This document shows, piece by piece, positions 1 to 64,000 of a stretch of DNA of 64,000 bases. The first letter of the stretch is position 1; each line of letters starts with the position of its first letter. Source of the DNA: Candidatus Poribacteria bacterium (GTDB taxonomy: Bacteria > Poribacteria > WGA-4E > WGA-3G). The notes beneath the pieces are model-generated. The model was given only the letters and a program-made list of their open reading frames with translations, was not told the origin of the DNA and ran no database searches. The DNA lies in NCBI GenBank assembly GCA_026706025.1, contig JAPOZO010000085.1:1-64000 (forward strand), in the 5' to 3' direction. The position numbers and the translations under genes are program-made.

Positions 1-148
1 TTTATGGGGAATAAAATGTGTGTTTATGGGGAATAAAATGTGTGTTTATGGGGAAGTATAAGAAACTCGCTTATCACAAGGGTTTATCCGGTTTGGAAAT
101 TAACATATTAGATTTTAAAATGTGTGTTTATGGGGAATAAAATGTGTA
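1..148 (+). repeat. Replication iterons (22-bp direct repeats)
   Basis: Direct repeats beginning TTTATGGGGAATAAAATGTG occur at 1-22 and 23-44, a truncated copy is at 45-57, and another full copy is at 127-148. The 22-bp spacing and the position immediately upstream of a Rep_3-type initiator are typical of an iteron-controlled plasmid origin. More copies probably lie to the left of the window edge. The AT-rich stretch 85-126 could be the melting region; TTATCACAA at 72-80 is only a loose DnaA-box match. Confidence 0.85.
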
Positions 149-180
149 TAATGTTGACAACATACACATTTTATTATACT
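141..180 (+). promoter_or_regulatory. rep promoter with overlapping palindromic operator
   Basis: A 13-bp palindrome, ATGTTGACAACAT (151-163), is flanked by outer arms AATGTGT (141-147) and ACACATT (164-170). It covers a perfect -35 hexamer TTGACA at 154-159. A -10 candidate TATACT is at 175-180 (15-nt spacing) or TACTAT two bases further on. An operator over the -35 box, next to iterons, fits autorepression by a Rep dimer, as known for iteron plasmids. The regulatory role is inferred. Confidence 0.6.
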
Positions 181-245
181 ATTTCTATTATTTTATCGTC
201 ATAAAAAGAGATAGAGACATTGATTTGCTGTCAGGAGGGTATCTT

Positions 246-1553
246 ATGAACTTGGCGAACAGAAACGAGCTCATCAAGGCGAGTCCGGCGATTCAGGTGC
301 AGAGCAAGATGACGCTTTTGCAACGTCGGGCATGGAACGTGTTACTCGCAAATGCCTATGATGACTTACCGGATACAGACATCTATCGCGTCAGCATTGC
401 TGAGTTATCAGCGAAACTTGGTTTTAACAGCAAGAACGAGAATTATTTGAAGGAAATATTAGAGACACTTGTTGATTGCAAGGTAAGATGGAACTTGCTC
501 GACAAGGACAAGGAAGAAGAATGGGGCGTTGCGGTCCTACTTGCATCAGCAGAAATAAAGGACGGTATCTGTACCTATGGGTTTGCTCCACATTTCCGTT
601 TGAAACTTCACAATCCGCGCATTTATGCTAAGTTGAACCTCCGCCTCCAAAATCGGTTCAAGAGCCAATACGCGTTGGTTTTATGGGAAGTTTGCTTTGA
701 TTACTTTGATGCTGATCGGGACCAGGGTGAAACACCTGTTATCTCGATTGAAACCTTCAAAGAGCTGCTGGGTCTTGGAAAAGATGATTACCCTATATTC
801 AGTGAATTTAACCGATCGGTCATTAAACCTGCTGTCAAGGAGATCAACACTCTAACAAATTACCACGTTGAGGTTGAACAGAAACGCATCGGACGACGGA
901 TCGGTGAACTGAAGTTCCATATCACCAGGGTCAAGCAGATCCCGCCGATTCAGGAGTCACTCTTTCCTGATATAGAGAACCTTCCTCCAGTTGCTATTGA
1001 ACTCGTCCAGGCAGAGATTGATCGGAAAGCTGCCCTTAAAATCGCCGAACAAGAATGGAGTTTCGTGAATCCCGAAAAATTGCCGTCCGATGGCACGTAT
1101 CCTGATTTTCTGGCATATATCGCCGAGAAGATTGAAATATCCATCCACGCCGTGGGGGTCAAAAATCGTGGCGGTTTTATCCTTGAAGCCATCCGCGAGA
1201 ACTATCAGAACTCACAGGTACAAAAGGATCGTGAAGAACGCGCCAAGAAAGCAAGAGAAAAAGAACTGGAGGACTTAGCTGCAGAATTTAGGGTCAAACG
1301 TGATAACATGATCCGTCAAGTCGTTCACGCCCAACCGGAACTTATTGAATCCGCTGCGGAATGTATCCAGTCTAATTTCATCCGTAATCGGCTCCTTGAG
1401 CACGGATCCGCTATGGAAGCATACCAAAAAGGTGGAATGATCAAAGCGGAGATAGACAGCATTCTTGCTGAGGAATTCTGTCAGGATCTGCTTGCTCCGG
1501 TTCATACGGCGTATGAAGATGAAAAGGAGCAAATTTTGGCAAGGGTCTGTTAG
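246..1553 (+). CDS. Plasmid replication initiator, Rep_3 family
   Basis: A 435-residue protein that should bind the adjacent iterons and open the origin. The N-terminal half (about residues 5-215) matches the Rep_3/RepB winged-helix initiator pattern: a start around LIKASPAIQVQSKMTLLQRR, then an ISIAELSAKLGF-type helix segment and a second winged-helix repeat around LNLRLQNRFKSQYALVLWEV. The C-terminal half is charged and probably coiled (an EERAKKAREKELEDL segment) and is longer than in small Rep_3 proteins. The start at 246 is chosen because AGGAGG lies 8 bases upstream; the reading frame stays open back to 144, but that stretch lies inside the promoter/operator. Monocistronic. Confidence 0.9.
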   Translation: MNLANRNELIKASPAIQVQSKMTLLQRRAWNVLLANAYDDLPDTDIYRVSIAELSAKLGFNSKNENYLKEILETLVDCKVRWNLLDKDKEEEWGVAVLLASAEIKDGICTYGFAPHFRLKLHNPRIYAKLNLRLQNRFKSQYALVLWEVCFDYFDADRDQGETPVISIETFKELLGLGKDDYPIFSEFNRSVIKPAVKEINTLTNYHVEVEQKRIGRRIGELKFHITRVKQIPPIQESLFPDIENLPPVAIELVQAEIDRKAALKIAEQEWSFVNPEKLPSDGTYPDFLAYIAEKIEISIHAVGVKNRGGFILEAIRENYQNSQVQKDREERAKKAREKELEDLAAEFRVKRDNMIRQVVHAQPELIESAAECIQSNFIRNRLLEHGSAMEAYQKGGMIKAEIDSILAEEFCQDLLAPVHTAYEDEKEQILARVC

Positions 1554-1752
1554 ATCACCCCAATTTACTCCCTTAATTGGATAAACGCCTGACTGACAAA
1601 ATCACTGTTTTTCAAGGTTTTAACCGCGCCTTTAACCCGTTCAGCAGCGAAGCAGCGAAATTATGGTCCGTGTAGCCGGTGTAGCCCACCGTAGTAGGGA
1701 ACAGGATGGTCATCTGTGAAGTTTGCTCATCAGGAGGAGAAGGCGTATTATA
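1554..1752 (+). other. Intergenic spacer after rep
   Basis: About 200 bases without a supported gene. It carries the short run ATGGTCATCTGTGAAGT (1706-1722), which recurs with few changes at 2228-2244, so the next gene is bracketed by an imperfect direct repeat. No convincing terminator was seen. Confidence 0.3.
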
Positions 1753-2241
1753 ATGTTTGATCTCTTAATTCCACTTTTTTTGATCTCAATGCCATTTCTA
1801 ATTTTTGCCTATGCTTTCAGTACCAGAAAAAAGCGTAAAAGCAATAAGAGAAGAAAGAAACATCATCGGATGATAAAGCAATGCTCGTATGAAGGCAGCA
1901 TTGGTCCCCTCTTAGAGGCACACAGGGAGAACGAAATTGCAGCGGAAGCGAAATATATCGGGACAATTATTCGTGTTAAAGGCACAGTACTAAGGGTTGC
2001 TAAGAGTAGATTGTCGAAATATGATGTGTATCCGAGCCTTATTGTAATACTTTTTGTTGATGGAGGTAGTGTATTGTGTTGTATGTCAGAAGACGAAAAA
2101 GAACAATTGATAGAAATACGGATAGAAGATGAAGTGGTTGTATACGGAGTGATAGTTGGGTTTGACTTAGACATCGATCGGCTTATTTTGAACGGTTGTT
2201 TTATCCTAATAGAGGAAAAGGAGGCACATGGTCATCAGTGA
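1753..2241 (+). CDS. Membrane-anchored OB-fold protein (tRNA_anti-like)
   Basis: A 162-residue protein. Residues 1-22 form one hydrophobic segment followed by a strongly basic stretch (KKRKSNKRRKKHH), indicating a single membrane anchor with a cytoplasmic positive patch. Residues about 65-155 follow the pattern of the tRNA_anti-like OB-fold family: NEIAAEAKYIGTIIRVKGTV, then alternating beta strands. Such domains are often attached to membrane or lipoprotein anchors; ligand and role are unknown. The start is set by AGGAGG at about 1732; an upstream in-frame start at 1723 lacks this. Confidence 0.6.
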   Translation: MFDLLIPLFLISMPFLIFAYAFSTRKKRKSNKRRKKHHRMIKQCSYEGSIGPLLEAHRENEIAAEAKYIGTIIRVKGTVLRVAKSRLSKYDVYPSLIVILFVDGGSVLCCMSEDEKEQLIEIRIEDEVVVYGVIVGFDLDIDRLILNGCFILIEEKEAHGHQ

Positions 2242-2327
2242 AATCCAATCATAGTCCTGCGACAAGAACAATTACTTCAGGTCTTCACCAAGTTGATCTA
2301 TCAGCAATGGAATGAGAGGCTCCAGCA

Positions 2328-2567
2328 GTGGATCTCTTGAAAGTCGAATTTATTAATGAAGTTCCCAGTTCCCCTTGCGTTCCGCCCCCCGCGGCGCCGG
2401 TTGAGGCGAGACACGACTGGGTGATTCGACTGGCGTGGTGGTTTATCAGCGAGATCTGGGAATACGAGCGGAAGCCGGAGGCAAAGATTGAATGTGATCA
2501 TGAAGCGAGGGACAGATCATTAGGCGTATGCTGGGGAGTTGTTAGAAATTTGAAGTTGAGAAGTTGA
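2328..2567 (+). CDS. Small hypothetical protein (doubtful)
   Basis: A 79-codon frame with a GTG start and no clear Shine-Dalgarno. It is proline-rich near the N-terminus (a VPPPAAPVEARHDWV-like stretch) with a Trp-rich middle. It matches nothing I recognise. Codon use is plausible, but an antisense frame of 66 codons overlaps it, so it may be non-coding. Confidence 0.25.
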   Translation: MDLLKVEFINEVPSSPCVPPPAAPVEARHDWVIRLAWWFISEIWEYERKPEAKIECDHEARDRSLGVCWGVVRNLKLRS

Positions 2568-2668
2568 GAGTTTGAAGTTGTCTGAATTAGGATTTTCAGG
2601 ATGTGTCGCGTTTTGCTACATACAATTGAAACTTATGCGAAAATGCCCTCATGGAGTCTCATGGAGAA

Positions 2669-2953
2669 ATGACTATTAGCACGTTACAGGACTACATCCA
2701 AAGGATTAGGTGTTTGAACAGAAGTCCTCGCGCTAACATAGGATGTGCGCCTCACAAACCTTTTCTTCTTTTGGCGGTTATTGCGCTCATTCAAGAAGGA
2801 GGAATTAATGAGAACAAAATTCAGTTCTCTGACGATTTGATTGCTATATTTAAAAAATATGTTGCGCTAACACCGGGGTGGAATCCCACGATTTATACTC
2901 CATTTTACCGGCTACAAAACGAAGGATTCTGGCATCTGAGAAGAAAGTTATGA
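2669..2953 (+). pseudogene. Truncated HNH-type restriction endonuclease, N-terminal domain only
   Basis: This 94-residue product matches only the N-terminal head domain of McrA/HNH-type restriction proteins: an APHKPFLLLAVIALIQEG segment, then a YTPFYRLQNEGFWHL segment. Full-length members continue for roughly 200 more residues to a catalytic HNH motif. Here the frame ends in TGA soon after FWHL and the downstream DNA does not continue the protein in any frame I can follow. A Shine-Dalgarno (GGAG) precedes the ATG at 2669, with an alternative ATG at 2651. Most likely a 3'-deleted remnant, possibly cut off when the following promoter/RNA segment was inserted. Confidence 0.6.
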
Positions 2954-3001
2954 AACAATAGCACGGCGTTTTGAGTGAGTATACAAGGGATGGAGCGAAA
3001 T

Positions 3002-3211
3002 TTGTAATTCGTTTGTTTTTGTGATATACTCTTAATAACTTGGCGGATAGGAGTATCACCTCGGCGCACCTCAGCGTCGAGTCCTATCCAACCCGGTGAT
3101 ATGGGTTGAATGCCGGTTGCCAAGGGAAACCTTGTTAAACATTAATTTTTATCAGATGACTGGACACTTTCGCGTGGGAGCGACGCTAACGCCTTCTTGG
3201 AGGGTTCGCTC
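3002..3211 (+). ncRNA. Promoter plus structured leader RNA
   Basis: A textbook promoter (TTGTAA 3002-3007, 17-nt spacer, TATACT 3025-3030) is followed by a highly structured stretch. CTTGGC (3039-3044) pairs with GCCAAG (3119-3124), enclosing a long hairpin (GGATAGGA 3045-3052 with TCCTATCC 3082-3089, capped by an inner 8-bp stem CTCGGCGC/GCGTCGAG) and a short hairpin (AACCC 3090-3094, GGGTT 3103-3107). The loop GGTGATA of the short hairpin is complementary to TATCACC (3054-3060), a possible pseudoknot. A competing hairpin CAAGG-GAAA-CCTTG occupies 3121-3134, and GAGCGA/TCGCTC pair at 3178-3211. It may be a riboswitch-like leader of the gene at 3263 or an independent small RNA. No known family recognised. 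Confidence 0.5.
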
Positions 3212-3262
3212 GTGCAAGCCGAAGTATTCATAGGCTATCATTTTTTTAAAGGAGAGCGGATA

Positions 3263-3703
3263 ATGAGACAGGAATTCTTCTATGAACCGAACTGTGTTGA
3301 AAATGGCGAGTGGATACCTGAAAAGAAAACCCTTGAAGACACGCTTGTTCTGGATTTGCGATTTACCTGGAATCATCGTCATAATTTAGAACGTCGGTGG
3401 ATCCAGCGGCGTCTTTTAGGTAATGCCGCCGCTATCTGGCGTTTTATGAGAACGCAACGAGAAGGACGTAGAAAGCTCATTCGCGAACTGCGGGCATACC
3501 GCAGTAATAGGGAATTTGCCCCTGATCTCCATCAAAATTTGGAAACTTGGTATCTACAGAACGGTAAAAAACGCATGGATATCGCTTGGATTGTTAGGTG
3601 GTTGTTGACATCCTCATGGGCGGAGGACCCTTCTGGTTTTGAGAATGCTAAAGTTTGGGAATCTAAATTACAGATAGACTCTGAGAAACTTTGGCTAACT
3701 TAA
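3263..3703 (+). CDS. Hypothetical basic protein
   Basis: A 146-residue, Arg- and Trp-rich protein with a long basic helical middle (residues about 45-90, e.g. WIQRRLLGNAAAIWRFMRTQ). No signal peptide or membrane segment. The start at 3263 is preceded by AAAGGAGAG; the frame is open 22 codons further upstream without support. It follows the structured leader at 3037-3211 and is probably transcribed from that promoter. Function unknown; the basic character would allow nucleic-acid binding. Confidence 0.6.
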   Translation: MRQEFFYEPNCVENGEWIPEKKTLEDTLVLDLRFTWNHRHNLERRWIQRRLLGNAAAIWRFMRTQREGRRKLIRELRAYRSNREFAPDLHQNLETWYLQNGKKRMDIAWIVRWLLTSSWAEDPSGFENAKVWESKLQIDSEKLWLT

Positions 3704-3739
3704 TTCCACAAAGATAATCCATGGAGGAGCATAATTAAA

Positions 3740-4450
3740 ATGAGATCTCGGCTTATAAGTGATAGGGGTGAAACTGTCACAATTGTCCGTCTATCGGATG
3801 ACAAAGGTGAAGAAACAATTGTTGCCAGTGATGTTTTGTGTCTAATAAGTCCCGTAGAGGGTCAATATGAACACTGGCAGGCAGCCTGTGAAGTGGGAAA
3901 TAAAGGCATCCGTAAAGGAGACATTCTCAGACGTGACAATGGATTAGAAATGCAGGTGTTAAGGGTTGAACCCGGTAAATTATCACGTAGCCGTGAGAAA
4001 ATATACTTAGATCTAAAAGAATATGATCGAGTGCCACAGTCTTCTCAGATGGATGTGGAAGATACACTGACGGATGACCTTCTTCCTAAACGTCTACTTC
4101 ATCATGTAGTTTTCCAAAAGGTATTACCGATTTTTATGCAAGGCTCTTATGGTCCTGCTGTGTTTGAAGCATTTAAACAGGTTGAAGTGGCTGTCCGAGA
4201 AGCAGGGGGTTATGCGGAGACCGATTACGGAACTAAATTGATGCGCATGGCATTCAACCCTGAAGATGGTGCTTTAACCGATCCACAGGATACAGAAAAA
4301 CAAGCGAGATCGGATATATTTGCTGGTGCAATTGGATCCTACAAAAACCCCGGAAGTCATCGGGATGTTGAGATTACCGCAGAGGAAGCGGCTGAGCTGA
4401 TAATCTTCGCGAGCCATCTCCTTCGTATCGTTGATTCGTGTAATCAATGA
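3740..4450 (+). CDS. TIGR02391 (Ymh) family protein
   Basis: A 236-residue protein. Residues about 1-95 form a beta-rich N-terminal domain; residues about 125-235 match the Ymh/TIGR02391 family, with the hallmark pattern GPAVFEAFKQVEVAVREAGG, then LMRMAF, a conserved FAGAIG and a final NPGSHRDV. The family is common in mobile and defence islands and has been linked to HEPN/abortive-infection-type helical folds; no biochemical role is established. GGAGGAG precedes the ATG by about 12 bases. Likely co-transcribed with the gene at 3263 (36-bp gap). Confidence 0.7.
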   Translation: MRSRLISDRGETVTIVRLSDDKGEETIVASDVLCLISPVEGQYEHWQAACEVGNKGIRKGDILRRDNGLEMQVLRVEPGKLSRSREKIYLDLKEYDRVPQSSQMDVEDTLTDDLLPKRLLHHVVFQKVLPIFMQGSYGPAVFEAFKQVEVAVREAGGYAETDYGTKLMRMAFNPEDGALTDPQDTEKQARSDIFAGAIGSYKNPGSHRDVEITAEEAAELIIFASHLLRIVDSCNQ

Positions 4451-4549
4451 AGTATATACTATAGGTGCAATTAAACCTTATCACAGATATATCTTCGTAT
4501 AACCCTCCTCCATACAGACTGGCAAAACTAATAGGGAAATGATTTAAAA

Positions 4550-5617
4550 ATGAGAAAGAGAAAAAGAAAGAGCGAACGAAAATTTTTGCTTTCGGACAAA
4601 TCATTTCTGCGCATGTTGAGTCCGGAACAACGGGAACAGTTAGATTCCAAACATAAGAGTGTCTATCCACCGATCTTATTAGTCGAGAACGCTCAACATG
4701 GGTTGGGCAAACCGAGTGCCTTACTTAACTTTAAGAACACTATAAGGGTGCCTCATTGGGTAGAACGGGCAAAAATGGAGTTGCTAATAGGGCCACCGCC
4801 TCGTTACTACAAAGTCGGAGCAAAAGTGCCGATCAAGTCAATCTATAACGCATCAGGTGAAGCGCGCGAAAAGATAGAAAAAGGTGCTGTTGGTATTGTG
4901 AACCAAATGGAAGCGGAAGCTGACAGGCTCAAAAAACACGTGCCCATATTACCGGGCAGAGACGTAAAACTCACGGCATTGACTGAAAACCACAAAAGTA
5001 TCTCTGACAAAGATCTTTTACGGCTGTTTAATCAAGCCTTGAGAGAGTACAGTCATAATCACCCACAAAGTCCATGCTCTCCTGTTCCAATCGGAATAGG
5101 TAATACAAAAATTCCTGAAATCAGGAAATTCCTAGATGAGTGCAAGGCGATTTGCAAGGTTGATACTCTGGGCAAAGCTTACAAATGGATTGCACAAATA
5201 TTCTATGAAGATTCTGAGTCCGTGTTAGACTTTTTATGCAATGGAGGTATCATACCAGTTTCAGCAGATGAACAATCTGAAATTTTCAACAGATTTAGAA
5301 GTGAAGGTGAACCACCGATCAGTAGTTTTGCTCCATACGCACTAATTACCATGAAGTTGTATCATACAATGTTCTTGTACCTTACTGAAAATCGAGAAAA
5401 TTCCTCGCCTCGAGAGGTGCTCAGGGATTTCGATTACTTGTTTTATGCTCTGGATGATTATGTTATTTTTGTATCTGCCGAGAAATGGCACAAGAAATGT
5501 ATAGAAGAGATCCCGCTCCTTAAAAATGTCCGTAAAAATTTCGTATTCATTACTCACAAAAACAAAAGTGAAGAGGAATACAAAAAGGGCTTGAAATCCA
5601 TTGGTATTAAAATGTAG
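4550..5617 (+). CDS. Uncharacterised protein with PIN-like C-terminus
   Basis: A 355-residue protein starting with a Lys/Arg-rich tail. The centre is helical. The C-terminus (about residues 285-350) has the pattern DFDYLFYALDDYVIFVSAEK followed by a KW/H residue pair, resembling the acidic end of a family of PIN-like proteins (D-x-x-YL-x-YL-x-x-C-x-x-F-x-S-x-D-K). The gene at 15196 has a comparable C-terminus. A metal-dependent nuclease role is possible but not shown. A 99-bp gap separates it from the Ymh gene. Confidence 0.55.
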   Translation: MRKRKRKSERKFLLSDKSFLRMLSPEQREQLDSKHKSVYPPILLVENAQHGLGKPSALLNFKNTIRVPHWVERAKMELLIGPPPRYYKVGAKVPIKSIYNASGEAREKIEKGAVGIVNQMEAEADRLKKHVPILPGRDVKLTALTENHKSISDKDLLRLFNQALREYSHNHPQSPCSPVPIGIGNTKIPEIRKFLDECKAICKVDTLGKAYKWIAQIFYEDSESVLDFLCNGGIIPVSADEQSEIFNRFRSEGEPPISSFAPYALITMKLYHTMFLYLTENRENSSPREVLRDFDYLFYALDDYVIFVSAEKWHKKCIEEIPLLKNVRKNFVFITHKNKSEEEYKKGLKSIGIKM

Positions 5618-5941
5618 AGGATTTAAGAGTTCTCGCTTGTCAACGTGGCAGTAATAGAAATTAACCGACAGGGAAGGAGAGATTTAAAATTATTTTATGT
5701 TCAACCGAAGTTCTTGGAGTTTGTCTTCCTTCTTGAAAAACGCTTGTTTCGCATACTTCACTATCAACGTGCCTATTCAGTGAGGATATGTTCAACGACG
5801 TTCGCAAACTGAAGAACAAATGTGATTCTCCTGAAGGTGATTGATCAAGAACTGAAACTGGAGGTAATTACCGAAGAAATGGCTTGGTAAATTTAATGTA
5901 TACTGGAGATAACCTCTATTACTTCTATAAGGAGAAGGTGG
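5618..5941 (+). pseudogene. Gene remnant upstream of the methyltransferase operon
   Basis: A 320-bp stretch without an intact gene. At 5788-5844 a frame encodes MFNDVRKLKNKCDSPEGD and stops; in another frame, up to 5890, the reading ILLKVIDQELKLEVITEEMA continues plausibly. The two together look like one short protein broken by a frameshift. AGGAG at about 5930 is the ribosome-binding site of the next gene. TATACT at about 5898 is a possible -10 box for the operon. Confidence 0.3.
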
Positions 5942-7423
5942 GTGAGTTCGCATTATAAAACGTTGGGACACATTGACGTAGATGCTTTCCTACGAAACAG
6001 AAATGGAGCGATTGATTTGAACCTCATTGATGCAGGTAGAATACGCCCTATTTCTCAGCAGTATGAGTGGGAAACGGATACATCAGCTGGACACGTGTTG
6101 TTGCGTCCTGTTCTGAGCAAGCGGAGTCGGGCAAAGGTTGGAGATGTGCTTATTCCACTGTTCATTGATTTAACGCCTGAGACTATCGCTTTTATGGGGG
6201 CATACGATGGGGACGGGAACAAAACCAATAAAATCGGTTTTGCCCAAAATAATCCACAGCTGCAGGACTTTGTAAGTAGAGGGCTTCAAGTCTTATTTGG
6301 TGACTCTTTCGACTCCCAAGTGACTATATTGGAAGATGAAAAGTATTTCCAGGGCGATAATATTATTGATGAGATGAACCTTATCAAGCAGGAATGGATG
6401 GATCAAGGGAGGCCGGAAGACGAAATTAAAGAAAGGGAGCTGCAAGAAGAAATCTTAGGGCTAAAATACAACTCTCAATATGCTGGAAGCCCGCCTGATG
6501 AACCGATGAAGTTCGTAATCAGTGAAAAGAAGGGAGCACTTGCTCCTGGCGGGAGTGCTTATGAAATTATCCGTACCCAACTGAAATCTGAACACTTTCT
6601 CCCGTTCCTGCTTGCGATTATAAAGGCGTGTGTTGACTCTATTCTGAAGGATTCTATCGAGTCAGATGAAATTAAATGGTTGGGACCGCCGCTCACGCAT
6701 CATCAACAATACTTTAATCTGAAGCCTTATGTCGAAAGTGGAATGTGCTGTTATGTGACAAAAGGCGGACAGAAAAGACAATATGACATTTGTGCAGAAC
6801 AAGGAGAACTCTTTAAACCCGATATTGACCGTGGTGATTTATTATGGATTCAAAAGCCAAACGGTAGGCGATTTGCAGTACCTGTTGAGTTACCTTTATC
6901 ACCAATTCTCTGCTTAATGTTAGGATATTATTTGGCTGAGGGATCGTCCAGTAAATCTGCGTATTTTACCTTTAGAAATCAATATGAGCAAAGTATCTCA
7001 CTCGGCTTCAACTCCTCTGAAGAAGACACACTTCGTGTTTTTTTTGATGGACTGGATGTTTTGTTTCCAAACAGTCGGGCGGATATCGTAACGGGATGGC
7101 TCGTAAAAATCGGGGGTAAATATTTTCCTGAGTCCATCACAGTTGCAGAAAAACTTGCTATTCCCTTGACACGACGCGGTCCAAAGGGACAGGGAGTAGC
7201 CGGAAGTGTTGAATTTACAAAAGCAGTCCGAGATTGGGCATTAGATCAATTTCCGCTGATGAAGGCGTGGGCTGATAAATTCTTGCATATTGAGTTTACT
7301 GGGGCAGGAGTTCCAAGGGTTGACATTAGATGTGCGAGTTTCCCTGCTGAATTTCTGGCAGCAGTGATATGTGATTCCCTGTTCCAATCAGAGAGTATTG
7401 AGGAGTTCATTCGTGACCGGTAA
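5942..7423 (+). CDS. Protein with two LAGLIDADG-like motifs (putative nuclease of a methyltransferase system)
   Basis: A 493-residue protein, first gene of a four-gene operon. Residues 84-92 read FMGAYDGDG and residues 326-334 read MLGYYLAEG. Both fit the LAGLIDADG dodecapeptide (L-x-G-x-Y-x-G/A-D/E-G), each followed by a beta-rich segment and a helix with an aromatic VLFG/VLFP-type core, as in homing endonucleases and intein Dod domains. Each motif keeps its acidic residue, so a monomeric two-lobed nuclease is plausible. The 230-residue spacing exceeds that of classic monomeric enzymes and includes a helical insert (about 135-260). There is no intein splice junction and no intron around it. 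GTG start with AAGGAG 8 bases upstream. Inference: cleavage component of the modification system downstream. Confidence 0.6.
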   Translation: MSSHYKTLGHIDVDAFLRNRNGAIDLNLIDAGRIRPISQQYEWETDTSAGHVLLRPVLSKRSRAKVGDVLIPLFIDLTPETIAFMGAYDGDGNKTNKIGFAQNNPQLQDFVSRGLQVLFGDSFDSQVTILEDEKYFQGDNIIDEMNLIKQEWMDQGRPEDEIKERELQEEILGLKYNSQYAGSPPDEPMKFVISEKKGALAPGGSAYEIIRTQLKSEHFLPFLLAIIKACVDSILKDSIESDEIKWLGPPLTHHQQYFNLKPYVESGMCCYVTKGGQKRQYDICAEQGELFKPDIDRGDLLWIQKPNGRRFAVPVELPLSPILCLMLGYYLAEGSSSKSAYFTFRNQYEQSISLGFNSSEEDTLRVFFDGLDVLFPNSRADIVTGWLVKIGGKYFPESITVAEKLAIPLTRRGPKGQGVAGSVEFTKAVRDWALDQFPLMKAWADKFLHIEFTGAGVPRVDIRCASFPAEFLAAVICDSLFQSESIEEFIRDR

Positions 7424-8573
7424 AGATCATAAATCAAGTAATTCGGTTGAAAGAAATGGGTTCTGGTGCTTAGGAGTCCAACCGTCGAAAATTACCAAAA
7501 CTTTATCTGCGCACCCTTGGCGTGCTAACATCATTGCATATTTCAAAAGAAGCAGTCCTAATCAAGCGCAATGCATTAAGAGAGGGGATCCGGTTTTTGC
7601 TGCGGATTTATTTCATCAAGTGTTAGGAACATTGTTAGTGGTTCCTCGCTCAGATATTGAAGAATCCACTGTTTTCGATATTACCGAGTACGTTTTGAAT
7701 TTACAAGCCCGCAATGGAAGTTTTGGTTTTTATCCAACGAACCCGCAAACTGAGATTGCTAAAATTCTCAAAAATCGAACACTCCCAACCGATATTTACG
7801 CAACTTTTTATGCCCTTGGCACCTTGAACATGCTTAGTGTTGAGTTAGCTGAGAACCAATTAAAGAAAATAATTGATTGGCTTTCTGAATTTCAGGCACC
7901 AAGTGGTTGGTATTATAATTTGGACTGGGCTGATACAGAGGAGCATCGCAAACTTCAAAATGAGGTAACCTTGCAAACATTGTGTGCTGCTTCGCTATAC
8001 GATTTTCTGAATGTAGAAAGAGACTGGACTCCTATTTTATCCGCAATTGAAGGAGGCTTGGAGAAACTCCTCTATATGGGTCCTATGCAACAGTGTTTGC
8101 AGACGTGGGATATTCTTACAAGCGGTAAATCTCCAACGGAACGAATGATAAATACAGTTGAAGAATTTATATCCGATCACTACGACGCAGAGACGGGCGG
8201 CTTCTATGAGTATTTGCGGGAGCGAGCGAAGCAGCTTGCGGGGGCTGGAGGGACATATACAGCCCGATACCAATACGACCAATGTACCACCCATGTTTGT
8301 TCAAGTTATAATGCTCTTCAAATACTGAGTTTGCTTCTTCCTTACAGCTCCACCTTACGCGATTTTTGGCAGACAAATCGATCGAATATCTACGAGTTCT
8401 TCGCGAATCAGGTGCCAGCTTCTGATGACGGATTTGGTATAGCCGTGAAAATTGCTGAATACTCCGAACCCTTTGGGCCTGCTAGCACGCCACTTGAAAC
8501 ATTGATGATACTTGCCTCATCTACAATGATAGAATATTTAGATGAAATATGGAATCAATCACACGGATGTTAA
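7413..8573 (+). CDS. Alpha/alpha-toroid protein (terpene cyclase / prenyltransferase-like fold)
   Basis: A 386-residue protein with several helical repeats of the squalene-cyclase/protein-prenyltransferase toroid type: VLNLQARNGSFGFYP, LSEFQAPSGWYYNLDWAD, ISDHYDAETGGFYEYL and a final DDGFGIAVKIAEY, each followed by a T/S-x-x-A-L-x-x-L helix. No DxDD cyclase motif is visible, so catalysis of terpene chemistry is unlikely; a scaffold or peptide/lipid-binding role is more likely. The start is GTG 7413, 8 bases after AGGAG and overlapping the previous gene by 11 bp, which implies translational coupling. I know of no described restriction system containing this fold. Confidence 0.6.
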   Translation: MTGKDHKSSNSVERNGFWCLGVQPSKITKTLSAHPWRANIIAYFKRSSPNQAQCIKRGDPVFAADLFHQVLGTLLVVPRSDIEESTVFDITEYVLNLQARNGSFGFYPTNPQTEIAKILKNRTLPTDIYATFYALGTLNMLSVELAENQLKKIIDWLSEFQAPSGWYYNLDWADTEEHRKLQNEVTLQTLCAASLYDFLNVERDWTPILSAIEGGLEKLLYMGPMQQCLQTWDILTSGKSPTERMINTVEEFISDHYDAETGGFYEYLRERAKQLAGAGGTYTARYQYDQCTTHVCSSYNALQILSLLLPYSSTLRDFWQTNRSNIYEFFANQVPASDDGFGIAVKIAEYSEPFGPASTPLETLMILASSTMIEYLDEIWNQSHGC

Positions 8574-8592
8574 TTTTAACAGAGAGGGCGAT

Positions 8593-9783
8593 GTGAATTT
8601 CAAAGAAGAATTACTTCGTTTACAGAAAGTCGATTGGGCGTTTGCGGAGAGTGATACACAATACTTAACCCACAACTATCACCCTTATCCGGCAAGATTT
8701 ATTCCGCAAATTCCATCTAAACTTATTCAATGCTTATCAGAAGCCGGTGAATGGGTTTTTGACCCATTTTGTGGAGCAGGAACAACCCTCGTCGAATCAA
8801 CACTTTTAGGCAGAAACTGTATCGGCAATGACCTTAACCCAATTGGAGCGTTGGTATCCAAAGTGAAATCGAATCTTGTAAGTGTTGAGGATAAACCTGA
8901 ATTAGAGAATTTGATGGCGGATATTGAAGGTTATTTTGAGCAGGCGACTGACACACTCTCTCTTATCCCGAATTTATCTGTAATTCCAGAATATAACCTG
9001 CCTGATATTCCGAATCGAGATCATTGGTTTACGCCGACCGTGCAGGAGGAACTCGGCATCCTATTGGCTCGAATCAATATGGTAGTTTCACAATTTTTAG
9101 CAGACTTTTGCCGAGTGGCTTTTTCTGCAATTCTGGTGGGTGTCAGTAATCAGGGGGGCGAAACATACTACGGGAGAAAAGAGAAAACGATACCGCCAGG
9201 GACTGTTTACAAGCGATTCGTTTCAAAACTTCGTGAAATGTGGACGAGAATGGAAGGGTATCGAGAGGATCGACAGCCTGTCACATCTCAAGTCATCAAC
9301 AATGATTTGAGAACTCTTGAGGACTTTCCACCGGACCTAAGGGTACAACTTGTTATTACGTCCCCCCCTTATCCAAATGCGTTTGATTATTTCCTTTACC
9401 ATAGACACCGTATGTTTTGGCTTGGGTATGACCCAATAGCGATGTCTAAGAAGGAAATTGGATCACACCTTAACTATCAGCGAAAGGGAACGACAGAACA
9501 AAACATAGCAGCGTTCAAGGAGTCAATGCGTCTCTGTTTTCAAAGGATAAACAGCGTTTTAGAGACATACCGCTTCTGTTGTCTTGTGATTGGCGATTCT
9601 GTTTTCAAACAACAACTTGTGGAAAATGACCAACTCATTATTGAAATCGCGAGGGACTGCGGTTTTAAGTTAGAAGTCAACTTGGAGCGAGATATACACG
9701 CCTATAGGCGTTCTTTTACTTCAGCTGCACGAAGGGCTAAATCTGAACATATCGTCATTTTGCGAAAGGTGGAAGATGTATAA
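8593..9783 (+). CDS. DNA methyltransferase, N4/N6 amino type (first of a pair)
   Basis: A 396-residue AdoMet-dependent DNA amino-methyltransferase. Motif X-like segment HPYPARFIPQIP (about 30-41), motif I DPFCGAGTTL (57-66), motif II GNDLNP, motif IV TSPPY (about 256-260), then PNAFDYFLYHRHRMFWLGYD and a motif VIII-like VIGDSVF. The roughly 190 residues between motifs I and IV would hold the target-recognition region. The GTG at 8593 with GAGAGG upstream is preferred; an in-frame ATG at 8542 would overlap the previous gene by 32 bp. Its 3' end overlaps the next methyltransferase by 8 bp. Proposed role: protective modification of the site cut by the partner proteins. Confidence 0.85.
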   Translation: MNFKEELLRLQKVDWAFAESDTQYLTHNYHPYPARFIPQIPSKLIQCLSEAGEWVFDPFCGAGTTLVESTLLGRNCIGNDLNPIGALVSKVKSNLVSVEDKPELENLMADIEGYFEQATDTLSLIPNLSVIPEYNLPDIPNRDHWFTPTVQEELGILLARINMVVSQFLADFCRVAFSAILVGVSNQGGETYYGRKEKTIPPGTVYKRFVSKLREMWTRMEGYREDRQPVTSQVINNDLRTLEDFPPDLRVQLVITSPPYPNAFDYFLYHRHRMFWLGYDPIAMSKKEIGSHLNYQRKGTTEQNIAAFKESMRLCFQRINSVLETYRFCCLVIGDSVFKQQLVENDQLIIEIARDCGFKLEVNLERDIHAYRRSFTSAARRAKSEHIVILRKVEDV

Positions 9784-11437
9784 ATACACGTTCCGATTAC
9801 CATCTTACAAACTGTGGGAATATGAGTTTGAACTGGCAAAACGAGAAATACGGTCACTTATCTCCCCTGATGGCCAATTAGTATTGACACAAGATGGATT
9901 CCAAATTGAGCAAGTGCATCCGATTAATATAAATAAACTAAAAAATCTCTGTTTCTTTCATTGTGTGGTCGTTGACAGTGAGAATCAAAGTGAGGTAATC
10001 AATACGCAGCAAGCGATTTCAGAATCATCTGCTAAGATTGCAGACAGAGCAATGAACTTTGCAGAACTCCAGCAGAAAATTGAAACGCTGGTTCCTAACA
10101 GAAGAAAGGTATCCACATACGGTGTCCACGGTTTACACACATACAAAGGGAAGTTTTATCCACAGTTGGTTAAATCCCTGATTAACTATTCTGGTGTTGC
10201 GTCCGGTTCTGTATTCTTGGACCCGTTTATGGGGTGTGGAACAGCAGTAATTGAAGGTTTTTTAACTGGTATGGTTGCGATTGGCATTGACATGAATCCG
10301 CTTGCACACTTTATCTCAAAGACAAGACTTTCTTGCTTAAATCTCTCCGCTGAAGATGTTGAACGGGAATTTAATACTTTATTGGCAAACCTTGAGAAAC
10401 ACCTTCCTGATGGAGATACCACCTCAGCATTGGATGTTGCCACAGTGACAGACTTAGGGATGCGTCTTTCACTCAAATATGAAATCGAGGATATTGAATA
10501 CCTTATTTCTTGGTTCCCCTTGCCAGTGCTTTATAAACTTTTTCGGATTGTACAAGCGATAGAGTGTATCTCTATCCCCGCAATGCGTGATTTCTTCTTT
10601 GTCACCTTAAGCGACATGATGAACGATGTATCACAGCAAAAACCAACGCAATTGCGTATCGGGCGAAGAGCTGAACCAATAACGGATGCCCCCGTGTACA
10701 AAAAGTTTTCTGAATTAGTACATAGAAACACCTTCCGGTTGCGTGCTTTTTTAAATGGACTTACAAGTGAACGGTTGACTCACGATTTTTCATGTTTCTT
10801 AGGAGATATTCGCCACGTGGAACAAATTCAAAGCCCTTATCTCAAACAGGACAATCGGGTGGATATAATTATTACTTCCCCGCCGTATGCTACTGCACTC
10901 CCGTATATTGACACTGATAGACTTTCTCTTGCCTTTCTGAACCTCCTCAATAAACGCCAAAAGCCAGCGGTTGAGCGTGCTTTGATTGGTTCACGCGAAA
11001 TTCAGACAAGCCTTAAAAACCAACTGGAACAGGAATTCTTTGACAATTACAATTGCTGTCCGTTACCCCAAGATATTAAGGAAACGATTAAACACATTTA
11101 TGACTTGAATCATAATGCTCAAGTCGGTTTTCGGAGAAAGAACAAGCCGAGTTTACTTTATCGCTATTTCATGGATATGCGGACGGCGATGTTGCAAATG
11201 CACCGGTTACTGAAAAAGGATGGTGCCTGTATGATTATCATCGGCGACAATGTGACCACAGCAGGGGATGCAAAATGTCAAATACCGATTCCTACTGCAC
11301 GATTCTTGGGACTTATCGCAGAAAGTATTGGTTTCCAGACAGTGGAAGAAATACCGATTACAGTTTCAAGAGAGAGTGTTGCCCATTTCCGCAATGCTAT
11401 TACCAGAAATAAGATTTTAATATTGAGGCGCGGATAA
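9776..11437 (+). CDS. DNA methyltransferase, N4/N6 amino type (second of a pair)
   Basis: A 553-residue enzyme related to the preceding one but distinct. A unique N-terminal beta-rich domain (residues 1-95) precedes HGLHTYKGKFYPQLV (118-132). Then come motif I DPFMGCGTAVIEG (149-161), GIDMNPLA, a long recognition region, motif IV TSPPYATALPYID (about 367-379) and MIIIGDNVT near the end. Two non-identical methyltransferases in one operon suggest an asymmetric target with one enzyme per strand, as in type IIS-like systems. ATG at 9776 with AAAGGTGG upstream; translationally coupled to the previous gene. It ends the operon. Confidence 0.85.
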   Translation: MYKYTFRLPSYKLWEYEFELAKREIRSLISPDGQLVLTQDGFQIEQVHPININKLKNLCFFHCVVVDSENQSEVINTQQAISESSAKIADRAMNFAELQQKIETLVPNRRKVSTYGVHGLHTYKGKFYPQLVKSLINYSGVASGSVFLDPFMGCGTAVIEGFLTGMVAIGIDMNPLAHFISKTRLSCLNLSAEDVEREFNTLLANLEKHLPDGDTTSALDVATVTDLGMRLSLKYEIEDIEYLISWFPLPVLYKLFRIVQAIECISIPAMRDFFFVTLSDMMNDVSQQKPTQLRIGRRAEPITDAPVYKKFSELVHRNTFRLRAFLNGLTSERLTHDFSCFLGDIRHVEQIQSPYLKQDNRVDIIITSPPYATALPYIDTDRLSLAFLNLLNKRQKPAVERALIGSREIQTSLKNQLEQEFFDNYNCCPLPQDIKETIKHIYDLNHNAQVGFRRKNKPSLLYRYFMDMRTAMLQMHRLLKKDGACMIIIGDNVTTAGDAKCQIPIPTARFLGLIAESIGFQTVEEIPITVSRESVAHFRNAITRNKILILRRG

Positions 11438-11499
11438 ATAGGTGTATGAGTAACCCACTGATAATGATACTGTTCAGTTGAACCTACGGTACATTGCAG

Positions 11500-11642
11500 C
11501 AGGGTCATTCAATTCTCGATTTGGATCTTGGTTTTGCTTTACATAAGTGAACGTTCTTAGGAAAAATCGCGAGCACAACTCGCGCCTACAGGCGAAAAAT
11601 ATTCACATACATAAAGGGAATAGGTAAGATTGAATGGCCCTG
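11500..11642. mobile_element. MITE, copy 1 (143 bp, 9-bp target duplication)
   Basis: Terminal inverted repeats CAGGGTCATTCAAT (11500-11513) and ATTGAATGGCCCTG (11629-11642) match at 13 of 14 positions. The element is flanked by a perfect 9-bp direct repeat ACATTGCAG at 11491-11499 and 11643-11651, the expected target-site duplication. The interior has no gene but carries TCGCGAGCACAACTCGCGCC, which is shared almost exactly with the element at 53967-54088. No transposase is present in the window, so it was mobilised in trans. Confidence 0.85.
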
Positions 11643-12352
11643 ACATTGCAGAGCTTGCAGTGCCTGTCACTGCTTATGACAAATGGGATAAGGTTTTGGA
11701 AGCTTTCAGACCATAAAGGATTACACTCCTTGTCGGATTTGTAATTCATAGAGCGGATTTATAGCCAGTGCCTTGACAGACGAAGCGATAAACAAGTACA
11801 GTGAAACTGAACTCAAACCTATTTGGGAATTCCCGCATTGGGATGTCGTGAAAAACGCGCTTGAACTCAAGGGTAAAATTCACGATATGGAAGTTGAACT
11901 CGCCCAGATCCGTAAGATATATCTTCGACTCATTCGTTAATTTTCGGAAGTGATCGACCATTTAAAAAATAAGCATTGCCCACTGAATCCGTTCCAATTG
12001 ATCCTCCTGTGCGTAGGAGCCTACCAAGTAAAGACAAATCACAGCATGCCTTGACAGAAGGTGTTCCATCAGGCAGTTAGCACTTGACCACCTCTATAGG
12101 TCTCACATGCTAACGTGCTAACATGCTATCAGGCTAACATGTAACCAATTTGGAGAGATAAAAAATGCGTTTTTATTTCACGAAGTAGGTAAAAAAATTG
12201 TACAATTGTTAGAAGAAAGAAGGGGCGGTTGCCGCCGCCCCAAATTACCAAAACCAATCAAGGTGTGTGATGCGTATCGGTGTTTGGCATTTCTATTTTA
12301 ACAAGGCTCTCCGGTATGTGTCAACCTCTAATTTCAAAGAAAGGAGTATGAT
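11643..12352 (+). pseudogene. Gene fragments and non-coding spacer
   Basis: Two short open stretches look like protein debris. One spans about 11646-11716 (ELAVPVTAYDKWDKVLEAF, then stop); the other spans about 11772-11940 and ends with ELAQIRKIYLRLIR before TAA. Neither has a usable start and I cannot name the parent gene. The rest is spacer with a short-period repeat around 12103-12143 (GCTAACATG and variants), the perfect palindrome AATTGTACAATT at 12197-12208 and a 7-bp GC stem GGGGCGG/CCGCCCC at 12222-12241, upstream of the GIY-YIG gene. Confidence 0.35.
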
Positions 12353-12637
12353 ATGTACGGGATAATTTATCTGCTCACGAATACAAGAACCAATATGCGG
12401 TATATCGGTCAAACGATTCTTGGTCTTACCACTCGGTGGAACGGACATGTTGCAGAGGCTAACGCGGGTGAAACGACGCAGATTGCAAATGCGATTCGGA
12501 CATACGGCGCGCAAGCGTTCACAAGACAGGTATTGAAAACTGGGGTTCCAGTCTCTGATTTAAACACGGTTGAACGGAATTACATTAACCACTATGGCAC
12601 ACTATATCCGTTTGGGTATAATGAAAGGTTGCCATAG
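12353..12637 (+). CDS. Small GIY-YIG nuclease domain protein
   Basis: A 94-residue protein made of a single GIY-YIG nuclease domain. GIIY at residues 3-6 and RYIGQT at 16-21 form the name motif; the catalytic Arg (R28, in TTRWNGH) and the metal-binding Glu (E74, in VERNYIN) are both present, so the domain looks active. There is no DNA-binding extension, as in many free-standing phage and plasmid GIY-YIG proteins. AAAGGAG precedes the ATG. It is followed at once by a terminator, so it is a single-gene unit. Confidence 0.85.
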   Translation: MYGIIYLLTNTRTNMRYIGQTILGLTTRWNGHVAEANAGETTQIANAIRTYGAQAFTRQVLKTGVPVSDLNTVERNYINHYGTLYPFGYNERLP

Positions 12638-12650
12638 CCACGATTTATAG

Positions 12651-12679
12651 AGGACAGGGTGATTATTTTCCACTGTCCT
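12651..12679 (+). terminator. Candidate terminator after the GIY-YIG gene
   Basis: AGGACAG (12651-12657) pairs with CTGTCCT (12673-12679), followed by a weak T-rich run. It lies 14 bp after the stop codon. Confidence 0.5.
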
Positions 12680-12702
12680 TCCTATTTTAGGAGGGTATTT
12701 TT

Positions 12703-12963
12703 TTGGCAACAAATGAAGCGCAGATTATTGGATATTCTGTATCTGGAGACGATCAACTTGAAACAAGGGAAGTCAAACTACCAATTGAAACTTGGAAAAA
12801 ACTTGATAAACTTGCAGAAACGTGTCCAAACGGTAATCATCGGACACCTGAAACCTATCCATCATGGGCATTATTTGTATATGCTTGGTTATGTTCGGAA
12901 GATGATAGATATACAAAGGGTATTCTTCCTACGCCAGTTAGACCTGCCAAAAAGTCAAGTTAG
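12703..12963 (+). CDS. Small hypothetical protein, TTG start
   Basis: An 86-residue protein of unknown family. A beta-type start (REVKLPIETWKKLDKLAE, about residues 22-39) resembles ribbon-helix-helix or small plasmid control proteins, but the match is loose. A strong AGGAGGG sits 8 bases before the TTG at 12703, and no ATG in that frame fits. It is bounded by candidate terminators on both sides. Confidence 0.55.
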   Translation: MATNEAQIIGYSVSGDDQLETREVKLPIETWKKLDKLAETCPNGNHRTPETYPSWALFVYAWLCSEDDRYTKGILPTPVRPAKKSS

Positions 12964-12993
12964 GTCTAACTGGACTTCACATTTGTACGGATA

Positions 12994-13033
12994 TTGCGGA
13001 CGAAGCGGTTATTCTGTTTACCTTCGTCCGCAA
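12994..13033 (+). terminator. Strong intrinsic terminator hairpin
   Basis: A perfect 12-bp stem, TTGCGGACGAAG (12994-13005) with CTTCGTCCGCAA (13022-13033), followed by a T-rich stretch. It lies 31 bp after the stop of the preceding small gene. Confidence 0.7.
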
Positions 13034-13133
13034 TTCTTAATCCTCTTTCCGCCCCAAGGGAGCATATAATGAACCAACACCCTATAAAATCCCACCTTTA
13101 TTTAGGAAGGATGAAGTGGTAATGGAGGTATAA

Positions 13134-14084
13134 GTGGCAAAGCACCATTATGTTTCAAAATTTTACTATAAGGAATTCACTTTTAACCCAGAACGATCGT
13201 TAGTCTATTCAATGGACAATGAGAGCAAAATCAGTAATAGACCGAAATCAATAAGGAAAATCAGTTTTGAGCAGGACTACAATACACCTGAGCAAGAGCA
13301 AGAGCAAAGTCAACTTGAAAGAGAATATGCAGAAATATTAAGAGAATTTATCAAAGCACCCAACCCAAACGACTTAGAACTTTCTCGTGACTTTATAGAA
13401 TTTGTTTGTTTCCTTGTGGGTAATAATCCTTACATCAGAGGTAAACTTGATGAGGGGTTCGGTAATATGGACCTGCAGATAAAGGACGCTCCCGGTGATC
13501 ACTATATCTCAATGCCTAGAGGACATAAAGGCAAGTTTGATTGGAGTCTCGCCTTTGCTGATGCTGTTTTTGAGGAATTTCTTAATTGGAGATTTGTTCG
13601 CCTTGAGACAAACGGCTATAAAGTTTTTATTACTAGCGATAATCCAGTGAGCATAATAAATCCCCAAGATGTAAGGATTCCCATAATGGCTGACGTTCTA
13701 TGGAGAGATCCAAAAGTTGTGAATTTTGGTAATGAAGATATACCGGTTTCAGATGGCTGGATGTCCAGGAAAATGGAAGTACAAATGACACTTAAAAGTG
13801 TTGATTTTGGACGGGATGTTATAATGATTTTCCCTGTCACTCCAAGTGTATGTTTACTCGGTTTCTCAAACAATACAAGGCATCTGAGATACATGAATCG
13901 CACGCCACGCGACAACAACGATATTTTAGCATTTATGAACCTTATAACGTTCAGTCAATGCAACAAAGTTGTTTATTCACACTCTAAGGAATTGCTGAAA
14001 AGCACCAAGATCAACTTGCCCAAATTCCTAAATCACTGCCAACGTCATGGATATCCGCCCTCTTTCGAGGCAGGTATAGCTTAA
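13134..14084 (+). CDS. DUF4238 family protein
   Basis: A 316-residue protein that opens with HHYVSKFYYKEF (residues 4-15), the hallmark of the DUF4238 family (HHYVPxFYLRxF). Later conserved features are an ITSDNPV segment (about residue 165) and IFPVTPSVCLLG (about 230). Members are widespread in bacteria and phage-defence neighbourhoods, and a nuclease role has been suggested but is not settled. GTG start with GGAGG just upstream. Single-gene unit. Confidence 0.75.
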   Translation: MAKHHYVSKFYYKEFTFNPERSLVYSMDNESKISNRPKSIRKISFEQDYNTPEQEQEQSQLEREYAEILREFIKAPNPNDLELSRDFIEFVCFLVGNNPYIRGKLDEGFGNMDLQIKDAPGDHYISMPRGHKGKFDWSLAFADAVFEEFLNWRFVRLETNGYKVFITSDNPVSIINPQDVRIPIMADVLWRDPKVVNFGNEDIPVSDGWMSRKMEVQMTLKSVDFGRDVIMIFPVTPSVCLLGFSNNTRHLRYMNRTPRDNNDILAFMNLITFSQCNKVVYSHSKELLKSTKINLPKFLNHCQRHGYPPSFEAGIA

Positions 14085-14171
14085 AAACTTCAGAAAGTCT
14101 ATTGCGACAGTGTAAAGGAGTTGTAAGACAGGAAAGAGGACGACATCATAAATAGGAGGCGAGATAATGCA

Positions 14172-14726
14172 ATGAAAAGCACACACTCCTTTGACAACGC
14201 CGAAATCCACCGAGTGTCCAAGTGTTTCACCGGCACATTTGAAGTGCGTAATCGCGGGCTTTGGTTTCTACTTGTTATTGTTGGGTTGTTTATTAACGGG
14301 TGTGGCGGAGACACAGACACCGCAGACACAGGACCCGCTATGTTTGTAGAGGTGAAACCGCCGCGCGTCCGTGCCGAACCGAATTCGGATAGGTGGGACG
14401 CAGAGTTTGATGTGGTCTTTAATGGATCGCCTGTTGATCTGAGCGCGGAATTTGAGATAAAAACGATACTCAAAGAGAGTTGGGACGCGGATTGGGAACA
14501 AACAGGAAATATTGTAACCCTTCACTTTGAGTTTAAACTCGTGTCAATTGAACAGAGAGTTGGTCCTACAGAACCCCCTGATAGAATATTAATCCTTCCA
14601 CGTGAAGATCAAAAGCAATCTGTTGAGGTGACGCTCACGTGGTCGGACGGACGCAAAATTTTCACTGTTGAGGCGTACCCACCTGAAAGTCTTTTTGTTG
14701 GACGTTCAGATATTCTTTCATTTTAG
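14172..14726 (+). CDS. Lipoprotein with an integrase-derived N-terminus
   Basis: A 184-residue product. Residues 1-31 (MKSTHSFDNAEIHRVSKCFT onward) resemble the start of the integrase at 34506-35198 (MKGTRPLTNAEIRKVRDAFS), and the DNA is alignable from the ATG for about 100 bp. Then comes a hydrophobic run (WFLLVIVGLF) and a lipobox ending NGC, after which a beta-rich exported domain continues (residues 50-184). The gene therefore looks like a lipoprotein whose translation start was captured from a decayed integrase 5' end; a short signal sequence starting nearer the hydrophobic run is an alternative. Function unknown. Confidence 0.55.
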   Translation: MKSTHSFDNAEIHRVSKCFTGTFEVRNRGLWFLLVIVGLFINGCGGDTDTADTGPAMFVEVKPPRVRAEPNSDRWDAEFDVVFNGSPVDLSAEFEIKTILKESWDADWEQTGNIVTLHFEFKLVSIEQRVGPTEPPDRILILPREDQKQSVEVTLTWSDGRKIFTVEAYPPESLFVGRSDILSF

Positions 14727-14750
14727 AGGCATCATCGCAAGGATTTGTTT

Positions 14751-15113
14751 ATGAAATGGTATCAAATGCGTTGGGCGCAAAAGTATTGGGGAAAAGAAGC
14801 CAGAGAACGCTACCGTCGGTATCTCCAATCCGATGCGTGGAAAACAAAGCGAAAAGCCGTTTTAAAAGCCGCTGGATTCCGATGCCGTCGCTGTGGCGCA
14901 CCCGCAACAGAAGTACACCACGAGACCTACAAGCGAATCTACAACGAAAGGATGTCAGATTTAACAGCCCTATGTAGCAAATGCCATGAGGCAGCCCATA
15001 CTCGGACACCCAAACCCCGAAAGAAAAGCACGTCTGGTGAAAGGTACGGAACCCGAAAACCTAACCAGCGCAGATTTTATCGAAAACGCAAGGCAAAGAC
15101 AAGAAGTCGGTAA
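14751..15113 (+). CDS. HNH endonuclease
   Basis: A 120-residue protein. YRRYLQSDAWKTKRKAVLKA (about 19-38) precedes the zinc/HNH core: CRRCG (about 44-48), VHHETY (about 54-59, the HH catalytic pair) and CSKCH (about 74-78). The C-terminus is very basic. This is the typical compact HNH fold of phage, plasmid and McrA-like nucleases. ATG at 14751 follows AAGGA. It lies between two decayed integrase 5' ends (14172 and 15117). Confidence 0.85.
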   Translation: MKWYQMRWAQKYWGKEARERYRRYLQSDAWKTKRKAVLKAAGFRCRRCGAPATEVHHETYKRIYNERMSDLTALCSKCHEAAHTRTPKPRKKSTSGERYGTRKPNQRRFYRKRKAKTRSR

Positions 15114-15116
15114 ACC

Positions 15117-15193
15117 ATGAAAAACATAAATTCCCTCAACAACGGACGAGAACAGACAAGTATCCGCAACTTTCACCGGAACTATTGAGAGAA
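15117..15193 (+). pseudogene. Decayed 5' end of a tyrosine integrase gene
   Basis: From ATG 15117 the DNA aligns with the start of the lipoprotein gene at 14172 and, through it, with the integrase at 35198: ATGAAAA, TCC, ACAACG, AGT, TTCACCGG and TTGA are shared in register. Frame-shifted reading gives MKNINSLNN, then VSATFTGTIERK, matching the integrase pattern AFSGTYAQRNRG. It ends where the next gene begins (ATG 15196). Confidence 0.55.
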
Positions 15194-15195
15194 AA

Positions 15196-16224
15196 ATGAT
15201 ACACGTTGAATATAATAAGAAAAACGGTTTTCCACACGACAGAGAACTCATCCTATTTGATAGATGTGCTTTTCAAAATGTGCATAGGGATGTGCTTGCC
15301 GAGATTAACAAAAAATATAACATCCTTTGCCCTCAAGTTTTTGTAATGGAATGCATTGCTCCAGACAATACGGATAAGAAAGATGTAGAATCATTTGAGA
15401 AAGATAAAAAGTCACTGCGTGAAAAATTGGAATTAATAGAAAATCCGATAGTTCTCACCGGAGAGACGCACAGATATTTTATGATTGACGCACTTAATGG
15501 GACGCACTGTCCAAGTATTCTCACGTCAGAAGAAATTGCGGCGAACTGCATCACATCTACACCTATAACAATGGAACGTATGGCACCGGAAAATCTTATA
15601 TCGTATTATGAGCCTCGAATTGAGGGCTTCAAAAGCCTTATAAAAAGCATCACTGAAAGGTGCGATAAAGCAAAAGGAATGCTTACTCCCAATAAGATAA
15701 ATTCATACGTCCAACAAATTCTCCAACCGATGTTTGAAGCGTTAGATATGACTGTATCCACGCAAGACATAAAAGCGGGACTTAAGCGAGATAAAAAAAC
15801 TTATGTGAAACAAACACCCAACTACGCCGCTGAAAAGACAAGACAAGAAATGGAAAATGAACCGATAGATAGAAGTATCGTGATGCTTGAAGCAGTATTA
15901 TATCTTACTGGGGGACATGCCAATCGGCTACGTCGCGAACTTGCAGACCGGAAAAGACTTACAATGGAAAATTATCCACATCTGGCATATCCTATCTACA
16001 TCTATTACTTATCCAACTATATGATCTATGCCAGACAAATCAATGCAGAACACTTGGATAAATCATATTTAAAGGACTTCAGATACCTACACTACTTAAA
16101 TTTTTGTGATATGTTCATCGTAGGAGAAAAATCTACACCGCACATAGTTAATTCAATACCATACGACAATATTAGGAAAACGCCTGTCATCACTATTCCA
16201 GAGTTGAAAAATAGACTCACTTAA
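15196..16224 (+). CDS. PIN-like putative nuclease
   Basis: A 342-residue protein. The N-terminus (ELILFDRCAFQN, residues about 14-25) fits the first acidic strand of a PIN-type nuclease, followed by ILCPQVFVMECIAPD with a conserved Glu. The C-terminus FRYLHYLNFCDMFIVGEK matches the D-x-x-YL-x-x-C-D-x-F pattern of the last acidic motif. The middle (residues 90-280) is helical. A role as an RNase in a toxin or defence context is inferred. It shares the C-terminal pattern with the protein at 4550. The start is placed at the ATG directly after the integrase fragment. Confidence 0.55.
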   Translation: MIHVEYNKKNGFPHDRELILFDRCAFQNVHRDVLAEINKKYNILCPQVFVMECIAPDNTDKKDVESFEKDKKSLREKLELIENPIVLTGETHRYFMIDALNGTHCPSILTSEEIAANCITSTPITMERMAPENLISYYEPRIEGFKSLIKSITERCDKAKGMLTPNKINSYVQQILQPMFEALDMTVSTQDIKAGLKRDKKTYVKQTPNYAAEKTRQEMENEPIDRSIVMLEAVLYLTGGHANRLRRELADRKRLTMENYPHLAYPIYIYYLSNYMIYARQINAEHLDKSYLKDFRYLHYLNFCDMFIVGEKSTPHIVNSIPYDNIRKTPVITIPELKNRLT

Positions 16225-16233
16225 GGCGGAGTT

Positions 16234-16428
16234 ATGGACTACACAGAAATTGTCCGTTTTGAGATTCTCGATGAATCGAAGCTCGACCTCAACGCGGTTG
16301 GTGAGGCTAACATCCTTGATCTGGACCTGGTTGCGTCAGCGTTTGGTGAAACAAATAGCGAGGCAGATGTTAACGGTGATGGCGTGGTGAATATTTTAGA
16401 CCCAGTTCAAGTTGTCAACAATATCTGA
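16234..16428 (+). CDS. Orphan, decayed dockerin fragment
   Basis: A 64-residue frame with two dockerin-like repeats. The first (DLNAVGEANILDLDLVASAF) has lost the calcium loop consensus DxNGDG; the second (ADVNGDGVVNILD) keeps it. There is no signal peptide and no catalytic domain. It is probably the 3' remnant of a larger secreted dockerin gene of the kind found at 25041-27089 and 54917-61991. An acceptable GGCGGAG precedes the ATG, so translation is possible. Confidence 0.45.
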   Translation: MDYTEIVRFEILDESKLDLNAVGEANILDLDLVASAFGETNSEADVNGDGVVNILDPVQVVNNI

Positions 16429-16449
16429 TATAACAGGATTTAAAAATTC

Positions 16450-17280
16450 ATGACAAATTTGAGAGATGTCTTACCAAAACTTGAGGACTTGGAGCCCTCA
16501 GAAGATTGTATACTATGGCGATATACGGACATTCCATCTTTAGTTGAAATTTTGACTTTTGAATATATACCTCTTGTTAGGGTCTCCCTTTTTAGTGATA
16601 TAACAGAAGGGGCAATTCTGAAATCTGCTTTATCTAAACTTCCTAAAGCAACAAATATTGGAAAAGACTATGTATTTGATGTATACAAAAATACTGCTTT
16701 TGCTTCGTGTTGGTGCGGAAATCAGGAAGAACTCGCCCCTATGTGGGATAGATTTTCACCAAGAGATGGTGTCGCCATTAAAACGAATGCTAAACGTCTT
16801 TTGGATTGGTTAACTCCCCGACGTGGATATAAGATAAAATATGTTAAGTATATCAATGAAAATCCTGATGATATTTTATCTGAACTTACTGAAATAGATT
16901 TTGAAGAATTTGAGAAAGTTAGACGAGACTTATTTTTTTATAAAATGTCTGACTTTTCGGATGAGAGAGAAGTAAGAATCCTTAACTGTAGGGCTCTCGT
17001 AAATTTTTCAGGAATGGTAAGTAGATTAACCGGATTTAATCTACACCAGTTTAAGGAAATGATGGATACCGATGTTATACCGAAAGAAATTATTGAACGT
17101 GCTGATATACGTTATATGAATGAACTTATAACTGAAATAGTCATTTCCCCGGCGGCACGCCCTGGGATTCGCGAAATTGTCCAAGAATTAATTAAATCCG
17201 TGAATTCGCTGAGAAGACTTGAGGGAAAATCGCCACTTGGGATTCGAGTAGAAGAATCTCGTCGTAAAACGTGGTTTTAG
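16450..17280 (+). CDS. DUF2971 family protein
   Basis: A 276-residue protein with the DUF2971 signature: CILWRYTDIPSLVEIL (about residues 20-35), LFSDITEG (about 47-54), AFASCWCGNQEELAPMWDRF (about 82-101), GVAIKT and a C-terminal FYKMSDFSDEREVRI. The family occurs frequently in defence islands and abortive-infection contexts; its biochemistry is not established. No good Shine-Dalgarno is visible before the ATG. Confidence 0.75.
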   Translation: MTNLRDVLPKLEDLEPSEDCILWRYTDIPSLVEILTFEYIPLVRVSLFSDITEGAILKSALSKLPKATNIGKDYVFDVYKNTAFASCWCGNQEELAPMWDRFSPRDGVAIKTNAKRLLDWLTPRRGYKIKYVKYINENPDDILSELTEIDFEEFEKVRRDLFFYKMSDFSDEREVRILNCRALVNFSGMVSRLTGFNLHQFKEMMDTDVIPKEIIERADIRYMNELITEIVISPAARPGIREIVQELIKSVNSLRRLEGKSPLGIRVEESRRKTWF

Positions 17281-17351
17281 AAATTTCTGGTGAATTTTCA
17301 GTTCGGTTCCCTAACCGCACCTACTGGACTAATGAAAGGAAGGATTAGTAA

Positions 17352-17900
17352 ATGAGTGAACAACGAATACCGCCAAATCTACGCATACATAACGCAATTG
17401 ACCAAGACGTAATGGACGCTAAAATGAACCTCAACCTAATTGAAAAATTAGCAGAGCAGGAGAAGCATCCTCAAACTTGCATTTTTAGCGAAAAAGAGCA
17501 GGAAACGTTAATGAGAAATTGCGTCCATACCATAACTCTGAATCTTACCAAAACAATAGAAAAACCAACTATTCACGAGGAAAAAATTCAAACATTTAAC
17601 CTTGAATCACTTATTGATAGCGTATGCCATGATGAAGATAAAAAGCCCCTAAGAGAAGAACTTTGCAAAATGCGAGGCAACAGGATATATGGTAAACTGG
17701 TTGAATACCGGCATAAGATAATTGCCCACAGAAATATAGAATATGCGAGTCAGCAAGCGATAAAACAAGTATTTGAGGAGTGCAAAGACTACTTACTCAA
17801 AAACAGAGGCGGTATAGAGAAACTGGTGAACAGAATAGGTAGTTTGCAGATGGATATAAAAGACTCTCGAGATAAAAAACGCGGACTCCCGACTGTTTAG
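17352..17900 (+). CDS. HEPN/AbiU2-like helical protein
   Basis: A 182-residue all-helical protein. The segment KLVEYRHKIIAHRN (about residues 118-131) has the R-x(4-6)-H spacing of HEPN ribonuclease domains and the RHKxxAHR pattern of AbiU2-like proteins. A potential RNase toxin or abortive-infection factor by family analogy. AAAGGAAGGA precedes the ATG. It follows the DUF2971 gene with a 71-bp gap, and they may form one unit. Confidence 0.5.
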   Translation: MSEQRIPPNLRIHNAIDQDVMDAKMNLNLIEKLAEQEKHPQTCIFSEKEQETLMRNCVHTITLNLTKTIEKPTIHEEKIQTFNLESLIDSVCHDEDKKPLREELCKMRGNRIYGKLVEYRHKIIAHRNIEYASQQAIKQVFEECKDYLLKNRGGIEKLVNRIGSLQMDIKDSRDKKRGLPTV

Positions 17901-17933
17901 AAAGGACAGGACTTCTCCTGAAAGGATGCATAG

Positions 17934-18584
17934 ATGCAAAACCGACTCAAACAATTGCCGTTAAACGTCCAAAAACGGCTATACGAAATCGCAGGATTCG
18001 CTGGCACGAACTGCTCAGACTTCAATTCAACAGAATACAACCAAGCAACGACAGCCTACTTATTCGCAACACCCGAAGAGTTAAGAGATTTTCTTTTTGA
18101 CCACGCCAGATACAACCTCGAACACCGCATCAGTTGGCATGATGCGATACAAGAAGCCTATAGGACACCTCAACAAAGGCGCGTTTATCAGGAATATCTA
18201 CGATCTCCTGAATGGCAGCGAAAGCGTCAAGCGGTTCTGAATCGTGCGATGAAACCCGGTCCACCTAAGCCTCCTATCATCGTCCAGAGGACGCGCGATC
18301 AATATGGGCGTTTGATTGAATATATTGAAACCGAATGGAAACCGATTTGTGAACATAGGCACTCCATTTGTGAACGCAAGTGTGCCAGAGATGAAAAATT
18401 CAGCCACTTGAATTGTGAATGCAGGTGTTCAAATGTTGCCGAACAGGTGCATCACTGGAACTATGAACGTGTCGGAAAAGAGCGGATAGGAATGAAGTCT
18501 GAGGCATCAGAAGAAAACGATTTGATAGCACTTTGTCCCGAATGCCACGCCGCTTTGCATAATCAAGGAGAAGTCATCGGATAA
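17934..18584 (+). CDS. HNH endonuclease with a cysteine-rich insertion
   Basis: A 216-residue protein. YQEYLRSPEWQRKRQAVLNR (about 82-101) is the same lead-in helix as in the HNH protein at 14751. A long insert with many Cys residues (CEHRHSICERKCARDEK and CECRCS, about 138-165) probably forms a zinc knuckle. The catalytic part follows: QVHHWNYER (about 171-179) and CPECHAALH (about 200-208). GAAAGGA precedes the ATG. A nuclease of a mobile or defence island; target unknown. Confidence 0.8.
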   Translation: MQNRLKQLPLNVQKRLYEIAGFAGTNCSDFNSTEYNQATTAYLFATPEELRDFLFDHARYNLEHRISWHDAIQEAYRTPQQRRVYQEYLRSPEWQRKRQAVLNRAMKPGPPKPPIIVQRTRDQYGRLIEYIETEWKPICEHRHSICERKCARDEKFSHLNCECRCSNVAEQVHHWNYERVGKERIGMKSEASEENDLIALCPECHAALHNQGEVIG

Positions 18585-18737
18585 ATAAATCTCTATCTGC
18601 TTGCTATCCACCGCCGCGACTATGATAGTAGAACGGACGAACAGTCAACGAAGAAAAGAGCGGAGTTTTTGCGAATACTTCAGATTGAGGCAATAGATTG
18701 TTCTCAATCGTGAAATTATCGGATAGGAAACAACACA

Positions 18738-19381
18738 GTGACAAATTTTGACGAATCCGAAGTGCGAGAAATTGGACTCGGCGATCCAGACTACCCTAAA
18801 CTCTTGCGAGCAATAAGAAACCCTCCGAAAGCCCTCCGTTTCCGCTGAGACCTACCACCCAATTGGAAAATTATTGCGATTTCCGGGAGTCGTGAACCCG
18901 CACAGCGAGCACTTACGACCGCAGACAGAATTGGCAAGGTACTTGCAGAACACGGATACACCATTGTCCCGGGGCTCGCCGAAGGGTGCGACGAAGCTGC
19001 TGTTAAAGGCGCGCTTTCCGCAGGTGGAAACGTTGTGGGTGTCGTCCCGTGTGGACTCAAAGCCCTCCGATCCCAGCCCCGAAAAAGACTGGCTCATCAA
19101 ATCTTCGCTACCGGCGGTGCTGTCATTTCTGAATATGCGGATAATCTCTCAACAGTATTTAGACGGCACTATCTCCAGCGCAATGAAATTATCACTGGAC
19201 TTTCCGAAAAACTATCATCGTCGCGGCTGAGGAACGATCAGGGTCATCAGCGACCGCAAATCGAGCGTTAAAGCAAGGACGCGAGGTTATTATTACCCCA
19301 CATGTCAATACGACAATTGAGGGCGCAACGCTTGTTGCGAATCCTGGAGAACTGAAAGACGCGTTTGGTATTGCTCGCTAA
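18738..19381 (+). pseudogene. Broken DprA/Smf-like gene
   Basis: The concatenated reading gives GDPDYPKLLRAIRNPPKALR, a TGA stop (18846-18848), then WKIIAISGSREPAQRALTTA, VPGLAEGCDEAAVKGALSAG, GGAVISEYADN and RNEIITGLSEK, then a frameshift near 19210 and IVAAEERSGSSATANRALKQ onward to TAA at 19379. This is the Rossmann (LOG-like) core of DprA/Smf, the ssDNA- and RecA-loading protein of transformation, which also occurs as a defence-island member. One nonsense codon and one frameshift inactivate it. GTG start. Confidence 0.75.
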
Positions 19382-19476
19382 GGCTTGAGAAAATAAACAG
19401 GAAAGAATAATGTTTTACATTTGCTTTTCCGTCAAACATTTCCCGCCGATTGTTATCTATTGCTGCGATAAATGTA

Positions 19477-19632
19477 ATGGAAACAATAAGAAAAACACAA
19501 GAGGAAATCGAAGAAGCCCAACGAACTCAGGATCAGGAGATGCTAAGACGGCACAACGAAATTGTCAGCGAACTCCGAAACTCGGTAGCGGCAGTGAAGG
19601 AACTCACTGAGCTCACCAGAAATATACGTTAA
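19477..19632 (+). CDS. Small coiled-coil protein (doubtful)
   Basis: A 51-residue, entirely charged helix (ETIRKTQEEIEEAQRTQDQE onward) with heptad-like spacing, ending just before a good terminator. There is no clear Shine-Dalgarno; a start at 19450 is the alternative. It could be a small antitoxin- or anti-protein-like factor, or chance. Confidence 0.35.
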   Translation: METIRKTQEEIEEAQRTQDQEMLRRHNEIVSELRNSVAAVKELTELTRNIR

Positions 19633-19648
19633 AATTCTTGTGCTATTC

Positions 19649-19687
19649 AGGCGTGTCCCGTAATAACGGTCACGCCTTTTTTGTTTT
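19649..19687 (+). terminator. Intrinsic terminator
   Basis: AGGCGTG (19649-19655) pairs with CACGCCT (19671-19677), followed by a run of T. It closes the 12-19.6 kb accessory gene strip. Confidence 0.75.
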
Positions 19688-19925
19688 TAAGTACCGGTGA
19701 GATGGTGTAGGGTGTTTTCTTTTCGTGTGATATTGCAGGTGTCCGTCGCTATGTTGGGTAGACTGCGGAAACGGATTAGATTACTGTCCCTCCTCGCCGT
19801 GCGATTTGCCTGTGTGTCGGCGTTATCAGAAGCAGGCGAGTCTATCATCGTAGAACCTTCGCTCTCAGATTCATCAATCGACACGCTGTCAATGAGAAGA
19901 CCACAAAAAGTCAATAAAAAAAATA

Positions 19926-20346
19926 TTGTATTTTTTTTATACATATGTTATACTGTATCTTGGCATCCGTAAAATCCAAGATGGATGGTTCGGCGAGTGT
20001 GAGAGACTCCCGAACCGCGGCACTGCCAAGTGTAGGTTGCCAGTGCGGTTTAAATATATCATATATCTTAATTGATGTGTGTGATAATTTAGACAGCGTA
20101 GTGATTTTACGCGATTTTTCTTTTTGAAATCTCGTGTCATTACTATTGGACGTTGGAGACGGATTTCTGAGATAGACCTTCTATCTCCCGTCTCCGCCCG
20201 CTGGCAATAGGGTTATACGTCCAGCCGCGTTCTATTTCAATCGCAACGCGGCAAAACGTCCAAACCCCACTAACATTCAATACATTGATTGACGTGCTTC
20301 ACACCTTGCACTCGAACTATGTGTGCTGGTTTTGTCCGCGAAGCAC
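19926..20346 (+). ncRNA. Promoter and long, highly structured leader RNA
   Basis: A near-consensus promoter, TTGTAT (19926-19931), 17-nt spacer, TATACT (19949-19954), precedes 390 bp without a gene but with five strong stems. CTTGGCA/TGCCAAG (19959-19965/20024-20030) encloses GGTTCGG/CCGAACC (19987-20016). GGAGACGG/CCGTCTCC (20155-20195) has an inner GAGATAG/CTATCTC stem. GCCGCGTT pairs with AACGCGGC (20224-20252), and GTGCTTC with GAAGCAC (20294-20346). It ends about 30 bp before the winged-helix gene, so it may be its regulatory 5' leader or a separate RNA. No known family recognised. Confidence 0.55.
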
Positions 20347-20374
20347 TTAACATCTGCCCATGAAAGGTTTTATC

Positions 20375-20734
20375 ATGTCACAAGCTAACCTACACCACGA
20401 AGGCGATGTATTGGAAGGCATGATCTCTTTGGACATCCCTGCTTTCGTTCGCGCTGCTGTCCGGCATAAAGTGAACAAGAATCAAATTTTAATCTACCTG
20501 TACCTACTCACGGAAACCCCCGAATCAACGCATAAGATGAAGCAGTTTTTTCCAATCGCTAAAGAGAACGATTTAACTCGAAGCGAGATTCTGGTATGGC
20601 TGCACCTCTCCTACGGCGGTTCGGAGAAACCAAAGCATATCAGCCGGAAGCTGCGTATTCCGCCTCGCTTTGTAGAAAACGCGCTCACTGTTTTGGAAGA
20701 GAAAGGTATTATCAAGAGTGGGAAGGTATCCTGA
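20375..20734 (+). CDS. Winged-helix DNA-binding regulator
   Basis: A 119-residue protein. The C-terminal part (HISRKLRIPPRFVENALTVL then EEKGIIK, about residues 85-115) is a clear winged helix-turn-helix; the N-terminal half is a helical domain with NKNQILIYLYLL. Size and layout resemble small replication or MarR/DnaD-like plasmid regulators. GAAAGG sits before the ATG at 20375, with an upstream ATG at 20360. It lies directly behind the structured leader RNA, suggesting post-transcriptional control. Confidence 0.6.
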   Translation: MSQANLHHEGDVLEGMISLDIPAFVRAAVRHKVNKNQILIYLYLLTETPESTHKMKQFFPIAKENDLTRSEILVWLHLSYGGSEKPKHISRKLRIPPRFVENALTVLEEKGIIKSGKVS

Positions 20735-21268
20735 CTGGCAGCAACATTTTGAAATCAGAGATGTTATCTTGCTTGTGAAAAATAACTTTTTGGATATGGA
20801 TTTGCTTCCGTCACAAAGCGGATTTTGTTCATATTTATATTTGCGCGCGATTTTCATTCGGAGATGGTGCGGAAGAAGGCAGATTTAGCCGTTGCGTCAA
20901 GCGAGGTTGTTTTTCTTGATGTTTAGAGGGTTACCACAGCGAAAGAAGTTTTAGAATGCGTTATAGACGATTCTGTGCGTTTTTTTCACTAACAGTTTCC
21001 GAATCAGTGCGATCGAGTATGAGTTGGTCCGGGTTCGCTAAAATTTGTCGATTCAGGATGCCTAAAGATCCGCAGAACGCCGCCCATCCGAGAACACAAA
21101 AAACGCTAACGGAAAAAGGTGACTGGTGATCAGAAAACAGGGTATTTCATAAAGCGGCGTTGGCTTGTCGTTTCTACAGCACAACTCAATGAAAGAGATT
21201 TGTGAAAATTGGAGTTATTGTGCGAATTCCATTTCGTCTATAACAGCGGAAAAAAGGAGGCACCGCGC
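20735..21268 (+). other. Non-coding or degenerate stretch
   Basis: About 530 bp in which I find no supported gene on either strand, no strong hairpin and no repeat. The AAAAAGGAGG at 21251-21260 serves the next gene. Confidence 0.4.
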
Positions 21269-22207
21269 ATGACATATAGATGTTGGGTTTTACTCTGTGT
21301 TCTGTGTCTCTGTCTTTATGGCTGTGGCGATGAAGGTCTTGAAAGCCTGTATGATCCCGCCGTTCAAGCTGCGCCGCCGGTTGCTGTGACAGGCGTGCCA
21401 TCAGAGCTCCAAGAACAGTTATGGGGCAACCGTGAAGCATATATTGAAAAACTTACATGGGCGTTACAACACGGCGAAGATTTCAGACCTGTCGCCGAAG
21501 ACTACTTGGAAAGGATTTGTCAACTCGATCACCAACGGGCATTCTATCAGAAATATATTGATGCCGGGGGTGTCGCGATCCTTGCGAGTATCAGCGTTGC
21601 AGATGAAACTTTACAGATGGCGCGGAACATCGTTTTTCAAATGACGGCGAAGCACCCAGAAATCCGGGAATACCTCACCCTCGAACACAAACATTACCAG
21701 ATTATCATCAATGGCTATTATGAAAACATTCGCGGGATTCCAGAGTTCACAGACCATCACATTCGAGAATTTCCGATACCACACTGTGGTGCTGCTTTTG
21801 GGAACGCATATTGCGTTTCGCAGATCTGGCATCTCCCCGAACAGAAACGCGATAGAATTCAGAGCCCGGTGATGCAGACGTTTGTGCACGAGTTTGCGCA
21901 TGCGATCCATCTTTTTGCCATCAGCGAATTGGACCCCGGGTTCAACGCGCGCTTAAAGCAGGCGTATGAGACAGCTGTCGCATCCGGGACATGGAAGGAT
22001 CTGTATGCCGAAACAAATTATCGTGAGTACTGAGCGGAAGGAGTCAAGATGTGGTATTACCACGTAACAGATCTGCCAATCCCGCATCATTCTGAGAGTT
22101 GGGGCCCCCTCTTTGAGACGTATGCAGCGTTTGCCGAACACGATCCGTTGCTTGTAGGGCTGCTTGATGAGTGGTTTCATCGTGTCTCGTTTCGAGGGCT
22201 TTACTAA
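21269..22207 (+). pseudogene. Lipoprotein zinc metallopeptidase broken by a nonsense codon
   Basis: The N-terminus CWVLLCVLCLCLYGC (lipobox LYGC) marks an exported lipoprotein. TFVHEFAHAIHL provides the HExxH zinc motif. The frame stops at TGA 22031-22033, exactly where the paralogue at 22379 has Trp in EYWAEG, whose Glu is the likely third zinc ligand. Downstream the same frame continues AEGVKMWYYHVTD to TAA at 22205. The truncated product lacks the third ligand and should be inactive. Strong AAGGAGG before the ATG at 21269. The fold resembles lethal-factor-like gluzincins. Confidence 0.75.
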
Positions 22208-22378
22208 TGAAGATTGCAAAGTTAGTGGAACTGCCAGCCGTCAGTTTTGGCTACTCTTTTATGCACCGTAGACAGACCTCTTCGATGCTTTCAAACGACA
22301 GGCGGTGCCACACACCACTGAAGATTTTGATGACAGAAGCCGAGAACACCGATGAGGTCATCTCGAAAAGAGCCTCTT

Positions 22379-23254
22379 ATGCCCAATATATTCAGATCAC
22401 ATTTACTTTTTCTTTTAATGCTCGTGTGTCTATTTGGGTGTAGCGAGGCGCATTTTATCGACCTATTATATGCACCCGAAGCAGAACAATGGGGTGTTGT
22501 CGGTGCTGTTCCGCCTGAGATACAAGAAATATTGTGGAGTGGCTCTGATGAATTATTGAGAGCGGCGCAGGAAGCACATTACACGCGGTATATTGATGCC
22601 GGTGGTATAGCGATTATCGGGAGCCGTTTTGTGGACGACGAGATCTTCCGAATGGCGCGCGATATTGTTTTAGAGATGACATCAAAACGCCCGGAGTTAC
22701 GGGAAGCGTTGTCGCCGCAAATGGGGCATTATCAGATTCTTATCAATGGTCGTTTCGAGGAGCTTCAGAATATACCGGAGTATGCGGATATAGAGGGAAA
22801 AGAGCCTACACCGGGTCGCTGTGTGTTGCCTTTGTATTGCTATTCAATGTACTGGGACCACCCCTATTCGCCAGGGAACAGTCGGGAGACAAGATTCACA
22901 GGCATCCTCGAAGTTTTTGTGCATGAGTTCGCACATGCGATACATGTTGCAATAGGGGTACATAGAGGGTTAGGTAAAAAACCTTTGGATCCAGGGTTCG
23001 ACGATCGGTTGCTGCAGGCTTATGAAAATGCTGTGGCATTAGGGATCTGGTCGGGTGAGTATACAGAGACGAACTATCAGGAATACTGGGCAGAAGGTGT
23101 TCAAGCTTGGTATTACCTGGTGACAGATTCACCGCATCCTATCAGAAAAGATCAAGCGTTTGAAACGTACGCGGCATTTGCGGAGCGGGACCCTTTGCTT
23201 GTGGCATTGCTGCAAGAATGGTTTCACGAAACGTCATTTTGGGGAAGATACTAA
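22379..23254 (+). CDS. Lipoprotein zinc metallopeptidase (gluzincin type)
   Basis: A 291-residue intact paralogue of the preceding pseudogene. Signal and lipobox: hydrophobic run LLFLLMLVCLFGC, Cys at about residue 20. The zinc site VHEFAHAIH (about 180-188) and a Glu in YWAEGVQAWYY (about 237-247) give an HExxH...E gluzincin arrangement, as in lethal-factor-like M34-type domains. It acts outside the cytoplasm, anchored in a membrane; substrate unknown. The start is placed at ATG 22379; an in-frame ATG at 22352 is possible. Confidence 0.7.
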   Translation: MPNIFRSHLLFLLMLVCLFGCSEAHFIDLLYAPEAEQWGVVGAVPPEIQEILWSGSDELLRAAQEAHYTRYIDAGGIAIIGSRFVDDEIFRMARDIVLEMTSKRPELREALSPQMGHYQILINGRFEELQNIPEYADIEGKEPTPGRCVLPLYCYSMYWDHPYSPGNSRETRFTGILEVFVHEFAHAIHVAIGVHRGLGKKPLDPGFDDRLLQAYENAVALGIWSGEYTETNYQEYWAEGVQAWYYLVTDSPHPIRKDQAFETYAAFAERDPLLVALLQEWFHETSFWGRY

Positions 23255-23300
23255 TAGCACCGGCTGACGGACGCACAAAAAGCACTCGGTTGTCGCATAC

Positions 23301-23420
23301 ATGGACAAGAAGTTCGATGCCCCGGCTTCTGAGATTCGTGAATACATTGAGGCGATGGGGCATTTCGTGATCCAGCATGCGTTCGTCATGGAATCTTATA
23401 GCCTGCGCATGTTTATGTAG
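23301..23420 (+). CDS. 39-residue ORF (doubtful)
   Basis: MDKKFDAPASEIREYIEAMG opens a 39-codon frame with amphipathic helical character that ends just before the next gene. No Shine-Dalgarno is visible. It may be a small protein or gene debris. Confidence 0.25.
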   Translation: MDKKFDAPASEIREYIEAMGHFVIQHAFVMESYSLRMFM

Positions 23421-23432
23421 CGAGGTATCTCT

Positions 23433-23945
23433 ATGGAAAAAGTTGACTTGACGTTCTCAAAGGAACAGATTCAGGCGGCTCTCGAAACGCTTCCTGTTGT
23501 TACGGGGGCCCCCGAAAAAGATCGCAGTTTCGTCCTGATCCCGATCCATTTGAAAAGGTTCGGTAAAACGAACCTCGCTTTCGGGCGCGATAAAGTTTTG
23601 CGGGCTTACAGGGCTGCGCACCAGGCAGACAGCGATCTTGTTACCATAGAGTTTGAACCTCGGCTGCCGAGTGGAAAGCGAGAGGGTTCGTCAGAGAAGG
23701 CGATTACAGGGTCCTTGAAACGGGGAGACATGAAAGGAAACGTCGATCGAGAAAACACAAACGCAGCAAGTAAAGCCGAAGCTATGTGCGTTGATTGTGG
23801 TAAGAGCTACAAGCAGCTCCCCCCGTTTTTTGAAACCGTCCGTGTCGGAAAGCGATGCGCAGAATGCTCTAACAAAGCAGCTGCGCGCTATGCGAGAGCG
23901 AAATGGTGCATAAAACATGAAAATGATAACATTGAAACGTCCTGA
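23433..23945 (+). CDS. Zinc-ribbon hypothetical protein
   Basis: A 170-residue protein. The C-terminus has a four-cysteine ribbon: CVDCGKSYKQLPPFFETV, then RCAECSNKAAARYARAKW (about residues 118-158). The N-terminal domain (1-80) is mixed and starts VDLTFSKEQIQAALETL. Probably nucleic-acid or protein binding; family not recognised. GAGGT precedes the ATG. It overlaps the next gene by 29 bp. Confidence 0.6.
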   Translation: MEKVDLTFSKEQIQAALETLPVVTGAPEKDRSFVLIPIHLKRFGKTNLAFGRDKVLRAYRAAHQADSDLVTIEFEPRLPSGKREGSSEKAITGSLKRGDMKGNVDRENTNAASKAEAMCVDCGKSYKQLPPFFETVRVGKRCAECSNKAAARYARAKWCIKHENDNIETS

Positions 23946-24333
23946 TCAAATGGATCTCCAGTTTGAGGGCGAGAAAATTGTAAGTGTAGATGTACCGGAT
24001 TTTGATGAGGATGCGGATTTTGATGATGAAAGCGTGCTTGAACCCGGCGATCCGGGTTGGGAGCCATATCCGTTGACTTACAACTATACGCTCTATAAGA
24101 CAGCCGATAGTGTAACATCATGTAACTATATTCTATACATTCTTGACACAACATACGCTTTTGCTATTGGGGTAGACGGTGGCAAAGTAGAGACTTATCA
24201 GACGCTTGAGGAACTTCGTAAAAATTTCTTGAACCGAGATAATTTTGAAAAAAAGCGGGGGCAATCCTTTACGAAGTGGCAGGAGAAAATTCTGACCGCG
24301 GCAGGTATCAGCACCGTCGAAATTCTTGCGTAA
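23917..24333 (+). CDS. Hypothetical acidic protein
   Basis: A 138-residue protein with a very acidic segment (DFDEDADFDDESVLEPGD, about residues 28-45) and a C-terminal helix (NFEKKRGQSFTKWQEKILTA). It overlaps the zinc-ribbon gene and is probably co-translated. ATG at 23917 or 23923. Function unknown. Confidence 0.5.
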   Translation: MKMITLKRPDQMDLQFEGEKIVSVDVPDFDEDADFDDESVLEPGDPGWEPYPLTYNYTLYKTADSVTSCNYILYILDTTYAFAIGVDGGKVETYQTLEELRKNFLNRDNFEKKRGQSFTKWQEKILTAAGISTVEILA

Positions 24334-24362
24334 AATCATGAAAAAAAAAGAGGAGGGAAACG

Positions 24363-24845
24363 ATGAAAGGTAGATTTTTCACTTCGGCAGTTATACTGCT
24401 CATTTTACTCGGCTCTGGCATACTTTTCAAAGCCAACTCACAAGTACAACCGGCTCCCGAAAAACTTTTCACATTTAGGGTATATGTCCCGGAAAGCGAG
24501 ACACATCCTGATCCGATTTTTGCTAAGCTTGTTGAGACTTATATCAAGCGCGAATTAAGGCAGTTGCCAGATGTTAGCGTCGTTCCACTAAGCGATCATT
24601 CGCATCCATTTGATTACACGATGCGTATTATCGGATGGGAAAGCACAGCCAATAGTGGTAAGAAAACAGGGTTGATAGCCCTTTCTTGTGTTGTGGTGAG
24701 AGGTGCTTTTAATTCATTTGAATACCACAATTTGTATACAGGACCTCGAGAGAGTTTAGAGGAAGGCTGCACGTACTTTATCGGTAACATTGATAACTTT
24801 TTAGATGGCGAGCGAAAACTGATAAATAATTTACAAAAGCCGTGA
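24363..24845 (+). CDS. Exported hypothetical protein
   Basis: A 160-residue protein with an N-terminal signal peptide or anchor (FFTSAVILLILLGSGILF, residues 5-22) and a mature domain starting near VQPAPEKLFTFRVYV. Two Cys residues (in SCVVV and EGCTYF) could form a disulfide. Strong AGAGGAGG before the ATG. Function unknown. Confidence 0.6.
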   Translation: MKGRFFTSAVILLILLGSGILFKANSQVQPAPEKLFTFRVYVPESETHPDPIFAKLVETYIKRELRQLPDVSVVPLSDHSHPFDYTMRIIGWESTANSGKKTGLIALSCVVVRGAFNSFEYHNLYTGPRESLEEGCTYFIGNIDNFLDGERKLINNLQKP

Positions 24846-24866
24846 TGTCCAGCGAGGAGAAAAACC

Positions 24867-25040
24867 ATGCACATCTTAGACGTTGGGATGACAGGAGGTG
24901 AGTCAGTTGATAAAAGCCTGCGTCGCTTGCTCCAGACGCGCACCGGTTTGATAACTCGCATCCGTTACCACCGAAAAATCGAGTTTATGTTTCCGACTCC
25001 GGCAACACCTGATATTGAAACACGTTATTTTGTTCTCATT
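24867..25040 (+). pseudogene. 5' part of a gene truncated by the dockerin gene
   Basis: ATG 24867 has a good GCGAGGAG upstream and encodes MHILDVGMTGGESVDKSLRR and onward, but after about 55 codons the frame runs antisense through the 3' end of the oppositely oriented dockerin gene, so the remaining 70 codons are unlikely to be native. It looks like a gene start cut off at the junction with the LRR-dockerin segment. Confidence 0.3.
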
Positions 25041-27089
25041 TTATTCAAAAGCGTTGGCGACGATAACAAGATCCAAGACATTCACGATCCCATCGCCGTT
25101 GACATCCGGCGCGTCTTGACCAAAGCCATTGGCAACAATCACCAAGTCAAGCACATTCACGATCCCATCGCCGTTAACATCCGCGGGGTTGACAACCTTG
25201 AGAGGTTTCAGGTAAATCTCGCCATCGAAATTCTCTATGGTGTGTGAGCGGTTGTTTTCAACGTTAGATGCGAAGCCTGAGACCTCTTCTCCGAACTCGA
25301 TGCGTTGTTCATTACCGGAGCGATTATAGACCGCCCAACCGTGATCAAATTCCCGGATAAACAAGCCGTCAATATTGCGATAGATTTCGGCACGCGCCCC
25401 GATGGGACGACCGAGTTCAGCGTTATAGATGTCATACCAGTAATTCGCGCCGTCAACGCGTTCTTTGTCAAAGTAGCCGTTGTAAAATGACACATAGCCG
25501 TCAGAATGCGTCAGGCTCATCGCTGTAAACAGACGCGCCCACCGGATATTTTCCGGGTGATCGGGTCGGGTATAAGTGACACGCGACCACTCAACGGGTT
25601 TATTGTCCGCGGGCCGGGTTGTGAATGTCTCATCCGATGGTACAATAACGCCCCACCCTTCAACGATGTTCATCTGCGGTTGCCTCAAGTTTTCCTCTGC
25701 CCAGAGGAGTGTATCCTCAATTTCCATGAGTCCTTCGAGCGTATAGCCGTGCGCCGTATCGCGACCGTTCTCCATGTAAATCCCATTGATATAGGGCGCA
25801 GAGACAAACGGCTTGCTGCGGTTCGGGTTCACGAGGATGAGAAAATCCTCACCGACGGCTTCGCGTACGCGTTGGAGCACAATTTCACGTGCGCGTAACA
25901 CCGATTCATAAGTCCGGTAACCGTTAAGTATCGACGCATTTTCATTCCACCAATCGAAAAAAATGCCGTCATAAAGTCCGCAGTTGCGGGCAGCGGTCGC
26001 CTGTTGAATGATCATATCTTGAACGTCTTGATGCGTAAAATCTATCAGATACGCTGTGTAATAGTCTGAGTTGACGCGAACCCGATCGCCGTTTTCATCG
26101 CGGATCCAGTGTTCCCAATCCTCTGACTGTTCCCCCGGGAAAAATGTCCTGAACGGGACACCGTGAATGAAAATCAGATTTGGGTTTTCTGCAAGGAGTG
26201 CGTCGCGTTGTGCTCTCGCTTCGTCGAGGAGTCCGACGAACTGCCAACGCCCATTGACGAACTGCCAACGTAGCCCTAAACCATAGCGTCGCATATACAG
26301 ATCTGCAAGTGAAAACTGTTCGGTTTCTGAGAGGTCTTGACGGTTAAGCATTTTGCCCCAAAGGAAGAAACTCGGCTTGCTTTGCGACGCGATGCGTTCT
26401 CGGATCGGGATTCTGGGAATCTCGCAAATTTCATCATAACGGACATCAAAGGTCGCCGACTGCAAAAAACTGACATCCGCGATGGAATTATGGTGTATCC
26501 AGAGCGTTTCTAACTTATCGAGATTTTCCAGCGGCGTTGTATCTGTAATATAATTCGAGTTGATACGCAAAAGGGTGAGTTCGGTGAGGTTTTCGAGCGG
26601 ACGGATGTCGGAAATTTCGTTATAGTAGAGCGTGAGTTCCTCTAATTGCGTCAAATTCGCCAGCACTGTGATGTCTTGTATATGACAGACACCGAGATTC
26701 AAAGTGTGGAGTTGCGTCAGTTCCGCGAGCGCGGAAATGTCGGAGAGTCGTTTATTTGACCAGCCATATAAGAGTTCAAGCTGCGTCAGTCCTGCGAGTG
26801 GTGAGAGATCTGTCACGTCATTTTCAGCAAATGAGAACCAGGTAAGATTCTTCGCGTGTTCGAGACCGATGAGACTTTTCACCCCATATCTATAGGGATC
26901 GAGTCTATGGAGTTTGAGCAGGTCATCACGGGTAAAGGGATCATTGGCCCCTAAGCCGAGTGCTGCCCTGACAGCGCGTCGTAGATTCGGATCCGGCATC
27001 CAGGTGTCTTCTGCGAATGCGGGGAATGCCAAAACAAACGAAAAAACGAAATAGAAAACGATCCGTATGCCAAGATGGATATATCCCAT
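25041..27089 (-). CDS. Secreted LRR / glycosidase-like TIM-barrel / dockerin protein
   Basis: A 682-residue protein. A signal peptide (FYFVFSFVLAFPAFA, ending about residue 26) is followed by internalin-type leucine-rich repeats (about 60-210; e.g. LTQLEELTLYYNEISDIRPL). Then comes a TIM-barrel domain resembling uncharacterised glycoside-hydrolase-like families (LIDFTHQDV, LYDGIFFDWWNE, about 320-370). The end is a type I dockerin with two calcium-loop repeats (DVNGDGIVNVLDLVIVAN, 640-682). It is likely exported and tethered to a cohesin-bearing partner, binding or cutting polysaccharide; no cohesin is in the window. Four relatives lie at 54917-61991. Confidence 0.75.
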   Translation of the reverse strand: MGYIHLGIRIVFYFVFSFVLAFPAFAEDTWMPDPNLRRAVRAALGLGANDPFTRDDLLKLHRLDPYRYGVKSLIGLEHAKNLTWFSFAENDVTDLSPLAGLTQLELLYGWSNKRLSDISALAELTQLHTLNLGVCHIQDITVLANLTQLEELTLYYNEISDIRPLENLTELTLLRINSNYITDTTPLENLDKLETLWIHHNSIADVSFLQSATFDVRYDEICEIPRIPIRERIASQSKPSFFLWGKMLNRQDLSETEQFSLADLYMRRYGLGLRWQFVNGRWQFVGLLDEARAQRDALLAENPNLIFIHGVPFRTFFPGEQSEDWEHWIRDENGDRVRVNSDYYTAYLIDFTHQDVQDMIIQQATAARNCGLYDGIFFDWWNENASILNGYRTYESVLRAREIVLQRVREAVGEDFLILVNPNRSKPFVSAPYINGIYMENGRDTAHGYTLEGLMEIEDTLLWAEENLRQPQMNIVEGWGVIVPSDETFTTRPADNKPVEWSRVTYTRPDHPENIRWARLFTAMSLTHSDGYVSFYNGYFDKERVDGANYWYDIYNAELGRPIGARAEIYRNIDGLFIREFDHGWAVYNRSGNEQRIEFGEEVSGFASNVENNRSHTIENFDGEIYLKPLKVVNPADVNGDGIVNVLDLVIVANGFGQDAPDVNGDGIVNVLDLVIVANAFE

Positions 27090-27122
27090 GCTCTATCCGC
27101 GGACGGTCACCCATCCACACCC

Positions 27123-27302
27123 TCAATTTTGTGCCGGTCTGACGGAATACTCCAAGAGTCCGTGCCGGTACACCAGCACGACCACTCCACGGGTATTCAT
27201 ATAGGTAAAGAGGACCGCGGTGGGTTTAAAACCTTGTAATAAAAGCGAGGTTTCGCCAAGTGCCTCATATATTTCGACGGGTAAGTTCTGCTTCTGATTC
27301 AT
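27123..27302 (-). CDS. Small hypothetical protein
   Basis: A 59-residue protein (MNQKQNLPVEIYEALGETSL onward). AGGAAGG lies 7 bases before the ATG at 27302. The beta-rich C-terminus (TAVLFTYMNTRGVVVLVYRH) could be a small single domain. It lies upstream of and parallel to the LRR-dockerin gene. Function unknown. Confidence 0.5.
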   Translation of the reverse strand: MNQKQNLPVEIYEALGETSLLLQGFKPTAVLFTYMNTRGVVVLVYRHGLLEYSVRPAQN

Positions 27303-27676
27303 CGGAGCCTTCCTACTGATGGGCTTTCTATCCATCCAGATATACTTGAAGATGCACCACAGTGCATTATAACAAAAACACCTTTTTAGGTGAAGGTCAA
27401 ATCTATTTTAACAACAAAGTTGCTTTTCTGGCGGGTGTGCGTAGTGAGATGTGTCAATCTTCGGGTGTGTGTCAACGGCTGTGGCATGTTTTGGGTATAG
27501 GGTGGGTCTACCACAGGGGCATTCTCTGAAAGGCGTTGTAGAGGATTCTGAGCGGTTTTTTTTTTCACTCTATACTTTGCGAAAAGTGTGGAATTACAGG
27601 TACGAATGTGGTAGGATAGAATATACAGAATTTTTGGACTTATTTTTGATTGAATTTAAAAGTGAGGTTTATATCA
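27303..27676. other. Intergenic region between divergent genes
   Basis: Nearly 375 bp without a supported gene, separating minus-strand and plus-strand units. AT-rich before the TIR gene (GTGAGGT is its ribosome-binding site). No strong hairpin was noted. Confidence 0.4.
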
Positions 27677-28660
27677 ATGAAAGAGAAGAAAAAAGTTTTT
27701 ATTTCGTGCGTAGAGGAAGACCGACCGTTTATTGAAGTATTGCATCGTGATTTAGAAAACTATGGATTTGAGACTTTCTGGTATGCGGAAGATTCGCCTG
27801 CTGGAGTAAGTTTTAAAAATCATACCGAAAAAGAAATAGACAACTGTGATCATTTTTTAGCGTGTTTTTCGGAAGCCTCAAGAAAAAAAGAACAGAGCGA
27901 TATGAGAAGGGAACTAACTCTGGCATGTGAAAAACATAAGACACTACAACCAGATAATAACTGGTTGATATGTTTGAAAATAAATGATTGCGAAATAGAG
28001 AATTACAAGGTGGGCAACCAAATACCATTAAGTGAATTAACTTATATTTCTTTTGCCGAAAACTATAATGACGGTTTTGATAAGCTGATAAGTTCAATTA
28101 TAGAACATGACAGCGTAGAAGAATATACTGGAATGCGATTTAAGAACAAAATTAGTAGTGCAAAAACTATACCAGCACATAATTTTTCACTTGATCACGC
28201 GAATAGCATCATTACAGAAATATCAGCAGAAAGTGCAAAATCCTTTCAAAAATTGGCATCATTAGCGGTTTTTATTCTTGGTCGGGGCAAATTTACTATA
28301 GAAGAGGCACCAGAGATACGAATTTGTGATTTTATTGGTAAGAGTTCTGTCTTGATAAGTGGTTCTAAGTTTTCTGGATTACAGAAATATGGAATTAGCC
28401 AGAGAGAATTAATGCTACTTGAGGAAGAAAGATTAATAAATCTATCTATGGTTGATCCAGTATACGAGACGCAAATTGCTCGTTACCAGAAGCGGTACAT
28501 TATGGATAATAAAGATTCTTCTCGTCGTTTTGAGTTCAGCGGGTTTCCTCTCACAAACAGGGGTAGAACTTTGTGTATTTTACTAAGTAAAACATCGCAA
28601 TTATCCTTTAATCAATCCTATTACAATGCCATACTGGAATTTTATTTAAGGGGTATATAA
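27677..28660 (+). CDS. TIR-domain protein with DUF2806-like C-terminus
   Basis: A 327-residue protein. Residues 5-135 are a TIR domain: KKVFISCVEEDRPFIEVLHR, DNCDHFLACFSEAS and MRRELTLACEKH provide the beta-A, beta-D and conserved acidic elements. The C-terminal half (about 165-325) resembles DUF2806-type domains (SFQKLASLAVFILGRGKF and GISQRELMLLEEERLINL). TIR proteins of this kind usually act as NADases or signalling adaptors in antiphage defence. The start at 27677 follows GTGAGGT; an upstream ATG at 27650 is possible. AT-rich compared with its surroundings. Confidence 0.75.
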   Translation: MKEKKKVFISCVEEDRPFIEVLHRDLENYGFETFWYAEDSPAGVSFKNHTEKEIDNCDHFLACFSEASRKKEQSDMRRELTLACEKHKTLQPDNNWLICLKINDCEIENYKVGNQIPLSELTYISFAENYNDGFDKLISSIIEHDSVEEYTGMRFKNKISSAKTIPAHNFSLDHANSIITEISAESAKSFQKLASLAVFILGRGKFTIEEAPEIRICDFIGKSSVLISGSKFSGLQKYGISQRELMLLEEERLINLSMVDPVYETQIARYQKRYIMDNKDSSRRFEFSGFPLTNRGRTLCILLSKTSQLSFNQSYYNAILEFYLRGI

Positions 28661-28687
28661 TAACCGATTTTAGGTAAAGAGGTTCGC

Positions 28688-28798
28688 ATGAAAAACGAAA
28701 TGGCTATAGTCCCCTCGACCGAAACGACTGCGGAACTAACACCAAAGCCGACCGTTTGGCTGGTTGAAAAGTCCTTAAGGAGATATTATGACAGATAG
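28688..28798 (+). pseudogene. Decayed 5' end of a tyrosine integrase, now a leader ORF
   Basis: A 36-codon frame (MKNEMAIVPSTETTAELTPK onward, through LVEKSL) matches the N-terminus of the intact integrase at 30383 (SIVPSTEITQELIPEPT, LVEKSF). The DNA similarity extends upstream of the ATG (AGAGGTT-GCATG in both). After GTCCTT the similarity ends and the Shine-Dalgarno/start of the TIR-like gene begins; the leader stop (28796-28798) overlaps that gene start at 28788, which could couple translation. Confidence 0.65.
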
Positions 28799-29600
28799 CA
28801 AAAATCCCAAGTTACGTGTAAGAAAAGCAGAAGCCTCTGGAAAGATACGCAGACGGATTGAGGAAGGCAAGAAACTGCTTAAGACTGAAATATCTTCAGA
28901 AGAAGATTTTGATAACTTAAAAAGAGAAACATGGAAATGGACCGATTACAACAAAACACTGTTTGGCACTTTATTTGACGAATCTCCGCTACCAGATTCG
29001 CATGGGGAACCAGTTTTCTACATAGTAGGTAGTCCAAGTTTGGATCAACAAATAACCGATCATGAGAATGGTATATCTCGTTGGATTAATGATTTGGAAA
29101 GCATTTGTGGACAGTTGGAATTATACGAGGAATTGCTAAACAACACTCAACAGACTACAAATAATGACACCGTGAATAACGAAAATAAGAAAATCTTTAT
29201 CGGGCATGGTCATTCACTTGTATGGCGAGAACTTAAGGATTTTATAGAGGGTACATTAGGGCTTCCTTATGAAGAATTCAATCGTGTTTCAACAGCTGGT
29301 CAGTTTACCGGCAACCGCCTTAAAGAAATGTTAGACGAATCCCGTATGGCATTCTTGATCATGACAGGCGAAGACGAACAAGCCGACGGCTCACTACATG
29401 CTCGTGAGAATGTAATTCACGAAGCAGGCTTGTTTCAAGGTAGGCTCGGTTTTGAAAGGGCAATCATTTTACTGGAAGAAGGTTGTCAGGATTTTAGTAA
29501 CATTCATGGACTTATACATATCCCATTTCCAAAAGGGAAAATAGGGGCAGCTTTCGAGGAAATCCGCAGAGTGTTGCAACGAGAATCTATATTAGAGTAA
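28788..29600 (+). CDS. Predicted nucleotide-binding TIR-like (Cap12-type) effector
   Basis: A 270-residue protein. The C-terminal domain (about 130-265) matches the TIR-like domain of predicted nucleotide-binding/CD-NTase-associated protein 12 type: KIFIGHGHSLVWRELKDFIE, STAGQFTGNRLKEML, AFLIMTGEDEQ, HARENVIHEAGLFQGRLGF and LIHIPFPKGKI. The N-terminal 125 residues are helical and charged. In CBASS/Pycsar systems such TIR domains degrade NAD on sensing a nucleotide signal; no cyclase gene is adjacent here, so the trigger is unknown. AAGGAG precedes the ATG. Confidence 0.8.
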   Translation: MTDSKNPKLRVRKAEASGKIRRRIEEGKKLLKTEISSEEDFDNLKRETWKWTDYNKTLFGTLFDESPLPDSHGEPVFYIVGSPSLDQQITDHENGISRWINDLESICGQLELYEELLNNTQQTTNNDTVNNENKKIFIGHGHSLVWRELKDFIEGTLGLPYEEFNRVSTAGQFTGNRLKEMLDESRMAFLIMTGEDEQADGSLHARENVIHEAGLFQGRLGFERAIILLEEGCQDFSNIHGLIHIPFPKGKIGAAFEEIRRVLQRESILE

Positions 29601-29615
29601 CACAAGGAGGCTAAC

Positions 29616-30446
29616 ATGGCAAAAACTCTCTCTCTTGAAAATATAGCAAAAATTCTAAACGATCAACAAGAAGTAGTTGGCATTATTGACGACTATATTC
29701 AAATCAGGCAATTAGACGCTCATATTAAGTTGAATTACTATGATAACTATGCTGATATGGTTATGCAACATTTGTTTGTGAATATCAGGAATAGCTATCA
29801 GGACGGTATATTCATATCTCAAGGGTTAATAGACAATACCGCTTATATGTCTACGGCATTAGCACACGCACAACGAACCGCACAGGAATTTCTAATTGAT
29901 CTTGCTTATATCATGCGGGACAGAAAAAATAAAAAAGGTCATGAATATCTCCGCTACCTAAAGTTTGTGGTTGATAAAGAGGACATGGAATTGAATAAAA
30001 AAAATCTTCCTGAAGATATATACAATAAAATGTTCGACTCAAATTTAAAGCCAAAATCTCCAAGTCAATGGTCGCATACCGACCCGAAAGCCAAATTTAA
30101 ACAGGGGTTGGAATTTTACGAAATAGAACCCCCTGAATTTGCTGACTATCGCCATGACTTTCATTCACTCTTAAGCTCTTACGCACATGGAAATTTCAAT
30201 ACCACTTCTATGTTGAAACGAACCCCGGAAGAAAACCTCTTTAAACTGCGCGCAGATTTAACATTATCTATAGGTTTTTTTAACGTATTATTAGAATCAG
30301 CATTAAAATGCTACGTTCAATTGTATTTAGCGCGACGTAGTGACTACAAGAAATTAATGGACTCTATTTCACAGAGGTTGGCATGGAAAACAAAAGACTG
30401 GGCGGAAACCCGCCGGAAACTTCGATTGTCCCCTCAACCGAAATAA
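29616..30446 (+). CDS. Helical DUF5677-like protein, partner of the TIR gene
   Basis: A 276-residue protein made mostly of helices, with a conserved FLIDLAYIMRD and a late SSYAHGNFN motif resembling DUF5677-type proteins. It starts 15 bp after the TIR-like gene (AAGGAGG) and is surely co-transcribed. Its last 21 codons (ending LRLSPQPK) overlap the integrase 5' end in a different frame, so the native C-terminus may have been replaced by integrase DNA. Possibly the sensor or regulator of the TIR effector. Confidence 0.6.
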   Translation: MAKTLSLENIAKILNDQQEVVGIIDDYIQIRQLDAHIKLNYYDNYADMVMQHLFVNIRNSYQDGIFISQGLIDNTAYMSTALAHAQRTAQEFLIDLAYIMRDRKNKKGHEYLRYLKFVVDKEDMELNKKNLPEDIYNKMFDSNLKPKSPSQWSHTDPKAKFKQGLEFYEIEPPEFADYRHDFHSLLSSYAHGNFNTTSMLKRTPEENLFKLRADLTLSIGFFNVLLESALKCYVQLYLARRSDYKKLMDSISQRLAWKTKDWAETRRKLRLSPQPK

Positions 30447-31363
30447 CACAGGAACTCATACCGGAGCCGACAGCAGGGCTTGTGGAGAAGTCCTTTGCCG
30501 AAAACACGCTACGCAACCGCCGGCAGGCTCTGAAACAATTTGACGAGTGGCTCCGCGGTCGCCCGATCGCAGACGGGCTGCTCGCCCAGTATATCACAGA
30601 CCTGTTTGACGAAGGCAAAGCACCAGGGACAATCTCAATCGCTGTTTCCGCAGTAAAGTGGCTATTGAAGTATCGGAATAACGGAAAGCCGGTCGAACTT
30701 CCTATCACCGCTGCGACACTGGCGGGTATCCGTCGAGAGGGTCGCGACCGAGGACGGGGACAGCGAAACGGCTTAACATGGCGTGAAGTCGAAAAAATCT
30801 GTGCAGTTCAAGAGGCAGACGGCACGCTCCGCGGTACTCGCAACTCCGCTATCCTGCGGGTCATGTCCGACGGGCTGCTCCGTATTTCCGAAGTGGTGGA
30901 ACTTCGTATAGACGACCTTGAGGACAACACGCTCCGGGTTCGCCATTCCAAGACAGATCAGGAAGGACAGGGTGAGTATCTCTATCTGTGTACCGACACC
31001 CGCCAGATGGTCGGTAAATGGTTGGAACGGTCGGGGCTGATGGAAGGCTATCTATTTCGGCGTATGACCGCGCGCGGTGATAACCTCTACGTCAACAAGA
31101 ACACCGGTGAGCCATTCGCGCTCACCGCAGACGGTGTGCGAAAGATTATCAAGCAAAGTGCAGCCAAGGTGGGACTGACAGAGAAGGTATCAGGACACTC
31201 ACTGCGGATTGGAACAACTGTGTCTCTGGCAGAGTCGGGAGCGTCTCTTGTGGACATTCAGACTGCGGGGCGGTGGAAAGATCCGGGGATGCCAGCACAC
31301 TATACCCGCGCCCAGTTTGTCGAGCGTGGCGCAATTGCAAGATTTAAGGACGGAAAGCGATAA
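30383..31363 (+). CDS. Tyrosine recombinase/integrase (int1)
   Basis: A 326-residue recombinase. The N-terminal SAM-like core-binding domain spans about 35-115 (AENTLRNRRQALKQFDEWLR). The catalytic domain has LLRISEV (Arg at about 166), HSLRIG (HxxR, about 272-275), AGRWKDPGMPAHY (Trp in place of the second His, nucleophile Tyr at about 307). It ends with GAIARFKDGKR, shared with the integrase at 62938. It overlaps the upstream gene by 64 bp. Higher GC than the TIR genes before it. A partial 5' copy lies at 28688. Confidence 0.9.
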   Translation: MENKRLGGNPPETSIVPSTEITQELIPEPTAGLVEKSFAENTLRNRRQALKQFDEWLRGRPIADGLLAQYITDLFDEGKAPGTISIAVSAVKWLLKYRNNGKPVELPITAATLAGIRREGRDRGRGQRNGLTWREVEKICAVQEADGTLRGTRNSAILRVMSDGLLRISEVVELRIDDLEDNTLRVRHSKTDQEGQGEYLYLCTDTRQMVGKWLERSGLMEGYLFRRMTARGDNLYVNKNTGEPFALTADGVRKIIKQSAAKVGLTEKVSGHSLRIGTTVSLAESGASLVDIQTAGRWKDPGMPAHYTRAQFVERGAIARFKDGKR

Positions 31364-31437
31364 GTAAGAAATAGATCATATAGACTATACGTTGTAGACA
31401 GTGACCCCACTGATTAAAACACAAAAGGAGACGGACG

Positions 31438-32082
31438 ATGCGGGGTGTTACGTTTATCTTACTGCTAATAGTGTTTGTATTACCGGGTTGCAATCTCGAC
31501 AGCGTGAAAAAGTCGGAGACGGAAAAAACTGACACTATAAAACAGTTGGATTGGGAAAAAACCGCCAGCGAACAAAGATTGAAAATCGGGGATACAATCT
31601 TTGTTGAAGGTGTTACGACAGATCGACTTCACAGACGCTATGGTAGAAACTACGATCTTGTTTTCAATCCCGATGGCGGTATAATTGAGTCTAAGGCAAA
31701 AAAATGGGAAATGGAAATCAATGCGATACTTGATAAGCCAGGACCCATAAAACTCTATAAGGACCCGAATAGACCTATTGGCCTCGTCATCTCTACGATT
31801 TACAACCCGTCTGCCTACAATGCGTTGCGAAAGATAGACGATCTCTACCCGCCTAAAATACTTAAAATGTCCGATCTACCCGGTTACGAACACAGACTCA
31901 AAATTAAAGGGGAAATTTTCAGTTTTGAACGTGAAACGATAGAAAGTCATAGTGAGGATACCCCTGCGTATATCGTCTCCTGTGTTCGTATTGAAGTTTT
32001 GGAAATAGAGTTAATTGACTCCAAACACCAATCTTTACCGAGAGTTAGTATGAAAAAGAAAGCAGGTCTACGATTTCGATAA
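31438..32082 (+). CDS. Lipoprotein of unknown function
   Basis: A 214-residue protein with a lipoprotein signal (FILLLIVFVLPGC, lipobox LPGC at residues 16-19). The mature part starts with a charged linker (SVKKSETEKTDTIK), then a mainly beta domain (residues 45-214). AAAAGGAG precedes the ATG. It stands alone between int1 and a 330-bp spacer. Function unknown. Confidence 0.65.
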   Translation: MRGVTFILLLIVFVLPGCNLDSVKKSETEKTDTIKQLDWEKTASEQRLKIGDTIFVEGVTTDRLHRRYGRNYDLVFNPDGGIIESKAKKWEMEINAILDKPGPIKLYKDPNRPIGLVISTIYNPSAYNALRKIDDLYPPKILKMSDLPGYEHRLKIKGEIFSFERETIESHSEDTPAYIVSCVRIEVLEIELIDSKHQSLPRVSMKKKAGLRFR

Positions 32083-32411
32083 CTTGTAATTATTACGTGC
32101 CTATAATATCTGTTATGAACTGTTGATTGCACCATTATTATGTATCTGTGTTTTCATATGCGACGAGAGACAGAAATCGGTGTTGAGGATATTTGACACG
32201 GGTCGAATTTGAGCAACAATACTTGTCTTAGCCTACTGATTTGTGGTCTAAATAACTGTTGGCACTTCATCACTATGTGTCCTCCTTGTGGCCCGGTTTT
32301 TTCGGTTTATACTTCTCAATTTGACTCAAACTCCTGCCGGTGGGGTTGGACGGCACATGCGTTTGTGTCTCCGTTTGTGTGAGGCGGGGTCAAAAACCCC
32401 GCCAATCAGGA
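32083..32411. terminator. Spacer between convergent genes, with a hairpin terminator
   Basis: About 330 bp without a gene between a plus-strand lipoprotein and the minus-strand array. GGCGGGGT (32383-32390) pairs perfectly with ACCCCGCC (32396-32403) immediately beyond the stop of the ParB-like gene, so it probably terminates the minus-strand array; the short loop is CAAAA. Confidence 0.55.
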
Positions 32412-34274
32412 TTAAGCGTGAGGGTAAGATTCGGATTCAACAATTAGCATGAGCGCGCAATCAATCAACATAGAGAGCTGCTCACGCTCGGTGAATTCCC
32501 GGCTTTCGTATTCCGCGAGTAGGTCAAAAACCGCACACGAAAAATCTTCTTTCCCGATGGAATGTGAAACCGGTCCCACAGCGTCCAAAAGCGTATCGAG
32601 TAGCCCTTTGAGGCTCGGTAGGTTCAGCTCCGCAAGCGATGTATCTTCATCGGGATCTTCGGCATCCATCTCATCGTCCGGACAGGTTTGTGGTGTTTCT
32701 GCGGGCGTTTGGTCACCGGATTCCGACGGTTCAGGGGTTTCTTCAGGTTCAGAGGGTTGTAAACCGCCGAGTTGTTTCCGCACGCGGCGGTAGAACGGGT
32801 AGGAAGTCCTTTTCATCAGATCCAAGAGGTCTTTGAGTTCTTCGACCGTTGCTGCGCCGTTTTCATCAGATTCACGATAGGCGCGCAATGCATTTATCAA
32901 CTGCGATTTACTCGCACGACTGACAAGTTCGCTTTCCTTGTAACCCGTCTCTTTGTATTTCTGTTTCCATTTCGGCATCGCGGCGGTGACCTTCTCCCAC
33001 AGCGTTTTCACGTCATCTTCAGGTTCAGGCTTCGCCTTCTCCACAGACGCGGCTTTCTTTTTCTGCTCGATCAACGGCAGTATCCAGTTGGTATCCGGTG
33101 ACCAGTCCGGACGCTCCCAATTCCGCAGATCGCCGATGTATGTTTGCAATGCCCTGTGTTCGGTTTGCAACACCTCTATCTCGACATCCGTTTGGAGTAG
33201 CTTCTCGATACAGTTTTCGAGACTAAAGAAGCCTGTGCGTTTCATGGCAACGACAAACGCCTCTGCGTAGGCGGGGTTGTTTTTCTCAAACCCTTTTTCA
33301 AGTTGCGGCAGCGATAATTCGTTGAGATCACTGTCCCCGTCGCCCATATAAATCTTTACAGCTTCCTGACGGGTATCCCACATCGACTTGCAGAGTTGCT
33401 TCTTTTGCTTGCGAAGTTTTTCCTTTTCCCTGATCCCCAAGACTTCAGACGATGTTTTCTCACCGTCGATAACGGCTTTGCTTTCGCCTGCCTTCTCGAC
33501 CTGAACGGCACGCTTGATGCTCGATTTTGAGACCTTCGCACCTTTCGCCAATTCTTCTTGGGTTTTCAAGGGTTCATTTGAACCCTTGCTCCGATCACCA
33601 CCCCACCCAAAACGCTCGTTGATCGAGACAGCGATCTGCGCCCGTTGCGACGGCGTGTAGTGCCGTCGTTCAAGGTTACGCGCGTAGACAAAGGCAATGG
33701 CTTCTCCTTCCTTTTCTGTGTTCCAGTTGGAGAACATCAGTTTTCGGACGAGGTTCAATTGTAGGGCAGCGCGATACCGATGCCAGCCATCGAGGATCTG
33801 ACCTTCATGGATGCGGATAATCGGGTCCATGAAACCATCTTCCTTGACAGATGCCATGAGGCTCTCAAATTCCGAATCCGGTATATCGCCAAAGACACTG
33901 GAGAGTTCGTGGCGTTCCAACGTACCGGAGTCGATAAACTCCCTATCAAAGACGATCATCGGTGAGACGCAACACGTCGGGGGACGGTAATGCGTATAGG
34001 TATCTGGGTAATCTCTGTTGTGGTATTCCTTGATCTCCGCCTGTGAATAGCCATCTATCGTCGTCCGCCCTGCTTCTTTCGGTCCGCGTTCATAACTTTT
34101 TATATCCGCAGCTTTGACGATTTCAAAGCGTGGCACTTCGCCGTCATGGTCGTGTGAGTCGTGATATTTCTTGAATGCCTCTATAAACTTTTCGCGTGCC
34201 GCGGACGACGCGAATTTGATGTTATTGTGGTGATGGTCGCCGTGATAGATGCGACCGTAGCGGGTGCTTGCCAT
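32412..34274 (-). CDS. ParB-like nuclease-domain protein
   Basis: A 620-residue protein. Residues about 125-180 form a ParB/sulfiredoxin-type domain (SEFESLMASVKEDGFMDPII, ILDGWHRYRAAL), which in ParB binds CTP. A helix-turn-helix follows (TQEELAKGAKVSKSSIKRAV, about 235-255) in the position of the parS-reading domain. The N-terminus is His-rich (a GDHHHNN stretch) and the C-terminus is a long acidic, proline-rich tail (about 520-570) plus a helical end. It is far larger than classical ParB and has no adjacent complete parA; it may be a partition or a transcription factor. The start at 34274 avoids overlap with the next gene. Confidence 0.7.
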   Translation of the reverse strand: MASTRYGRIYHGDHHHNNIKFASSAAREKFIEAFKKYHDSHDHDGEVPRFEIVKAADIKSYERGPKEAGRTTIDGYSQAEIKEYHNRDYPDTYTHYRPPTCCVSPMIVFDREFIDSGTLERHELSSVFGDIPDSEFESLMASVKEDGFMDPIIRIHEGQILDGWHRYRAALQLNLVRKLMFSNWNTEKEGEAIAFVYARNLERRHYTPSQRAQIAVSINERFGWGGDRSKGSNEPLKTQEELAKGAKVSKSSIKRAVQVEKAGESKAVIDGEKTSSEVLGIREKEKLRKQKKQLCKSMWDTRQEAVKIYMGDGDSDLNELSLPQLEKGFEKNNPAYAEAFVVAMKRTGFFSLENCIEKLLQTDVEIEVLQTEHRALQTYIGDLRNWERPDWSPDTNWILPLIEQKKKAASVEKAKPEPEDDVKTLWEKVTAAMPKWKQKYKETGYKESELVSRASKSQLINALRAYRESDENGAATVEELKDLLDLMKRTSYPFYRRVRKQLGGLQPSEPEETPEPSESGDQTPAETPQTCPDDEMDAEDPDEDTSLAELNLPSLKGLLDTLLDAVGPVSHSIGKEDFSCAVFDLLAEYESREFTEREQLSMLIDCALMLIVESESYPHA

Positions 34275-34318
34275 TTTGATTTTCAGGGACGCGTCGCCGC
34301 GCCCCTGCCTTGTGTTCG

Positions 34319-34501
34319 TTATTTCAATGCTTTGTAGACACAGAAGGTGCAGACCACGATGCCGAAGGTTATCATACTGGCGATCGTCACCCATAAGGGG
34401 AGCTGCGTAAAGAGCCATATCGCGCCATAAACTAAGCCGTAAGTGCCACCGACACCCGCGATTGAGATACCGATCGCTTTGAAAAGTCGTTTGGTGTCCA
34501 T
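34319..34501 (-). CDS. Small two-segment membrane protein
   Basis: A 60-residue protein (MDTKRLFKAIGISIAGVGGT start) with two hydrophobic helices (GISIAGVGGTYGLVYGAIWL and VTIASMITFGIVVCTFCVY). GGAG lies 9 bases before the ATG at 34501. It lies 4 bp downstream of the int2 stop and is likely co-transcribed. Function unknown. Confidence 0.6.
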   Translation of the reverse strand: MDTKRLFKAIGISIAGVGGTYGLVYGAIWLFTQLPLWVTIASMITFGIVVCTFCVYKALK

Positions 34502-34505
34502 AAAA

Positions 34506-35198
34506 TCATTTCTCCATGCGTAAGCGCACCTCGTAGCCGAATTCAATAACTTTGGCGACAAGGGTCTCCGGTTCAAAGTCGTCCAACGGATCGGTCGGGT
34601 TCTCTTCGGCAGTCAATGACATCGCTTCGACCGCGTCCTGTGCGGAAACATAGTTGATGCCGATATAAGCCTGCGTCGTAATCACATTTTTGTGCCCGAG
34701 TAACTCACGGACAACATAAATGTCGTTACATTGCTGATAGAGCCGTTGCGCGAAAGTTTTCCGCAGGGTATGTGTCGCCAATTTGCCGGTCAGTCCAGCT
34801 TTGGCAAACACGTCATTGAGAATCTTATGAACCGCTTGGCGTTTAATCGCCGTATTGCCTTTCTGTGAAGGGAATAACGGTACATCGGGATGCACGACAC
34901 CAAAGTAGGCGCGGTGCCACGCGATGATTTCTTCAATCGCTGTGCGTCCATCAGAGTTGACAGGGATCGTCCGTGCGGTCTCGCCACCTTTGACGATATT
35001 CTTGTCAAACTGGAAGTCGGTGACCGGCTGCTCATTTTGCCAAACATCGCCGACAGTGAGTGCAAGTAATTCACTGACACGTCCGCCGATGGACACGCCG
35101 AGCATAAACAAGCCGCGATTGCGTTGGGCATAAGTGCCACTGAAAGCGTCGCGGACTTTTCGGATCTCTGCGTTGGTGAGGGGTCTTGTTCCTTTCAT
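34506..35198 (-). CDS. Tyrosine recombinase, catalytic domain only (int2)
   Basis: A 230-residue protein containing only the catalytic half of a tyrosine recombinase: GGRVSELLAL (Arg at about 40), THTLRKTFAQRL (HxxR, about 143-146), LLGHKNVITTQAYI (His at about 167, Tyr at about 176). The usual 90-residue core-binding domain is absent, as in some single-domain invertible-element recombinases. Its first 33 codons have decayed homologues at 14172 and 15117. No obvious Shine-Dalgarno near ATG 35198. Could act on resolution of plasmid multimers or on cassettes. Confidence 0.85.
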   Translation of the reverse strand: MKGTRPLTNAEIRKVRDAFSGTYAQRNRGLFMLGVSIGGRVSELLALTVGDVWQNEQPVTDFQFDKNIVKGGETARTIPVNSDGRTAIEEIIAWHRAYFGVVHPDVPLFPSQKGNTAIKRQAVHKILNDVFAKAGLTGKLATHTLRKTFAQRLYQQCNDIYVVRELLGHKNVITTQAYIGINYVSAQDAVEAMSLTAEENPTDPLDDFEPETLVAKVIEFGYEVRLRMEK

Positions 35199-35237
35199 GT
35201 AGTGGTGTTCAAGGACGCGTTGCCGCTCCCCTGCCTC

Positions 35238-35861
35238 TTAGCGTTTTTTGTTGAATTCTCTGGCACGTTTTTGCCATGTTGGGTGATTTGCGAACGCAAA
35301 ACTTTCCTCCATCGTCGAGGGTCTCCCTGTCCGGATCATACCCGCTCTGAGCGCAGGACTTAGCCAGTTTTTATCACCTGAGAAAGCGATATTGTTTCCT
35401 TCATCCCCCGTCGGATTCAGCGTCGCATTGTGGACAGAAATATCACACGTTGTATTGACGAAACGCGTGAAAATCCCCCAATCAATTTCTACAATGTCCT
35501 GCCAGCGAATGTCGTAGCCGAGCGTTTGCATAAACACACCTTCGCCACTCCCAAAGTCGCATTCAGGCAGCACGCCGTAGACGATAATAGGATTGTTATC
35601 AGACGTTTCACTCAAAACGATCAAAGCCTGTCGATGCGGTCTCCAGCGCGTCTGAAAAAACACAAGAAAATCGCCAGAATCCGATTGCTCTTGAATACCG
35701 TAGGAGGCTTTATTGTGTGCGTTTATTGCCATAAAGACTTCATTAAGGGAATGCGGTAACCCCTTGTAATACCGCGGGTTTATGGAGACAACGACCTTTT
35801 GCAAAGGATGCTGCTTTGGCGTGATTTTCCTTTTCCGTTTTCGGGTGTTCCTTTTTTTCAT
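35238..35861 (-). CDS. Hypothetical protein of the plasmid array
   Basis: A 207-residue protein starting with a highly basic tail (MKKRNTRKRKRKITPK), then a mixed alpha/beta domain (VVVSINPRYYKGLPHSLNEV through DIRWQDIVEIDWGIF). The C-terminal PTWQKRAREFNKKR is basic again. Start at 35861; an upstream ATG at 35885 is possible. No family recognised; DNA binding is plausible. Confidence 0.5.
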   Translation of the reverse strand: MKKRNTRKRKRKITPKQHPLQKVVVSINPRYYKGLPHSLNEVFMAINAHNKASYGIQEQSDSGDFLVFFQTRWRPHRQALIVLSETSDNNPIIVYGVLPECDFGSGEGVFMQTLGYDIRWQDIVEIDWGIFTRFVNTTCDISVHNATLNPTGDEGNNIAFSGDKNWLSPALRAGMIRTGRPSTMEESFAFANHPTWQKRAREFNKKR

Positions 35862-35904
35862 TTTAAAACAGGTGCGCATCGCCACGCCCCTGCCTCATAC
35901 GATT

Positions 35905-36126
35905 TTACTCGTCAAACAAACCTAACTGTCGTGTGGATGCGGGGCTACAGAACATTTCAGGCTGAATGGCGTTGCCCCCACATTCGGCATATATATCTTC
36001 AAGATGCTTGAATTCTTTGTAGCCGTTAGGGAATTGAGCAGAAAACACACGATACACATCGTTTTCAATCTCTCCGTCCGCGAGGACTTTCCCTTCCTTG
36101 TTTATGAGTTGGAATTTGGTTACCAT
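35905..36126 (-). CDS. Small hypothetical protein
   Basis: A 73-residue protein, opening VTKFQLINKEGKVLADGEIE and ending QLGLFDE, a terminal motif resembling sliding-clamp-binding QLxLF peptides (QLGLF here). TAGGAG precedes ATG 36126. The beta-clamp-binding reading is speculative but specific. Confidence 0.55.
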   Translation of the reverse strand: MVTKFQLINKEGKVLADGEIENDVYRVFSAQFPNGYKEFKHLEDIYAECGGNAIQPEMFCSPASTRQLGLFDE

Positions 36127-36176
36127 CGTCAATCTCCTATTTCGTCGGTTTTTTCGCGTGTTGTTCTAAAGGAACA

Positions 36177-36476
36177 TCAGTATGGGATCTCCTGTGTAAA
36201 TTCACCGGTGGTCGCCTCAAAGAAGCCTGTGACCTCTGGCAACCCGACTGTAATCTCAGCGATGGGGCTGCCTCTCCTTTTCAGATAGACTTTCGTGGTC
36301 GGCGTGTACCGCGCGATCCGAGCCGTCCGTCCCTTTAATAACATTAGGGCGTTGGTGCATTTCGGGGTTTTACCGGTTGTGTCTATACACTCAATATGGA
36401 CTTCCTCACGGGCGTAACACACGTCAGCGTAGCGTTGAAGGTAGCGCTGTGCGACCTTGAGTCTGATGTGTTTCAT
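36177..36476 (-). CDS. Small hypothetical protein
   Basis: A 99-residue basic protein beginning KHIRLKVAQRYLQRYADVCY, with a beta-rich middle (TARIARYTPTTKVYLKRRG). No family recognised. ATG at 36476 without a strong Shine-Dalgarno. Confidence 0.5.
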   Translation of the reverse strand: MKHIRLKVAQRYLQRYADVCYAREEVHIECIDTTGKTPKCTNALMLLKGRTARIARYTPTTKVYLKRRGSPIAEITVGLPEVTGFFEATTGEFTQEIPY

Positions 36477-36514
36477 GTGTCGTGTTAGGGGACGGTCACC
36501 CGCCCCCCCACCTA

Positions 36515-36745
36515 TCAGAGTTCCGCTTTCGCTAACTCGGCTTTGGCGAATTTGATGTCCATCTCGTGGATTTGCTCCAGCATATCTTCAATCACGGCAA
36601 CAGGCATTTCCACTTGGTCGGCGTTCAAGGCAGCAGACAACACAGTGGACAGCGCGCGCAGCGATTCTCGGTCGAGATAGGCAAGTGCATCGCCGTTAGA
36701 AAAAAAGAGATGGAATTGGTCTTTCTGGAAATCGTAGTTCGGCAT
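36515..36745 (-). CDS. Small hypothetical protein
   Basis: A 76-residue protein (PNYDFQKDQFHLFFSNGDAL onward) with a C-terminal acidic helix. AGGAGG lies 7 bases before ATG 36745, directly behind a promoter-like TATAAT at 36758-36763, so it may start a transcript inside the array. The reading frame is open to 36895 but without support. Confidence 0.6.
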   Translation of the reverse strand: MPNYDFQKDQFHLFFSNGDALAYLDRESLRALSTVLSAALNADQVEMPVAVIEDMLEQIHEMDIKFAKAELAKAEL

Positions 36746-36757
36746 TTGTTGCCTCCT

Positions 36758-36785
36758 ATTATACCACATTTTCACATTTTCAAGT
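36758..36785 (-). promoter_or_regulatory. Internal promoter of the array
   Basis: On the minus strand, a perfect -10 TATAAT (36758-36763) with ACTTGA as a -35 candidate at 16-nt spacing (36780-36785). The stretch GAAAATGTGGTATAAT is nearly identical to the promoter at 43925-43953 (GAAAATGTGGTATGAT), suggesting shared regulation. Confidence 0.6.
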
Positions 36786-36815
36786 GATGCGGGGCAGGTG
36801 ACTGCCCCCGCATTT

Positions 36816-36953
36816 CTATCGGTCGCGACGGACAACGTAGCGCGCCCGCTGGCGTAAACGTTCTGACCGGTCACGACGCTGTTTGTGGATGTCATACTTC
36901 ACCAACACGATCCCTAACAGAATCATGAAAGCACCGAAAAAGATGTAAATCAC
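36816..36953 (-). CDS. 45-residue membrane protein
   Basis: GTG start at 36953 with AAGGAG at 6-base spacing. Residues 1-19 (IYIFFGAFMILLGIVLV) form one membrane helix, followed by a basic cytoplasmic tail (HKQRRDRSERLRQRARYVVR). Too short for most gene callers, but the ribosome-binding site and composition support it. Function unknown. Confidence 0.55.
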   Translation of the reverse strand: MIYIFFGAFMILLGIVLVKYDIHKQRRDRSERLRQRARYVVRRDR

Positions 36954-37059
36954 AATTGACTCCTTGACGGATGAAGCCGTCCGGTTGTAAAATAACTGAA
37001 AAGGGGTAACCCCTTTCTGCGATGTTAGGGTAGGTCGGTTTGGCGGTCAGCCTGCCCTA

Positions 37060-37131
37060 ACGCGTACCCGCCCGTTGCGGATACAATACGCAAGCAGGGA
37101 ATCGAACCCCACTATACGCACCAGCGTTGCG
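37060..37131 (-). other. tRNA T-arm-like fragment
   Basis: On the minus strand the sequence GGGGTTCGATTCCC (within 37095-37110) is a canonical T-arm, and AACGCAA (about 37126-37132) can pair with TTGCGTA (about 37087-37093) like an acceptor stem. There is no room for D and anticodon arms. It may be the 3' remnant of a tRNA gene, the usual form of an integrase attachment site. Confidence 0.35.
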
Positions 37132-37326
37132 TTAGTCTTTTTCTGTGCCACACTGCTCACAGACACCCTCAACATCCGCTTCAACCTCACAGATCGCGAT
37201 GTCTGTGTTGACTTCCGCGTTGGCGTAGCCGAAGGCATCATCAAGTTTGCTGTAGCAGTCAGCGCAGACGATAAACTCACTGCTCTGCACACCGGTCTCC
37301 AAGTTCGTGGCTTTCGCTAATAACAT
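37132..37326 (-). CDS. Small zinc-ribbon protein
   Basis: A 64-residue protein with two Cys pairs, IVCADCYSKLDDAF and GVCEQCGTEKD, the layout of a small zinc ribbon. GGGGGAAG precedes ATG 37326. Possibly a nucleic-acid-binding or anti-host factor; family unknown. Confidence 0.6.
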   Translation of the reverse strand: MLLAKATNLETGVQSSEFIVCADCYSKLDDAFGYANAEVNTDIAICEVEADVEGVCEQCGTEKD

Positions 37327-37340
37327 TTTCGCTTCCCCCT

Positions 37341-37562
37341 TTATTCTCCGTCCGTCTCTCTGTCTATTCCCCAGACTTCAATCAATGCACTGAGTCGTGC
37401 AAGTTGGTCGGTGTCAACAGGGTCAGAGAGTTCTTGAATTTTTGCGAGGACGTGTGCCAGCCATTCCTGATCGGTCGGAAAGCCAACGGATTCCTCAATT
37501 TCCGGTATATACTGCTCCACGCGTCTGCGAAATCGCTTTAGTGGTGGTGTTCGCCTTGCCAT
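37341..37562 (-). CDS. Small hypothetical protein
   Basis: A 73-residue protein: a basic start (ARRTPPLKRFRRRVEQYIPE) and an acidic C-terminal helix. AAGGAGG precedes ATG 37562. No family recognised. Confidence 0.5.
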   Translation of the reverse strand: MARRTPPLKRFRRRVEQYIPEIEESVGFPTDQEWLAHVLAKIQELSDPVDTDQLARLSALIEVWGIDRETDGE

Positions 37563-37579
37563 TGCTTTGCTGTGCCTCC

Positions 37580-37888
37580 TTATCCTAAATCCACAACGCG
37601 CCCCTTCGCTGGATACAAAACCGCGTCAATGAGTTTGTTATCCCGTAAATCGAGGACGGCGTTGAGGTTCAAATGATTGTGCCAGTAAAAGCGTTGATGT
37701 TCCCGACTATACGCGAAACCGAGTTTTTGAAGGTCTAACACGAACTGCCGTTTCCAGTCGCCCCACACATTTTCATCTTTGACCATGTAGACGTGGAATG
37801 TCTTGGGACACTTCACATCTGCATGTTCCGCCTTGAATGCTTCAAAATTCGCGATAAGGTCATCAAAACCTTCCAATTCCTTACTCAT
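37580..37888 (-). CDS. Small hypothetical protein
   Basis: A 102-residue protein. Tyr/Trp-rich centre (NVWGDWKRQFVLDLQKLGFA, then YSREHQRFYWHNHLNL) and a C-terminal LDLRDNKLIDAVLYPAKGRV. AAGGGGAAAG before ATG 37888. No family recognised. Confidence 0.5.
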   Translation of the reverse strand: MSKELEGFDDLIANFEAFKAEHADVKCPKTFHVYMVKDENVWGDWKRQFVLDLQKLGFAYSREHQRFYWHNHLNLNAVLDLRDNKLIDAVLYPAKGRVVDLG

Positions 37889-37942
37889 GTTAACTTTCCC
37901 CTTGGTTGTGGACGCGCCTTGAAAGGCGCGCCCTGTTTGTGT

Positions 37943-38101
37943 CTACCAATCTTCATCAAATATCGCTTCAAAAAAGAGTCGCATTTCCCAAACCTTACCA
38001 TCTTTGTTCAACTCGGCAATTTGTTTCGCCGCCTTCTCCTTATCCATGAAAACGGTATATTTTTTGCCTGTCTTGAGATGCTTAAACTCATACAATTCCA
38101 T
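37943..38101 (-). CDS. 52-residue hypothetical protein
   Basis: ELYEFKHLKTGKKYTVFMDK starts a 52-residue protein ending FFEAIFDEDW. GGAGG lies 6 bases before ATG 38101, and the frame has array-like codon use. Short but well supported by its ribosome-binding site. Function unknown. Confidence 0.55.
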   Translation of the reverse strand: MELYEFKHLKTGKKYTVFMDKEKAAKQIAELNKDGKVWEMRLFFEAIFDEDW

Positions 38102-38113
38102 GAGAACCTCCGT

Positions 38114-38374
38114 TTATTTGCCAATGGTGTTGAGTGTCTCGCGGATTTCGTTAATCCGTTTGGCGTTCTTCAGAGCCTTGTCCCAGTGGTGTTGTGGGAT
38201 AGGCGTTTTGCCTTTCGCTTCCGCCTTCTCGCGCTGTTCCTGCGTCGCGTCTGGTGGATAAAACCCATCTTTCGGGAAATACACCATAAAGAGCCAAAAA
38301 AGCCCCTCGCGGTCCTTGAGTTCCTTCTCCAGTTCGGCGCGATTCAACGGAAATAGATGCAGTTGCTCGTTCAT
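38114..38374 (-). CDS. Small hypothetical protein
   Basis: An 86-residue protein (NEQLHLFPLNRAELEKELKD onward). The N-terminal QLHLFPL again resembles a sliding-clamp-binding motif (QLxLF), as at the end of the protein at 35905. ATG overlaps the stop of the preceding gene by 4 bp (ATGA), implying translational coupling. Confidence 0.55.
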   Translation of the reverse strand: MNEQLHLFPLNRAELEKELKDREGLFWLFMVYFPKDGFYPPDATQEQREKAEAKGKTPIPQHHWDKALKNAKRINEIRETLNTIGK

Positions 38375-38661
38375 GCCTCCGCATCCTCCTGATAAGTCAG
38401 CGATGTTTCCGTTGGTGTCTCATAACTGAAACCGATGATGCCCTTCTTTTTGAGTCGGGTGATGTCCCGCTTTTTCCGCAGGTCATACTGGAGACTTTGA
38501 GAATGTAAATAGACCCCCTCATCGTTCTCTTTTTTCGGGATAGAGACCTTGAAAATCTTTGAGTCTTGAACCTGAACACAAGCATGTATCCTGCGACCAT
38601 CAGCGAGAATAGCGTATCCGCCATAACTAAAATCCCGCTGCATTTTCCTGCTTTGTTTCAT
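38371..38661 (-). CDS. Small basic hypothetical protein
   Basis: A 96-residue protein with a beta-rich core (YGGYAILADGRRIHACVQVQ) and a basic middle (DLRKKRDITRLKKKG). AGGAGG precedes ATG 38661, with an upstream start at 38688. It overlaps the previous gene at 38627-38661 and the next at 38371-38374, so three genes are coupled. Confidence 0.5.
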   Translation of the reverse strand: MKQSRKMQRDFSYGGYAILADGRRIHACVQVQDSKIFKVSIPKKENDEGVYLHSQSLQYDLRKKRDITRLKKKGIIGFSYETPTETSLTYQEDAEA

Positions 38662-39043
38662 GCTGCTCTGCCTCCTGTAGTGCGTCAAAATGCCCGCGCA
38701 TGTGCGAGAGATTGTTCAGCAGTGATGCCGAGACATCCCCCAAAATCACATACCACGCTGCCGACCGCCAGAGACAATCGTTTTCGGCTCTGTGGCATTC
38801 ATCAGGGACGATATACCCGCGCCGTCTGTTGCGTTCTCTGTTCTGCTTGGCATCAACCCGATTTTTCGTTGTCAAGTGGACACGGGCAATCAAGTTGTCT
38901 GTTGCCTTTGTATAAAGTGCGTCCCGCTCGTCATCGGACAGCGATTGATAGAATTCCTGCCTGCCTGTGTAGTCAAGCGATTCAAACAGCGTTGTGGCTT
39001 GCTCAAGCGACATGGCTTGGGGTTTGATGGATACCTTCTGCAT
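38627..39043 (-). CDS. Helical hypothetical protein
   Basis: A 138-residue helical protein, first of a coupled trio. SIKPQAMSLEQATTLFESLD opens it, and a basic RNRRRGYIVPDE patch and a Cys-containing centre follow. AAGGAG before ATG 39043. No family recognised. Confidence 0.5.
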   Translation of the reverse strand: MQKVSIKPQAMSLEQATTLFESLDYTGRQEFYQSLSDDERDALYTKATDNLIARVHLTTKNRVDAKQNRERNRRRGYIVPDECHRAENDCLWRSAAWYVILGDVSASLLNNLSHMRGHFDALQEAEQHETKQENAAGF

Positions 39044-39190
39044 GCTTTCTCCTTTATCGGTTGTGAGTCGGTGGCTTCGTTGGACAAGTGCCGACTCGGT
39101 TTGTTTAGAGAACCGACTTGCTTTTCCGACTCGGTTCTCAAAGCCTTTACTCCTGCCCCGACGCGCCCCTCCTTGACGCGCCTTGTTCGG
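39044..39190 (-). repeat. Hairpin-rich intercistronic spacer
   Basis: GAGAACCGA and TCGGTTCTC (within about 39110-39145) form a 9-bp stem, and CCGACTCGG occurs twice in the same 70 bp. A second GC stretch carries ACGCGCC twice before the next gene. It probably acts as a transcript-processing or partial termination site. Confidence 0.4.
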
Positions 39191-39349
39191 TTATTCATCG
39201 TTATCATCATCAGGTCGGACTTCGTTGCCATCTATCCGCACGTTCTCCTTATCCACGCCAAAGTCGTCAAGAATGCACGTGAGGATTTTGTCTATCAAGA
39301 GCGATTCCATGTGAGGATTTAGCCCTGTGATTTCAAGTTCTATTTTCAT
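39191..39349 (-). CDS. Small acidic protein
   Basis: A 52-residue protein (MKIELEITGLNPHMESLLID start, ends DDDNDE). AAGGAG 9 bases before ATG 39349. Strongly acidic C-terminus. Unknown family. Confidence 0.5.
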   Translation of the reverse strand: MKIELEITGLNPHMESLLIDKILTCILDDFGVDKENVRIDGNEVRPDDDNDE

Positions 39350-39365
39350 TGAAATAACTCCTTGC

Positions 39366-39545
39366 TTATACGTAAAGCAAAACACTTTCAAATTCTGGAT
39401 TGTGGGACTGCAATTCGGCTTCCACAACTTCAATCTGTTTCCGCACCCTGTCATCTAATTCTTCTGGCGAATCGCTATGATACTTCAGAAAATCCAGCGT
39501 CTGATACAGGGTTTCGTGGAGTTGAAGCAACTGGTCATAATCCAT
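39366..39545 (-). CDS. 59-residue helical protein
   Basis: MDYDQLLQLHETLYQTLDFL opens a wholly helical protein. GGGGGA precedes ATG 39545, and it runs tail-to-head with its neighbours at 15-20 bp spacing. Function unknown. Confidence 0.55.
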   Translation of the reverse strand: MDYDQLLQLHETLYQTLDFLKYHSDSPEELDDRVRKQIEVVEAELQSHNPEFESVLLYV

Positions 39546-39559
39546 CTGAAAATCCCCCG

Positions 39560-40054
39560 CTAACTGCCGTATATCCGTAGGGTCTCGGAAAAGAGCGTTT
39601 GATAGACTTCTTCTAATTCCTTAACCTTGTCCCATCGACTCTCATATTTGTCAGAGTCGTAATCAACGACTTTCTCTGAAACGTTTGTTATCTCAACCAC
39701 CATCTCACACAAGCGAGACATGCGCGCCTTCAAATCTTCGCGTTTCTCAAGTGCCGTGCGTCCCCCGAATTCCAACTTATGAAACACATCGGACGCAGCG
39801 AGAAATAAAACCTTTGCTTCGTGTTCCGAGAGGTGTTTAACCTTGTTGTTCTGCGTCCATAACATATCAAAGGTTTCTGATGTGCAGATTGACCAGCCGA
39901 CTTTAAACGGTTTATCTACCAGTCTTTCAAGTCGGTAAGCCTGATACATTCTTTTGCCAACGAATTCTGCGAGTTCCGTGTCAAACTTGCCTGCGTCCGC
40001 TTCGGCGCGGCAGGCTTCAAAATCCCCGTCCCATTCAAAAGTCCGTTTTTCCAT
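39560..40054 (-). CDS. Hypothetical protein
   Basis: A 164-residue mainly helical protein (FEWDGDFEACRAEADAGKFD at the start, ending LFSETLRIYGS). ACGGAG before ATG 40054. No family recognised; part of the plasmid array. Confidence 0.55.
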   Translation of the reverse strand: MEKRTFEWDGDFEACRAEADAGKFDTELAEFVGKRMYQAYRLERLVDKPFKVGWSICTSETFDMLWTQNNKVKHLSEHEAKVLFLAASDVFHKLEFGGRTALEKREDLKARMSRLCEMVVEITNVSEKVVDYDSDKYESRWDKVKELEEVYQTLFSETLRIYGS

Positions 40055-40107
40055 GATAAAATCTCCGTAAAGTGAAGGACGCGCCCCGTAGGACGCGCCC
40101 GTTGTCG

Positions 40108-41151
40108 TTAGATAAAACCTTCTTCCTTGAGACTCTTAAATACCCCGTCCCCGATAACGATGTGGTCTAAAACCTTGATGCCTATCTGGTTACCTGCCTC
40201 AATCAACTGCTTGGTCGCCCTGATGTCCTCTTGGCTCGGTTCAGGGTCGCCCGATGGGTGGTTGTGGACAAGCACAATGGAATTCGCGGATTCCTCAATC
40301 GCAAATCTAAAGATTTCGCGTGGGTGAAAAACGCTGGCATTCAGCGTGCCTTCAAAGACTTGGGACTCGTTTAGCATCTTACCCCACTTCAATTCAGTTG
40401 CGATTTCGCCCGTCTTGCCTGTGCTGGTAACACCGCCTTTGGTATCCAGAGCAAGCACAACAACGACTTCCTTCGTGAGATAGCGAAGTTTAGACATCAG
40501 CAGTTCGGCAACATCACTTGGACCCGTGATTTTATCCTTCTTGGCGTGGAAACATGCCAAGCGTTTCCCTAACTCAAACGCCGCGATAATCTTCTCTGAC
40601 CTAACCGCACCGATGCCCGTTACTTTCTGAAACTGCTTGGCTGTCGAATTCGCCATTCGCATCAAATTCCCCTCGTAGCAGTCCATCACATCTTCAGCGA
40701 TTGCCAACGGCGCACCTGTGATTTTCGCCATCAACTCTGAATCCGTGTAAGCCTCAACAGGTCGGCTTGGGAGTATGCGTTCCTTCATCTCGGCAAGCAT
40801 ACCCCTTGCTTCGCGTTTCTGCTTGGAAACCTGTCGTTGCTGTTCCGCCTGTTCTGGCAACTCGCCACGAAGGTTTCCCTTGACTGCCTCAACGAACCAG
40901 TCTGGCGAAATCGGTTCATACTCGCCTTTACTGAAAACGGCACGCTGTAAGTCCTCATAATCCATCTGTGAGCCGTCATCAAAATGCACGTTGATTGTCT
41001 CGTGTTCCGCGCCTGTGTCCTCATCAATTTCAGCGTAGCCCGTGAAGTTGACAATCTTAATCTCTGTGCCTTCGCTGTCGCGTAGCACATGCCCGATGTC
41101 AAAATCGCCTACGCCTTCATCAAATCGCGTTGCGTCCAATTCAATCTTCAT
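40108..41151 (-). CDS. radC: RadC-like JAB/MPN-domain protein with extra N-terminal domain
   Basis: A 347-residue protein. The N-terminal 85 residues form an uncharacterised beta-rich domain (ETINVHFDDGSQMDYEDL). Then comes a helix-hairpin-helix region (FQKVTGIGAVRSEKIIAAFE, about 170-190) and the MPN/JAB metal site HNHPSGDPEPSQEDI (about 295-310). RadC proteins are frequent on plasmids and phages, often beside anti-restriction genes; the name reflects homology, not proven repair. The start at 41151 follows AAGGA; an upstream start at 41178 is less likely. Confidence 0.85.
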   Translation of the reverse strand: MKIELDATRFDEGVGDFDIGHVLRDSEGTEIKIVNFTGYAEIDEDTGAEHETINVHFDDGSQMDYEDLQRAVFSKGEYEPISPDWFVEAVKGNLRGELPEQAEQQRQVSKQKREARGMLAEMKERILPSRPVEAYTDSELMAKITGAPLAIAEDVMDCYEGNLMRMANSTAKQFQKVTGIGAVRSEKIIAAFELGKRLACFHAKKDKITGPSDVAELLMSKLRYLTKEVVVVLALDTKGGVTSTGKTGEIATELKWGKMLNESQVFEGTLNASVFHPREIFRFAIEESANSIVLVHNHPSGDPEPSQEDIRATKQLIEAGNQIGIKVLDHIVIGDGVFKSLKEEGFI

Positions 41152-41217
41152 GTTAGAATATCCTTGTCGTTTAGACATTTAAGGATTGGCGCGGGTTGCA
41201 GCCCCGCGCCTTTCCGT

Positions 41218-41406
41218 TTAGAGATACGGCTTGACAAAATCCACATGAAATTCCATGCTGTCCATCATGCCTTCTTCCTCGTTGAAAAAATCGACTGCTA
41301 CCACATCATCATAAACCTCGCTGACAACGCCCGTGACTTCCATATCGCCTTCAATCGCGATGACCGCGTCGCCGTTGGCGAAGTCGTGCCTGGTTGCCTC
41401 TTGCAT
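41218..41406 (-). CDS. Small acidic beta-rich protein
   Basis: A 62-residue protein (QEATRHDFANGDAVIAIEGD onward) with an SH3-like strand pattern and acidic surface (FFNEEEGMMDS). GGAG before ATG 41406. Such small acidic proteins on plasmids are sometimes DNA mimics; this is only a suggestion. Confidence 0.5.
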   Translation of the reverse strand: MQEATRHDFANGDAVIAIEGDMEVTGVVSEVYDDVVAVDFFNEEEGMMDSMEFHVDFVKPYL

Positions 41407-41531
41407 GCTAAAATCTCCGTGAGTTGCGCGACAGATACCTGCACCAGAACCGCTGGCACTTAACCCACGCCTCCAGTATCCATCGCTTGCCATTGTGGGA
41501 TTTGCGCGCCCTTGTAGGACGCGCCCGTTGT

Positions 41532-42095
41532 TTATCCTATCTCGTTTAACAACTTATCCGACCGCCTTAACAATTCCTGAACCTCATAATCTTCGGCTTC
41601 GGTTAATAGGTTGCCCTGTAAGAATTCCACTTCCAATCTAATGTCGGCAATCAGCCGTAGCACCTCACGCCCTTTGTCCTGTAGTTTCGCCTTTTTTGCT
41701 TTGAGTGCTGCGATGCTGTTATGATGCTTGACAACCTCTGAGAGTTTGTGCCAGCGTCTACCGCTGCAGAATTCTATGTGCCAACCGCTTTTAACCTGCC
41801 ATGCGCCGCCACTGAACAAAAACAGACTTTCAATGCTTATATCCTCGTATGCCTGAAACGCTGCTAACGGCATTGTCAAGGCGTTTTCGCCCTTGTCCCC
41901 GTCATAGAAAGGCACACCATCAGCCCCAAGACTCGCCATTGCACCGCCTGCTATTAGCGATTTGACTGCTTCCGTGTCCGTGTAATGCTCCAGTAAAGCC
42001 TTCCCGTTTTCCTCCATGTATGCCCCTTTGTGGCAATACACGAATTCAACTTGATTGTCTTCGCGGAGCCGTCCGATATAATTCCTGCTGCCCAT
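41532..42095 (-). CDS. Hypothetical protein
   Basis: A 187-residue protein with an N-terminal beta domain (GSRNYIGRLREDNQVEFVYC, then HKGAYMEENGKALLEHYTD) and a C-terminal coiled coil (ALKAKKAKLQDKGREVLRLI). AGGAGG before ATG 42095. No family recognised, though the start is reminiscent of small plasmid and phage proteins that open MGxRxxI. Confidence 0.5.
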   Translation of the reverse strand: MGSRNYIGRLREDNQVEFVYCHKGAYMEENGKALLEHYTDTEAVKSLIAGGAMASLGADGVPFYDGDKGENALTMPLAAFQAYEDISIESLFLFSGGAWQVKSGWHIEFCSGRRWHKLSEVVKHHNSIAALKAKKAKLQDKGREVLRLIADIRLEVEFLQGNLLTEAEDYEVQELLRRSDKLLNEIG

Positions 42096-42149
42096 AATCA
42101 AAGCCTCCTGAAAGTGAGAGACGCGCCCCGAAGGACGCGCCCCGTTGGG

Positions 42150-42356
42150 TTAGTTCACTGCGTAATCGTGCCATTCTCGTAACGCCTTCATAAAGGTTGA
42201 TTCGGTGTTGCGTCTGCCTAACAATCTGGCGACAATGTATGCAACTGATGGCGTTCCGTCCTTCTTGCCCTCGCATATCTCACGCCATAGCCTTTCGGCT
42301 TCCTGTCTGTTCGGTGAGTGCTTGGGGATTGTGTTTTCAAAGGTGAAACCTGACAT
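42150..42356 (-). CDS. Small hypothetical protein
   Basis: A 68-residue protein (SGFTFENTIPKHSPNRQEAE onward), mainly helical with basic patches. GGAG before ATG 42356. Unknown. Confidence 0.5.
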   Translation of the reverse strand: MSGFTFENTIPKHSPNRQEAERLWREICEGKKDGTPSVAYIVARLLGRRNTESTFMKALREWHDYAVN

Positions 42357-42369
42357 CTGAAAATCTCCG

Positions 42370-42708
42370 TTAGTGCAGTAAGTCTGCAAGTCCGATGTCC
42401 GTAAAGCGTGCTTTCAAGTCCTTATCTGCGAGTGCGTCAATCCCGATGAACCGATGCCCGTTTTCCTCGTGCCACGCCTTGAGTTTGTGAATGGCGTTAA
42501 CGTATTCCTCCACGTTCTCGGCGGTCTCGGTGGTCACATCGCCTTCGCAGTAGGAGACAATTATTAAGTCCGTTGGATTCGTCCAGATGCCGTAATAGGG
42601 TGCATCTTGGGACGTGTCGATTTGTGCGTATCCGTTCTGATAGCTGCATTTACCCGTATCAAAGGCGTATCGCTCGCCATGTAGGATAAAGCCCCGTTCT
42701 ACCTTCAT
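42370..42708 (-). CDS. Small hypothetical protein
   Basis: A 112-residue protein with a beta-rich N-terminus (VERGFILHGERYAFDTGKCS) and helical acidic middle (VTTETAENVEEYVNAIHKLK). ATG at 42708. Unknown. Confidence 0.5.
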   Translation of the reverse strand: MKVERGFILHGERYAFDTGKCSYQNGYAQIDTSQDAPYYGIWTNPTDLIIVSYCEGDVTTETAENVEEYVNAIHKLKAWHEENGHRFIGIDALADKDLKARFTDIGLADLLH

Positions 42709-42747
42709 AGTGTCGCGGGACGCGTCGCCGCGCCCCGTCCTCGTTGT

Positions 42748-42960
42748 TTATCGGATAACCTGTGCAGGTGTCGTGAAATGGATTGACTGAATTCCTAACG
42801 CGTCAAGGGTTGACTCCGTGACGCTGTGGTGTTTGCCGTCAATCTTTATCCAATTCAAGCGTCCCTTGTTGTTCGTCTGCGCGTCGGCTCTGCACTCCGT
42901 TCCGTCTGTGAAAAACACATCGGCAGTGCATTCCCACGCCCAATTCCGTTTGTATTTCAC
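42748..42960 (-). CDS. Small hypothetical protein
   Basis: A 70-residue protein, GTG start at 42960 after AAGGAG. Trp-rich (KYKRNWAWECTADVFFTDGT). Unknown. Confidence 0.5.
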   Translation of the reverse strand: MKYKRNWAWECTADVFFTDGTECRADAQTNNKGRLNWIKIDGKHHSVTESTLDALGIQSIHFTTPAQVIR

Positions 42961-42971
42961 GCTGTCGCTCC

Positions 42972-43265
42972 TTATTGATAGTTGAATGTGTCAAACCCAT
43001 AGATGTGCAAGTGGTCGCCGCTGTGAAGTCTCGGCTTATACGCCGAACCTGAAGCATAGCGAACCCGTTTAAAGTCGTCTCTATCTTCAAACAACGCCAC
43101 GACGCGATCATATTCCTCGCGGTCGCGAACGGGACGCGCAACAATTGAGCGTCCACCTTTCGCACCGCCCCATCTGGATAACGCGGTATCAGTGGCGACT
43201 ACGAACCCGATTGTAACGGCTTTGTCTGCGTCCGTCCTGTCGTCTTTGATTGTGTAATCTGGCAT
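42972..43265 (-). CDS. Small hypothetical protein
   Basis: A 97-residue protein (PDYTIKDDRTDADKAVTIGF, then VVATDTALSRWGGAKGGRS). CGGAGG before ATG 43265, with an upstream TTG-type start also open. The alternation of Gly-rich loops suggests an alpha/beta fold. Unknown. Confidence 0.5.
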   Translation of the reverse strand: MPDYTIKDDRTDADKAVTIGFVVATDTALSRWGGAKGGRSIVARPVRDREEYDRVVALFEDRDDFKRVRYASGSAYKPRLHSGDHLHIYGFDTFNYQ

Positions 43266-43323
43266 CGTCAATGCCTCCGTAAAGTAAGAGACGCGCCCCG
43301 AAGGACGCGCCCGAACTCGTTGA

Positions 43324-43512
43324 TTATTCTAATTTGGAAGCCTCACGCATCGCTTGAAGTGCTGCCTCGCTGGTCTTGAATGTCCCGATTTGCTTCGGTC
43401 GCTCAAAAATCGCTCTTGCTTGCGTTTTCTGTTCCACTATGAATTCGCCTGTCTCCTTGACGCGATAAATTTCATACTGGAACACCTTGTCACCATCGAG
43501 AATAAAAGGCAC
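43324..43512 (-). CDS. Small hypothetical protein
   Basis: A 62-residue protein, GTG start at 43512 after GGGAGGTG. PFILDGDKVFQYEIYRVKET opens it. Unknown. Confidence 0.5.
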   Translation of the reverse strand: MPFILDGDKVFQYEIYRVKETGEFIVEQKTQARAIFERPKQIGTFKTSEAALQAMREASKLE

Positions 43513-43575
43513 GTGTTGTCACCTCCCATCTGATAGAAAAGGACGCGCCCCGAAGGACGCGCCCGAACTCGTTGA

Positions 43576-43770
43576 TTATTTCCGCTTGTCCACGTGGTAA
43601 GCCACAATAAACAGCACGATGCACCCCAGTGAAGCACCACCGAGCAATAAAGCACTCTCACCGCTGAGAAATCGCACATTTGGCAACACCTCATAGCCGT
43701 AGCCCGTCAATGCCGAAGCAAGACACGCAGAAGCGAGAATAACGCCAAATAACATGCGTTTATAAGTCAT
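43576..43770 (-). CDS. Small two-segment membrane protein, first gene of the array
   Basis: A 64-residue protein with two membrane helices (MLFGVILASACLASALTGYG and LLGGASLGCIVLFIVAYHV) and a basic C-terminus. AAGGA before ATG 43770. It is the first gene after the promoter and attenuator at 43803-43953. Confidence 0.55.
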   Translation of the reverse strand: MTYKRMLFGVILASACLASALTGYGYEVLPNVRFLSGESALLLGGASLGCIVLFIVAYHVDKRK

Positions 43771-43802
43771 CTGCGTTTTTTCCTTTCTCTTTGTGTTGGC
43801 AT

Positions 43803-43830
43803 AAAAAAAGACGCTCCGCGCGGGAGCGTC
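43803..43830 (-). terminator. Intrinsic terminator in the array leader (attenuator)
   Basis: On the minus strand GACGCTCC and GGAGCGTC form an 8-bp stem (43810-43830) followed by seven T (43809-43803). It lies between the promoter at 43925-43953 and the first gene at 43770, so transcription must pass it; this is the layout of an attenuator or of a small leader RNA. Confidence 0.75.
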
Positions 43831-43924
43831 CAGCGTTGGCGTTACGTGCCATCGTTCACTATTTAGTTTTTTGTTTCTGCGCGCACATCACGTTAACAGC
43901 GCGCGCCTGTCATGGTTCTACCAC

Positions 43925-43953
43925 ATCATACCACATTTTCAGGTTTTTGTCAA
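43925..43953 (-). promoter_or_regulatory. Main promoter of the minus-strand array
   Basis: On the minus strand, TTGACA (43948-43953), exactly 17 nt, TATGAT (43925-43930): a near-perfect sigma-70 promoter. The leader then carries a GCGCGC/GCGCGC hairpin (43879-43906) and the terminator at 43803-43830 before the first gene. Confidence 0.8.
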
Positions 43954-43989
43954 GGGTTTTCTGTGTTTGTGCGTGCGTAGGCGTGTAAG

Positions 43990-44818
43990 GCGTGCATCGT
44001 TGATTTTACTGGGTTTATGGCGTGTCTGGACGCGTCCAATTGTGCGATTTTGGGACGTTTTTGGCTGCGATGGAATGCTACAAAAGCATGGTTCTGTAGC
44101 ATTTGGCAGAAAAATTGCCAAAATGGACGCTCCGACCAGCACAAAACGCGACGCGCACGAAAAGGGACTCCTGAAAATCGCGAGGGGTATGGGCGTGCAG
44201 CATCGGACGGCGGAAAACGGGCGTGCGCGGGGGGACTAACACTTGTCTGCTAAAAAAAATAAAACAAAAAATTAAAAAATTATGAAAAAATGTTTCAACT
44301 TTGCCGAGTGAGTGGATTTGACCTCTATCGTTGATTTTAGGGGGTTCGTGGCGTGTCTATGGCGAGCAATATAGGCGAATTTAAGACCCACACCACTGCG
44401 ATAGAATGCGTTCATCGCTGCTTGGCGATCAGGTTTGCTGGGGAAGTGGATTTGACCGCTATTGTTAATTTGACTATGTTTCTGGCGTGTCTATGACGAG
44501 AAAAATAGGCATTTTTGAGACCTTAGTCGCTTATTCAAGGCTTTGGCGATCAGATGTGCCATGTAAGTGGGGTTGACCTCTGCGTGTCTGCGGCGCGAAA
44601 TATAGGTGATTTTGAGGCCCGCGGTGCTACAATGATTCATAAAATTAGGCTTTCATCCTCATCGTCGCAGGCATCAGAGCGATTTTGTCCGAAAATGTGG
44701 CATTTTGCCGAGCGAGTGGATTTGACATCCGTCGTTGATTTGACTATGTTCGTGGCGTGTCTGCGGCGCGCATTTTGATGCCCGCGCCGCTGCGATAGAA
44801 TGCGTTCATCGTTATTCC
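43990..44818. repeat. Tandem imperfect repeats (about 135 bp), candidate centromere
   Basis: Four diverged copies begin near 44305, 44441, 44561 and 44711, with a shorter match near 43998. Shared cores are GAGTGGATTTGACCTCTATC, CGTTGATTTGACTATG, GTGGCGTGTCT and ATAGAATGCGTTCATCG. They lie directly downstream of the partition-type gene pair at 44812-45505 and contain no gene. A partition site (centromere) or a second origin are the leading explanations. Confidence 0.6.
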
Positions 44819-45039
44819 GCAATCGGTGGCTTCTTGTATTTACGGAACAGTAAATTCAAAGCCTCGGCGAGCAGATCCCGGACATTTACATCATATTCAA
44901 GCGAGAGCATCTTCAGTTGCATATAGATGTCCCGCCCGAAATAACCACCGATATGTTTCTCTCTCGGATCGTCGGATGTCTGTTTTTCCATAGGAGCCGG
45001 TTCTAACTCGGTATCGGCAAAACTCGGTTTCTGTTTCAC
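44812..45039 (-). CDS. Ribbon-helix-helix partition/antitoxin-type protein
   Basis: A 75-residue protein. Disordered start (KQKPSFADTELEPAPMEKQ), then HIGGYFGRDIYMQLKMLSLE and DVNVRDLLAEALNLLFRKY, the beta-strand/helix/helix order of plasmid ribbon-helix-helix proteins encoded behind ParA (ParG/ParR-like). GTG start at 45039 with GGGGG upstream; ATG 44991 is an internal alternative. Expected to bind repeated DNA next to it, here perhaps the 44.3-44.8 kb repeats. Confidence 0.7.
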   Translation of the reverse strand: MKQKPSFADTELEPAPMEKQTSDDPREKHIGGYFGRDIYMQLKMLSLEYDVNVRDLLAEALNLLFRKYKKPPIAE

Positions 45040-45505
45040 TTTTTCCCCCCAATTGATGTGTGATATGGCGATAGACGGCGCGCGTATGGCGCGCGGCAAC
45101 GCCTTTCGGTTCGTATTCTTGAATGCTATATCCACCGTTGTAGGCGTGTTGGAAGGCGACGCGGTGATCAATATAGCGCGAGACAGCTTCCAACTCGTAA
45201 TGCCGGATGGCTTTTTTGCCCTCGATGAGTAGCGATGTCCGGGGATCAACACGGTTAAATAGGATTTTCGCCGATGTATGCGTTGCGCGAATAATGTTCA
45301 CTGTCACCAGTAACGCCTGAATCTCGATCAGCACCGGTAGCGTCGGGATCACGACGATATCCGAGAGTTCCACAGCCTTGACGACCTCCGCCTCGACGTT
45401 TGGCGGTGTATTAAAGACAATAAGTTCAGAGCCGTCTGCTTCGGCGGCCGCGAGGGTTTGTTTCAGCCCAGAATGATGGATCGCGACGACGCTGACAGGT
45501 GTCTA
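44897..45505 (-). pseudogene. N-terminally deleted ParA
   Basis: The reading contains the C-terminal two-thirds of a ParA/MinD-type partition ATPase: SVVAIHHSGLKQTLAAAEAD, LIVFNTPPNVEAEVVKAVEL, SDIVVIPTLPVLIEIQALL and GVAARHTRAVYRHITHQLGG. The Walker A (KGGVGKT) region is missing: upstream of about 45505 the DNA is non-coding. The frame also runs on into the ribbon-helix-helix gene without a stop. A loss of active partition, or takeover by another system, is implied. Confidence 0.7.
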
Positions 45506-46007
45506 TAGCACTGCATAAATGAAACTTCTTACTTAAAATTTGAACTTCTGAAACTTGACAGCATGAAGTTTGAATTTCTGAAGTCTTGAAAGAAAAAACG
45601 ATGAGGAAGGCGGGCGGTTTCACATAAAAATGACCTGTTTTTCATCAAAATGCCAATATGACACCCATTCTTACCGATTTAAAAAGAAAAATTACGTCAA
45701 TTTAGCAAATAAGTATATCATTTTTTTATGTATTCACATAACACAAATGTATTTGGAGGGGGTCGTATATCCTCACTTTGGGGATGACTCTCTCGAGTAC
45801 TGCGGTTCTTAGATTTTGTATGAATTTACTTGAATTCGTAAGTATTCTCACGCTCACGCTAAAAAATTCTAAAAAATGAATTTTATCGCTTTCTTGCGTT
45901 AATCATCGTGATTTCTTACGGGTGGAGAGATATGGGAAGCCGAACAGAGCGGTAATGTTGAAAGACACTTGATAACCTACTAATATTAGCAGCACGATTC
46001 ATGAAGT
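45506..46007. other. AT-rich non-coding spacer
   Basis: About 500 bp without a supported gene. It holds an imperfect direct repeat TTTGAACTTCTGAAAC / TTTGAATTTCTGAAGT around 45538-45590. Otherwise nothing found. It marks the breakpoint where the 5' part of parA was lost. Confidence 0.4.
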
Positions 46008-46901
46008 TTAGTTCTCATCTTCATCGTCCCAGTCGTCGCTATAATCACTATCACGCTTTTGCCCCTGTTTTAGAACTCGGAATTCGTGTAAAGCGTGCTT
46101 GTAAATGAGAATGATCTTGCCTCTGTGTCCTTTGCGACCTCCGACGCGCAGAACGATGTTGTATTTAGAAATCCAAACGTTTTCCCCAACGACGACCAAT
46201 CCGTTTCGCATGATACACTCAACGAGCGAACCCAGTTGAGCAACAGCATCAAGCTTAGGTTTCTCACTTGGGTGAGTAATCGCTTTCAAATCCAAATCTG
46301 CAATGCTTTTTCGGCGTTTAATACCTTCTTTAAGGTAAGGCATACGGTCTTTTGGAAATGCTAAAATCAGATCGTGCTTCTTAATTTTCGTGTTATCTTC
46401 CAGCACGATGTCATATTTGAAAACGTCCTTAACACGTGCGTCTATGATACCTGCATAGGTGACCAGACGGACATCACATTCCTTTTGAAACGCTTGTGTG
46501 AGTAAGTAGACTTCTTGTAACGGAAAAGGGACGCGACCTTTTTCTCGTTTGTTTTGAAGTTGAATACTACCTTTCCAGCCCCAATATCGGACAGCCTTCT
46601 CCCACTCCGGTGTTTCCGCTAAAATTCTGACATTTTCGACAGTCGTGTTTAGAGCTTTAGCGATGTCTACAGCGACAGGGGAATGATGTACGAAGTGCGA
46701 TGAACCGACAAAAAGATAGAACGCCAAAAGATATGAGTTTCGTTTATTTTTCTCAATATCTTCTTGAGAAAAACGAGAGAGAAGCAATTCTTCGTCTATG
46801 CCTTTAAACGGGTTGAGGTCGTCAACAAGTTCAGCAAGTAACTCAAACTGTTTTTCTGAAAGCATCTCTGGAAAATACAGAGTTTTTGTTTCAACTCTCA
46901 T
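46008..46901 (-). CDS. Protein with two Sm/Hfq-like segments
   Basis: A 297-residue protein (start ATG 46901; an upstream GTG at 46913 is possible). The N-terminal 120 residues are helical. Two later segments each show the Sm-fold strand pattern with the late basic-His element: LVTYAGIIDARVKDVFKYDI then KIKKHDLILAF (about 145-185), and VECIMRNGLVVVGENVWISK then IILIYKHALHEFRV (about 230-280). In Hfq the YKHA motif lines the RNA site. The C-terminus is acidic (DDWDDEDEN), as in some Hfq tails. A plasmid-encoded RNA chaperone with a tandem Sm domain is the hypothesis. Confidence 0.5.
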   Translation of the reverse strand: MRVETKTLYFPEMLSEKQFELLAELVDDLNPFKGIDEELLLSRFSQEDIEKNKRNSYLLAFYLFVGSSHFVHHSPVAVDIAKALNTTVENVRILAETPEWEKAVRYWGWKGSIQLQNKREKGRVPFPLQEVYLLTQAFQKECDVRLVTYAGIIDARVKDVFKYDIVLEDNTKIKKHDLILAFPKDRMPYLKEGIKRRKSIADLDLKAITHPSEKPKLDAVAQLGSLVECIMRNGLVVVGENVWISKYNIVLRVGGRKGHRGKIILIYKHALHEFRVLKQGQKRDSDYSDDWDDEDEN

Positions 46902-47111
46902 TATTTTTTCCACCTACCTATTGGTTATTGATTCTGATTTACCACTTGTCAAAACTATTATAAAATAAGACATCGCTAAGCGAAAGCACAAGGAGACAGC
47001 AAAATACGCGACGATACGACAGCGCGTCATACGGGACAACACCGCGATCACAAGCGGAAAATATCCAGTTTTTTTTATGCTTAGCCGAGTTGAGGGGTTG
47101 CGCAATATCGT

Positions 47112-47153
47112 GAGGCACGTTTTAAACACACAGAGGCACGTTCTAAACACACA
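47112..47153. repeat. Tandem 21-bp direct repeats
   Basis: GAGGCACGTTTTAAACACAC and GAGGCACGTTCTAAACACAC start at 47112 and 47133, two adjacent copies of a 21-bp unit with one mismatch. One helical turn-pair spacing suggests a protein binding site or residual iterons, located between two minus-strand genes in the likely promoter region of the Sm-like gene. Confidence 0.65.
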
Positions 47154-47195
47154 ACAGTATTATACTTAACAATTTTACACGGATCCCTTTTTTTG

Positions 47196-49352
47196 TCAAG
47201 TTTTGGTGTCTAAAAATCCTAAAGCGTCCGCCGGGTTTTTCTTAAGCCGTCCGGGTGGCAACGCTTTGCGAATCTCACGCCCATAGGCTTTTGTGAGCGG
47301 TCGAGGCGATAATATCGCGATCACACCGCGATCGGTCATTGAACGGACAAGCCGTCCTGTGCCCTGTTTCAACTGGAACAGCATATCCGGCAGACTGATC
47401 TCACGAAACCAGTCTTTTTCCGGGTTCGGTAGCAACGCCCGGCGCGCGTCTAACACAGGGTGCGGGGGCACGAATGGCAGTTGCGGAATAATCACAGTTT
47501 CAAGGGTGCTGCCCGGCGCGTCAAGTCCTTCCCAACAGGAGGCAACCCCAAACAAAACAGACTTCTCATCGGCTTTGAAAGTGCTGAAAGTCTGGCGGAG
47601 GTGATCCGTACCGATTTGGCGAAGTACTGTGATGTCCATGTCCTGAAAAACTGGTTCAAGGCGTTCAGAGATTTCATATAACTGCTGATGGCTCGCACAG
47701 AGTACCAACGCGCGACCGTCGCGAAGTCTCACATAATACTCAACAAGTCGCGACTGCTCCTGCCAATACCGTTCTTTTGCATCGGGACCAGCAGACAGAG
47801 ACGGACGATCTAAAAGCACATCATCAAAAAGATGGATTTCAACGTTTTCTTGGAACGGAAATGGCGACGGATAAATCCGTTCAACGATTGCTTTTCCGGT
47901 CGCGTCTAATCCGAGTTGATTTCGGAGCCGCGCGAAACTCCCTGCCGCCTGTAGTGTCGCGCTCGTGAAGATGACAGCGTTTTCTGCGTCGAAAAGCGGT
48001 GCGATCTGCTCAGTGATGTCAATAGGCGTGCGTTTCAGCGTCAAGCGGTAGGGGATTTCTTTATCGTTCCCGCTTGCTATCGCTATTTCAGACCAATAGC
48101 ACCACAAATGCGGGTCATCCTCGGAGACAACGGCTTCCACGCGCGTGGCGATATCTTTGCTTGCCTGTGTGAGGCTCTCCAATGCCAAATAGATCGGAAT
48201 GATTTCAGGGGTATCAGCAAGGTCGGCGTACTTGATACCCAACGCTTTTGAAAGCGATTTACACGCCGCGACGTATTCTGAAAGCACGCTGGATACCTCG
48301 GTCGCGTCAAGTTTCGGGGTCAAAACAGCAGCCCCAAAACGCGATGACGCTTTTGATGTAGCCGTTTTCCCAGTGGCAGTTTGGACCGCGGCGAATGCGT
48401 TTTGAAAGAAAATCTTTGCGGTATCCTCGTCTTTTGCGCGCCGCTTCTCAAAAGTGTTCAACAAGCGAATCAGGTGTGATAACTTCCCGGTATCATTCAT
48501 CACGAGGTCGCGCAGTTTCCGCAGTCGCGTCCGAAAGTTTTTAAAAAACCACTCTAACTGCCGGAGCGTGATTTCTGTTTCATACACAGAACTGACAACA
48601 TCATAAAACTTGTGTGCCTCGTCAATAATAAACGTATTACATTCACTCGGTAAGACCGTCTGGTACGCGATGTGCAGTGCGAGTAAGGCGTGATTGACAA
48701 TGATAATATCAGCCGTTTTCCGCTTGGCTTTGGCGTTCTGATAGGGGCATTGGGCATAAAACCGGCACGCTTCGCCATGACAATCCGTGTCGGTTGACTC
48801 GATTTCAAGACGGATTTCATGGGGTATCGGTTGAGAAAAATCAGCAAACTCACCGGCATCGGGAGTTATCCACTCTACCAATTTAGGGGCGATACGGCTG
48901 GCGAGGGCAGCACTATCAGCTGTGGCAAACTGGATTGTTAGGTTTTCAACGTCTTTCGCAAACTCATGAAGTCGGCGGGTAGAGATATAGTTGTTGCGTC
49001 CTTTCGCCAGGACAACCTTCAAATCCTGTCCTGTGGCTTCAAGGATCGCCGGTACGTCTTTCTCCCAAATCTGGTCTTGTAAAATCTTTGTGCTGGTTGA
49101 GATGACGATAGGGGCATCCCATTCTTGCTCGGTAAGTGCTTGACGGATCGCTGGCGAAACAGAAGTGATGAGATAGGCAAATGATTTGCCGACACCGGTC
49201 GCACCTTCAGCGAGTAAAACATCACGGTTCAACACAGCTTTGGCAGCATCAACAGACATGTTCACCTGTGCGTCTCTGATTTCATAGGCATTGCCAAACG
49301 CTCTGTGAAGCATGCCCCCTCTGCCAAATACATCTTTTTTGAAGTTGCCCAT
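47196..49352 (-). CDS. DinG/XPD-like iron-sulfur helicase
   Basis: A 718-residue superfamily 2 helicase of the DinG/XPD branch. Walker A AEGATGVGKSFAYL (about 48-61), Cys cluster DTDCHGEACRFYAQCPY (about 190-206) for an iron-sulfur cluster, DEAH box IIDEAHKF (about 242-249), motif V/VI VASCWEGLDAPG and QGTGRLVRSMTDRGVI near the C-terminus. It unwinds DNA with 5' to 3' polarity in known family members. Plasmid versions are linked to replication or recombination; it is encoded 143 bp after the primase-helicase and is probably part of the same replication module. Confidence 0.85.
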   Translation of the reverse strand: MGNFKKDVFGRGGMLHRAFGNAYEIRDAQVNMSVDAAKAVLNRDVLLAEGATGVGKSFAYLITSVSPAIRQALTEQEWDAPIVISTSTKILQDQIWEKDVPAILEATGQDLKVVLAKGRNNYISTRRLHEFAKDVENLTIQFATADSAALASRIAPKLVEWITPDAGEFADFSQPIPHEIRLEIESTDTDCHGEACRFYAQCPYQNAKAKRKTADIIIVNHALLALHIAYQTVLPSECNTFIIDEAHKFYDVVSSVYETEITLRQLEWFFKNFRTRLRKLRDLVMNDTGKLSHLIRLLNTFEKRRAKDEDTAKIFFQNAFAAVQTATGKTATSKASSRFGAAVLTPKLDATEVSSVLSEYVAACKSLSKALGIKYADLADTPEIIPIYLALESLTQASKDIATRVEAVVSEDDPHLWCYWSEIAIASGNDKEIPYRLTLKRTPIDITEQIAPLFDAENAVIFTSATLQAAGSFARLRNQLGLDATGKAIVERIYPSPFPFQENVEIHLFDDVLLDRPSLSAGPDAKERYWQEQSRLVEYYVRLRDGRALVLCASHQQLYEISERLEPVFQDMDITVLRQIGTDHLRQTFSTFKADEKSVLFGVASCWEGLDAPGSTLETVIIPQLPFVPPHPVLDARRALLPNPEKDWFREISLPDMLFQLKQGTGRLVRSMTDRGVIAILSPRPLTKAYGREIRKALPPGRLKKNPADALGFLDTKT

Positions 49353-49495
49353 GGGTTTATTTTCCTTTTTTAATCCTTTTTAATTGACATTTTGATTTTT
49401 GAGTTTGTGATGCAAATGTCCACCCAATTTTTAATTAAAGAGTTACTTAATTAAAAATTGACTACCCATTTGCATCACAAACTATTTTTTAAATC
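49353..49495 (-). other. Palindromic spacer between helicase genes
   Basis: AT-rich 140 bp. TTTAATTAA-type self-complementary stretches and a large inverted repeat (GTTTGTGATGCAAATG around 49404-49419 with CATTTGCATCACAAAC around 49468-49483) surround the midpoint, separating the primase-helicase stop from the DinG-like start. It could act as a terminator-like or regulatory cruciform. Confidence 0.6.
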
Positions 49496-52400
49496 TCATT
49501 TTTGTGTCTGATAAAGCCCTCTTTTAATCTTGCGTATTTTATCGGCATCTGATAGTTTTTTGAGAGCCGTCATAACATTTCTGCGGACAAATTGCGAATG
49601 CACCACAATATCTGATGTTTTCCATACTTTTCCGTCGCTAAGCAGCTCCAGCACGTCTCTTTGTACGGGGGTGAGAGGGTTGATACCTTCACACCATTTT
49701 GCGATTGTCTTGCGATTGCGACTCAGACTTTCCGAGATGGCTTTGATAGTTTCACCTGCCTCTCGGCGTGAGCGCGCCACATTTTTCAGTTCAGCGTCCG
49801 GATCAGGCAGCTCTGTCGGTTCAAAGATGTCTAAATCTATCTGTGTGCCGTCGGGGACGCTCGGCTGGTGCATCAACCATCGTGAGAATGCTGCGAGCCG
49901 TAAATCCACATTCTCGGCATGCGTGAGTACGTAGGTATCCTTATTTTTGGCGATGCGTGCCGGATACCATTGAGAAAGAAACGCACGTATCCAGTCCATA
50001 ATCCTGTCGTCGCCAGCAATATGTAGGAAACGCGCTTTGCGGTAAGCACTTGCTCCTAACGCTCCTGATGTGATCTCGTTTAAGAAAGTATCCCCTGTTG
50101 AGCAAGTCATTTTCAACACCTCACGGACGGCTTCAGCGAGTGATTCGGTATCAAACGCTTTGCCGATGAAACATTTGAGTAAAACCGACAGAATTTCCCC
50201 GAGTACCCTGTCGTCGTGTATCGCCGTGATTTCTATGCCCAAGCCGTCAATCACCGATTGTGCGTCGGATTTTTCCAATTCCGATTTAAATTGGTTAGCC
50301 GTCCATTTCGGGAAACTCGCAGCCAAGTATCCGCGCCGCTGTTTTGTCAATTGATCGACATTGATATTTTCTTCAGCGAGACGGATAGCAACATTGAGGG
50401 TCTCCGTGTTGAGAACATCTTTGACGGAGTCCGTTTTATCGTCCCATCCGACCGCCTGTACCACTGCATTCACTGTCTCATGTGCGAGTCGCATCTCTGG
50501 TGAGAGTGCACCTTTATTGCTCAACTTCCGTATGCCTGAAGTCGTCAGAATATCGCGTTGATTCAAGAGTTCCACTGCGGTTGTTATCCGTTTTTCACGT
50601 TCTACGCGTCTAGTTTCGCTCCGGCGTGAAGCGATAACAGCGATGCGTTCAGGTTCGCATACCAGCGCAGAGGTGTTGTAGACGGGCATATTGCCGACGC
50701 TGCCGAGATGATGCGAAATGAACGTCTCAATTTGTGTGTCTGCTAACGATGCCAACGCCTGCGAGCGTGCGATTTTTCGGATACTGTTATCAGGGAGATG
50801 GGCATCGGGCGACGCAGCCGCCTTGAGTGCCTCATGATAGATGCTGACTTCTTCATTCTCGGTCGGTCGAATTGGGAGGGGCAGGTTATACTCGGTATAG
50901 TGGTACGACACACCGCAGCGTCCGCGGTCTCTAACATCTTCCTGTGCGAGCATACTCGCATCCAGTGAACCGTAATTCAGTCCAGTGGCAATAATGGTAC
51001 GTGCGTTGGGATCTAATATTGAGATACCGATACCGGCTGCGGACGTGCCTATAAAAAGCCGTGAATCCGTCAGTCGCTGATTTCTTAAGAAGGCATCGGC
51101 GCGCGGGTCGCCTTTCGTGTAGGCGTTATAGATGACAGGATTCTCACACTGAAACACATCGGCAATAATGTCCCCATCGCGGCGGGAACTACAAAAGACG
51201 TAAGCGTTACATCCTGCGAAGAGGACATCGGAAATTTCATCTATCACACCGCATAAAATGGCGTTGGCTTTGCCTTCTATGTTCGGGTACTTATGCATCA
51301 GAACATGCCCGTCGGCAGGGGGGGCAGTATTGTAAAAGCCTTGCCTTTCTTCGCATTCCAATTCTTCGGCAAGGGCTTCAAGTGACAACGTTGACTCAGT
51401 TTGACCGCTGACGACCAATCCTGTTGTGTTTAGAGCATCACGTAGGCACTTTTTCACGGCAGTTGCTTGCTCTATGGAAAGCGATAGCAGATTGTAGCCA
51501 AAATCTACTTCGTCAATCGCGATATAGAGGTGTTGCACACCCGCGTCGTTTGCATATCTAACCGCTTGTGGTAGCGACGGCAGACAGACAATTGCCCCTA
51601 TGTTCCCTATAAACTTCTCCGATTTGTGGCACCCTTCGTGCCATAAGCCCCAAGATCGGTACCCATGTTTCCGACGCAGATAGTGCGCAAGGAAGCGAGC
51701 GAGTGCGACCTGCGGGACAGCGATGATGCCTTTTCCAAGTCCTTGAATTGCTAAAGTGGTCATGAGTGTATCTATTTCTGTTGTTTTACCTGTGGACATC
51801 GCAGCACCGAGATGCGTCAGGGTCCGGGGTTGCCAGAGCCGAAAATCCGCAAATTCAGGATCGTCGCCAAGAAAGCCTTGATAATCACTTACAATTGAGT
51901 TCGGAAGTTTGCGATTCAGTTCGATTTCGAGATATGAGCCGAGATGATAATCTTTATGACAGCCATCACAATACAGCCCCGCGGTGAGCAGATACCTGTC
52001 AATCCATTGCGCCGTGGCTGCACCACAAATGCCACAACTTCCAAAGAGCGTAGACCAGACGCGCCGCTTTTCGACTTCACTCGGTTGCCCGTTGCGTGCG
52101 AATTTGTTTGTAAGCGGGTACAGATACTCATATTTGTTCGTGAACACAGGTGTTTGCCCGTGCCATCCCGCGTTAGGATCCAGTAATAGCACATTGCTGA
52201 CAACATCCCTTCCCTCTTTCGAGAAATAAGGAAATGACGGGGATTCACGGACTTCAACGGCGGGGGCAGAGATCAGGAGCGGATGGTCAGGCGGTAGCGT
52301 TCTGACGGGTTGAGGTTTCTCGTTATGGTTGCTTGACTTTATAGATGTCTGCGTGGGTGTGGTATGTTTGGCTTTAAAATCTTCATCGGATAGCCATGTA

Positions 52401-53731
52401 CCATATCCAAGGCGTGCGAGTTCTGCGTTGAGATCTTTCCATTGTTGACTGTCGGGTTGCATTCCTTCTGTGTCGGTCTGGAGTTCGTGGTAGCAGTAAA
52501 ACCGGGTGAACGGCATTGCCCCATTGACAGCCAGTGGTACGGGTATTGAGTTGGCAAAAACACGGATTTGATAGTTGCCGTGATCCGATAGCCAGACCGA
52601 TAAAGCCGTATCCCCTTGTTTTTCGGTTCTGCCCCAGTGTTGATATTTTTCGCTTTTAGATTTCAGAGATAAGCCCAGGGACTCTAAAAAAAGACTTGGA
52701 TCAGATTTCGCCAACGCGTCAAGTGGGATTTCGCCCGCGCGCTCGGTATGTCCCTTTGCGGCGCGTTCGGCTTTTTTGCGTTCTCGTTCTTCTGCGGCGC
52801 GTGCTTTGGTTTTATCGGCTTCCGCTTTTTTCTGCCGTCCAGTCGCGATGACGGTGTTTAACCAGTCTATATCAACGATTTTTCCGATTTTGATGTGTTC
52901 GGTGTTAGCTTTGCCGAGTCCGCCGTTGGTGATAGAGTTGGCGGAGCCGTCATCGCAGTCGGGCATCTCTTTTTCCAAAGCGTCATAAATCCATTGGCGT
53001 TCATCAGTGGTCGTGACGGCCACGGGTAGGCAGAACACGGCTCGGACGCGGAGTTGTCCGTTGCATTTTGGGTCATTAGGGTCATCGTATCGGGACCGGA
53101 GGCTTTCGGTAACAAGCCATGCATTTTCTTTCACAAACGGGTGTGCCTCTATGAATTCGTCAAGACTTTTCTCGGCGGTGTCGTCGAATTCGACGAGAAA
53201 GAGTTGTTGAGATTTCCAGTTTGCAGCCGTGCGGATGCCGGTGTTGTCTTTATCAATAAATTCACCCGGAACGAATTGGTAGCCTTTTAGGAGTGTTTCC
53301 TCGCAGACGCTATTGAGCGGTATCTGTTCAGGTTTGTAGTTCTTATGTGCGTAGTAGCGATTATCAAGATATTTTTTCTGTTTCGGGTCCTTCAGGACGC
53401 GTGATCGGTTGACGAGGAAGTGAATTCGGGTGTCATCGGGGCTGTTTTCAATTTTGACTGGGGAGGCAGGCGGTTCTGCGGGCGGTGACTTTGTTTCAGG
53501 GGATGGTTTGGGCAATATCACGCGGTTGTCAGTGTTGATATGAATGTCGCCGTCGCGGTGCATTTCATTGAGCAGGTCACGGAATTTGGTAGGCGTGAGC
53601 GTGCTATCGCACGCACAGGCATCATAAAGGTCGCGGGGGTATCGCGCATGTTTAGCGATAAGCGAGATGATTTTCTCACGGAGAGTGGCAACATTTTTTT
53701 TGTTGTCATTTTTTTGAGAATGTCGTATCAT
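49496..53731 (-). CDS. Giant primase-helicase (AEP-like domain, zinc finger, SF2 helicase)
   Basis: A 1411-residue replication-type protein. Residues 1-60 hold a winged helix (LIAKHARYPRDLYDACACD). About 105-300 resemble an archaeo-eukaryotic primase core (FLVEFDDTAEKSLDEF with the acid pair, LRVRAVFCLPV, EHIKIGKIVD). About 560-590 carry a Cys finger (CGICG...CDGCHKDYH). About 635-960 form an SF2 ATPase: GAAMSTGKTTEI (Walker A), AIDEVDFGY, QEDVRDRGRCGVSY (motif VI). The C-terminus carries winged-helix segments (about 1350-1411). It probably primes and unwinds plasmid DNA. AAGGGG precedes ATG 53731. Confidence 0.7.
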   Translation of the reverse strand: MIRHSQKNDNKKNVATLREKIISLIAKHARYPRDLYDACACDSTLTPTKFRDLLNEMHRDGDIHINTDNRVILPKPSPETKSPPAEPPASPVKIENSPDDTRIHFLVNRSRVLKDPKQKKYLDNRYYAHKNYKPEQIPLNSVCEETLLKGYQFVPGEFIDKDNTGIRTAANWKSQQLFLVEFDDTAEKSLDEFIEAHPFVKENAWLVTESLRSRYDDPNDPKCNGQLRVRAVFCLPVAVTTTDERQWIYDALEKEMPDCDDGSANSITNGGLGKANTEHIKIGKIVDIDWLNTVIATGRQKKAEADKTKARAAEERERKKAERAAKGHTERAGEIPLDALAKSDPSLFLESLGLSLKSKSEKYQHWGRTEKQGDTALSVWLSDHGNYQIRVFANSIPVPLAVNGAMPFTRFYCYHELQTDTEGMQPDSQQWKDLNAELARLGYGTWLSDEDFKAKHTTPTQTSIKSSNHNEKPQPVRTLPPDHPLLISAPAVEVRESPSFPYFSKEGRDVVSNVLLLDPNAGWHGQTPVFTNKYEYLYPLTNKFARNGQPSEVEKRRVWSTLFGSCGICGAATAQWIDRYLLTAGLYCDGCHKDYHLGSYLEIELNRKLPNSIVSDYQGFLGDDPEFADFRLWQPRTLTHLGAAMSTGKTTEIDTLMTTLAIQGLGKGIIAVPQVALARFLAHYLRRKHGYRSWGLWHEGCHKSEKFIGNIGAIVCLPSLPQAVRYANDAGVQHLYIAIDEVDFGYNLLSLSIEQATAVKKCLRDALNTTGLVVSGQTESTLSLEALAEELECEERQGFYNTAPPADGHVLMHKYPNIEGKANAILCGVIDEISDVLFAGCNAYVFCSSRRDGDIIADVFQCENPVIYNAYTKGDPRADAFLRNQRLTDSRLFIGTSAAGIGISILDPNARTIIATGLNYGSLDASMLAQEDVRDRGRCGVSYHYTEYNLPLPIRPTENEEVSIYHEALKAAASPDAHLPDNSIRKIARSQALASLADTQIETFISHHLGSVGNMPVYNTSALVCEPERIAVIASRRSETRRVEREKRITTAVELLNQRDILTTSGIRKLSNKGALSPEMRLAHETVNAVVQAVGWDDKTDSVKDVLNTETLNVAIRLAEENINVDQLTKQRRGYLAASFPKWTANQFKSELEKSDAQSVIDGLGIEITAIHDDRVLGEILSVLLKCFIGKAFDTESLAEAVREVLKMTCSTGDTFLNEITSGALGASAYRKARFLHIAGDDRIMDWIRAFLSQWYPARIAKNKDTYVLTHAENVDLRLAAFSRWLMHQPSVPDGTQIDLDIFEPTELPDPDAELKNVARSRREAGETIKAISESLSRNRKTIAKWCEGINPLTPVQRDVLELLSDGKVWKTSDIVVHSQFVRRNVMTALKKLSDADKIRKIKRGLYQTQK

Positions 53732-53759
53732 ATAATTATACCCCTTGTCACCTTTGTCG

Positions 53760-53915
53760 TGTGATTATCGACTAAACACCATTTAGGGTGTCTGTAGCGT
53801 TTTGGTAGATGCTACAGAGTGAATTGGGACAATAACCCTATTAAGGGGATATAGGTCATTTTCCGAGAGTAGAATGTTTGACTTTAAACCGCTTCCGCTA
53901 TGAAGCGGTTTTTTC
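53760..53915 (+). ncRNA. Candidate small RNA divergent from the primase-helicase gene
   Basis: Plus-strand region with ACACC/GGGTGT, GTAGC/GCTAC and CCCT/AGGG hairpins between 53775 and 53845, ending in a strong intrinsic terminator (AACCGCTT 53887-53894, AAGCGGTT 53903-53910, T run to 53914). No gene on this strand reads into the terminator, so a short RNA is its likely source. TTGGGA (53825-53830) with GATATA about 18 nt downstream is a weak promoter candidate. It could regulate replication; unproven. Confidence 0.45.
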
Positions 53916-53966
53916 TTGTTTTATTGTAGTTTATTTATATATTTTTAGTCAACTTATATTTATAAA

Positions 53967-54088
53967 CAGAGCCATTCAGTTTTCGGTTTTTTCAGGCATT
54001 TTCGCGGAGGGATCGCGAGCACAGCTCGCTCCTACTGGGAAGAGAGGTGGACGAAAAATCGGAGTTGTGTGACAATTGAATGGCTCTG
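53967..54088. mobile_element. MITE, copy 2 (122 bp, 10-bp target duplication)
   Basis: Inverted ends CAGAGCCATTCAGT (53967-53980) and ATTGAATGGCTCTG (54075-54088), 13 of 14 matching, flanked by the direct repeat TATTTATAAA at 53957-53966 and 54089-54098. Internally it carries TCGCGAGCACAGCTCGCTCC, related to copy 1 at 11500-11642. Non-coding; needs a transposase in trans. Confidence 0.85.
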
Positions 54089-54104
54089 TATTTATAAATG
54101 ATTT

Positions 54105-54300
54105 TTAGGGGCAACCACGAACGGCACGCAGCGGACGCAGTTGCGGTTGGACTTGAGGGGATGCTCTTGTGGGATTAAACGCGTTGTGATGCGTTTGTGT
54201 CAAGCAGAGTACGTAAGGAAGCCTCGCCGGTTGTTGTGGATTGCGTAGCACTGCGAGGTCGTACCCTCGCATCGCTATTTCCAAGAACAAGGCTTGAAAA
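54105..54300 (+). mobile_element. TnpB/IS605-family remnant with right-end hairpin
   Basis: The frame at 54110-54178 reads GNHERHAADAVAVGLEGMLL, then WD and a stop, the usual C-terminus of TnpB proteins of IS200/IS605 elements. Just after it, TGCGAGG/CCTCGCA (54252-54271) forms the kind of hairpin seen at the element right end and in the guide RNA of such elements. The rest of tnpB is gone; a MITE lies immediately upstream. Confidence 0.55.
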
Positions 54301-54349
54301 GCATTGGCAATAAAAACGAAATCCAGCCCTACGCTTTAGCCTCGTTAGC

Positions 54350-54865
54350 AACATAAAGGGTATCTGCTAATCAACACCGCCGAGTGTAGCATTCCAAATA
54401 TAGGGAGCAAGCGAATAAACCGTAGCTGCCAAGACCACGCTACCCACACACAACCCCTTATACTCGAATCGGCTCTATATACTCTCATGGTCTTCTTATA
54501 GGCTTTTGTATAAGCATTTACCCAGTCTGGCGATTTTCCTAAGAGGCGGTCAACTGGCGGTGTCGGTGCGTCGATCAGGGCAACCGCTGTGGGTGTAAAT
54601 GTGTATGCCCCGTAGATCGCAATGCAACACGCCGGATGGGTAATATCAAGTGGCTAATCTAAATAGGTATCGCTGAACCAGCCTGACAACACAATTAATC
54701 CCGGTGTGGCGGCAACAGTACAATAGCTCGTCGCAAACCACTTCCACTTAAAACCGTTAGCGTCGTTTTCCCCTACGATCCGCGCCGCTGCGATTTCAGG
54801 CATCTCTGCTACAATGGGGGCGACACTGGCATAGAACAGAATGCAGACGACTAATACTGAGTTTT
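54350..54865 (-). pseudogene. Broken membrane-protein gene
   Basis: On the minus strand the readings LVVCILFYASVAPIVAEMPE, WKWFATSYCTVAATPGLIVL and, after an in-frame TAG, LDITHPACCIAIYGAYTFTP and SPDWVNAYTKAYKKTMRVYR form one damaged protein with hydrophobic helices. The start also seems frameshifted relative to GTG at about 54865 (AAGG upstream). Parent family not recognised. Confidence 0.45.
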
Positions 54866-54916
54866 TTTCACGATGACCTTCTTATTATTCGGGTGGCGAA
54901 ATAGCAATCCTGATTA

Positions 54917-56449
54917 TTATTCAAAAGCATTCGCAACGATGACGAGATCCAAGATATTCACGCTGCCGTCGCCGTTGAGATCCGGGGCATCCGAACCTAA
55001 GCCATTGGCAACAATGACTAAGTCAAGGATATTCACGACCCCATCGCCGTTGAGATCGGCGGGGTTTTGAACCTCGACAGGTTTCAGGTAAATCTCGCCG
55101 TCAAGATCTCGAAGTGTGTGCGAGCGTCTGTTTTCTATGCCTGATGCGAAACCCGATACTTTCTCCGGGAGTTGGATCATCTGTTCTCTACCGGAACGGT
55201 TGTAGACCGCCCATCCATTGGTAAACTCTCGGATAAACAGCCCATCGATAGCAACGCCGTTTGGCGTTTGATACAACTCCCCTATTTCACCTATCGGTTT
55301 ACCGAGATCAGCGTTCCAGAAATCGTACCAATAGTGCTCGTGATGGTGATGATGAAATAAGGTATCGTGGTCTTCAGCGTGCGCTTCTGCCCGCGGATCC
55401 CCCGTTTCAGGGTTATAATGCGGCCCCGAATAATCTGCATCATGCGTATGGGGCTCACCATGTTGAACACCCATTGTATAGAGCACGTAACCGTTCGAGT
55501 GTGTCAGCGATAGCGTCGTGATGAGTCGCATCCCCTGTAAATTCGCTGGACTCATCGGTGATTCCTCCCCAATCCCCTCACCTTCAAGGCAATTGACGAC
55601 AGGCTCTTGAAGGTTTTCCGCTGCCCAGAGTAACGTCTCTTCAAGTCCGATCATCCCCGCGTGGCTATAGTTATCGGATAACGCACGATAGGTTTCCATC
55701 ATCAGACCATTGATATAAGGCGCAGAACTCGGGTTAATTTGATCGTTGGTATTAGCAATGATCAAAAAATCGTCGCCAACAGCTGCCCGGATTTTCTTCA
55801 ATATATCGACTTGCCCCTGCCGCAGGATCGGATCGCGATCTTCTTGCCAAAAGTCAATAAAAATGCCGTCATACCCACAATCTTTTAAGCCTTTCGCGAG
55901 GTGTGGAAACATCTCTTGTGCTTTCGGGAGCGTGAAATCGACCCAATCACCGGCACCCCCGGGCACGGTATCAAGGACTCTATTGCCATCGGTATCGCGT
56001 TGCCAGGGGAAATCGTCTGCTTGAAGATGTTCCTGGAGCAAATAGTTGTCTTCAGAGACGTAACGCAGCGGCAGTGTCACAACAAAAATTAAGTTCGGAT
56101 TCGCTGCGAGCATCTGAAGCGTTTTCAGTTTTTCAAAATGGAAATTGTTCTCCGGGTCAATGAGTTCATTAGACAGCGAAAAGTACTGTGTGCCGTAGGA
56201 CGCATCCCAGACGAGATCGTGGTAAGGGATGCGTTCATCAGGTGTAATTGTCAGTGGTAAGTTCTGAATGTGATACCACGCCATAAAAACGGATGGATAG
56301 TCCCGATTCTGGATCCGTGTCTTAATTGGTGGTGTAGAAATTTCGCATTCGAGCGCAGCTGCGACGACGAGTTTATTATAGAAAACGAATGTTGTTATGA
56401 AAACAACAGAGAAAATAGTTCTAAGAAGAAAATGCCTTACCCAATTCAT
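54917..56449 (-). CDS. Secreted glycosidase-like dockerin protein (no LRR)
   Basis: A 510-residue protein, fourth gene of the operon. Signal/anchor: TIFSVVFITTFVFYNKLVVA. The TIM-barrel-like domain follows directly (VFMAWYHIQNLPLTITPDER, CGYDGIFIDFWQEDRD about 185-200, GLMMETYRAL). The end is a type I dockerin with two calcium repeats (DLNGDGVVNILDLVIVAN and DLNGDGSVNILDLVIVAN). The His-rich HHHHHEHYWYDFWNADL segment may bind metal. Its ATG overlaps the upstream stop (ATGA), showing coupled translation. Confidence 0.75.
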   Translation of the reverse strand: MNWVRHFLLRTIFSVVFITTFVFYNKLVVAAALECEISTPPIKTRIQNRDYPSVFMAWYHIQNLPLTITPDERIPYHDLVWDASYGTQYFSLSNELIDPENNFHFEKLKTLQMLAANPNLIFVVTLPLRYVSEDNYLLQEHLQADDFPWQRDTDGNRVLDTVPGGAGDWVDFTLPKAQEMFPHLAKGLKDCGYDGIFIDFWQEDRDPILRQGQVDILKKIRAAVGDDFLIIANTNDQINPSSAPYINGLMMETYRALSDNYSHAGMIGLEETLLWAAENLQEPVVNCLEGEGIGEESPMSPANLQGMRLITTLSLTHSNGYVLYTMGVQHGEPHTHDADYSGPHYNPETGDPRAEAHAEDHDTLFHHHHHEHYWYDFWNADLGKPIGEIGELYQTPNGVAIDGLFIREFTNGWAVYNRSGREQMIQLPEKVSGFASGIENRRSHTLRDLDGEIYLKPVEVQNPADLNGDGVVNILDLVIVANGLGSDAPDLNGDGSVNILDLVIVANAFE

Positions 56450-57900
56450 TGAGAAATCTCCTTTGCTATAATAATGAGATCCAATATATTCACCGTGCCG
56501 TCGCCGTTAAGATCGGGGGTATCTTTACCAAGCGCGTTCGCGACGATCACAAGGTCGAGGATATTCACCGTGCCGTCGCCGTTGAGATCGGCGGGGTTGA
56601 TAGTTTTCAAGTAGATTTCGCCGTCGAGATCCGGTATCGTGTGTGAGCGGTTATTCTTGATACCCGAAGCGAAGCCTGAGACATTCTCCGGGAACTGTAT
56701 GTGTTGGGGTTTACCCGAACGGTTGTAGACGGCGAACCCGTGATCGAACTCGCGAATAAACAGCCCGGCAATGTTTTCATAGGTTTCGGCTTTCGCACCG
56801 ATCGGACGACCGAGATCGGCATCCCAAAAATCGTACCAATAGTGGGCGTGATGGTGGAGATGAAAGAGCCCTTGCGCATGCGCATTGGCATGATCCGCAT
56901 TATAGGGGTTATAATAAAGATCGTCGTGTCGGTGCGCCTGTTCTTCTTCGCTGTTGACACCCATCGTATAAAGAAAATAGGCATCGGAGTGCGTCAGGGA
57001 CAGCGTCAACATGGCACGCATATCTTGCAGATTCTCGTCGCTGAAAGGGTATTGCAAACCGATACCCTCAACCTCGAAACAGGTGATCTGCGGGTGCCGA
57101 AGATTTTCCGAGGCCCATCTCAGGTTCGCTTCAAACCATTGCATCGAAAGGTACTCGTAATCGTCTAACATATCCACTCGATAGGTTTCAAGCAAAACGC
57201 CATTGATATAAGGGGCAGCACGACTCGCGCTTCGCATGTTCCCGTTGACAAGGATCAGAAAATCCGCACTGACGGTGGCACGAACACTGCTCAGGATCTC
57301 AACACGCGCAGCGACTTCGGCTTCCAACGTCCGTAAGCCTTTCAGTGTTACCCCACCTTCGTCCCAATAATCAATGAAGATCCCATCGTAGAACTCGCTC
57401 TGATCGACGGCAACCGCTAACGCTCTGAACAACGCAAGAAACCGCGGATCGGTGAAATCTATTTGCGGATGATCCAGATAGACGTGATCCCCCGATGCGT
57501 CGAGGAGCCACGGGAAGTCGTCATCATAGAATTCGTTAAAGAAGACGGCATCGGGACTTGATGCCTCGATAAAGGGCACTGCGAGGAGTATCACGATATT
57601 CGGGTTTTGCCGATAGGCCTGAAATTCTGTCTCAGAAAATTCAAGATCGCCGGTAATGACGAAGGTCTCATCGGGTTGACGTTCGAGGTGTAAGAGACTT
57701 TCAGGCGACCACATCAAATCGTGATACTGGTTCGTTTCTCTAAACGTTTTTCTTTCGGGTGGGTTAAAAATGCCGTGCCACGCCATGAAGATTGATGGAT
57801 AACTCCGGTTCGCAATCCGATCCCGGACACTCGGCTTTTCTGCGAAAACAACGCTGAGAAGTAAGAAACCGCCGATAATAACGGAAAATACGATTTTCAT
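56446..57900 (-). CDS. Secreted glycosidase-like dockerin protein (no LRR)
   Basis: A 484-residue protein. Signal peptide IVFSVIIGGFLLLSVVFA, cleaved near residue 20. The TIM-barrel-like domain includes SIFMAWHGIFNPPE and FYDGIFIDYWDEGG (about 170-183). A His-rich LFHLHHHAHYWYDFWDADL precedes the C-terminal domain, then a two-repeat dockerin (DLNGDGTVNILDL twice). It lacks the leucine-rich part of its operon neighbours. Coupled to the next gene by a 4-bp overlap. Confidence 0.75.
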   Translation of the reverse strand: MKIVFSVIIGGFLLLSVVFAEKPSVRDRIANRSYPSIFMAWHGIFNPPERKTFRETNQYHDLMWSPESLLHLERQPDETFVITGDLEFSETEFQAYRQNPNIVILLAVPFIEASSPDAVFFNEFYDDDFPWLLDASGDHVYLDHPQIDFTDPRFLALFRALAVAVDQSEFYDGIFIDYWDEGGVTLKGLRTLEAEVAARVEILSSVRATVSADFLILVNGNMRSASRAAPYINGVLLETYRVDMLDDYEYLSMQWFEANLRWASENLRHPQITCFEVEGIGLQYPFSDENLQDMRAMLTLSLTHSDAYFLYTMGVNSEEEQAHRHDDLYYNPYNADHANAHAQGLFHLHHHAHYWYDFWDADLGRPIGAKAETYENIAGLFIREFDHGFAVYNRSGKPQHIQFPENVSGFASGIKNNRSHTIPDLDGEIYLKTINPADLNGDGTVNILDLVIVANALGKDTPDLNGDGTVNILDLIIIAKEISQ

Positions 57901-57937
57901 TCATCTCTCCTTGAAAATTACGTGCTGATAAGGGACG

Positions 57938-59956
57938 TTACATCTCCGTTGCGACGATCACAAGGTCGAGGATGTTCACCACTCCATCGCCGTTGAGATC
58001 GGGTTCGTTTTCACCGAGCGCGTTGGCAACAATCACCAAGTCAAGGATATTGACAGTGCCATCGGAATTCAGGTCGGCGCGGTTACGTACCTCGCCAGCT
58101 TTCAAGTAGATTTCGCCATCGAGATCCGGTATCGTGTGCGAGCGTTTGTTTTCAACACCTGATGCGGAGCCTGAGACATTCTCCCCGAACTCGATCTGTT
58201 GTTCTCTGCCGGAGCGGTTGTAGACAGCGAACCCGTGATCAAACTCCCGGATAAAGAGTCCGTCGATGTTGAGATAGGTTTTGACTGTCTGTGAGATCGG
58301 GCGACCGATTTCGGCATCCCAAAAATCGTACCAGTCGTGTCTATGGCTATTACCATCATTGTAAAGCACATAGCTGTCTGAAAGCGTCAGCCCCATCGTC
58401 GTGAAGACACGCATCCATCGCCTGTTATCCGGTGAATCCGGGGGTTCACTCGGCAGTCCCCAACCTTCCAAGCAATTGATCTGTGGTTCTCGGAGATTCT
58501 CCTCTGCCCACAGGAGCGTGCTTTCAATCTCGATAAGTCCATCGCGTGTGTATCCGCTGTCATTATCCCGGAGTGTCTCCATAAATAAGCCGTTGACATA
58601 CGGGGCGGCGCGCGTCGGTTTTCTTCTGTTCGTATTGACGAGGATCAAAAAATCGTCGCCGACCGCCTCACGAATCCGCGTGATAATTTCATCGCGTGCG
58701 CGTTGCTCGGCTTCATCGCCGCGGTAGCCCGGTTGCGTCCATTCATTGCGAAGCACTGGGTACTGTTCATTCCACCAATCGAGCATAATACCATCAAAAA
58801 TTTGACAGCGTTTCGTCTCAATGGCTTGTTCAACGATGAGGTCAATGACATCTTGATGCGTGAAATCCATGAGATAGGCGGGGTATCCTGGGACAGGTAT
58901 ACGCTGACCCGCGGCATCCCTTATCCAATACGCCCAATCTTTGTGATAAAAGGGGGTCTCAAAAGCGTCGCGCATACGGATTTCGAGCAATAAAATGAGG
59001 TTCGGATTCCCCGCGGCTAACGCCTCGCGTTTCGCGCGTGCCTCTTCGATATTTCCGAGCAACTTCGCACCTTCATCGGTTTGCCGCCAGTCAAGCCGAA
59101 GCGCGCCACAGCAGGTGAAGTATAAATCATGGAGCGCAATGCCCGCTTCATTTGAGAGTTCTCGACGATTCTGAACACTGCTCCACGCCTGAAAAACGGA
59201 TGGATAGTTTCGGCTCTCAATGCGTTCGAGGAACTGAGGGATCGCGAGTCCATCAAGCAAATCACAGACCTCATCATGTACGAGTTCAATGATGTCCAAC
59301 GCCTGAAGTGGACGATAATCTTGGATCGGGTTATTATCAATCCATAACTCCTCCAAATTCGTTAAATGCGTCAATGGACGAATATCAATGATATTGTTCG
59401 CCCTCAAGTAGAGTTCTCTGAGTTCTTTGAGGTTCGCGATCGGTTCAATATTTTCAATCTTATTGTAAGCGAGATTCAATTTTTCTAATCCGGTTAAGCC
59501 TGCGATCGCCTCGATCTTGGAGATGTTACAGACCGAGAGATTCAGGATCCGCAACGCCGTTAAGTTGGCGATCGGCGAAATGTCAACAATTTGGTAGTTT
59601 GACCAGCCGTATAAGGTTTGAAGCTTACGGAGTGTCATAAGGGGTGAGAGATCAGTGACATCGTTTTCAGCGAAAGAAAACCATGTCAGATTCGTCGCAT
59701 GTTCGATACCTGTGAGATCCTTGATGTTCAGCTGATAGAGATCAAGATGTTCGAGGTGAAGTAAGTCATTTCGGGTGAGTGGCTGGTCTTCGGGGTGTTG
59801 AAGTGCCGCGCGGACGGCGTGCCGCAAATTGGCATCCGGCATCCAGTGCTGTGCTTCAGCAATCTGAAAAACGATCAGAAAACAGAAACAGAGGAAAAGC
59901 GTCTCACGAAGTGACTTCGTCGGACAATTTTTTCGTAGCGATAAGATTCTTTTCAT
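57938..59956 (-). CDS. Secreted LRR / glycosidase-like / dockerin protein
   Basis: A 672-residue protein. Signal peptide ETLFLCFCFLIVFQIAEA, leucine-rich repeats (about 60-230; LTGLEKLNLAYNKIENIEPI), TIM-barrel-like domain (LMDFTHQDVIDLIV, FDGIMLDWWNEQ about 380) and a C-terminal dockerin (DLNSDGTVNILDL, DLNGDGVVNILDL). AAGGAGA before ATG 59956, 34 bp after the upstream gene. Same architecture as 25041-27089 and 59991-61991. Confidence 0.75.
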   Translation of the reverse strand: MKRILSLRKNCPTKSLRETLFLCFCFLIVFQIAEAQHWMPDANLRHAVRAALQHPEDQPLTRNDLLHLEHLDLYQLNIKDLTGIEHATNLTWFSFAENDVTDLSPLMTLRKLQTLYGWSNYQIVDISPIANLTALRILNLSVCNISKIEAIAGLTGLEKLNLAYNKIENIEPIANLKELRELYLRANNIIDIRPLTHLTNLEELWIDNNPIQDYRPLQALDIIELVHDEVCDLLDGLAIPQFLERIESRNYPSVFQAWSSVQNRRELSNEAGIALHDLYFTCCGALRLDWRQTDEGAKLLGNIEEARAKREALAAGNPNLILLLEIRMRDAFETPFYHKDWAYWIRDAAGQRIPVPGYPAYLMDFTHQDVIDLIVEQAIETKRCQIFDGIMLDWWNEQYPVLRNEWTQPGYRGDEAEQRARDEIITRIREAVGDDFLILVNTNRRKPTRAAPYVNGLFMETLRDNDSGYTRDGLIEIESTLLWAEENLREPQINCLEGWGLPSEPPDSPDNRRWMRVFTTMGLTLSDSYVLYNDGNSHRHDWYDFWDAEIGRPISQTVKTYLNIDGLFIREFDHGFAVYNRSGREQQIEFGENVSGSASGVENKRSHTIPDLDGEIYLKAGEVRNRADLNSDGTVNILDLVIVANALGENEPDLNGDGVVNILDLVIVATEM

Positions 59957-59990
59957 AAAGTACGTCTCCTTACACTCTGTTTGCGTGTCT

Positions 59991-61991
59991 CTATTCAAAA
60001 GCGTTCGCGACGATCACGAGATCCAAAATATTCACGGTGCCATCGCCGTTGAGATCTGGGGTATCCGAACCTAAGCCGTTGGCAACAATGACTAAATCAA
60101 GGATATTCACCGTGCCGTCGCCGTTAAGATCGGCACGGTTTTCAACCTCGCCAGCTTTCAAGTAGATTTCGCCATCGAGATCAGGGATCGTGTGCTGTCT
60201 GCCGAGAAGTTGACTCGCGACACCCGTCGTTTCAACGGGCAAACTGATGGTTTGCGGTAGACCGGAGCGGTTATAGACGGCCCACCCATTGTCAAATTCC
60301 CGGATAAACAAGCCGTCGATGTTTCGATAGGTTTCGGCGCGGGGCCCGATCGGACGACCGAGTTCGGTATCCCAAAAATCTGTCCAGATCTGTCCGTGAG
60401 CCGGTAAGATCGGATCATTCGGTCGCTCGCCATAATTGTAGCTCACATAGCCATCAGAATGCGTCAGGCTGAGTGTTATCATCAGCCGCATGTTTCGTAG
60501 GTTATCGGGGCTCTCTGGCGATTGCGTCGCGAGTCCCTCACCTTCCAAGCAGTTGATGCGAGATTCTCGGAGCGTTACTTCTGCCCAGAGCAGCGTCTCT
60601 TCGATCCGCTGAAGTCCTTTATGTGTATAGCCACTCGGGGAATCAAGACCGGTTTCCATGAAAAGCCCGTTGATGTAAGGTGCAGCACGTTCGGGTTTCC
60701 GACGGTTAGAATTGACCATGATGAGAAAATTCTCACCGACGGCTTCGCGAACGCGTCGGATAATTATATCGCGTGCGCGTTGCTCGACTTCATTTGTCTG
60801 GTGCGGTATCGGGGAAAAATCACTGTAAAGCACAGGCCCCCTCTCATTCCACCAATCAAAAAAAATCCCGTCGTAGAGCCCACATTGACGCGCAGCGATT
60901 GCCTGCTCAACAATGATGTCTTGCATACCCGGATGCGTGAAGTCTGTAAAAAATGCCCCACTCTCCCCTGAACGGACACGGTTGCCATCTGCATCTCGGA
61001 TCCAATACGGCCAATCTTCAGGATACTCATCGGGGAATCTGTCGCGCATGCCGATTGGCAGGATAACAACCATTTTCGGGTTCACTTCGCTTAAGACATA
61101 TCGCTCGAGTTTCGATGCCTGAAGATCGCCAACTAACTGAAAACCGGTATCTGTATCAAGGAAATGGAGTTTAAAGGTCCCACCGAGATACAAATCATGC
61201 AGCGCGATGCGTTCTGCCGGTGAGAGTTCGGGGAGATTCGTTATATCTGACCAAGGTTGGAAAAAAGAGGGGTAAGTTCGATTTGCGATCCTCTCATCAA
61301 CGGGTACCGCCTCAATGCGACACCCCGCATCGTAGATGAATTCCGTCAACGTCAATCCATCAAGTGGCGAGAAATCTGAAATCCAGTTATTGTCAATATG
61401 AAGTCTCTCTAAGCGATCTAAGTTCGCCAGTGGACTGACATCAACAATCAAATTCTTACGCAGGAACAATTCAATGAGACGTGTGAGGTTCGCCAGCGGT
61501 GTGATGTCCGAAATCTTGTTACGGCTGAGAACCAATCGCTCCAATCGCCGAAAATTACCAACCACAGAGATGTCCTCGATATGACAACCGGATAAATTGA
61601 GTTTTTTCAGTCGCGTCAGGTTGACTAAAGACGAAATATCGGAGAGTTTTTTGTTCGACCAACCGAAGAGTACCTCAAGTTTGGTGAGTGTCGCGAGTGG
61701 TGAGACATCGGAAACATCGTTGCCAGCAAACGAGAACCAGGTGAGATTCTTCGCGTGTTCGAGACCTTTTAGACTTTTCACCCTATATTTATAGGGATCA
61801 AGTCTATGGAGTTGTAGCAGATCATCGGGTGTGAAAGGTTCATCGGTTCGTAAACCGAGGGCTTCTCTAACAGCAAGCCGGAGCTGCGGATCCGGCATCC
61901 AACCCTCTTGGGCAAGCGCGACGTGTGGTGCGTAATAACCCCATAGGGCTATAAGAAAAATGAATAAGCGACAAAGCGGGGGAATTCTCAT
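59991..61991 (-). CDS. Secreted LRR / glycosidase-like / dockerin protein
   Basis: A 666-residue protein, first gene of the operon. Signal peptide LCRLFIFLIALWGYYAPHVA, leucine-rich repeats (about 55-215; LTRLKKLNLSGCHIEDISVV), TIM-barrel-like domain with DFTHPGMQD and LYDGIFFDWWNE (about 365-376), then a double dockerin (DLNGDGTVNILDLVIVAN twice). AAAGGAG before ATG 61991. The four operon members and the gene at 25041 are paralogues, so cargo amplification by duplication is likely. Confidence 0.75.
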   Translation of the reverse strand: MRIPPLCRLFIFLIALWGYYAPHVALAQEGWMPDPQLRLAVREALGLRTDEPFTPDDLLQLHRLDPYKYRVKSLKGLEHAKNLTWFSFAGNDVSDVSPLATLTKLEVLFGWSNKKLSDISSLVNLTRLKKLNLSGCHIEDISVVGNFRRLERLVLSRNKISDITPLANLTRLIELFLRKNLIVDVSPLANLDRLERLHIDNNWISDFSPLDGLTLTEFIYDAGCRIEAVPVDERIANRTYPSFFQPWSDITNLPELSPAERIALHDLYLGGTFKLHFLDTDTGFQLVGDLQASKLERYVLSEVNPKMVVILPIGMRDRFPDEYPEDWPYWIRDADGNRVRSGESGAFFTDFTHPGMQDIIVEQAIAARQCGLYDGIFFDWWNERGPVLYSDFSPIPHQTNEVEQRARDIIIRRVREAVGENFLIMVNSNRRKPERAAPYINGLFMETGLDSPSGYTHKGLQRIEETLLWAEVTLRESRINCLEGEGLATQSPESPDNLRNMRLMITLSLTHSDGYVSYNYGERPNDPILPAHGQIWTDFWDTELGRPIGPRAETYRNIDGLFIREFDNGWAVYNRSGLPQTISLPVETTGVASQLLGRQHTIPDLDGEIYLKAGEVENRADLNGDGTVNILDLVIVANGLGSDTPDLNGDGTVNILDLVIVANAFE

Positions 61992-62620
61992 CTACCTGCT
62001 CCTTTCTGCTTTTAAAGACATTTTCCATTTCTTTTTTGGGGGTTATAGTATATGCAAGAATGGAGTGTTTTTGCCGTTTTCTCGACTTTTTTGAGAATTT
62101 TTTGCTATTTTTGATGAAAATTCGGAAAAAATGCAGTAATTTGGTATAAAAAAAGCTGGTTTTGATTTATTTTGAAAAAATTAACATACTATAGAGAAAG
62201 AAATTCAACTTTTCATGCACCAGGCTGAAGAAAAAATAAATTTCCATACCTGGGACCAAAGCGTGAAAATAGAGAGTTGCCAGGTGAAAAATTTAATGTT
62301 ATTACCCGTAAGTGTAAGCCACAGCGGACTTTTTTATTCAATTCACGTTCCAACATTTACTTTACAGTTCAACAGTTTACAGCTCAAACGGTTTACAGTC
62401 TATCTAAAAAATGGTAATGTTCCTAATACCATATCTCAGATCTAGGAGTTATTAAGAAAATGAGAATTATCAGGTAGGAAACATTAGCAGCCGATTGGGT
62501 TGCTATTTTATTCCAATTTCGAGTTAGAGATTGCCGGTAAGCGTAAGCCACAGCGGACTTTTTTATTTAAATTCGGCGGATGGGCGACGGTGTGGCTGTC
62601 TGCCAAATAAGGAGACAATA
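61992..62620. repeat. AT-rich spacer with two direct repeats
   Basis: A 630-bp spacer. An almost identical stretch, CGTAAGTGTAAGCCACAGCG plus GACTTTTTTATT, occurs at 62307-62338 and again (with GGTAAGCGTAAGCC) at 62536-62567, 229 bp apart. They could be attachment, uptake or terminator-like sites near the integrase at 62938. No supported gene. Confidence 0.55.
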
Positions 62621-62912
62621 ATGTTTTACAGCAGATACAACAGGAAAAACTGTCAGAACAACCCCGAACGTATAACGCAGAAACGTCGGTGTGGCTACTG
62701 TGGCAAGAAGGTGTTCTACCATAAAGTGGTTAAGACGTGCTCGCTTGAAGACTATACCAACCCACTGCCCCTATTGTGGCAAAGATGTTTTTTATTGTAA
62801 GAACGAACACGGGTCTCGTGTTTTCTTTGAGGCGTTGGGCAAACCGTGGCCGAGACACCGCTGCCATGAATATTTAAATGGGCACCGCAAAAATAATAGG
62901 CGATTGCACTAA
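62621..62912 (+). pseudogene. Zinc-ribbon gene split by a frameshift
   Basis: ATG 62621 (AAGGAG upstream) opens FYSRYNRKNCQNNPERITQK and a first ribbon RCGYCGKKVFYHKV. Another frame then continues THCPYCGKDVFYCKNEHGSR and FFEALGKPWPRHRCHEYLN up to 62912. Joining both restores a protein with two CxxC ribbons and the PWPxHxC ending common to one zinc-finger family. A frameshift near 62755 is needed, so it is a pseudogene or a sequencing-level indel. Confidence 0.55.
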
Positions 62913-62937
62913 CTTAGTTATTTCCACTATCCTCCAC

Positions 62938-63861
62938 TTATCGCTTGCCATCCTTGAATCTTGCGATTGCGCCGCGTTCAGCGAGTTCTGCTTTTGCGTA
63001 GTGTGCTGGCATTTGTGAGGATTTCCAGCGTCCTGCGACTTGCATATCGACGACGGTCGCCCCGGCTTGCGCGAGGGAGACAGCAGATCCGACGCGAAGG
63101 GAATGCCCGGAGATAAAACCTTCTACACCGGCATCAGCAGCCCGCTTTTTGATAATGCGGCGTGCGGAGTGGGCGGTGAGCCGATCCGACTGGATGTGGT
63201 CACCGCGGCGAATGTGTCGGAAAATAGCACCGTCTGTAATGCCAGATCGTTCGCGGTACCGATCTAACACGTTTCGTGTTGCGTCACAGACATAGAGACT
63301 TTCGCCGGTGCCCTCCTGATCAGTTTTTGACGATCGGAGTGCGAGCGTCTTTTCTTTGAGGTCCCCAACGTTGACCGTAACAACTTCAGATATCCGCAAC
63401 AGACAATCGCTCATGAGGCGTATCATTGCTGCATCCCGTAAGCCTGCAATCGTGCTTTCGGTTTCCGCATAGACACAGATCCTTTCCACGTCCTGCCAAA
63501 TTAGACCATTGACCTGTCCGCGTCCTCTATCCTTGCCTTCTCTACGGATACCTGCCAACGTTGCGTGTGTAATAGGAAAGTTGATGATTTCTTGCCATTG
63601 ATGTTTGAGTTGCCACTTGACAGCAGCAACGGCTTGTCCGATTGTCGCGGGGGTTTTCCCTGTATTGTGTAATTCAGTGATGTATTCGGCTAACAGCGCA
63701 TCGGATAGAGTTCGACTTGATAGCCATGTCTCTAAATTGTGTAGCGCGCGCTGATAGGCTTTCAGCGTGTTTTCCGAGATGGAAACTTTGATTAGGGATC
63801 CGATTTCTTCGGGGAGTTGTAAGATTGTGGTGTTAGGATCAGCGTTGACGATCACACTCAT
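62938..63861 (-). CDS. Tyrosine recombinase/integrase (int3)
   Basis: A 307-residue recombinase with the same layout as int1: SAM-like core-binding domain (ISENTLKAYQRALHNLETWL), catalytic LLRISEV, HSLRVG, VAGRWKSSQMPAHY and the shared tail GAIARFKDGKR. About half of the residues are identical to int1 over the catalytic domain by eye. ATG 63861. It lies near the direct repeats at 62307 and 62536. Probably a plasmid integrase or resolvase. Confidence 0.9.
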   Translation of the reverse strand: MSVIVNADPNTTILQLPEEIGSLIKVSISENTLKAYQRALHNLETWLSSRTLSDALLAEYITELHNTGKTPATIGQAVAAVKWQLKHQWQEIINFPITHATLAGIRREGKDRGRGQVNGLIWQDVERICVYAETESTIAGLRDAAMIRLMSDCLLRISEVVTVNVGDLKEKTLALRSSKTDQEGTGESLYVCDATRNVLDRYRERSGITDGAIFRHIRRGDHIQSDRLTAHSARRIIKKRAADAGVEGFISGHSLRVGSAVSLAQAGATVVDMQVAGRWKSSQMPAHYAKAELAERGAIARFKDGKR

Positions 63862-64000
63862 TGACCTTCTCCAGGGTATTGATAGCGTTGTATAACTTAG
63901 GATTGGGCCCTTGATTTATCACTTAGCGTTGTTACATACTTATTTACAACTTCTTCTATTTGCATCAGCCGCAGTAGGGGACATTGAAGTACCCTTGTCT
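63862..64000. other. Right window edge
   Basis: About 140 bp upstream of the integrase start. No gene, repeat or clear promoter identified. Confidence 0.3.

Follow-up and report, generated by a model that had tools for sequence, protein, structure and literature searches.

Why should the start of a tyrosine recombinase gene, detached from the rest of that gene, lie next to cargo genes to which it is unrelated? The question is raised by two short segments of the window, by which we mean the whole 64,000-nt stretch of DNA that was analyzed (G000:C85:1-64000, from a 6.27-Mb Candidatus Poribacteria MAG in 103 contigs); a gene for a Rep3 replication initiator lies at the window start (144-1553), for which reason contig C85 may be a plasmid. 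A sequence-only reading had proposed that the gene starts at 14172 and 15117 are copies of the 5′ end of the integrase gene int2, that they bracket a lipoprotein gene and an HNH gene, and that they reflect a general mechanism of cassette capture. The features concerned are listed below, with the matches of the two segments (stubs 1 and 2) to R1, a model made from sequence alone out of the 5′ ends of 23 full-length ints, the window copies being left out:

13134-14084, + strand: DUF4238 gene (PF14022, E=2e-18), with its stop codon 87 nt upstream of stub 1
14172-14266, + strand: stub 1, int2-family 5′ end from the ATG at 14172 (R1 E=4.2e-14 in the window, model positions 1-95)
14172-14726, + strand: lipoprotein-like ORF of 184 aa, the first ~30 codons of which are stub 1
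14745-15113, + strand: HNH endonuclease gene (PF01844, E=2.4e-4)
15117-15188, + strand: stub 2, int2-family 5′ end from the ATG at 15117 (R1 E=0.0016 in the window, model positions 1-71)
15196-16224, + strand: cargo gene of 342 aa, no family match
34506-35198, − strand: int2, full-length tyrosine recombinase of 230 aa (PF00589, E=3e-22, 79.5 bits against a cut-off of 27.1)

Recombinase Gene Starts Beside Cargo Genes in the Window

A DNA search with positions 14100-15300 retrieved the 5′ end of the C64 int from its exact ATG (74% over 89 nt, E=2.4e-8). In direct alignment, stub 1 shares 68 identical positions with this gene over 90-95 nt, as against 56/95 with the window int2, and none of 2,000 shuffles did as well; the ORF starts of the window, the copy and int2 excepted, score at most 27 against the C64 int, when the start at 14172 scores 66. 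As judged by sequence, the nearest donor of the 14172 copy is a C64-type int, not the window int2. The two starts also align with each other as proposed (50/74, equaled by 1 of 2,000 shuffles), and the proposed alignment with the int2 start at 35198 holds for 15117 (51/71, 0/2,000 shuffles) but is weak for 14172 when made directly (72/2,000), the latter being connected with int2 by way of the C64 int and of the family profile. Stub 2, which likewise aligns with the C64 int better than any of 2,000 shuffles, contains a 1-nt frameshift, begins 3 nt past the HNH stop codon and forms a leader ORF that stops 7 nt ahead of the next ATG; as it reaches only E=0.15 in a genome-wide R1 search, the case for it is made mainly by its position and the pairwise tests. 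A shared start-codon context as the sole cause is ruled out by the shuffles and by the extent of the homology, which goes well beyond that context and covers, in both copies, 70-95 nt from the ATG. On these sequence grounds, remnants of recombinase front ends do really lie between unrelated cargo genes, in the window and in its relatives.

With regard to the cargo, both bracketing stubs are real, but stub 1 does not stand ahead of the lipoprotein ORF: it forms the in-frame beginning of that ORF. The fusion of stub and lipoprotein is found again in G005 (locus L082, 64% aa identity), where another gene precedes it; this gene in turn recurs in G044 (L078, 72% at the DNA level) up to the stub ATG, with other DNA after it. 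A lipoprotein homologue in G017 (L173) has no int2 stub and directly follows a 3′-end stub of another integrase family, int1b. DNA homologous to the HNH gene starts elsewhere at ~14740, behind other genes (a coiled-coil gene at two loci), and DNA homologous to 15196-16224 starts in two genomes at 15192, without a stub. The label "PIN-like" given to this last gene finds no support in Pfam, NCBIfam, or PADLOC, although three homologues conserve D/E residues that are in keeping with it. Further on, the cargo genes at 16450-17280 and 28788-29600 match the candidate defense families PDC-S31 and PDC-S35 / TIR effector; part of the cargo is defense-like (TIR, HNH, candidate defense families).

Distribution of the Remnants and Cargo Shuffling in the Genus

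Further int2-like 5′ fragments do exist: an R1 search of 38 congener genomes yielded some 25-30 partial copies plus intact ints. Nearly all partial copies start at model position 1 or 2, and most end between +34 and ~+140; their right ends are variable, many of them away from any core. In an alignment of 47 copies, information is 0.1 bit at −1 and jumps to 1.1-1.7 bits once the ATG is reached; upstream there is only a weak Shine-Dalgarno-like signal at −14 to −8. Because intact mobile ints likewise have unrelated flanks on either side, this sharp edge alone does not place a crossover; past the stop codon, the mobile set (22 int genes) shows no conserved right end of an int2 element. A block of ~84 bp upstream of some stubs proved to be the 3′ end of a common coiled-coil gene.

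Among 48 copies, stubs and intact ints taken together, 30 have a same-strand ORF of at least 100 aa that ends −6 to 100 nt upstream; for random positions the share is 5.9%. Five copies share bases with the stop codon of the cargo, in the form (N)TGA. The genes themselves are shuffled: the same cargo and stub occur with different neighbors in L078/L082, window/L082, L093/L103, L089+L092/L097, and L098/L099, and in about five pairs the stub has stayed with the cargo that precedes it. At one locus, the only present/absent pair seen, a 77-nt block holding a stub in G052 and G013 is exactly absent from G048 and G044; it has AA at its edges and no inverted ends such as an IS or MITE would have. At the same locus, G000:C89 lacks a whole cassette of ~690 bp, and no core half-sites are found there. 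This cassette (L089, 5000-6700) has a promoter-like stretch that resembles the one behind it, the two flanking it as a direct repeat of ~40 bp.

Two repeats of other kinds were met as well: ahead of the C64 int region (L113, 5150-5300), 22-bp units of the ATGAACGTTTATGGGGAGAAAC type stand in tandem, and near an int2 array (L079, 15399-16643) there is a regular, CRISPR-array-like repeat (translated FQSRNRGSFGFK / FNLVIEVLLVSS).

An Inverted Repeat Within the int2-Family Gene

The catalytic domain of int2 begins almost at the start of the protein. The genome holds four full-length paralogues, and a Candidatus Poribacteria MAG contains a close relative. Past the conserved catalytic motifs, at codons ~200-210, int2-family genes carry a co-varying inverted repeat of 13-6-13 bp. 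In a conserved clade of ints, synonymous constraint is strongest where this repeat lies (codons ~197-214, 0.09 vs. a mean of ~0.42), an example of the repeat being GAACTTAACGT-AAGTACGAAA-ACGTTAAGTTC; in mobile ints, the arms found at this place are different ones (GAACGTGACAGAA-ccgacc-TTTTGTCACGTTC; GAACTGCACATAA-ctacaa-TTTTGGGCAGTTC). Arm matches of at least 11/13 occur there in 18 of 46 genes, compared with 1% after synonymous shuffling, and the covariation of the arms (0.408 vs. 0.149 ± 0.024 when shuffled) is gone when the register is slid. Tyrosine recombinases act on cores made of 11-13 bp arms around a crossover region of 6-8 bp. The geometry of the in-gene repeat resembles that of such a core, and we regard it as a candidate core. 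A clear repeat is absent from the window int2, from L012, and from two IMG/VR relatives.

Several ints are broken at the center of this repeat, as right halves at L077:5428, L079:~9650, L080:~4703, and L149:~255, and, for the second L109 int, as a left half; the breakpoints of L081 and L091 are tentative, and the L087 int was dropped from the set, a degenerate right arm being present. Since the tail queries began near the core, the clustering of breakpoints there is partly favored by the search. In L077, the order is a stub, a right arm with int tail (5429-5560), two cargo genes, and a stub at 6980. Family-like 13-6-13 repeats were found only inside int genes, none beside the cargo of the arrays; next to the stubs of the window, neither a core repeat nor a fragment of the tail turned up, and neither a circular form nor a clean empty core site was found.

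Among side observations on these genes, the near-perfect inverted repeat of the conserved clade (L004, L014-L032, and others, in most genomes of the genus) spans int nt 598-629 and could be the dif site of the chromosome. In the IMG/VR contigs L211 (1443-2189) and L212 (4001-4750), the int2 relative lies behind a ParA-like gene, and in L212 an APRT-like gene follows it, an arrangement that resembles the border of a plasmid-like element that has integrated (gene names by sequence reading).

How the Remnants May Have Formed

The reading that we favor, with a probability of about 45%, is that the int2-family gene holds its own att core and that the window stubs are junction integrases whose spare copies decayed to 5′ stubs. 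The recombination core carried by the recombinase gene would be the inverted repeat that closely follows the catalytic domain. A circular cassette would open at this core and integrate as right arm plus int tail, then cargo, then int start to codon ~200 plus left arm. Because the gene contains its own core, int genes are proposed to form at cassette junctions: tandem integrations would rebuild one at each joint, in the orientation of the cargo and directly past the cargo stop codon. Spare ints at joints would afterwards be reduced, by loss of the middle or of the 3′ part, to 5′ stubs of ~35-140 nt that adjoin or are fused to the following cargo gene. The stubs, their position, the shuffling of genes, the co-varying repeat, and the breaks at it are observed; the role of the repeat as att core, the existence of circular cassettes, and the origin of the window stubs by decay at junctions are what we infer. 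The internal deletions that join stubs to an int tail also count in favor of the model. Against it count the many stubs that end away from any core, the window stubs with neither core repeat nor tail fragment beside them, the family members that lack a clear repeat, the 3′ stubs of int1b, and the failure to find circles or, at the empty site, core half-sites.

The strongest alternative, although unlikely, is plain decay, in which the mobile operons of a plasmid or defense region that rearranges fast simply end with an int gene and random deletions leave the stubs behind, no in-gene site being involved. It accords with the variable right ends, with the frameshifts of several stubs, and with their relaxed codon constraint, second-position changes amounting to 8.0% in stubs against 0.9% in intact ints. 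Yet the fragments are biased toward one end, with 5′:internal:3′ counts of 6:2:2 for the int2 family and 5:7:16 for the int1 and int1b families (small hand counts, the int2 tail being hard to detect), very short stubs are in excess, and breakpoints fall at the repeat. End bias and breakpoints together weaken purely random decay, within the limits of small samples and of tail queries that favor the core region.

Somewhat less probable still is that the 5′ end itself is a cis-acting, attC-like site at the 3′ end of cargo, recognized in trans by full-length ints. The constant left boundary at the ATG, the travel of stubs with upstream cargo, and some nine right ends at +34 to +46 would fit such a site. 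But +34 is also about the detection limit, the sharp boundary is equally expected if the ORF alone is conserved, the 5′ end of intact genes has no clear synonymous constraint (0.48 vs. 0.58 elsewhere in the mobile clade), and no inverted repeat is found at the int 5′ end; the relaxation of stubs relative to intact ints, for its part, fits decay and weakens the idea of a site. Of the cassette-capture mechanism initially proposed, what stands is that stubs occur genus-wide, at junctions behind same-strand cargo that is shuffled; capture by the 5′ end itself is not borne out, given the lack of special synonymous constraint and the relaxed stubs, in which no particular constraint at the DNA level is seen.

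Finally, it is very improbable that deletions joining an int start to cargo were selected for expression, the start providing either a leader ORF with coupled translation or the ribosome-binding site together with the start codon, for if in-frame fusions (14172, L082, L078:920, L106), leaders that stop 0-14 nt before the next ATG (15117, L077:6980, L077:8250, L095), and the Shine-Dalgarno-like signal speak for it, many stubs have no closely following same-strand gene, homologues of following genes occur without a stub, and the internal deletions that join a stub to an int tail (L077, L080, L091, L094, L102, L078) are left unexplained.

Relation to Known Systems

Among the closest known systems are the archaeal "suicidal" (SSV-type) integrases, whose att site lies inside the integrase gene and travels with it, integrated copies being split or chimeric (PMC8371274). 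A candidate for such a site in the int2-family gene is the co-varying 13-6-13 repeat, with the breakpoints at it. SSV-type integrases carry Phage_integr_3 (PF16795), when int2 has PF00589 only, and they are cut ahead of the catalytic domain, when the int2-family repeat lies behind the catalytic motifs, so that the catalytic part would stay whole. It is a possible, if doubtful, extension that we are dealing with a bacterial counterpart of these self-targeting integrases serving as a cassette platform, where insertion would keep an active recombinase and swap its tail, and the recombinase gene itself would be the joint. An att site inside a bacterial integrase gene would then be at odds with a review that holds self-disrupting recombinases to be exclusively archaeal (PMC8371274).

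As in integrons, arrays of mostly small, same-orientation cargo have a recombinase-related repeat at their joints; unlike in integrons, this repeat is a piece of the int gene and not a known attC, full ints lie inside the array or at its downstream end, and int2 scores 45.4 bits against the IntI model TIGR02249 (NCBIfam), below the cut-off of 265. Module shuffling also recalls the dif modules (pdif) of Acinetobacter Rep_3 plasmids, in which gene modules are shuffled between short tyrosine-recombinase sites (PMC6449649, PMC13141974), and the window has a Rep3 gene too; the joints of dif modules are nevertheless XerC/XerD (pdif) sites, when those described here are fragments of a dedicated recombinase gene. 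With FimB/FimE, int2 shares the format of a catalytic-domain-only tyrosine recombinase of ~200 aa, but its matches to PRK09871 and PRK09870 (NCBIfam) are weak and far below the family cut-off. A literature search, covering mostly papers outside subscription, found no description of int-gene stubs at cassette joints in Poribacteria or elsewhere. If confirmed, the model would describe, for an uncultured phylum of sponge symbionts, a platform for gene cassettes that differs from both integrons and dif modules, and cassette boundaries could be read from integrase stubs.

Other Integrase Families in the Window

The same architecture had been claimed for a different integrase family at 28.7-30.5 kb. 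The features of int1 and int1b in the window are the following:

28690-28777, + strand: int1 5′ stub (tblastn E=5e-4, residues 12-38), shortly after a TIR_2 gene
30383-31363, + strand: int1, tyrosine recombinase of 326 aa (PF00589, E=1.6e-17)
62938-63861, − strand: int1b, tyrosine recombinase of 307 aa, of a family that leaves 3′-end stubs in relatives

The int1 stub at 28690 is real but short, and 5′ copies are not universal, int1b leaving mainly 3′ ends. Neither an inverted-repeat core nor synonymous constraint was found in int1 or int1b, and the 3′ stubs of int1b must have another cause since int1b has no such repeat. In the 3′ fragments of both families, the right edge lies at the last codons and the left edge is variable. 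Stubs from the 3′ end of the int1b family, 60-230 nt long, are numerous in the genus (L145-L164), and some lie directly before cargo, as a mirror image of int2.

Follow-up and report, generated by a model that had tools for sequence, protein, structure and literature searches.

Processive antitermination leaders, such as EAR and put, are promoter-proximal structured RNAs found ahead of different, often long genes. Qrr RNAs are present in several homologous copies per genome, each with its own promoter, which is sigma-54-like. The 6S RNA (RF00013) and the bacterial RNase P RNA (RF00010) are heavily structured and fall in the length class of the RNA considered here. The c-di-GMP riboswitches and the ydaO-motif are structured 5′ leaders and, in the sections consulted of the survey by Weinberg et al. 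(2010), are among the cis-regulatory RNAs which are not often located upstream of homologous genes (PMC2864571). Poribacteria are not mentioned in those sections.

Poribacteria are rich in genes encoding WD40 and other eukaryote-like repeat proteins, and these often have signal peptides or membrane helices (PMC3909097). The terms 'small RNA' and 'non-coding' do not occur in the main text of that article, and our literature searches yielded no description of a poribacterial regulatory RNA.

Here we describe a structured RNA family that is new and has no Rfam entry, from this uncultured phylum of sponge-dwelling bacteria. The copy analysed lies in a stretch of 64,000 nucleotides (the window) on contig 85 of a Candidatus Poribacteria assembly of 6.27 Mb and 103 contigs (G000). 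Like the EAR and put leaders, it is promoter-proximal and stands before differing genes, but it has no Rfam match. It resembles the Qrr RNAs in being multi-copy and provided with promoters, and two of its loci adjoin sigma-54 activator genes; in contrast to Qrr RNAs it is much longer, has a sigma-70-like promoter and keeps a fixed orientation to the downstream gene. With the c-di-GMP and ydaO-motif RNAs, as far as these are described in the sections consulted, it shares the position of a structured leader ahead of non-homologous genes, but it has no sequence or covariance match to them, is limited to one bacterial family and includes a largely invariant core with competing pairings. Judged from sequence, the element is moderately likely to be one copy of a lineage-specific family of promoter-linked 5′ leader RNAs acting in cis. 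This raises the question of one conserved RNA serving as leader for unrelated, exchangeable genes.

The preliminary description of this locus had assigned the RNA to no known family, and an Rfam 15 search of the 64-kb window agrees, with no family reaching its gathering score. At a permissive threshold, 19600-20800 gave only a chance-level match to STnc230 (20.5 bits against 50), over the promoter, and eight loci with type II copies (see below) gave no match at E up to 1. Identity with RNase P RNA, 6S RNA or other Rfam families was rejected, none having a match in the window. RNase P RNA is found elsewhere in the genome (contig C94). 6S RNA was detected neither in the window nor in the genome, but its absence from the genome means little since the same search detects it in only 5 of 14 control genomes.

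Promoter and secondary structure

A sigma-70-like promoter is present on the forward strand at 19926-19954, with TTGTAT (19926-19931) and TATACT (19949-19954) separated by 17 nt. This spacing had already been remarked on; sequence and spacing are both kept in copies from different loci, and in most of the 48 full copies the promoter stands at a constant distance ahead of the RNA. Transcription probably starts at about 19960, judging from the position of the -10 hexamer. The conserved RNA (19957-20265, forward strand) is about 305 nt long and together with the promoter spans 19926-20265. It had been thought to extend to 20346, but conservation stops near 20265 and the rest is 5′ UTR of the next gene (20266-20374), with a ribosome-binding-like GAAAGG at 20362-20367 in a UGAAAGG region common to several other loci.

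The segment 19955-20358 folds with -150.9 kcal/mol compared to a mean of -104.4 ± 5.2 for dinucleotide shuffles (z -8.9; reached by 0 of 100 shuffles). The z value is -7.8 for 19959-20265 alone, -0.25 for the adjoining stretch upstream and -0.4 for that downstream (20266-20372), and it ranges from -5.2 to -9.2 in 12 sampled copies of the 48. The minus strand likewise folds well (z -6.9), as expected of inverted repeats, and strand assignment therefore rests on the promoter and the positions of the genes.

Covariation was assessed in an alignment (A1) of 37 copies with a mean pairwise identity of 0.78. It predates, and so excludes, 18 stretches fetched later, and it leaves out the partial copies L067, L072, L074 and L075 and the fragments L077-L080. 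Across the 37 copies, 96.4% of cells in a structure of ten helices are paired. The preliminary description had named a lack of covariation as grounds for giving up the RNA; double-sided changes are in fact present in 18 of 77 pairs (54 cells), and none of 500 shuffles equals any of five covariation measures. Shifting the 3′ partners by 1-3 columns reduces pairing from 96% to 38-46%. Compensatory changes thus exceed chance in these copies (type I), and also in type II, where they affect 12 of 27 pairs. The analysis shows a genuine, structured RNA subject to purifying selection, and it is virtually certain that the window element is a conserved structured RNA. The original proposal of a structured, promoter-linked, non-coding RNA is borne out by the folding energies, the covariation and the conserved promoter.

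The 5′ end carries the motif UUGGCAUCC (19960-19968), of which GGCAUCC is found in all 37 aligned copies. Hairpin H1 (19985-19998 with 20006-20018) is 97.3% paired, with 4 of 12 pairs double-changed; C-G has become G-C in 5 copies, and the reverse exchange is seen in 6. Hairpin H2 (20020-20046; GCACUG C CAA / UUG C CAGUGC, with a C-C mismatch) is the nearly invariant core of the family: 99.7% of its cells are paired, with zero double changes in the 37 copies, and the core is found again in type II. Within 20048-20094 lie a long helix, H3 (20048-20061 with 20082-20094), and a hairpin, H4 (20063-20067 with 20074-20078); this segment includes the conserved strand UAUAUCAUA. Helix H5 (20099-20103 with 20141-20145; 3 of 5 pairs double-changed, for example U-A to C-G in 4 copies) encloses hairpin H6 (20113-20120 with 20125-20131; 2 of 6 pairs double-changed).

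The 3′ domain (20147-20262) is closed by helix H7 (20147-20154 with 20255-20262; 92.9% paired, 1 of 8 pairs double-changed). The nested stem described earlier at 20155-20195 is real and conserved, and corresponds to H8 (20155-20162 with 20188-20195; 99.7% of cells paired) with H9 inside it (20170-20175 with 20181-20186; 99.1%). Hairpin H10 (20196-20214) follows, with the conserved loop CUGGCAA at 20201-20207. The stem reported at 20224-20252 does form in the window copy (GCCGCGUU...AACGCGGC) but is an insertion private to it (1 of 37 copies) rather than a feature of the family; three further copies carry different inserts at this spot.

Two pairings could compete with H2. In one, the UUGGCA of the 5′ end would bind the 5′ arm of H2 at UGCCAA (20024-20029); in the other, the loop of H10 (CUGGCAA) is complementary to UUGCCAG (20037-20043) in the 3′ arm. 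Together they are kept in 97.9% of cells, and one competing pair is broken in 7 of 37 copies; being invariant, with zero double changes and hence without covariation in type I, they are candidates only. The sole source of support for the 5′-end pairing is the diverged type II copies. There GGCAG and CUGCC take the place of the competing bases, and a similar UUGCC lies further towards the 3′ end.

A coding function was rejected, no frame being open in all 48 copies. The earlier statement that there is no reading frame thus holds for the family, although short mechanically called ORFs exist in the window copy: one of 60 aa at 19945 begins just before the -10 hexamer, ahead of the likely transcription start. 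Nor do we claim an internal promoter with a second transcript, since the stretch concerned is the covarying hairpin H6 and most full copies fit the consensus poorly; in some full copies the same place reads TTGATT-17-TATCAT. Three diverged homologues consist of the 3′ domain only (L078, 3990-4118; L079, 4010-4135; L080, 4041-4168, minus strand) and have a strong TTGACT-17-TATAAT directly ahead of it. The 3′ domain may also occur as a separate short RNA.

A second type of copy and the distribution of the family

A covariance model of the 5′ half of the RNA (R1) gave weak matches in its own genome (E 0.1-3.6) which had in common the core GCACUGCCAUA...UAUGACAGC with a long helix and either UAUCA or UAGCA after it. 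These are referred to as type II. A second model (R2) was constructed from nine type II sequences from this genome and its relatives. In the same genome R2 finds 12 places at E ≤0.01, nine of type II and three of type I. It has matches in 9 of the 13 genomes searched, all within the genus, and in none of four from other families of the order. Within the 64 kb of the window the model recovers the present RNA at 19961-20121 (E 1.4e-4), the only other match being at chance level (E 4). The type II seeds were chosen from sub-threshold matches to the type I model and from a motif scan, with a risk of ascertainment, and the R2 matches to the window and to type I are therefore supportive rather than independent.

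Among 33 type II copies, the 12 double-changed pairs include 8 of the 11 in the long helix, the counterpart of H3, in an alignment fitted to the model and so biased towards structure. Types I and II are likely to be of common descent. At one locus (L070) a type I RNA (4116-4415), a winged-helix gene and a type II RNA (5218-5331) follow one another on one strand; the type II copy is served by a TTGACT-17-TATAAT promoter of its own and precedes a small ORF resembling a secreted protein. Two core-like hairpin-plus-tail motifs are present in tandem at another (L166, about 255-470, genome G011).

The genome containing the window has four type I copies, the three others at 75-80% identity, and carrying genomes have one to five. 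By blastn, 26 of 60 genomes surveyed carry the element, its own included, all of one genus. With R1 it was found in 35 of the 82 genomes of the class, every match lying within one family (35 of its 58 genomes, in two of its three genera, against none of 24 outside); above 40 genomes the R1 filters are stricter, and weak copies may be missed. A search of public records with the core pattern matched 35 loci, of which 32 are from Candidatus Poribacteria. The other three, from Colwellia (L108), Selenomonas (L109) and 'bacterium H5_UNCL2' (L089), were discarded as chance pattern matches with dissimilar flanks and no covariance-model match.

Orientation and nature of the neighbouring genes

Grouping the 48 full copies by the sequence ahead of them gives 14 groups, and by the sequence behind them 33. 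Of the 45 type I copies with a downstream ORF, 44 have the first such ORF in the same direction as the RNA (42 of 43 with a stricter ORF rule), as do 30 of 32 among the 33 type II copies, so that both types occupy the position of a cis-leader. Upstream ORFs of type I copies are mixed (26 minus, 20 plus). Counting only the 14 upstream groups as independent, the probability of an all-plus arrangement is 6e-5. ORFs were called mechanically and single neighbours may be wrong, which includes the sole type I exception (L054) and the two of type II (L239, L265). A long gap of variable size, from 37 to about 900 nt, separates the RNA from the gene.

In the window the RNA is followed by a gene for a winged-helix protein (20375-20734, forward strand), which probably starts at the ATG at 20375 rather than at 20360, to judge from the alignment of seven homologues. 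The protein has no PDB match, and its TrmB/MarR-like Pfam matches are weak, all under the curated cut-offs. The RNA had been presented as the leader of this regulator, a link that does not hold for the family: only 6 of the 48 full copies precede the gene (the window copy, L063, L065, L069, L070 and L073), as does the truncated copy L067, while L041 is read as having a remnant of it. A protein search found 14 places with winged-helix homologues in 8 of 57 genomes; the RNA is directly upstream in 7 of them and not within about 1.5 kb in the other 7. The winged-helix gene was rejected as an obligate partner on both counts. A second homologue in the genome of the window (contig 93, 55661-55936; L193) has two stops and no RNA nearby.

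Other downstream products include WD40, N6 DNA methylase, FabA-like and Omp85-domain proteins. They define no single pathway, and their only common trait is an export-like N-terminus. As called by a home-made hydropathy rule rather than SignalP, and with single-linkage clustering that placed 17 proteins into one cluster, such N-termini are found in 27 of 42 first-downstream clusters (types I and II) versus 23 of 106 upstream (p 1.5e-6 by Fisher's test). Comparison with clusters further downstream (39 of 101) gives p 0.004; among the ORFs of the window the count is 9 of 51. The protein behind the window copy itself, the winged-helix protein, is not exported. Control of export as the purpose of the RNA is a statistical lead.

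The largest groups are three loci, with Pfam run on one protein per locus. At locus A, 21 copies lie beside an NtrC-type response regulator gene with Response_reg and Sigma54_activat domains; the 11 copies of locus B follow a Sigma54_activat gene, and the 3 of locus C adjoin a B12-binding radical-SAM gene. At locus A the halves of the RNA are 88% and 85% identical, compared to 43% for the next 100 bases and 26% for the downstream gene region; at locus B the values are 78% and 77%, 44% and 29% (first 20 of 28 and 20 of 36 sequence pairs, respectively). The promoter box is also better kept (79% at A, 84% at B) than the upstream spacer (51% and 68%), but the upstream coding region of locus B has 79% identity, so that on this side the RNA (77-78%) exceeds only the spacer. 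These identities argue that the RNA has been kept while the gene behind it was exchanged, nearly always for one in the same direction. At locus A a dispersed repeat of about 120 bp lies some 280 bases before the RNA in most copies and in some again after it (for example L056, 3816-3930 and 4391-4522). It may take part in recombination by which the downstream gene is exchanged.

Possible modes of action

Transcription from about 19960 would proceed through the RNA into the downstream gene, which the RNA would control in cis. How it might do so is more tentative. Near-invariant H2 (GCACUGCCAA...UUGCCAGUGC) may be in competition with two other pairings, UUGGCA:UGCCAA between one of its arms and the 5′ end and UUGCCAG:CUGGCAA between the other arm and the H10 loop. 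A signal or protein bound at the core could then move the 3′ domain from the H7/H10 fold to a terminator-like stem with a U-run behind it (in most copies), or back. In the window copy, which has no U-run, the output could instead be a change in access to the ribosome-binding site. We regard such a conformational switch, acting on termination or translation, as a tentative model. The many unrelated and mostly exported proteins behind the RNA make a general physiological state a more likely signal than the metabolite of one pathway.

The terminator-like stem (GGGUAUGCGU with ACGU...AUACCC) precedes a T-run in many copies, and a run of at least five T follows the RNA in 33 of 48. This alternative stem shows no covariation (82.1% of cells paired, with shuffles as good or better), and the window copy forms a comparable stem without the T-run. 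A terminator or attenuator was accordingly demoted from an established part of the RNA to a suggestion.

A narrower form of the cis-leader reading is a riboswitch proper, with H2, its C-C mismatch and the conserved UAUAUCA strand as an aptamer for a metabolite or second messenger and the 3′ domain as expression platform. The leader position, the combination of invariant core and variable periphery, and the preservation of this core in type II despite altered helices are all in keeping with it, as is the diversity of the downstream genes, which recalls the c-di-GMP and ydaO RNAs as described in the sections consulted (PMC2864571). We nevertheless consider it somewhat doubtful: no ligand can be named, the downstream genes indicate no pathway, the range is one family of Poribacteria, and the proposed platform is the part without covariation support.

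A broader form of the cis-acting reading takes in both types. About a dozen paralogous leaders per genome would form a superfamily providing shared post-transcriptional control, or a module for mRNA addressing, for the exported proteome of these sponge symbionts. Unrelated genes for exported proteins would be swapped in, in one orientation, behind a constant platform of promoter and RNA; they would include genes for WD40 repeat proteins such as have been proposed to act on the host. As it stands this is speculative and rather unlikely. If the cis-acting reading itself is true, the RNA offers an approach to how exported proteins are controlled in sponge symbionts.

The RNA could also be a free-standing, multi-copy RNA acting in trans, made from its own promoter, ending at the U-run, and pairing with targets or binding a protein through the invariant UUGGCAUCC 5′ end or the CUGGCAA loop. 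Its conserved promoter, the T-runs, which could mark a simple RNA end, the invariance of GGCAUCC and the survival of the RNA where the winged-helix gene is lost or decayed are what such a gene would lead one to expect. A free gene should however be indifferent to the orientation of its neighbours, and the next gene is co-directional in 44 of 45 cases though the genes differ; position is thus not independent of the neighbour. The lack of covariation in the terminator-like stem and of a T-run in the window copy also tell against an RNA that ends there, and we judge this explanation quite unlikely.

It is highly improbable that the unit of promoter, RNA and winged-helix gene derives from a mobile element, as its relic or its cargo, having been dispersed by transposition and retained by chance. 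The presence of the unit at several unrelated loci (14 upstream groups), the sporadic and decaying winged-helix gene and the repeat of about 120 bp flanking the RNA on either side in some copies of locus A are suggestive of mobility, but at orthologous loci the RNA is strongly conserved relative to its surroundings. A phage or plasmid origin was rejected, with no match in 50,697 phage and 72,556 plasmid records and none to the exact core pattern in viral contigs. Finally, a regulatory or recombination site acting as DNA would account for the high conservation of the promoter and first transcribed bases and for inverted repeats that fold on either strand, but scarcely for compensatory changes in multi-branched, long-range helices with a fixed promoter orientation, and can be set aside almost entirely.

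Several other ORFs of the window deserve mention. Upstream of the RNA, two overlapping frames at 18874-19271 resemble a broken DprA/Smf-type gene; the 118-aa frame that was examined has no Pfam match. HNH-like spacing of cysteines and histidines is found in ORFs at 14745-15113 and 17934-18584, the latter with a weak HNH match (E 0.32). Downstream, two related lipoprotein-like ORFs (21209-22033 and 22352-23254) share a HEFAHAIH motif, and the second matches the ATLF domain family below threshold only (E 0.047). From the motif, we take them to be perhaps zinc peptidases.
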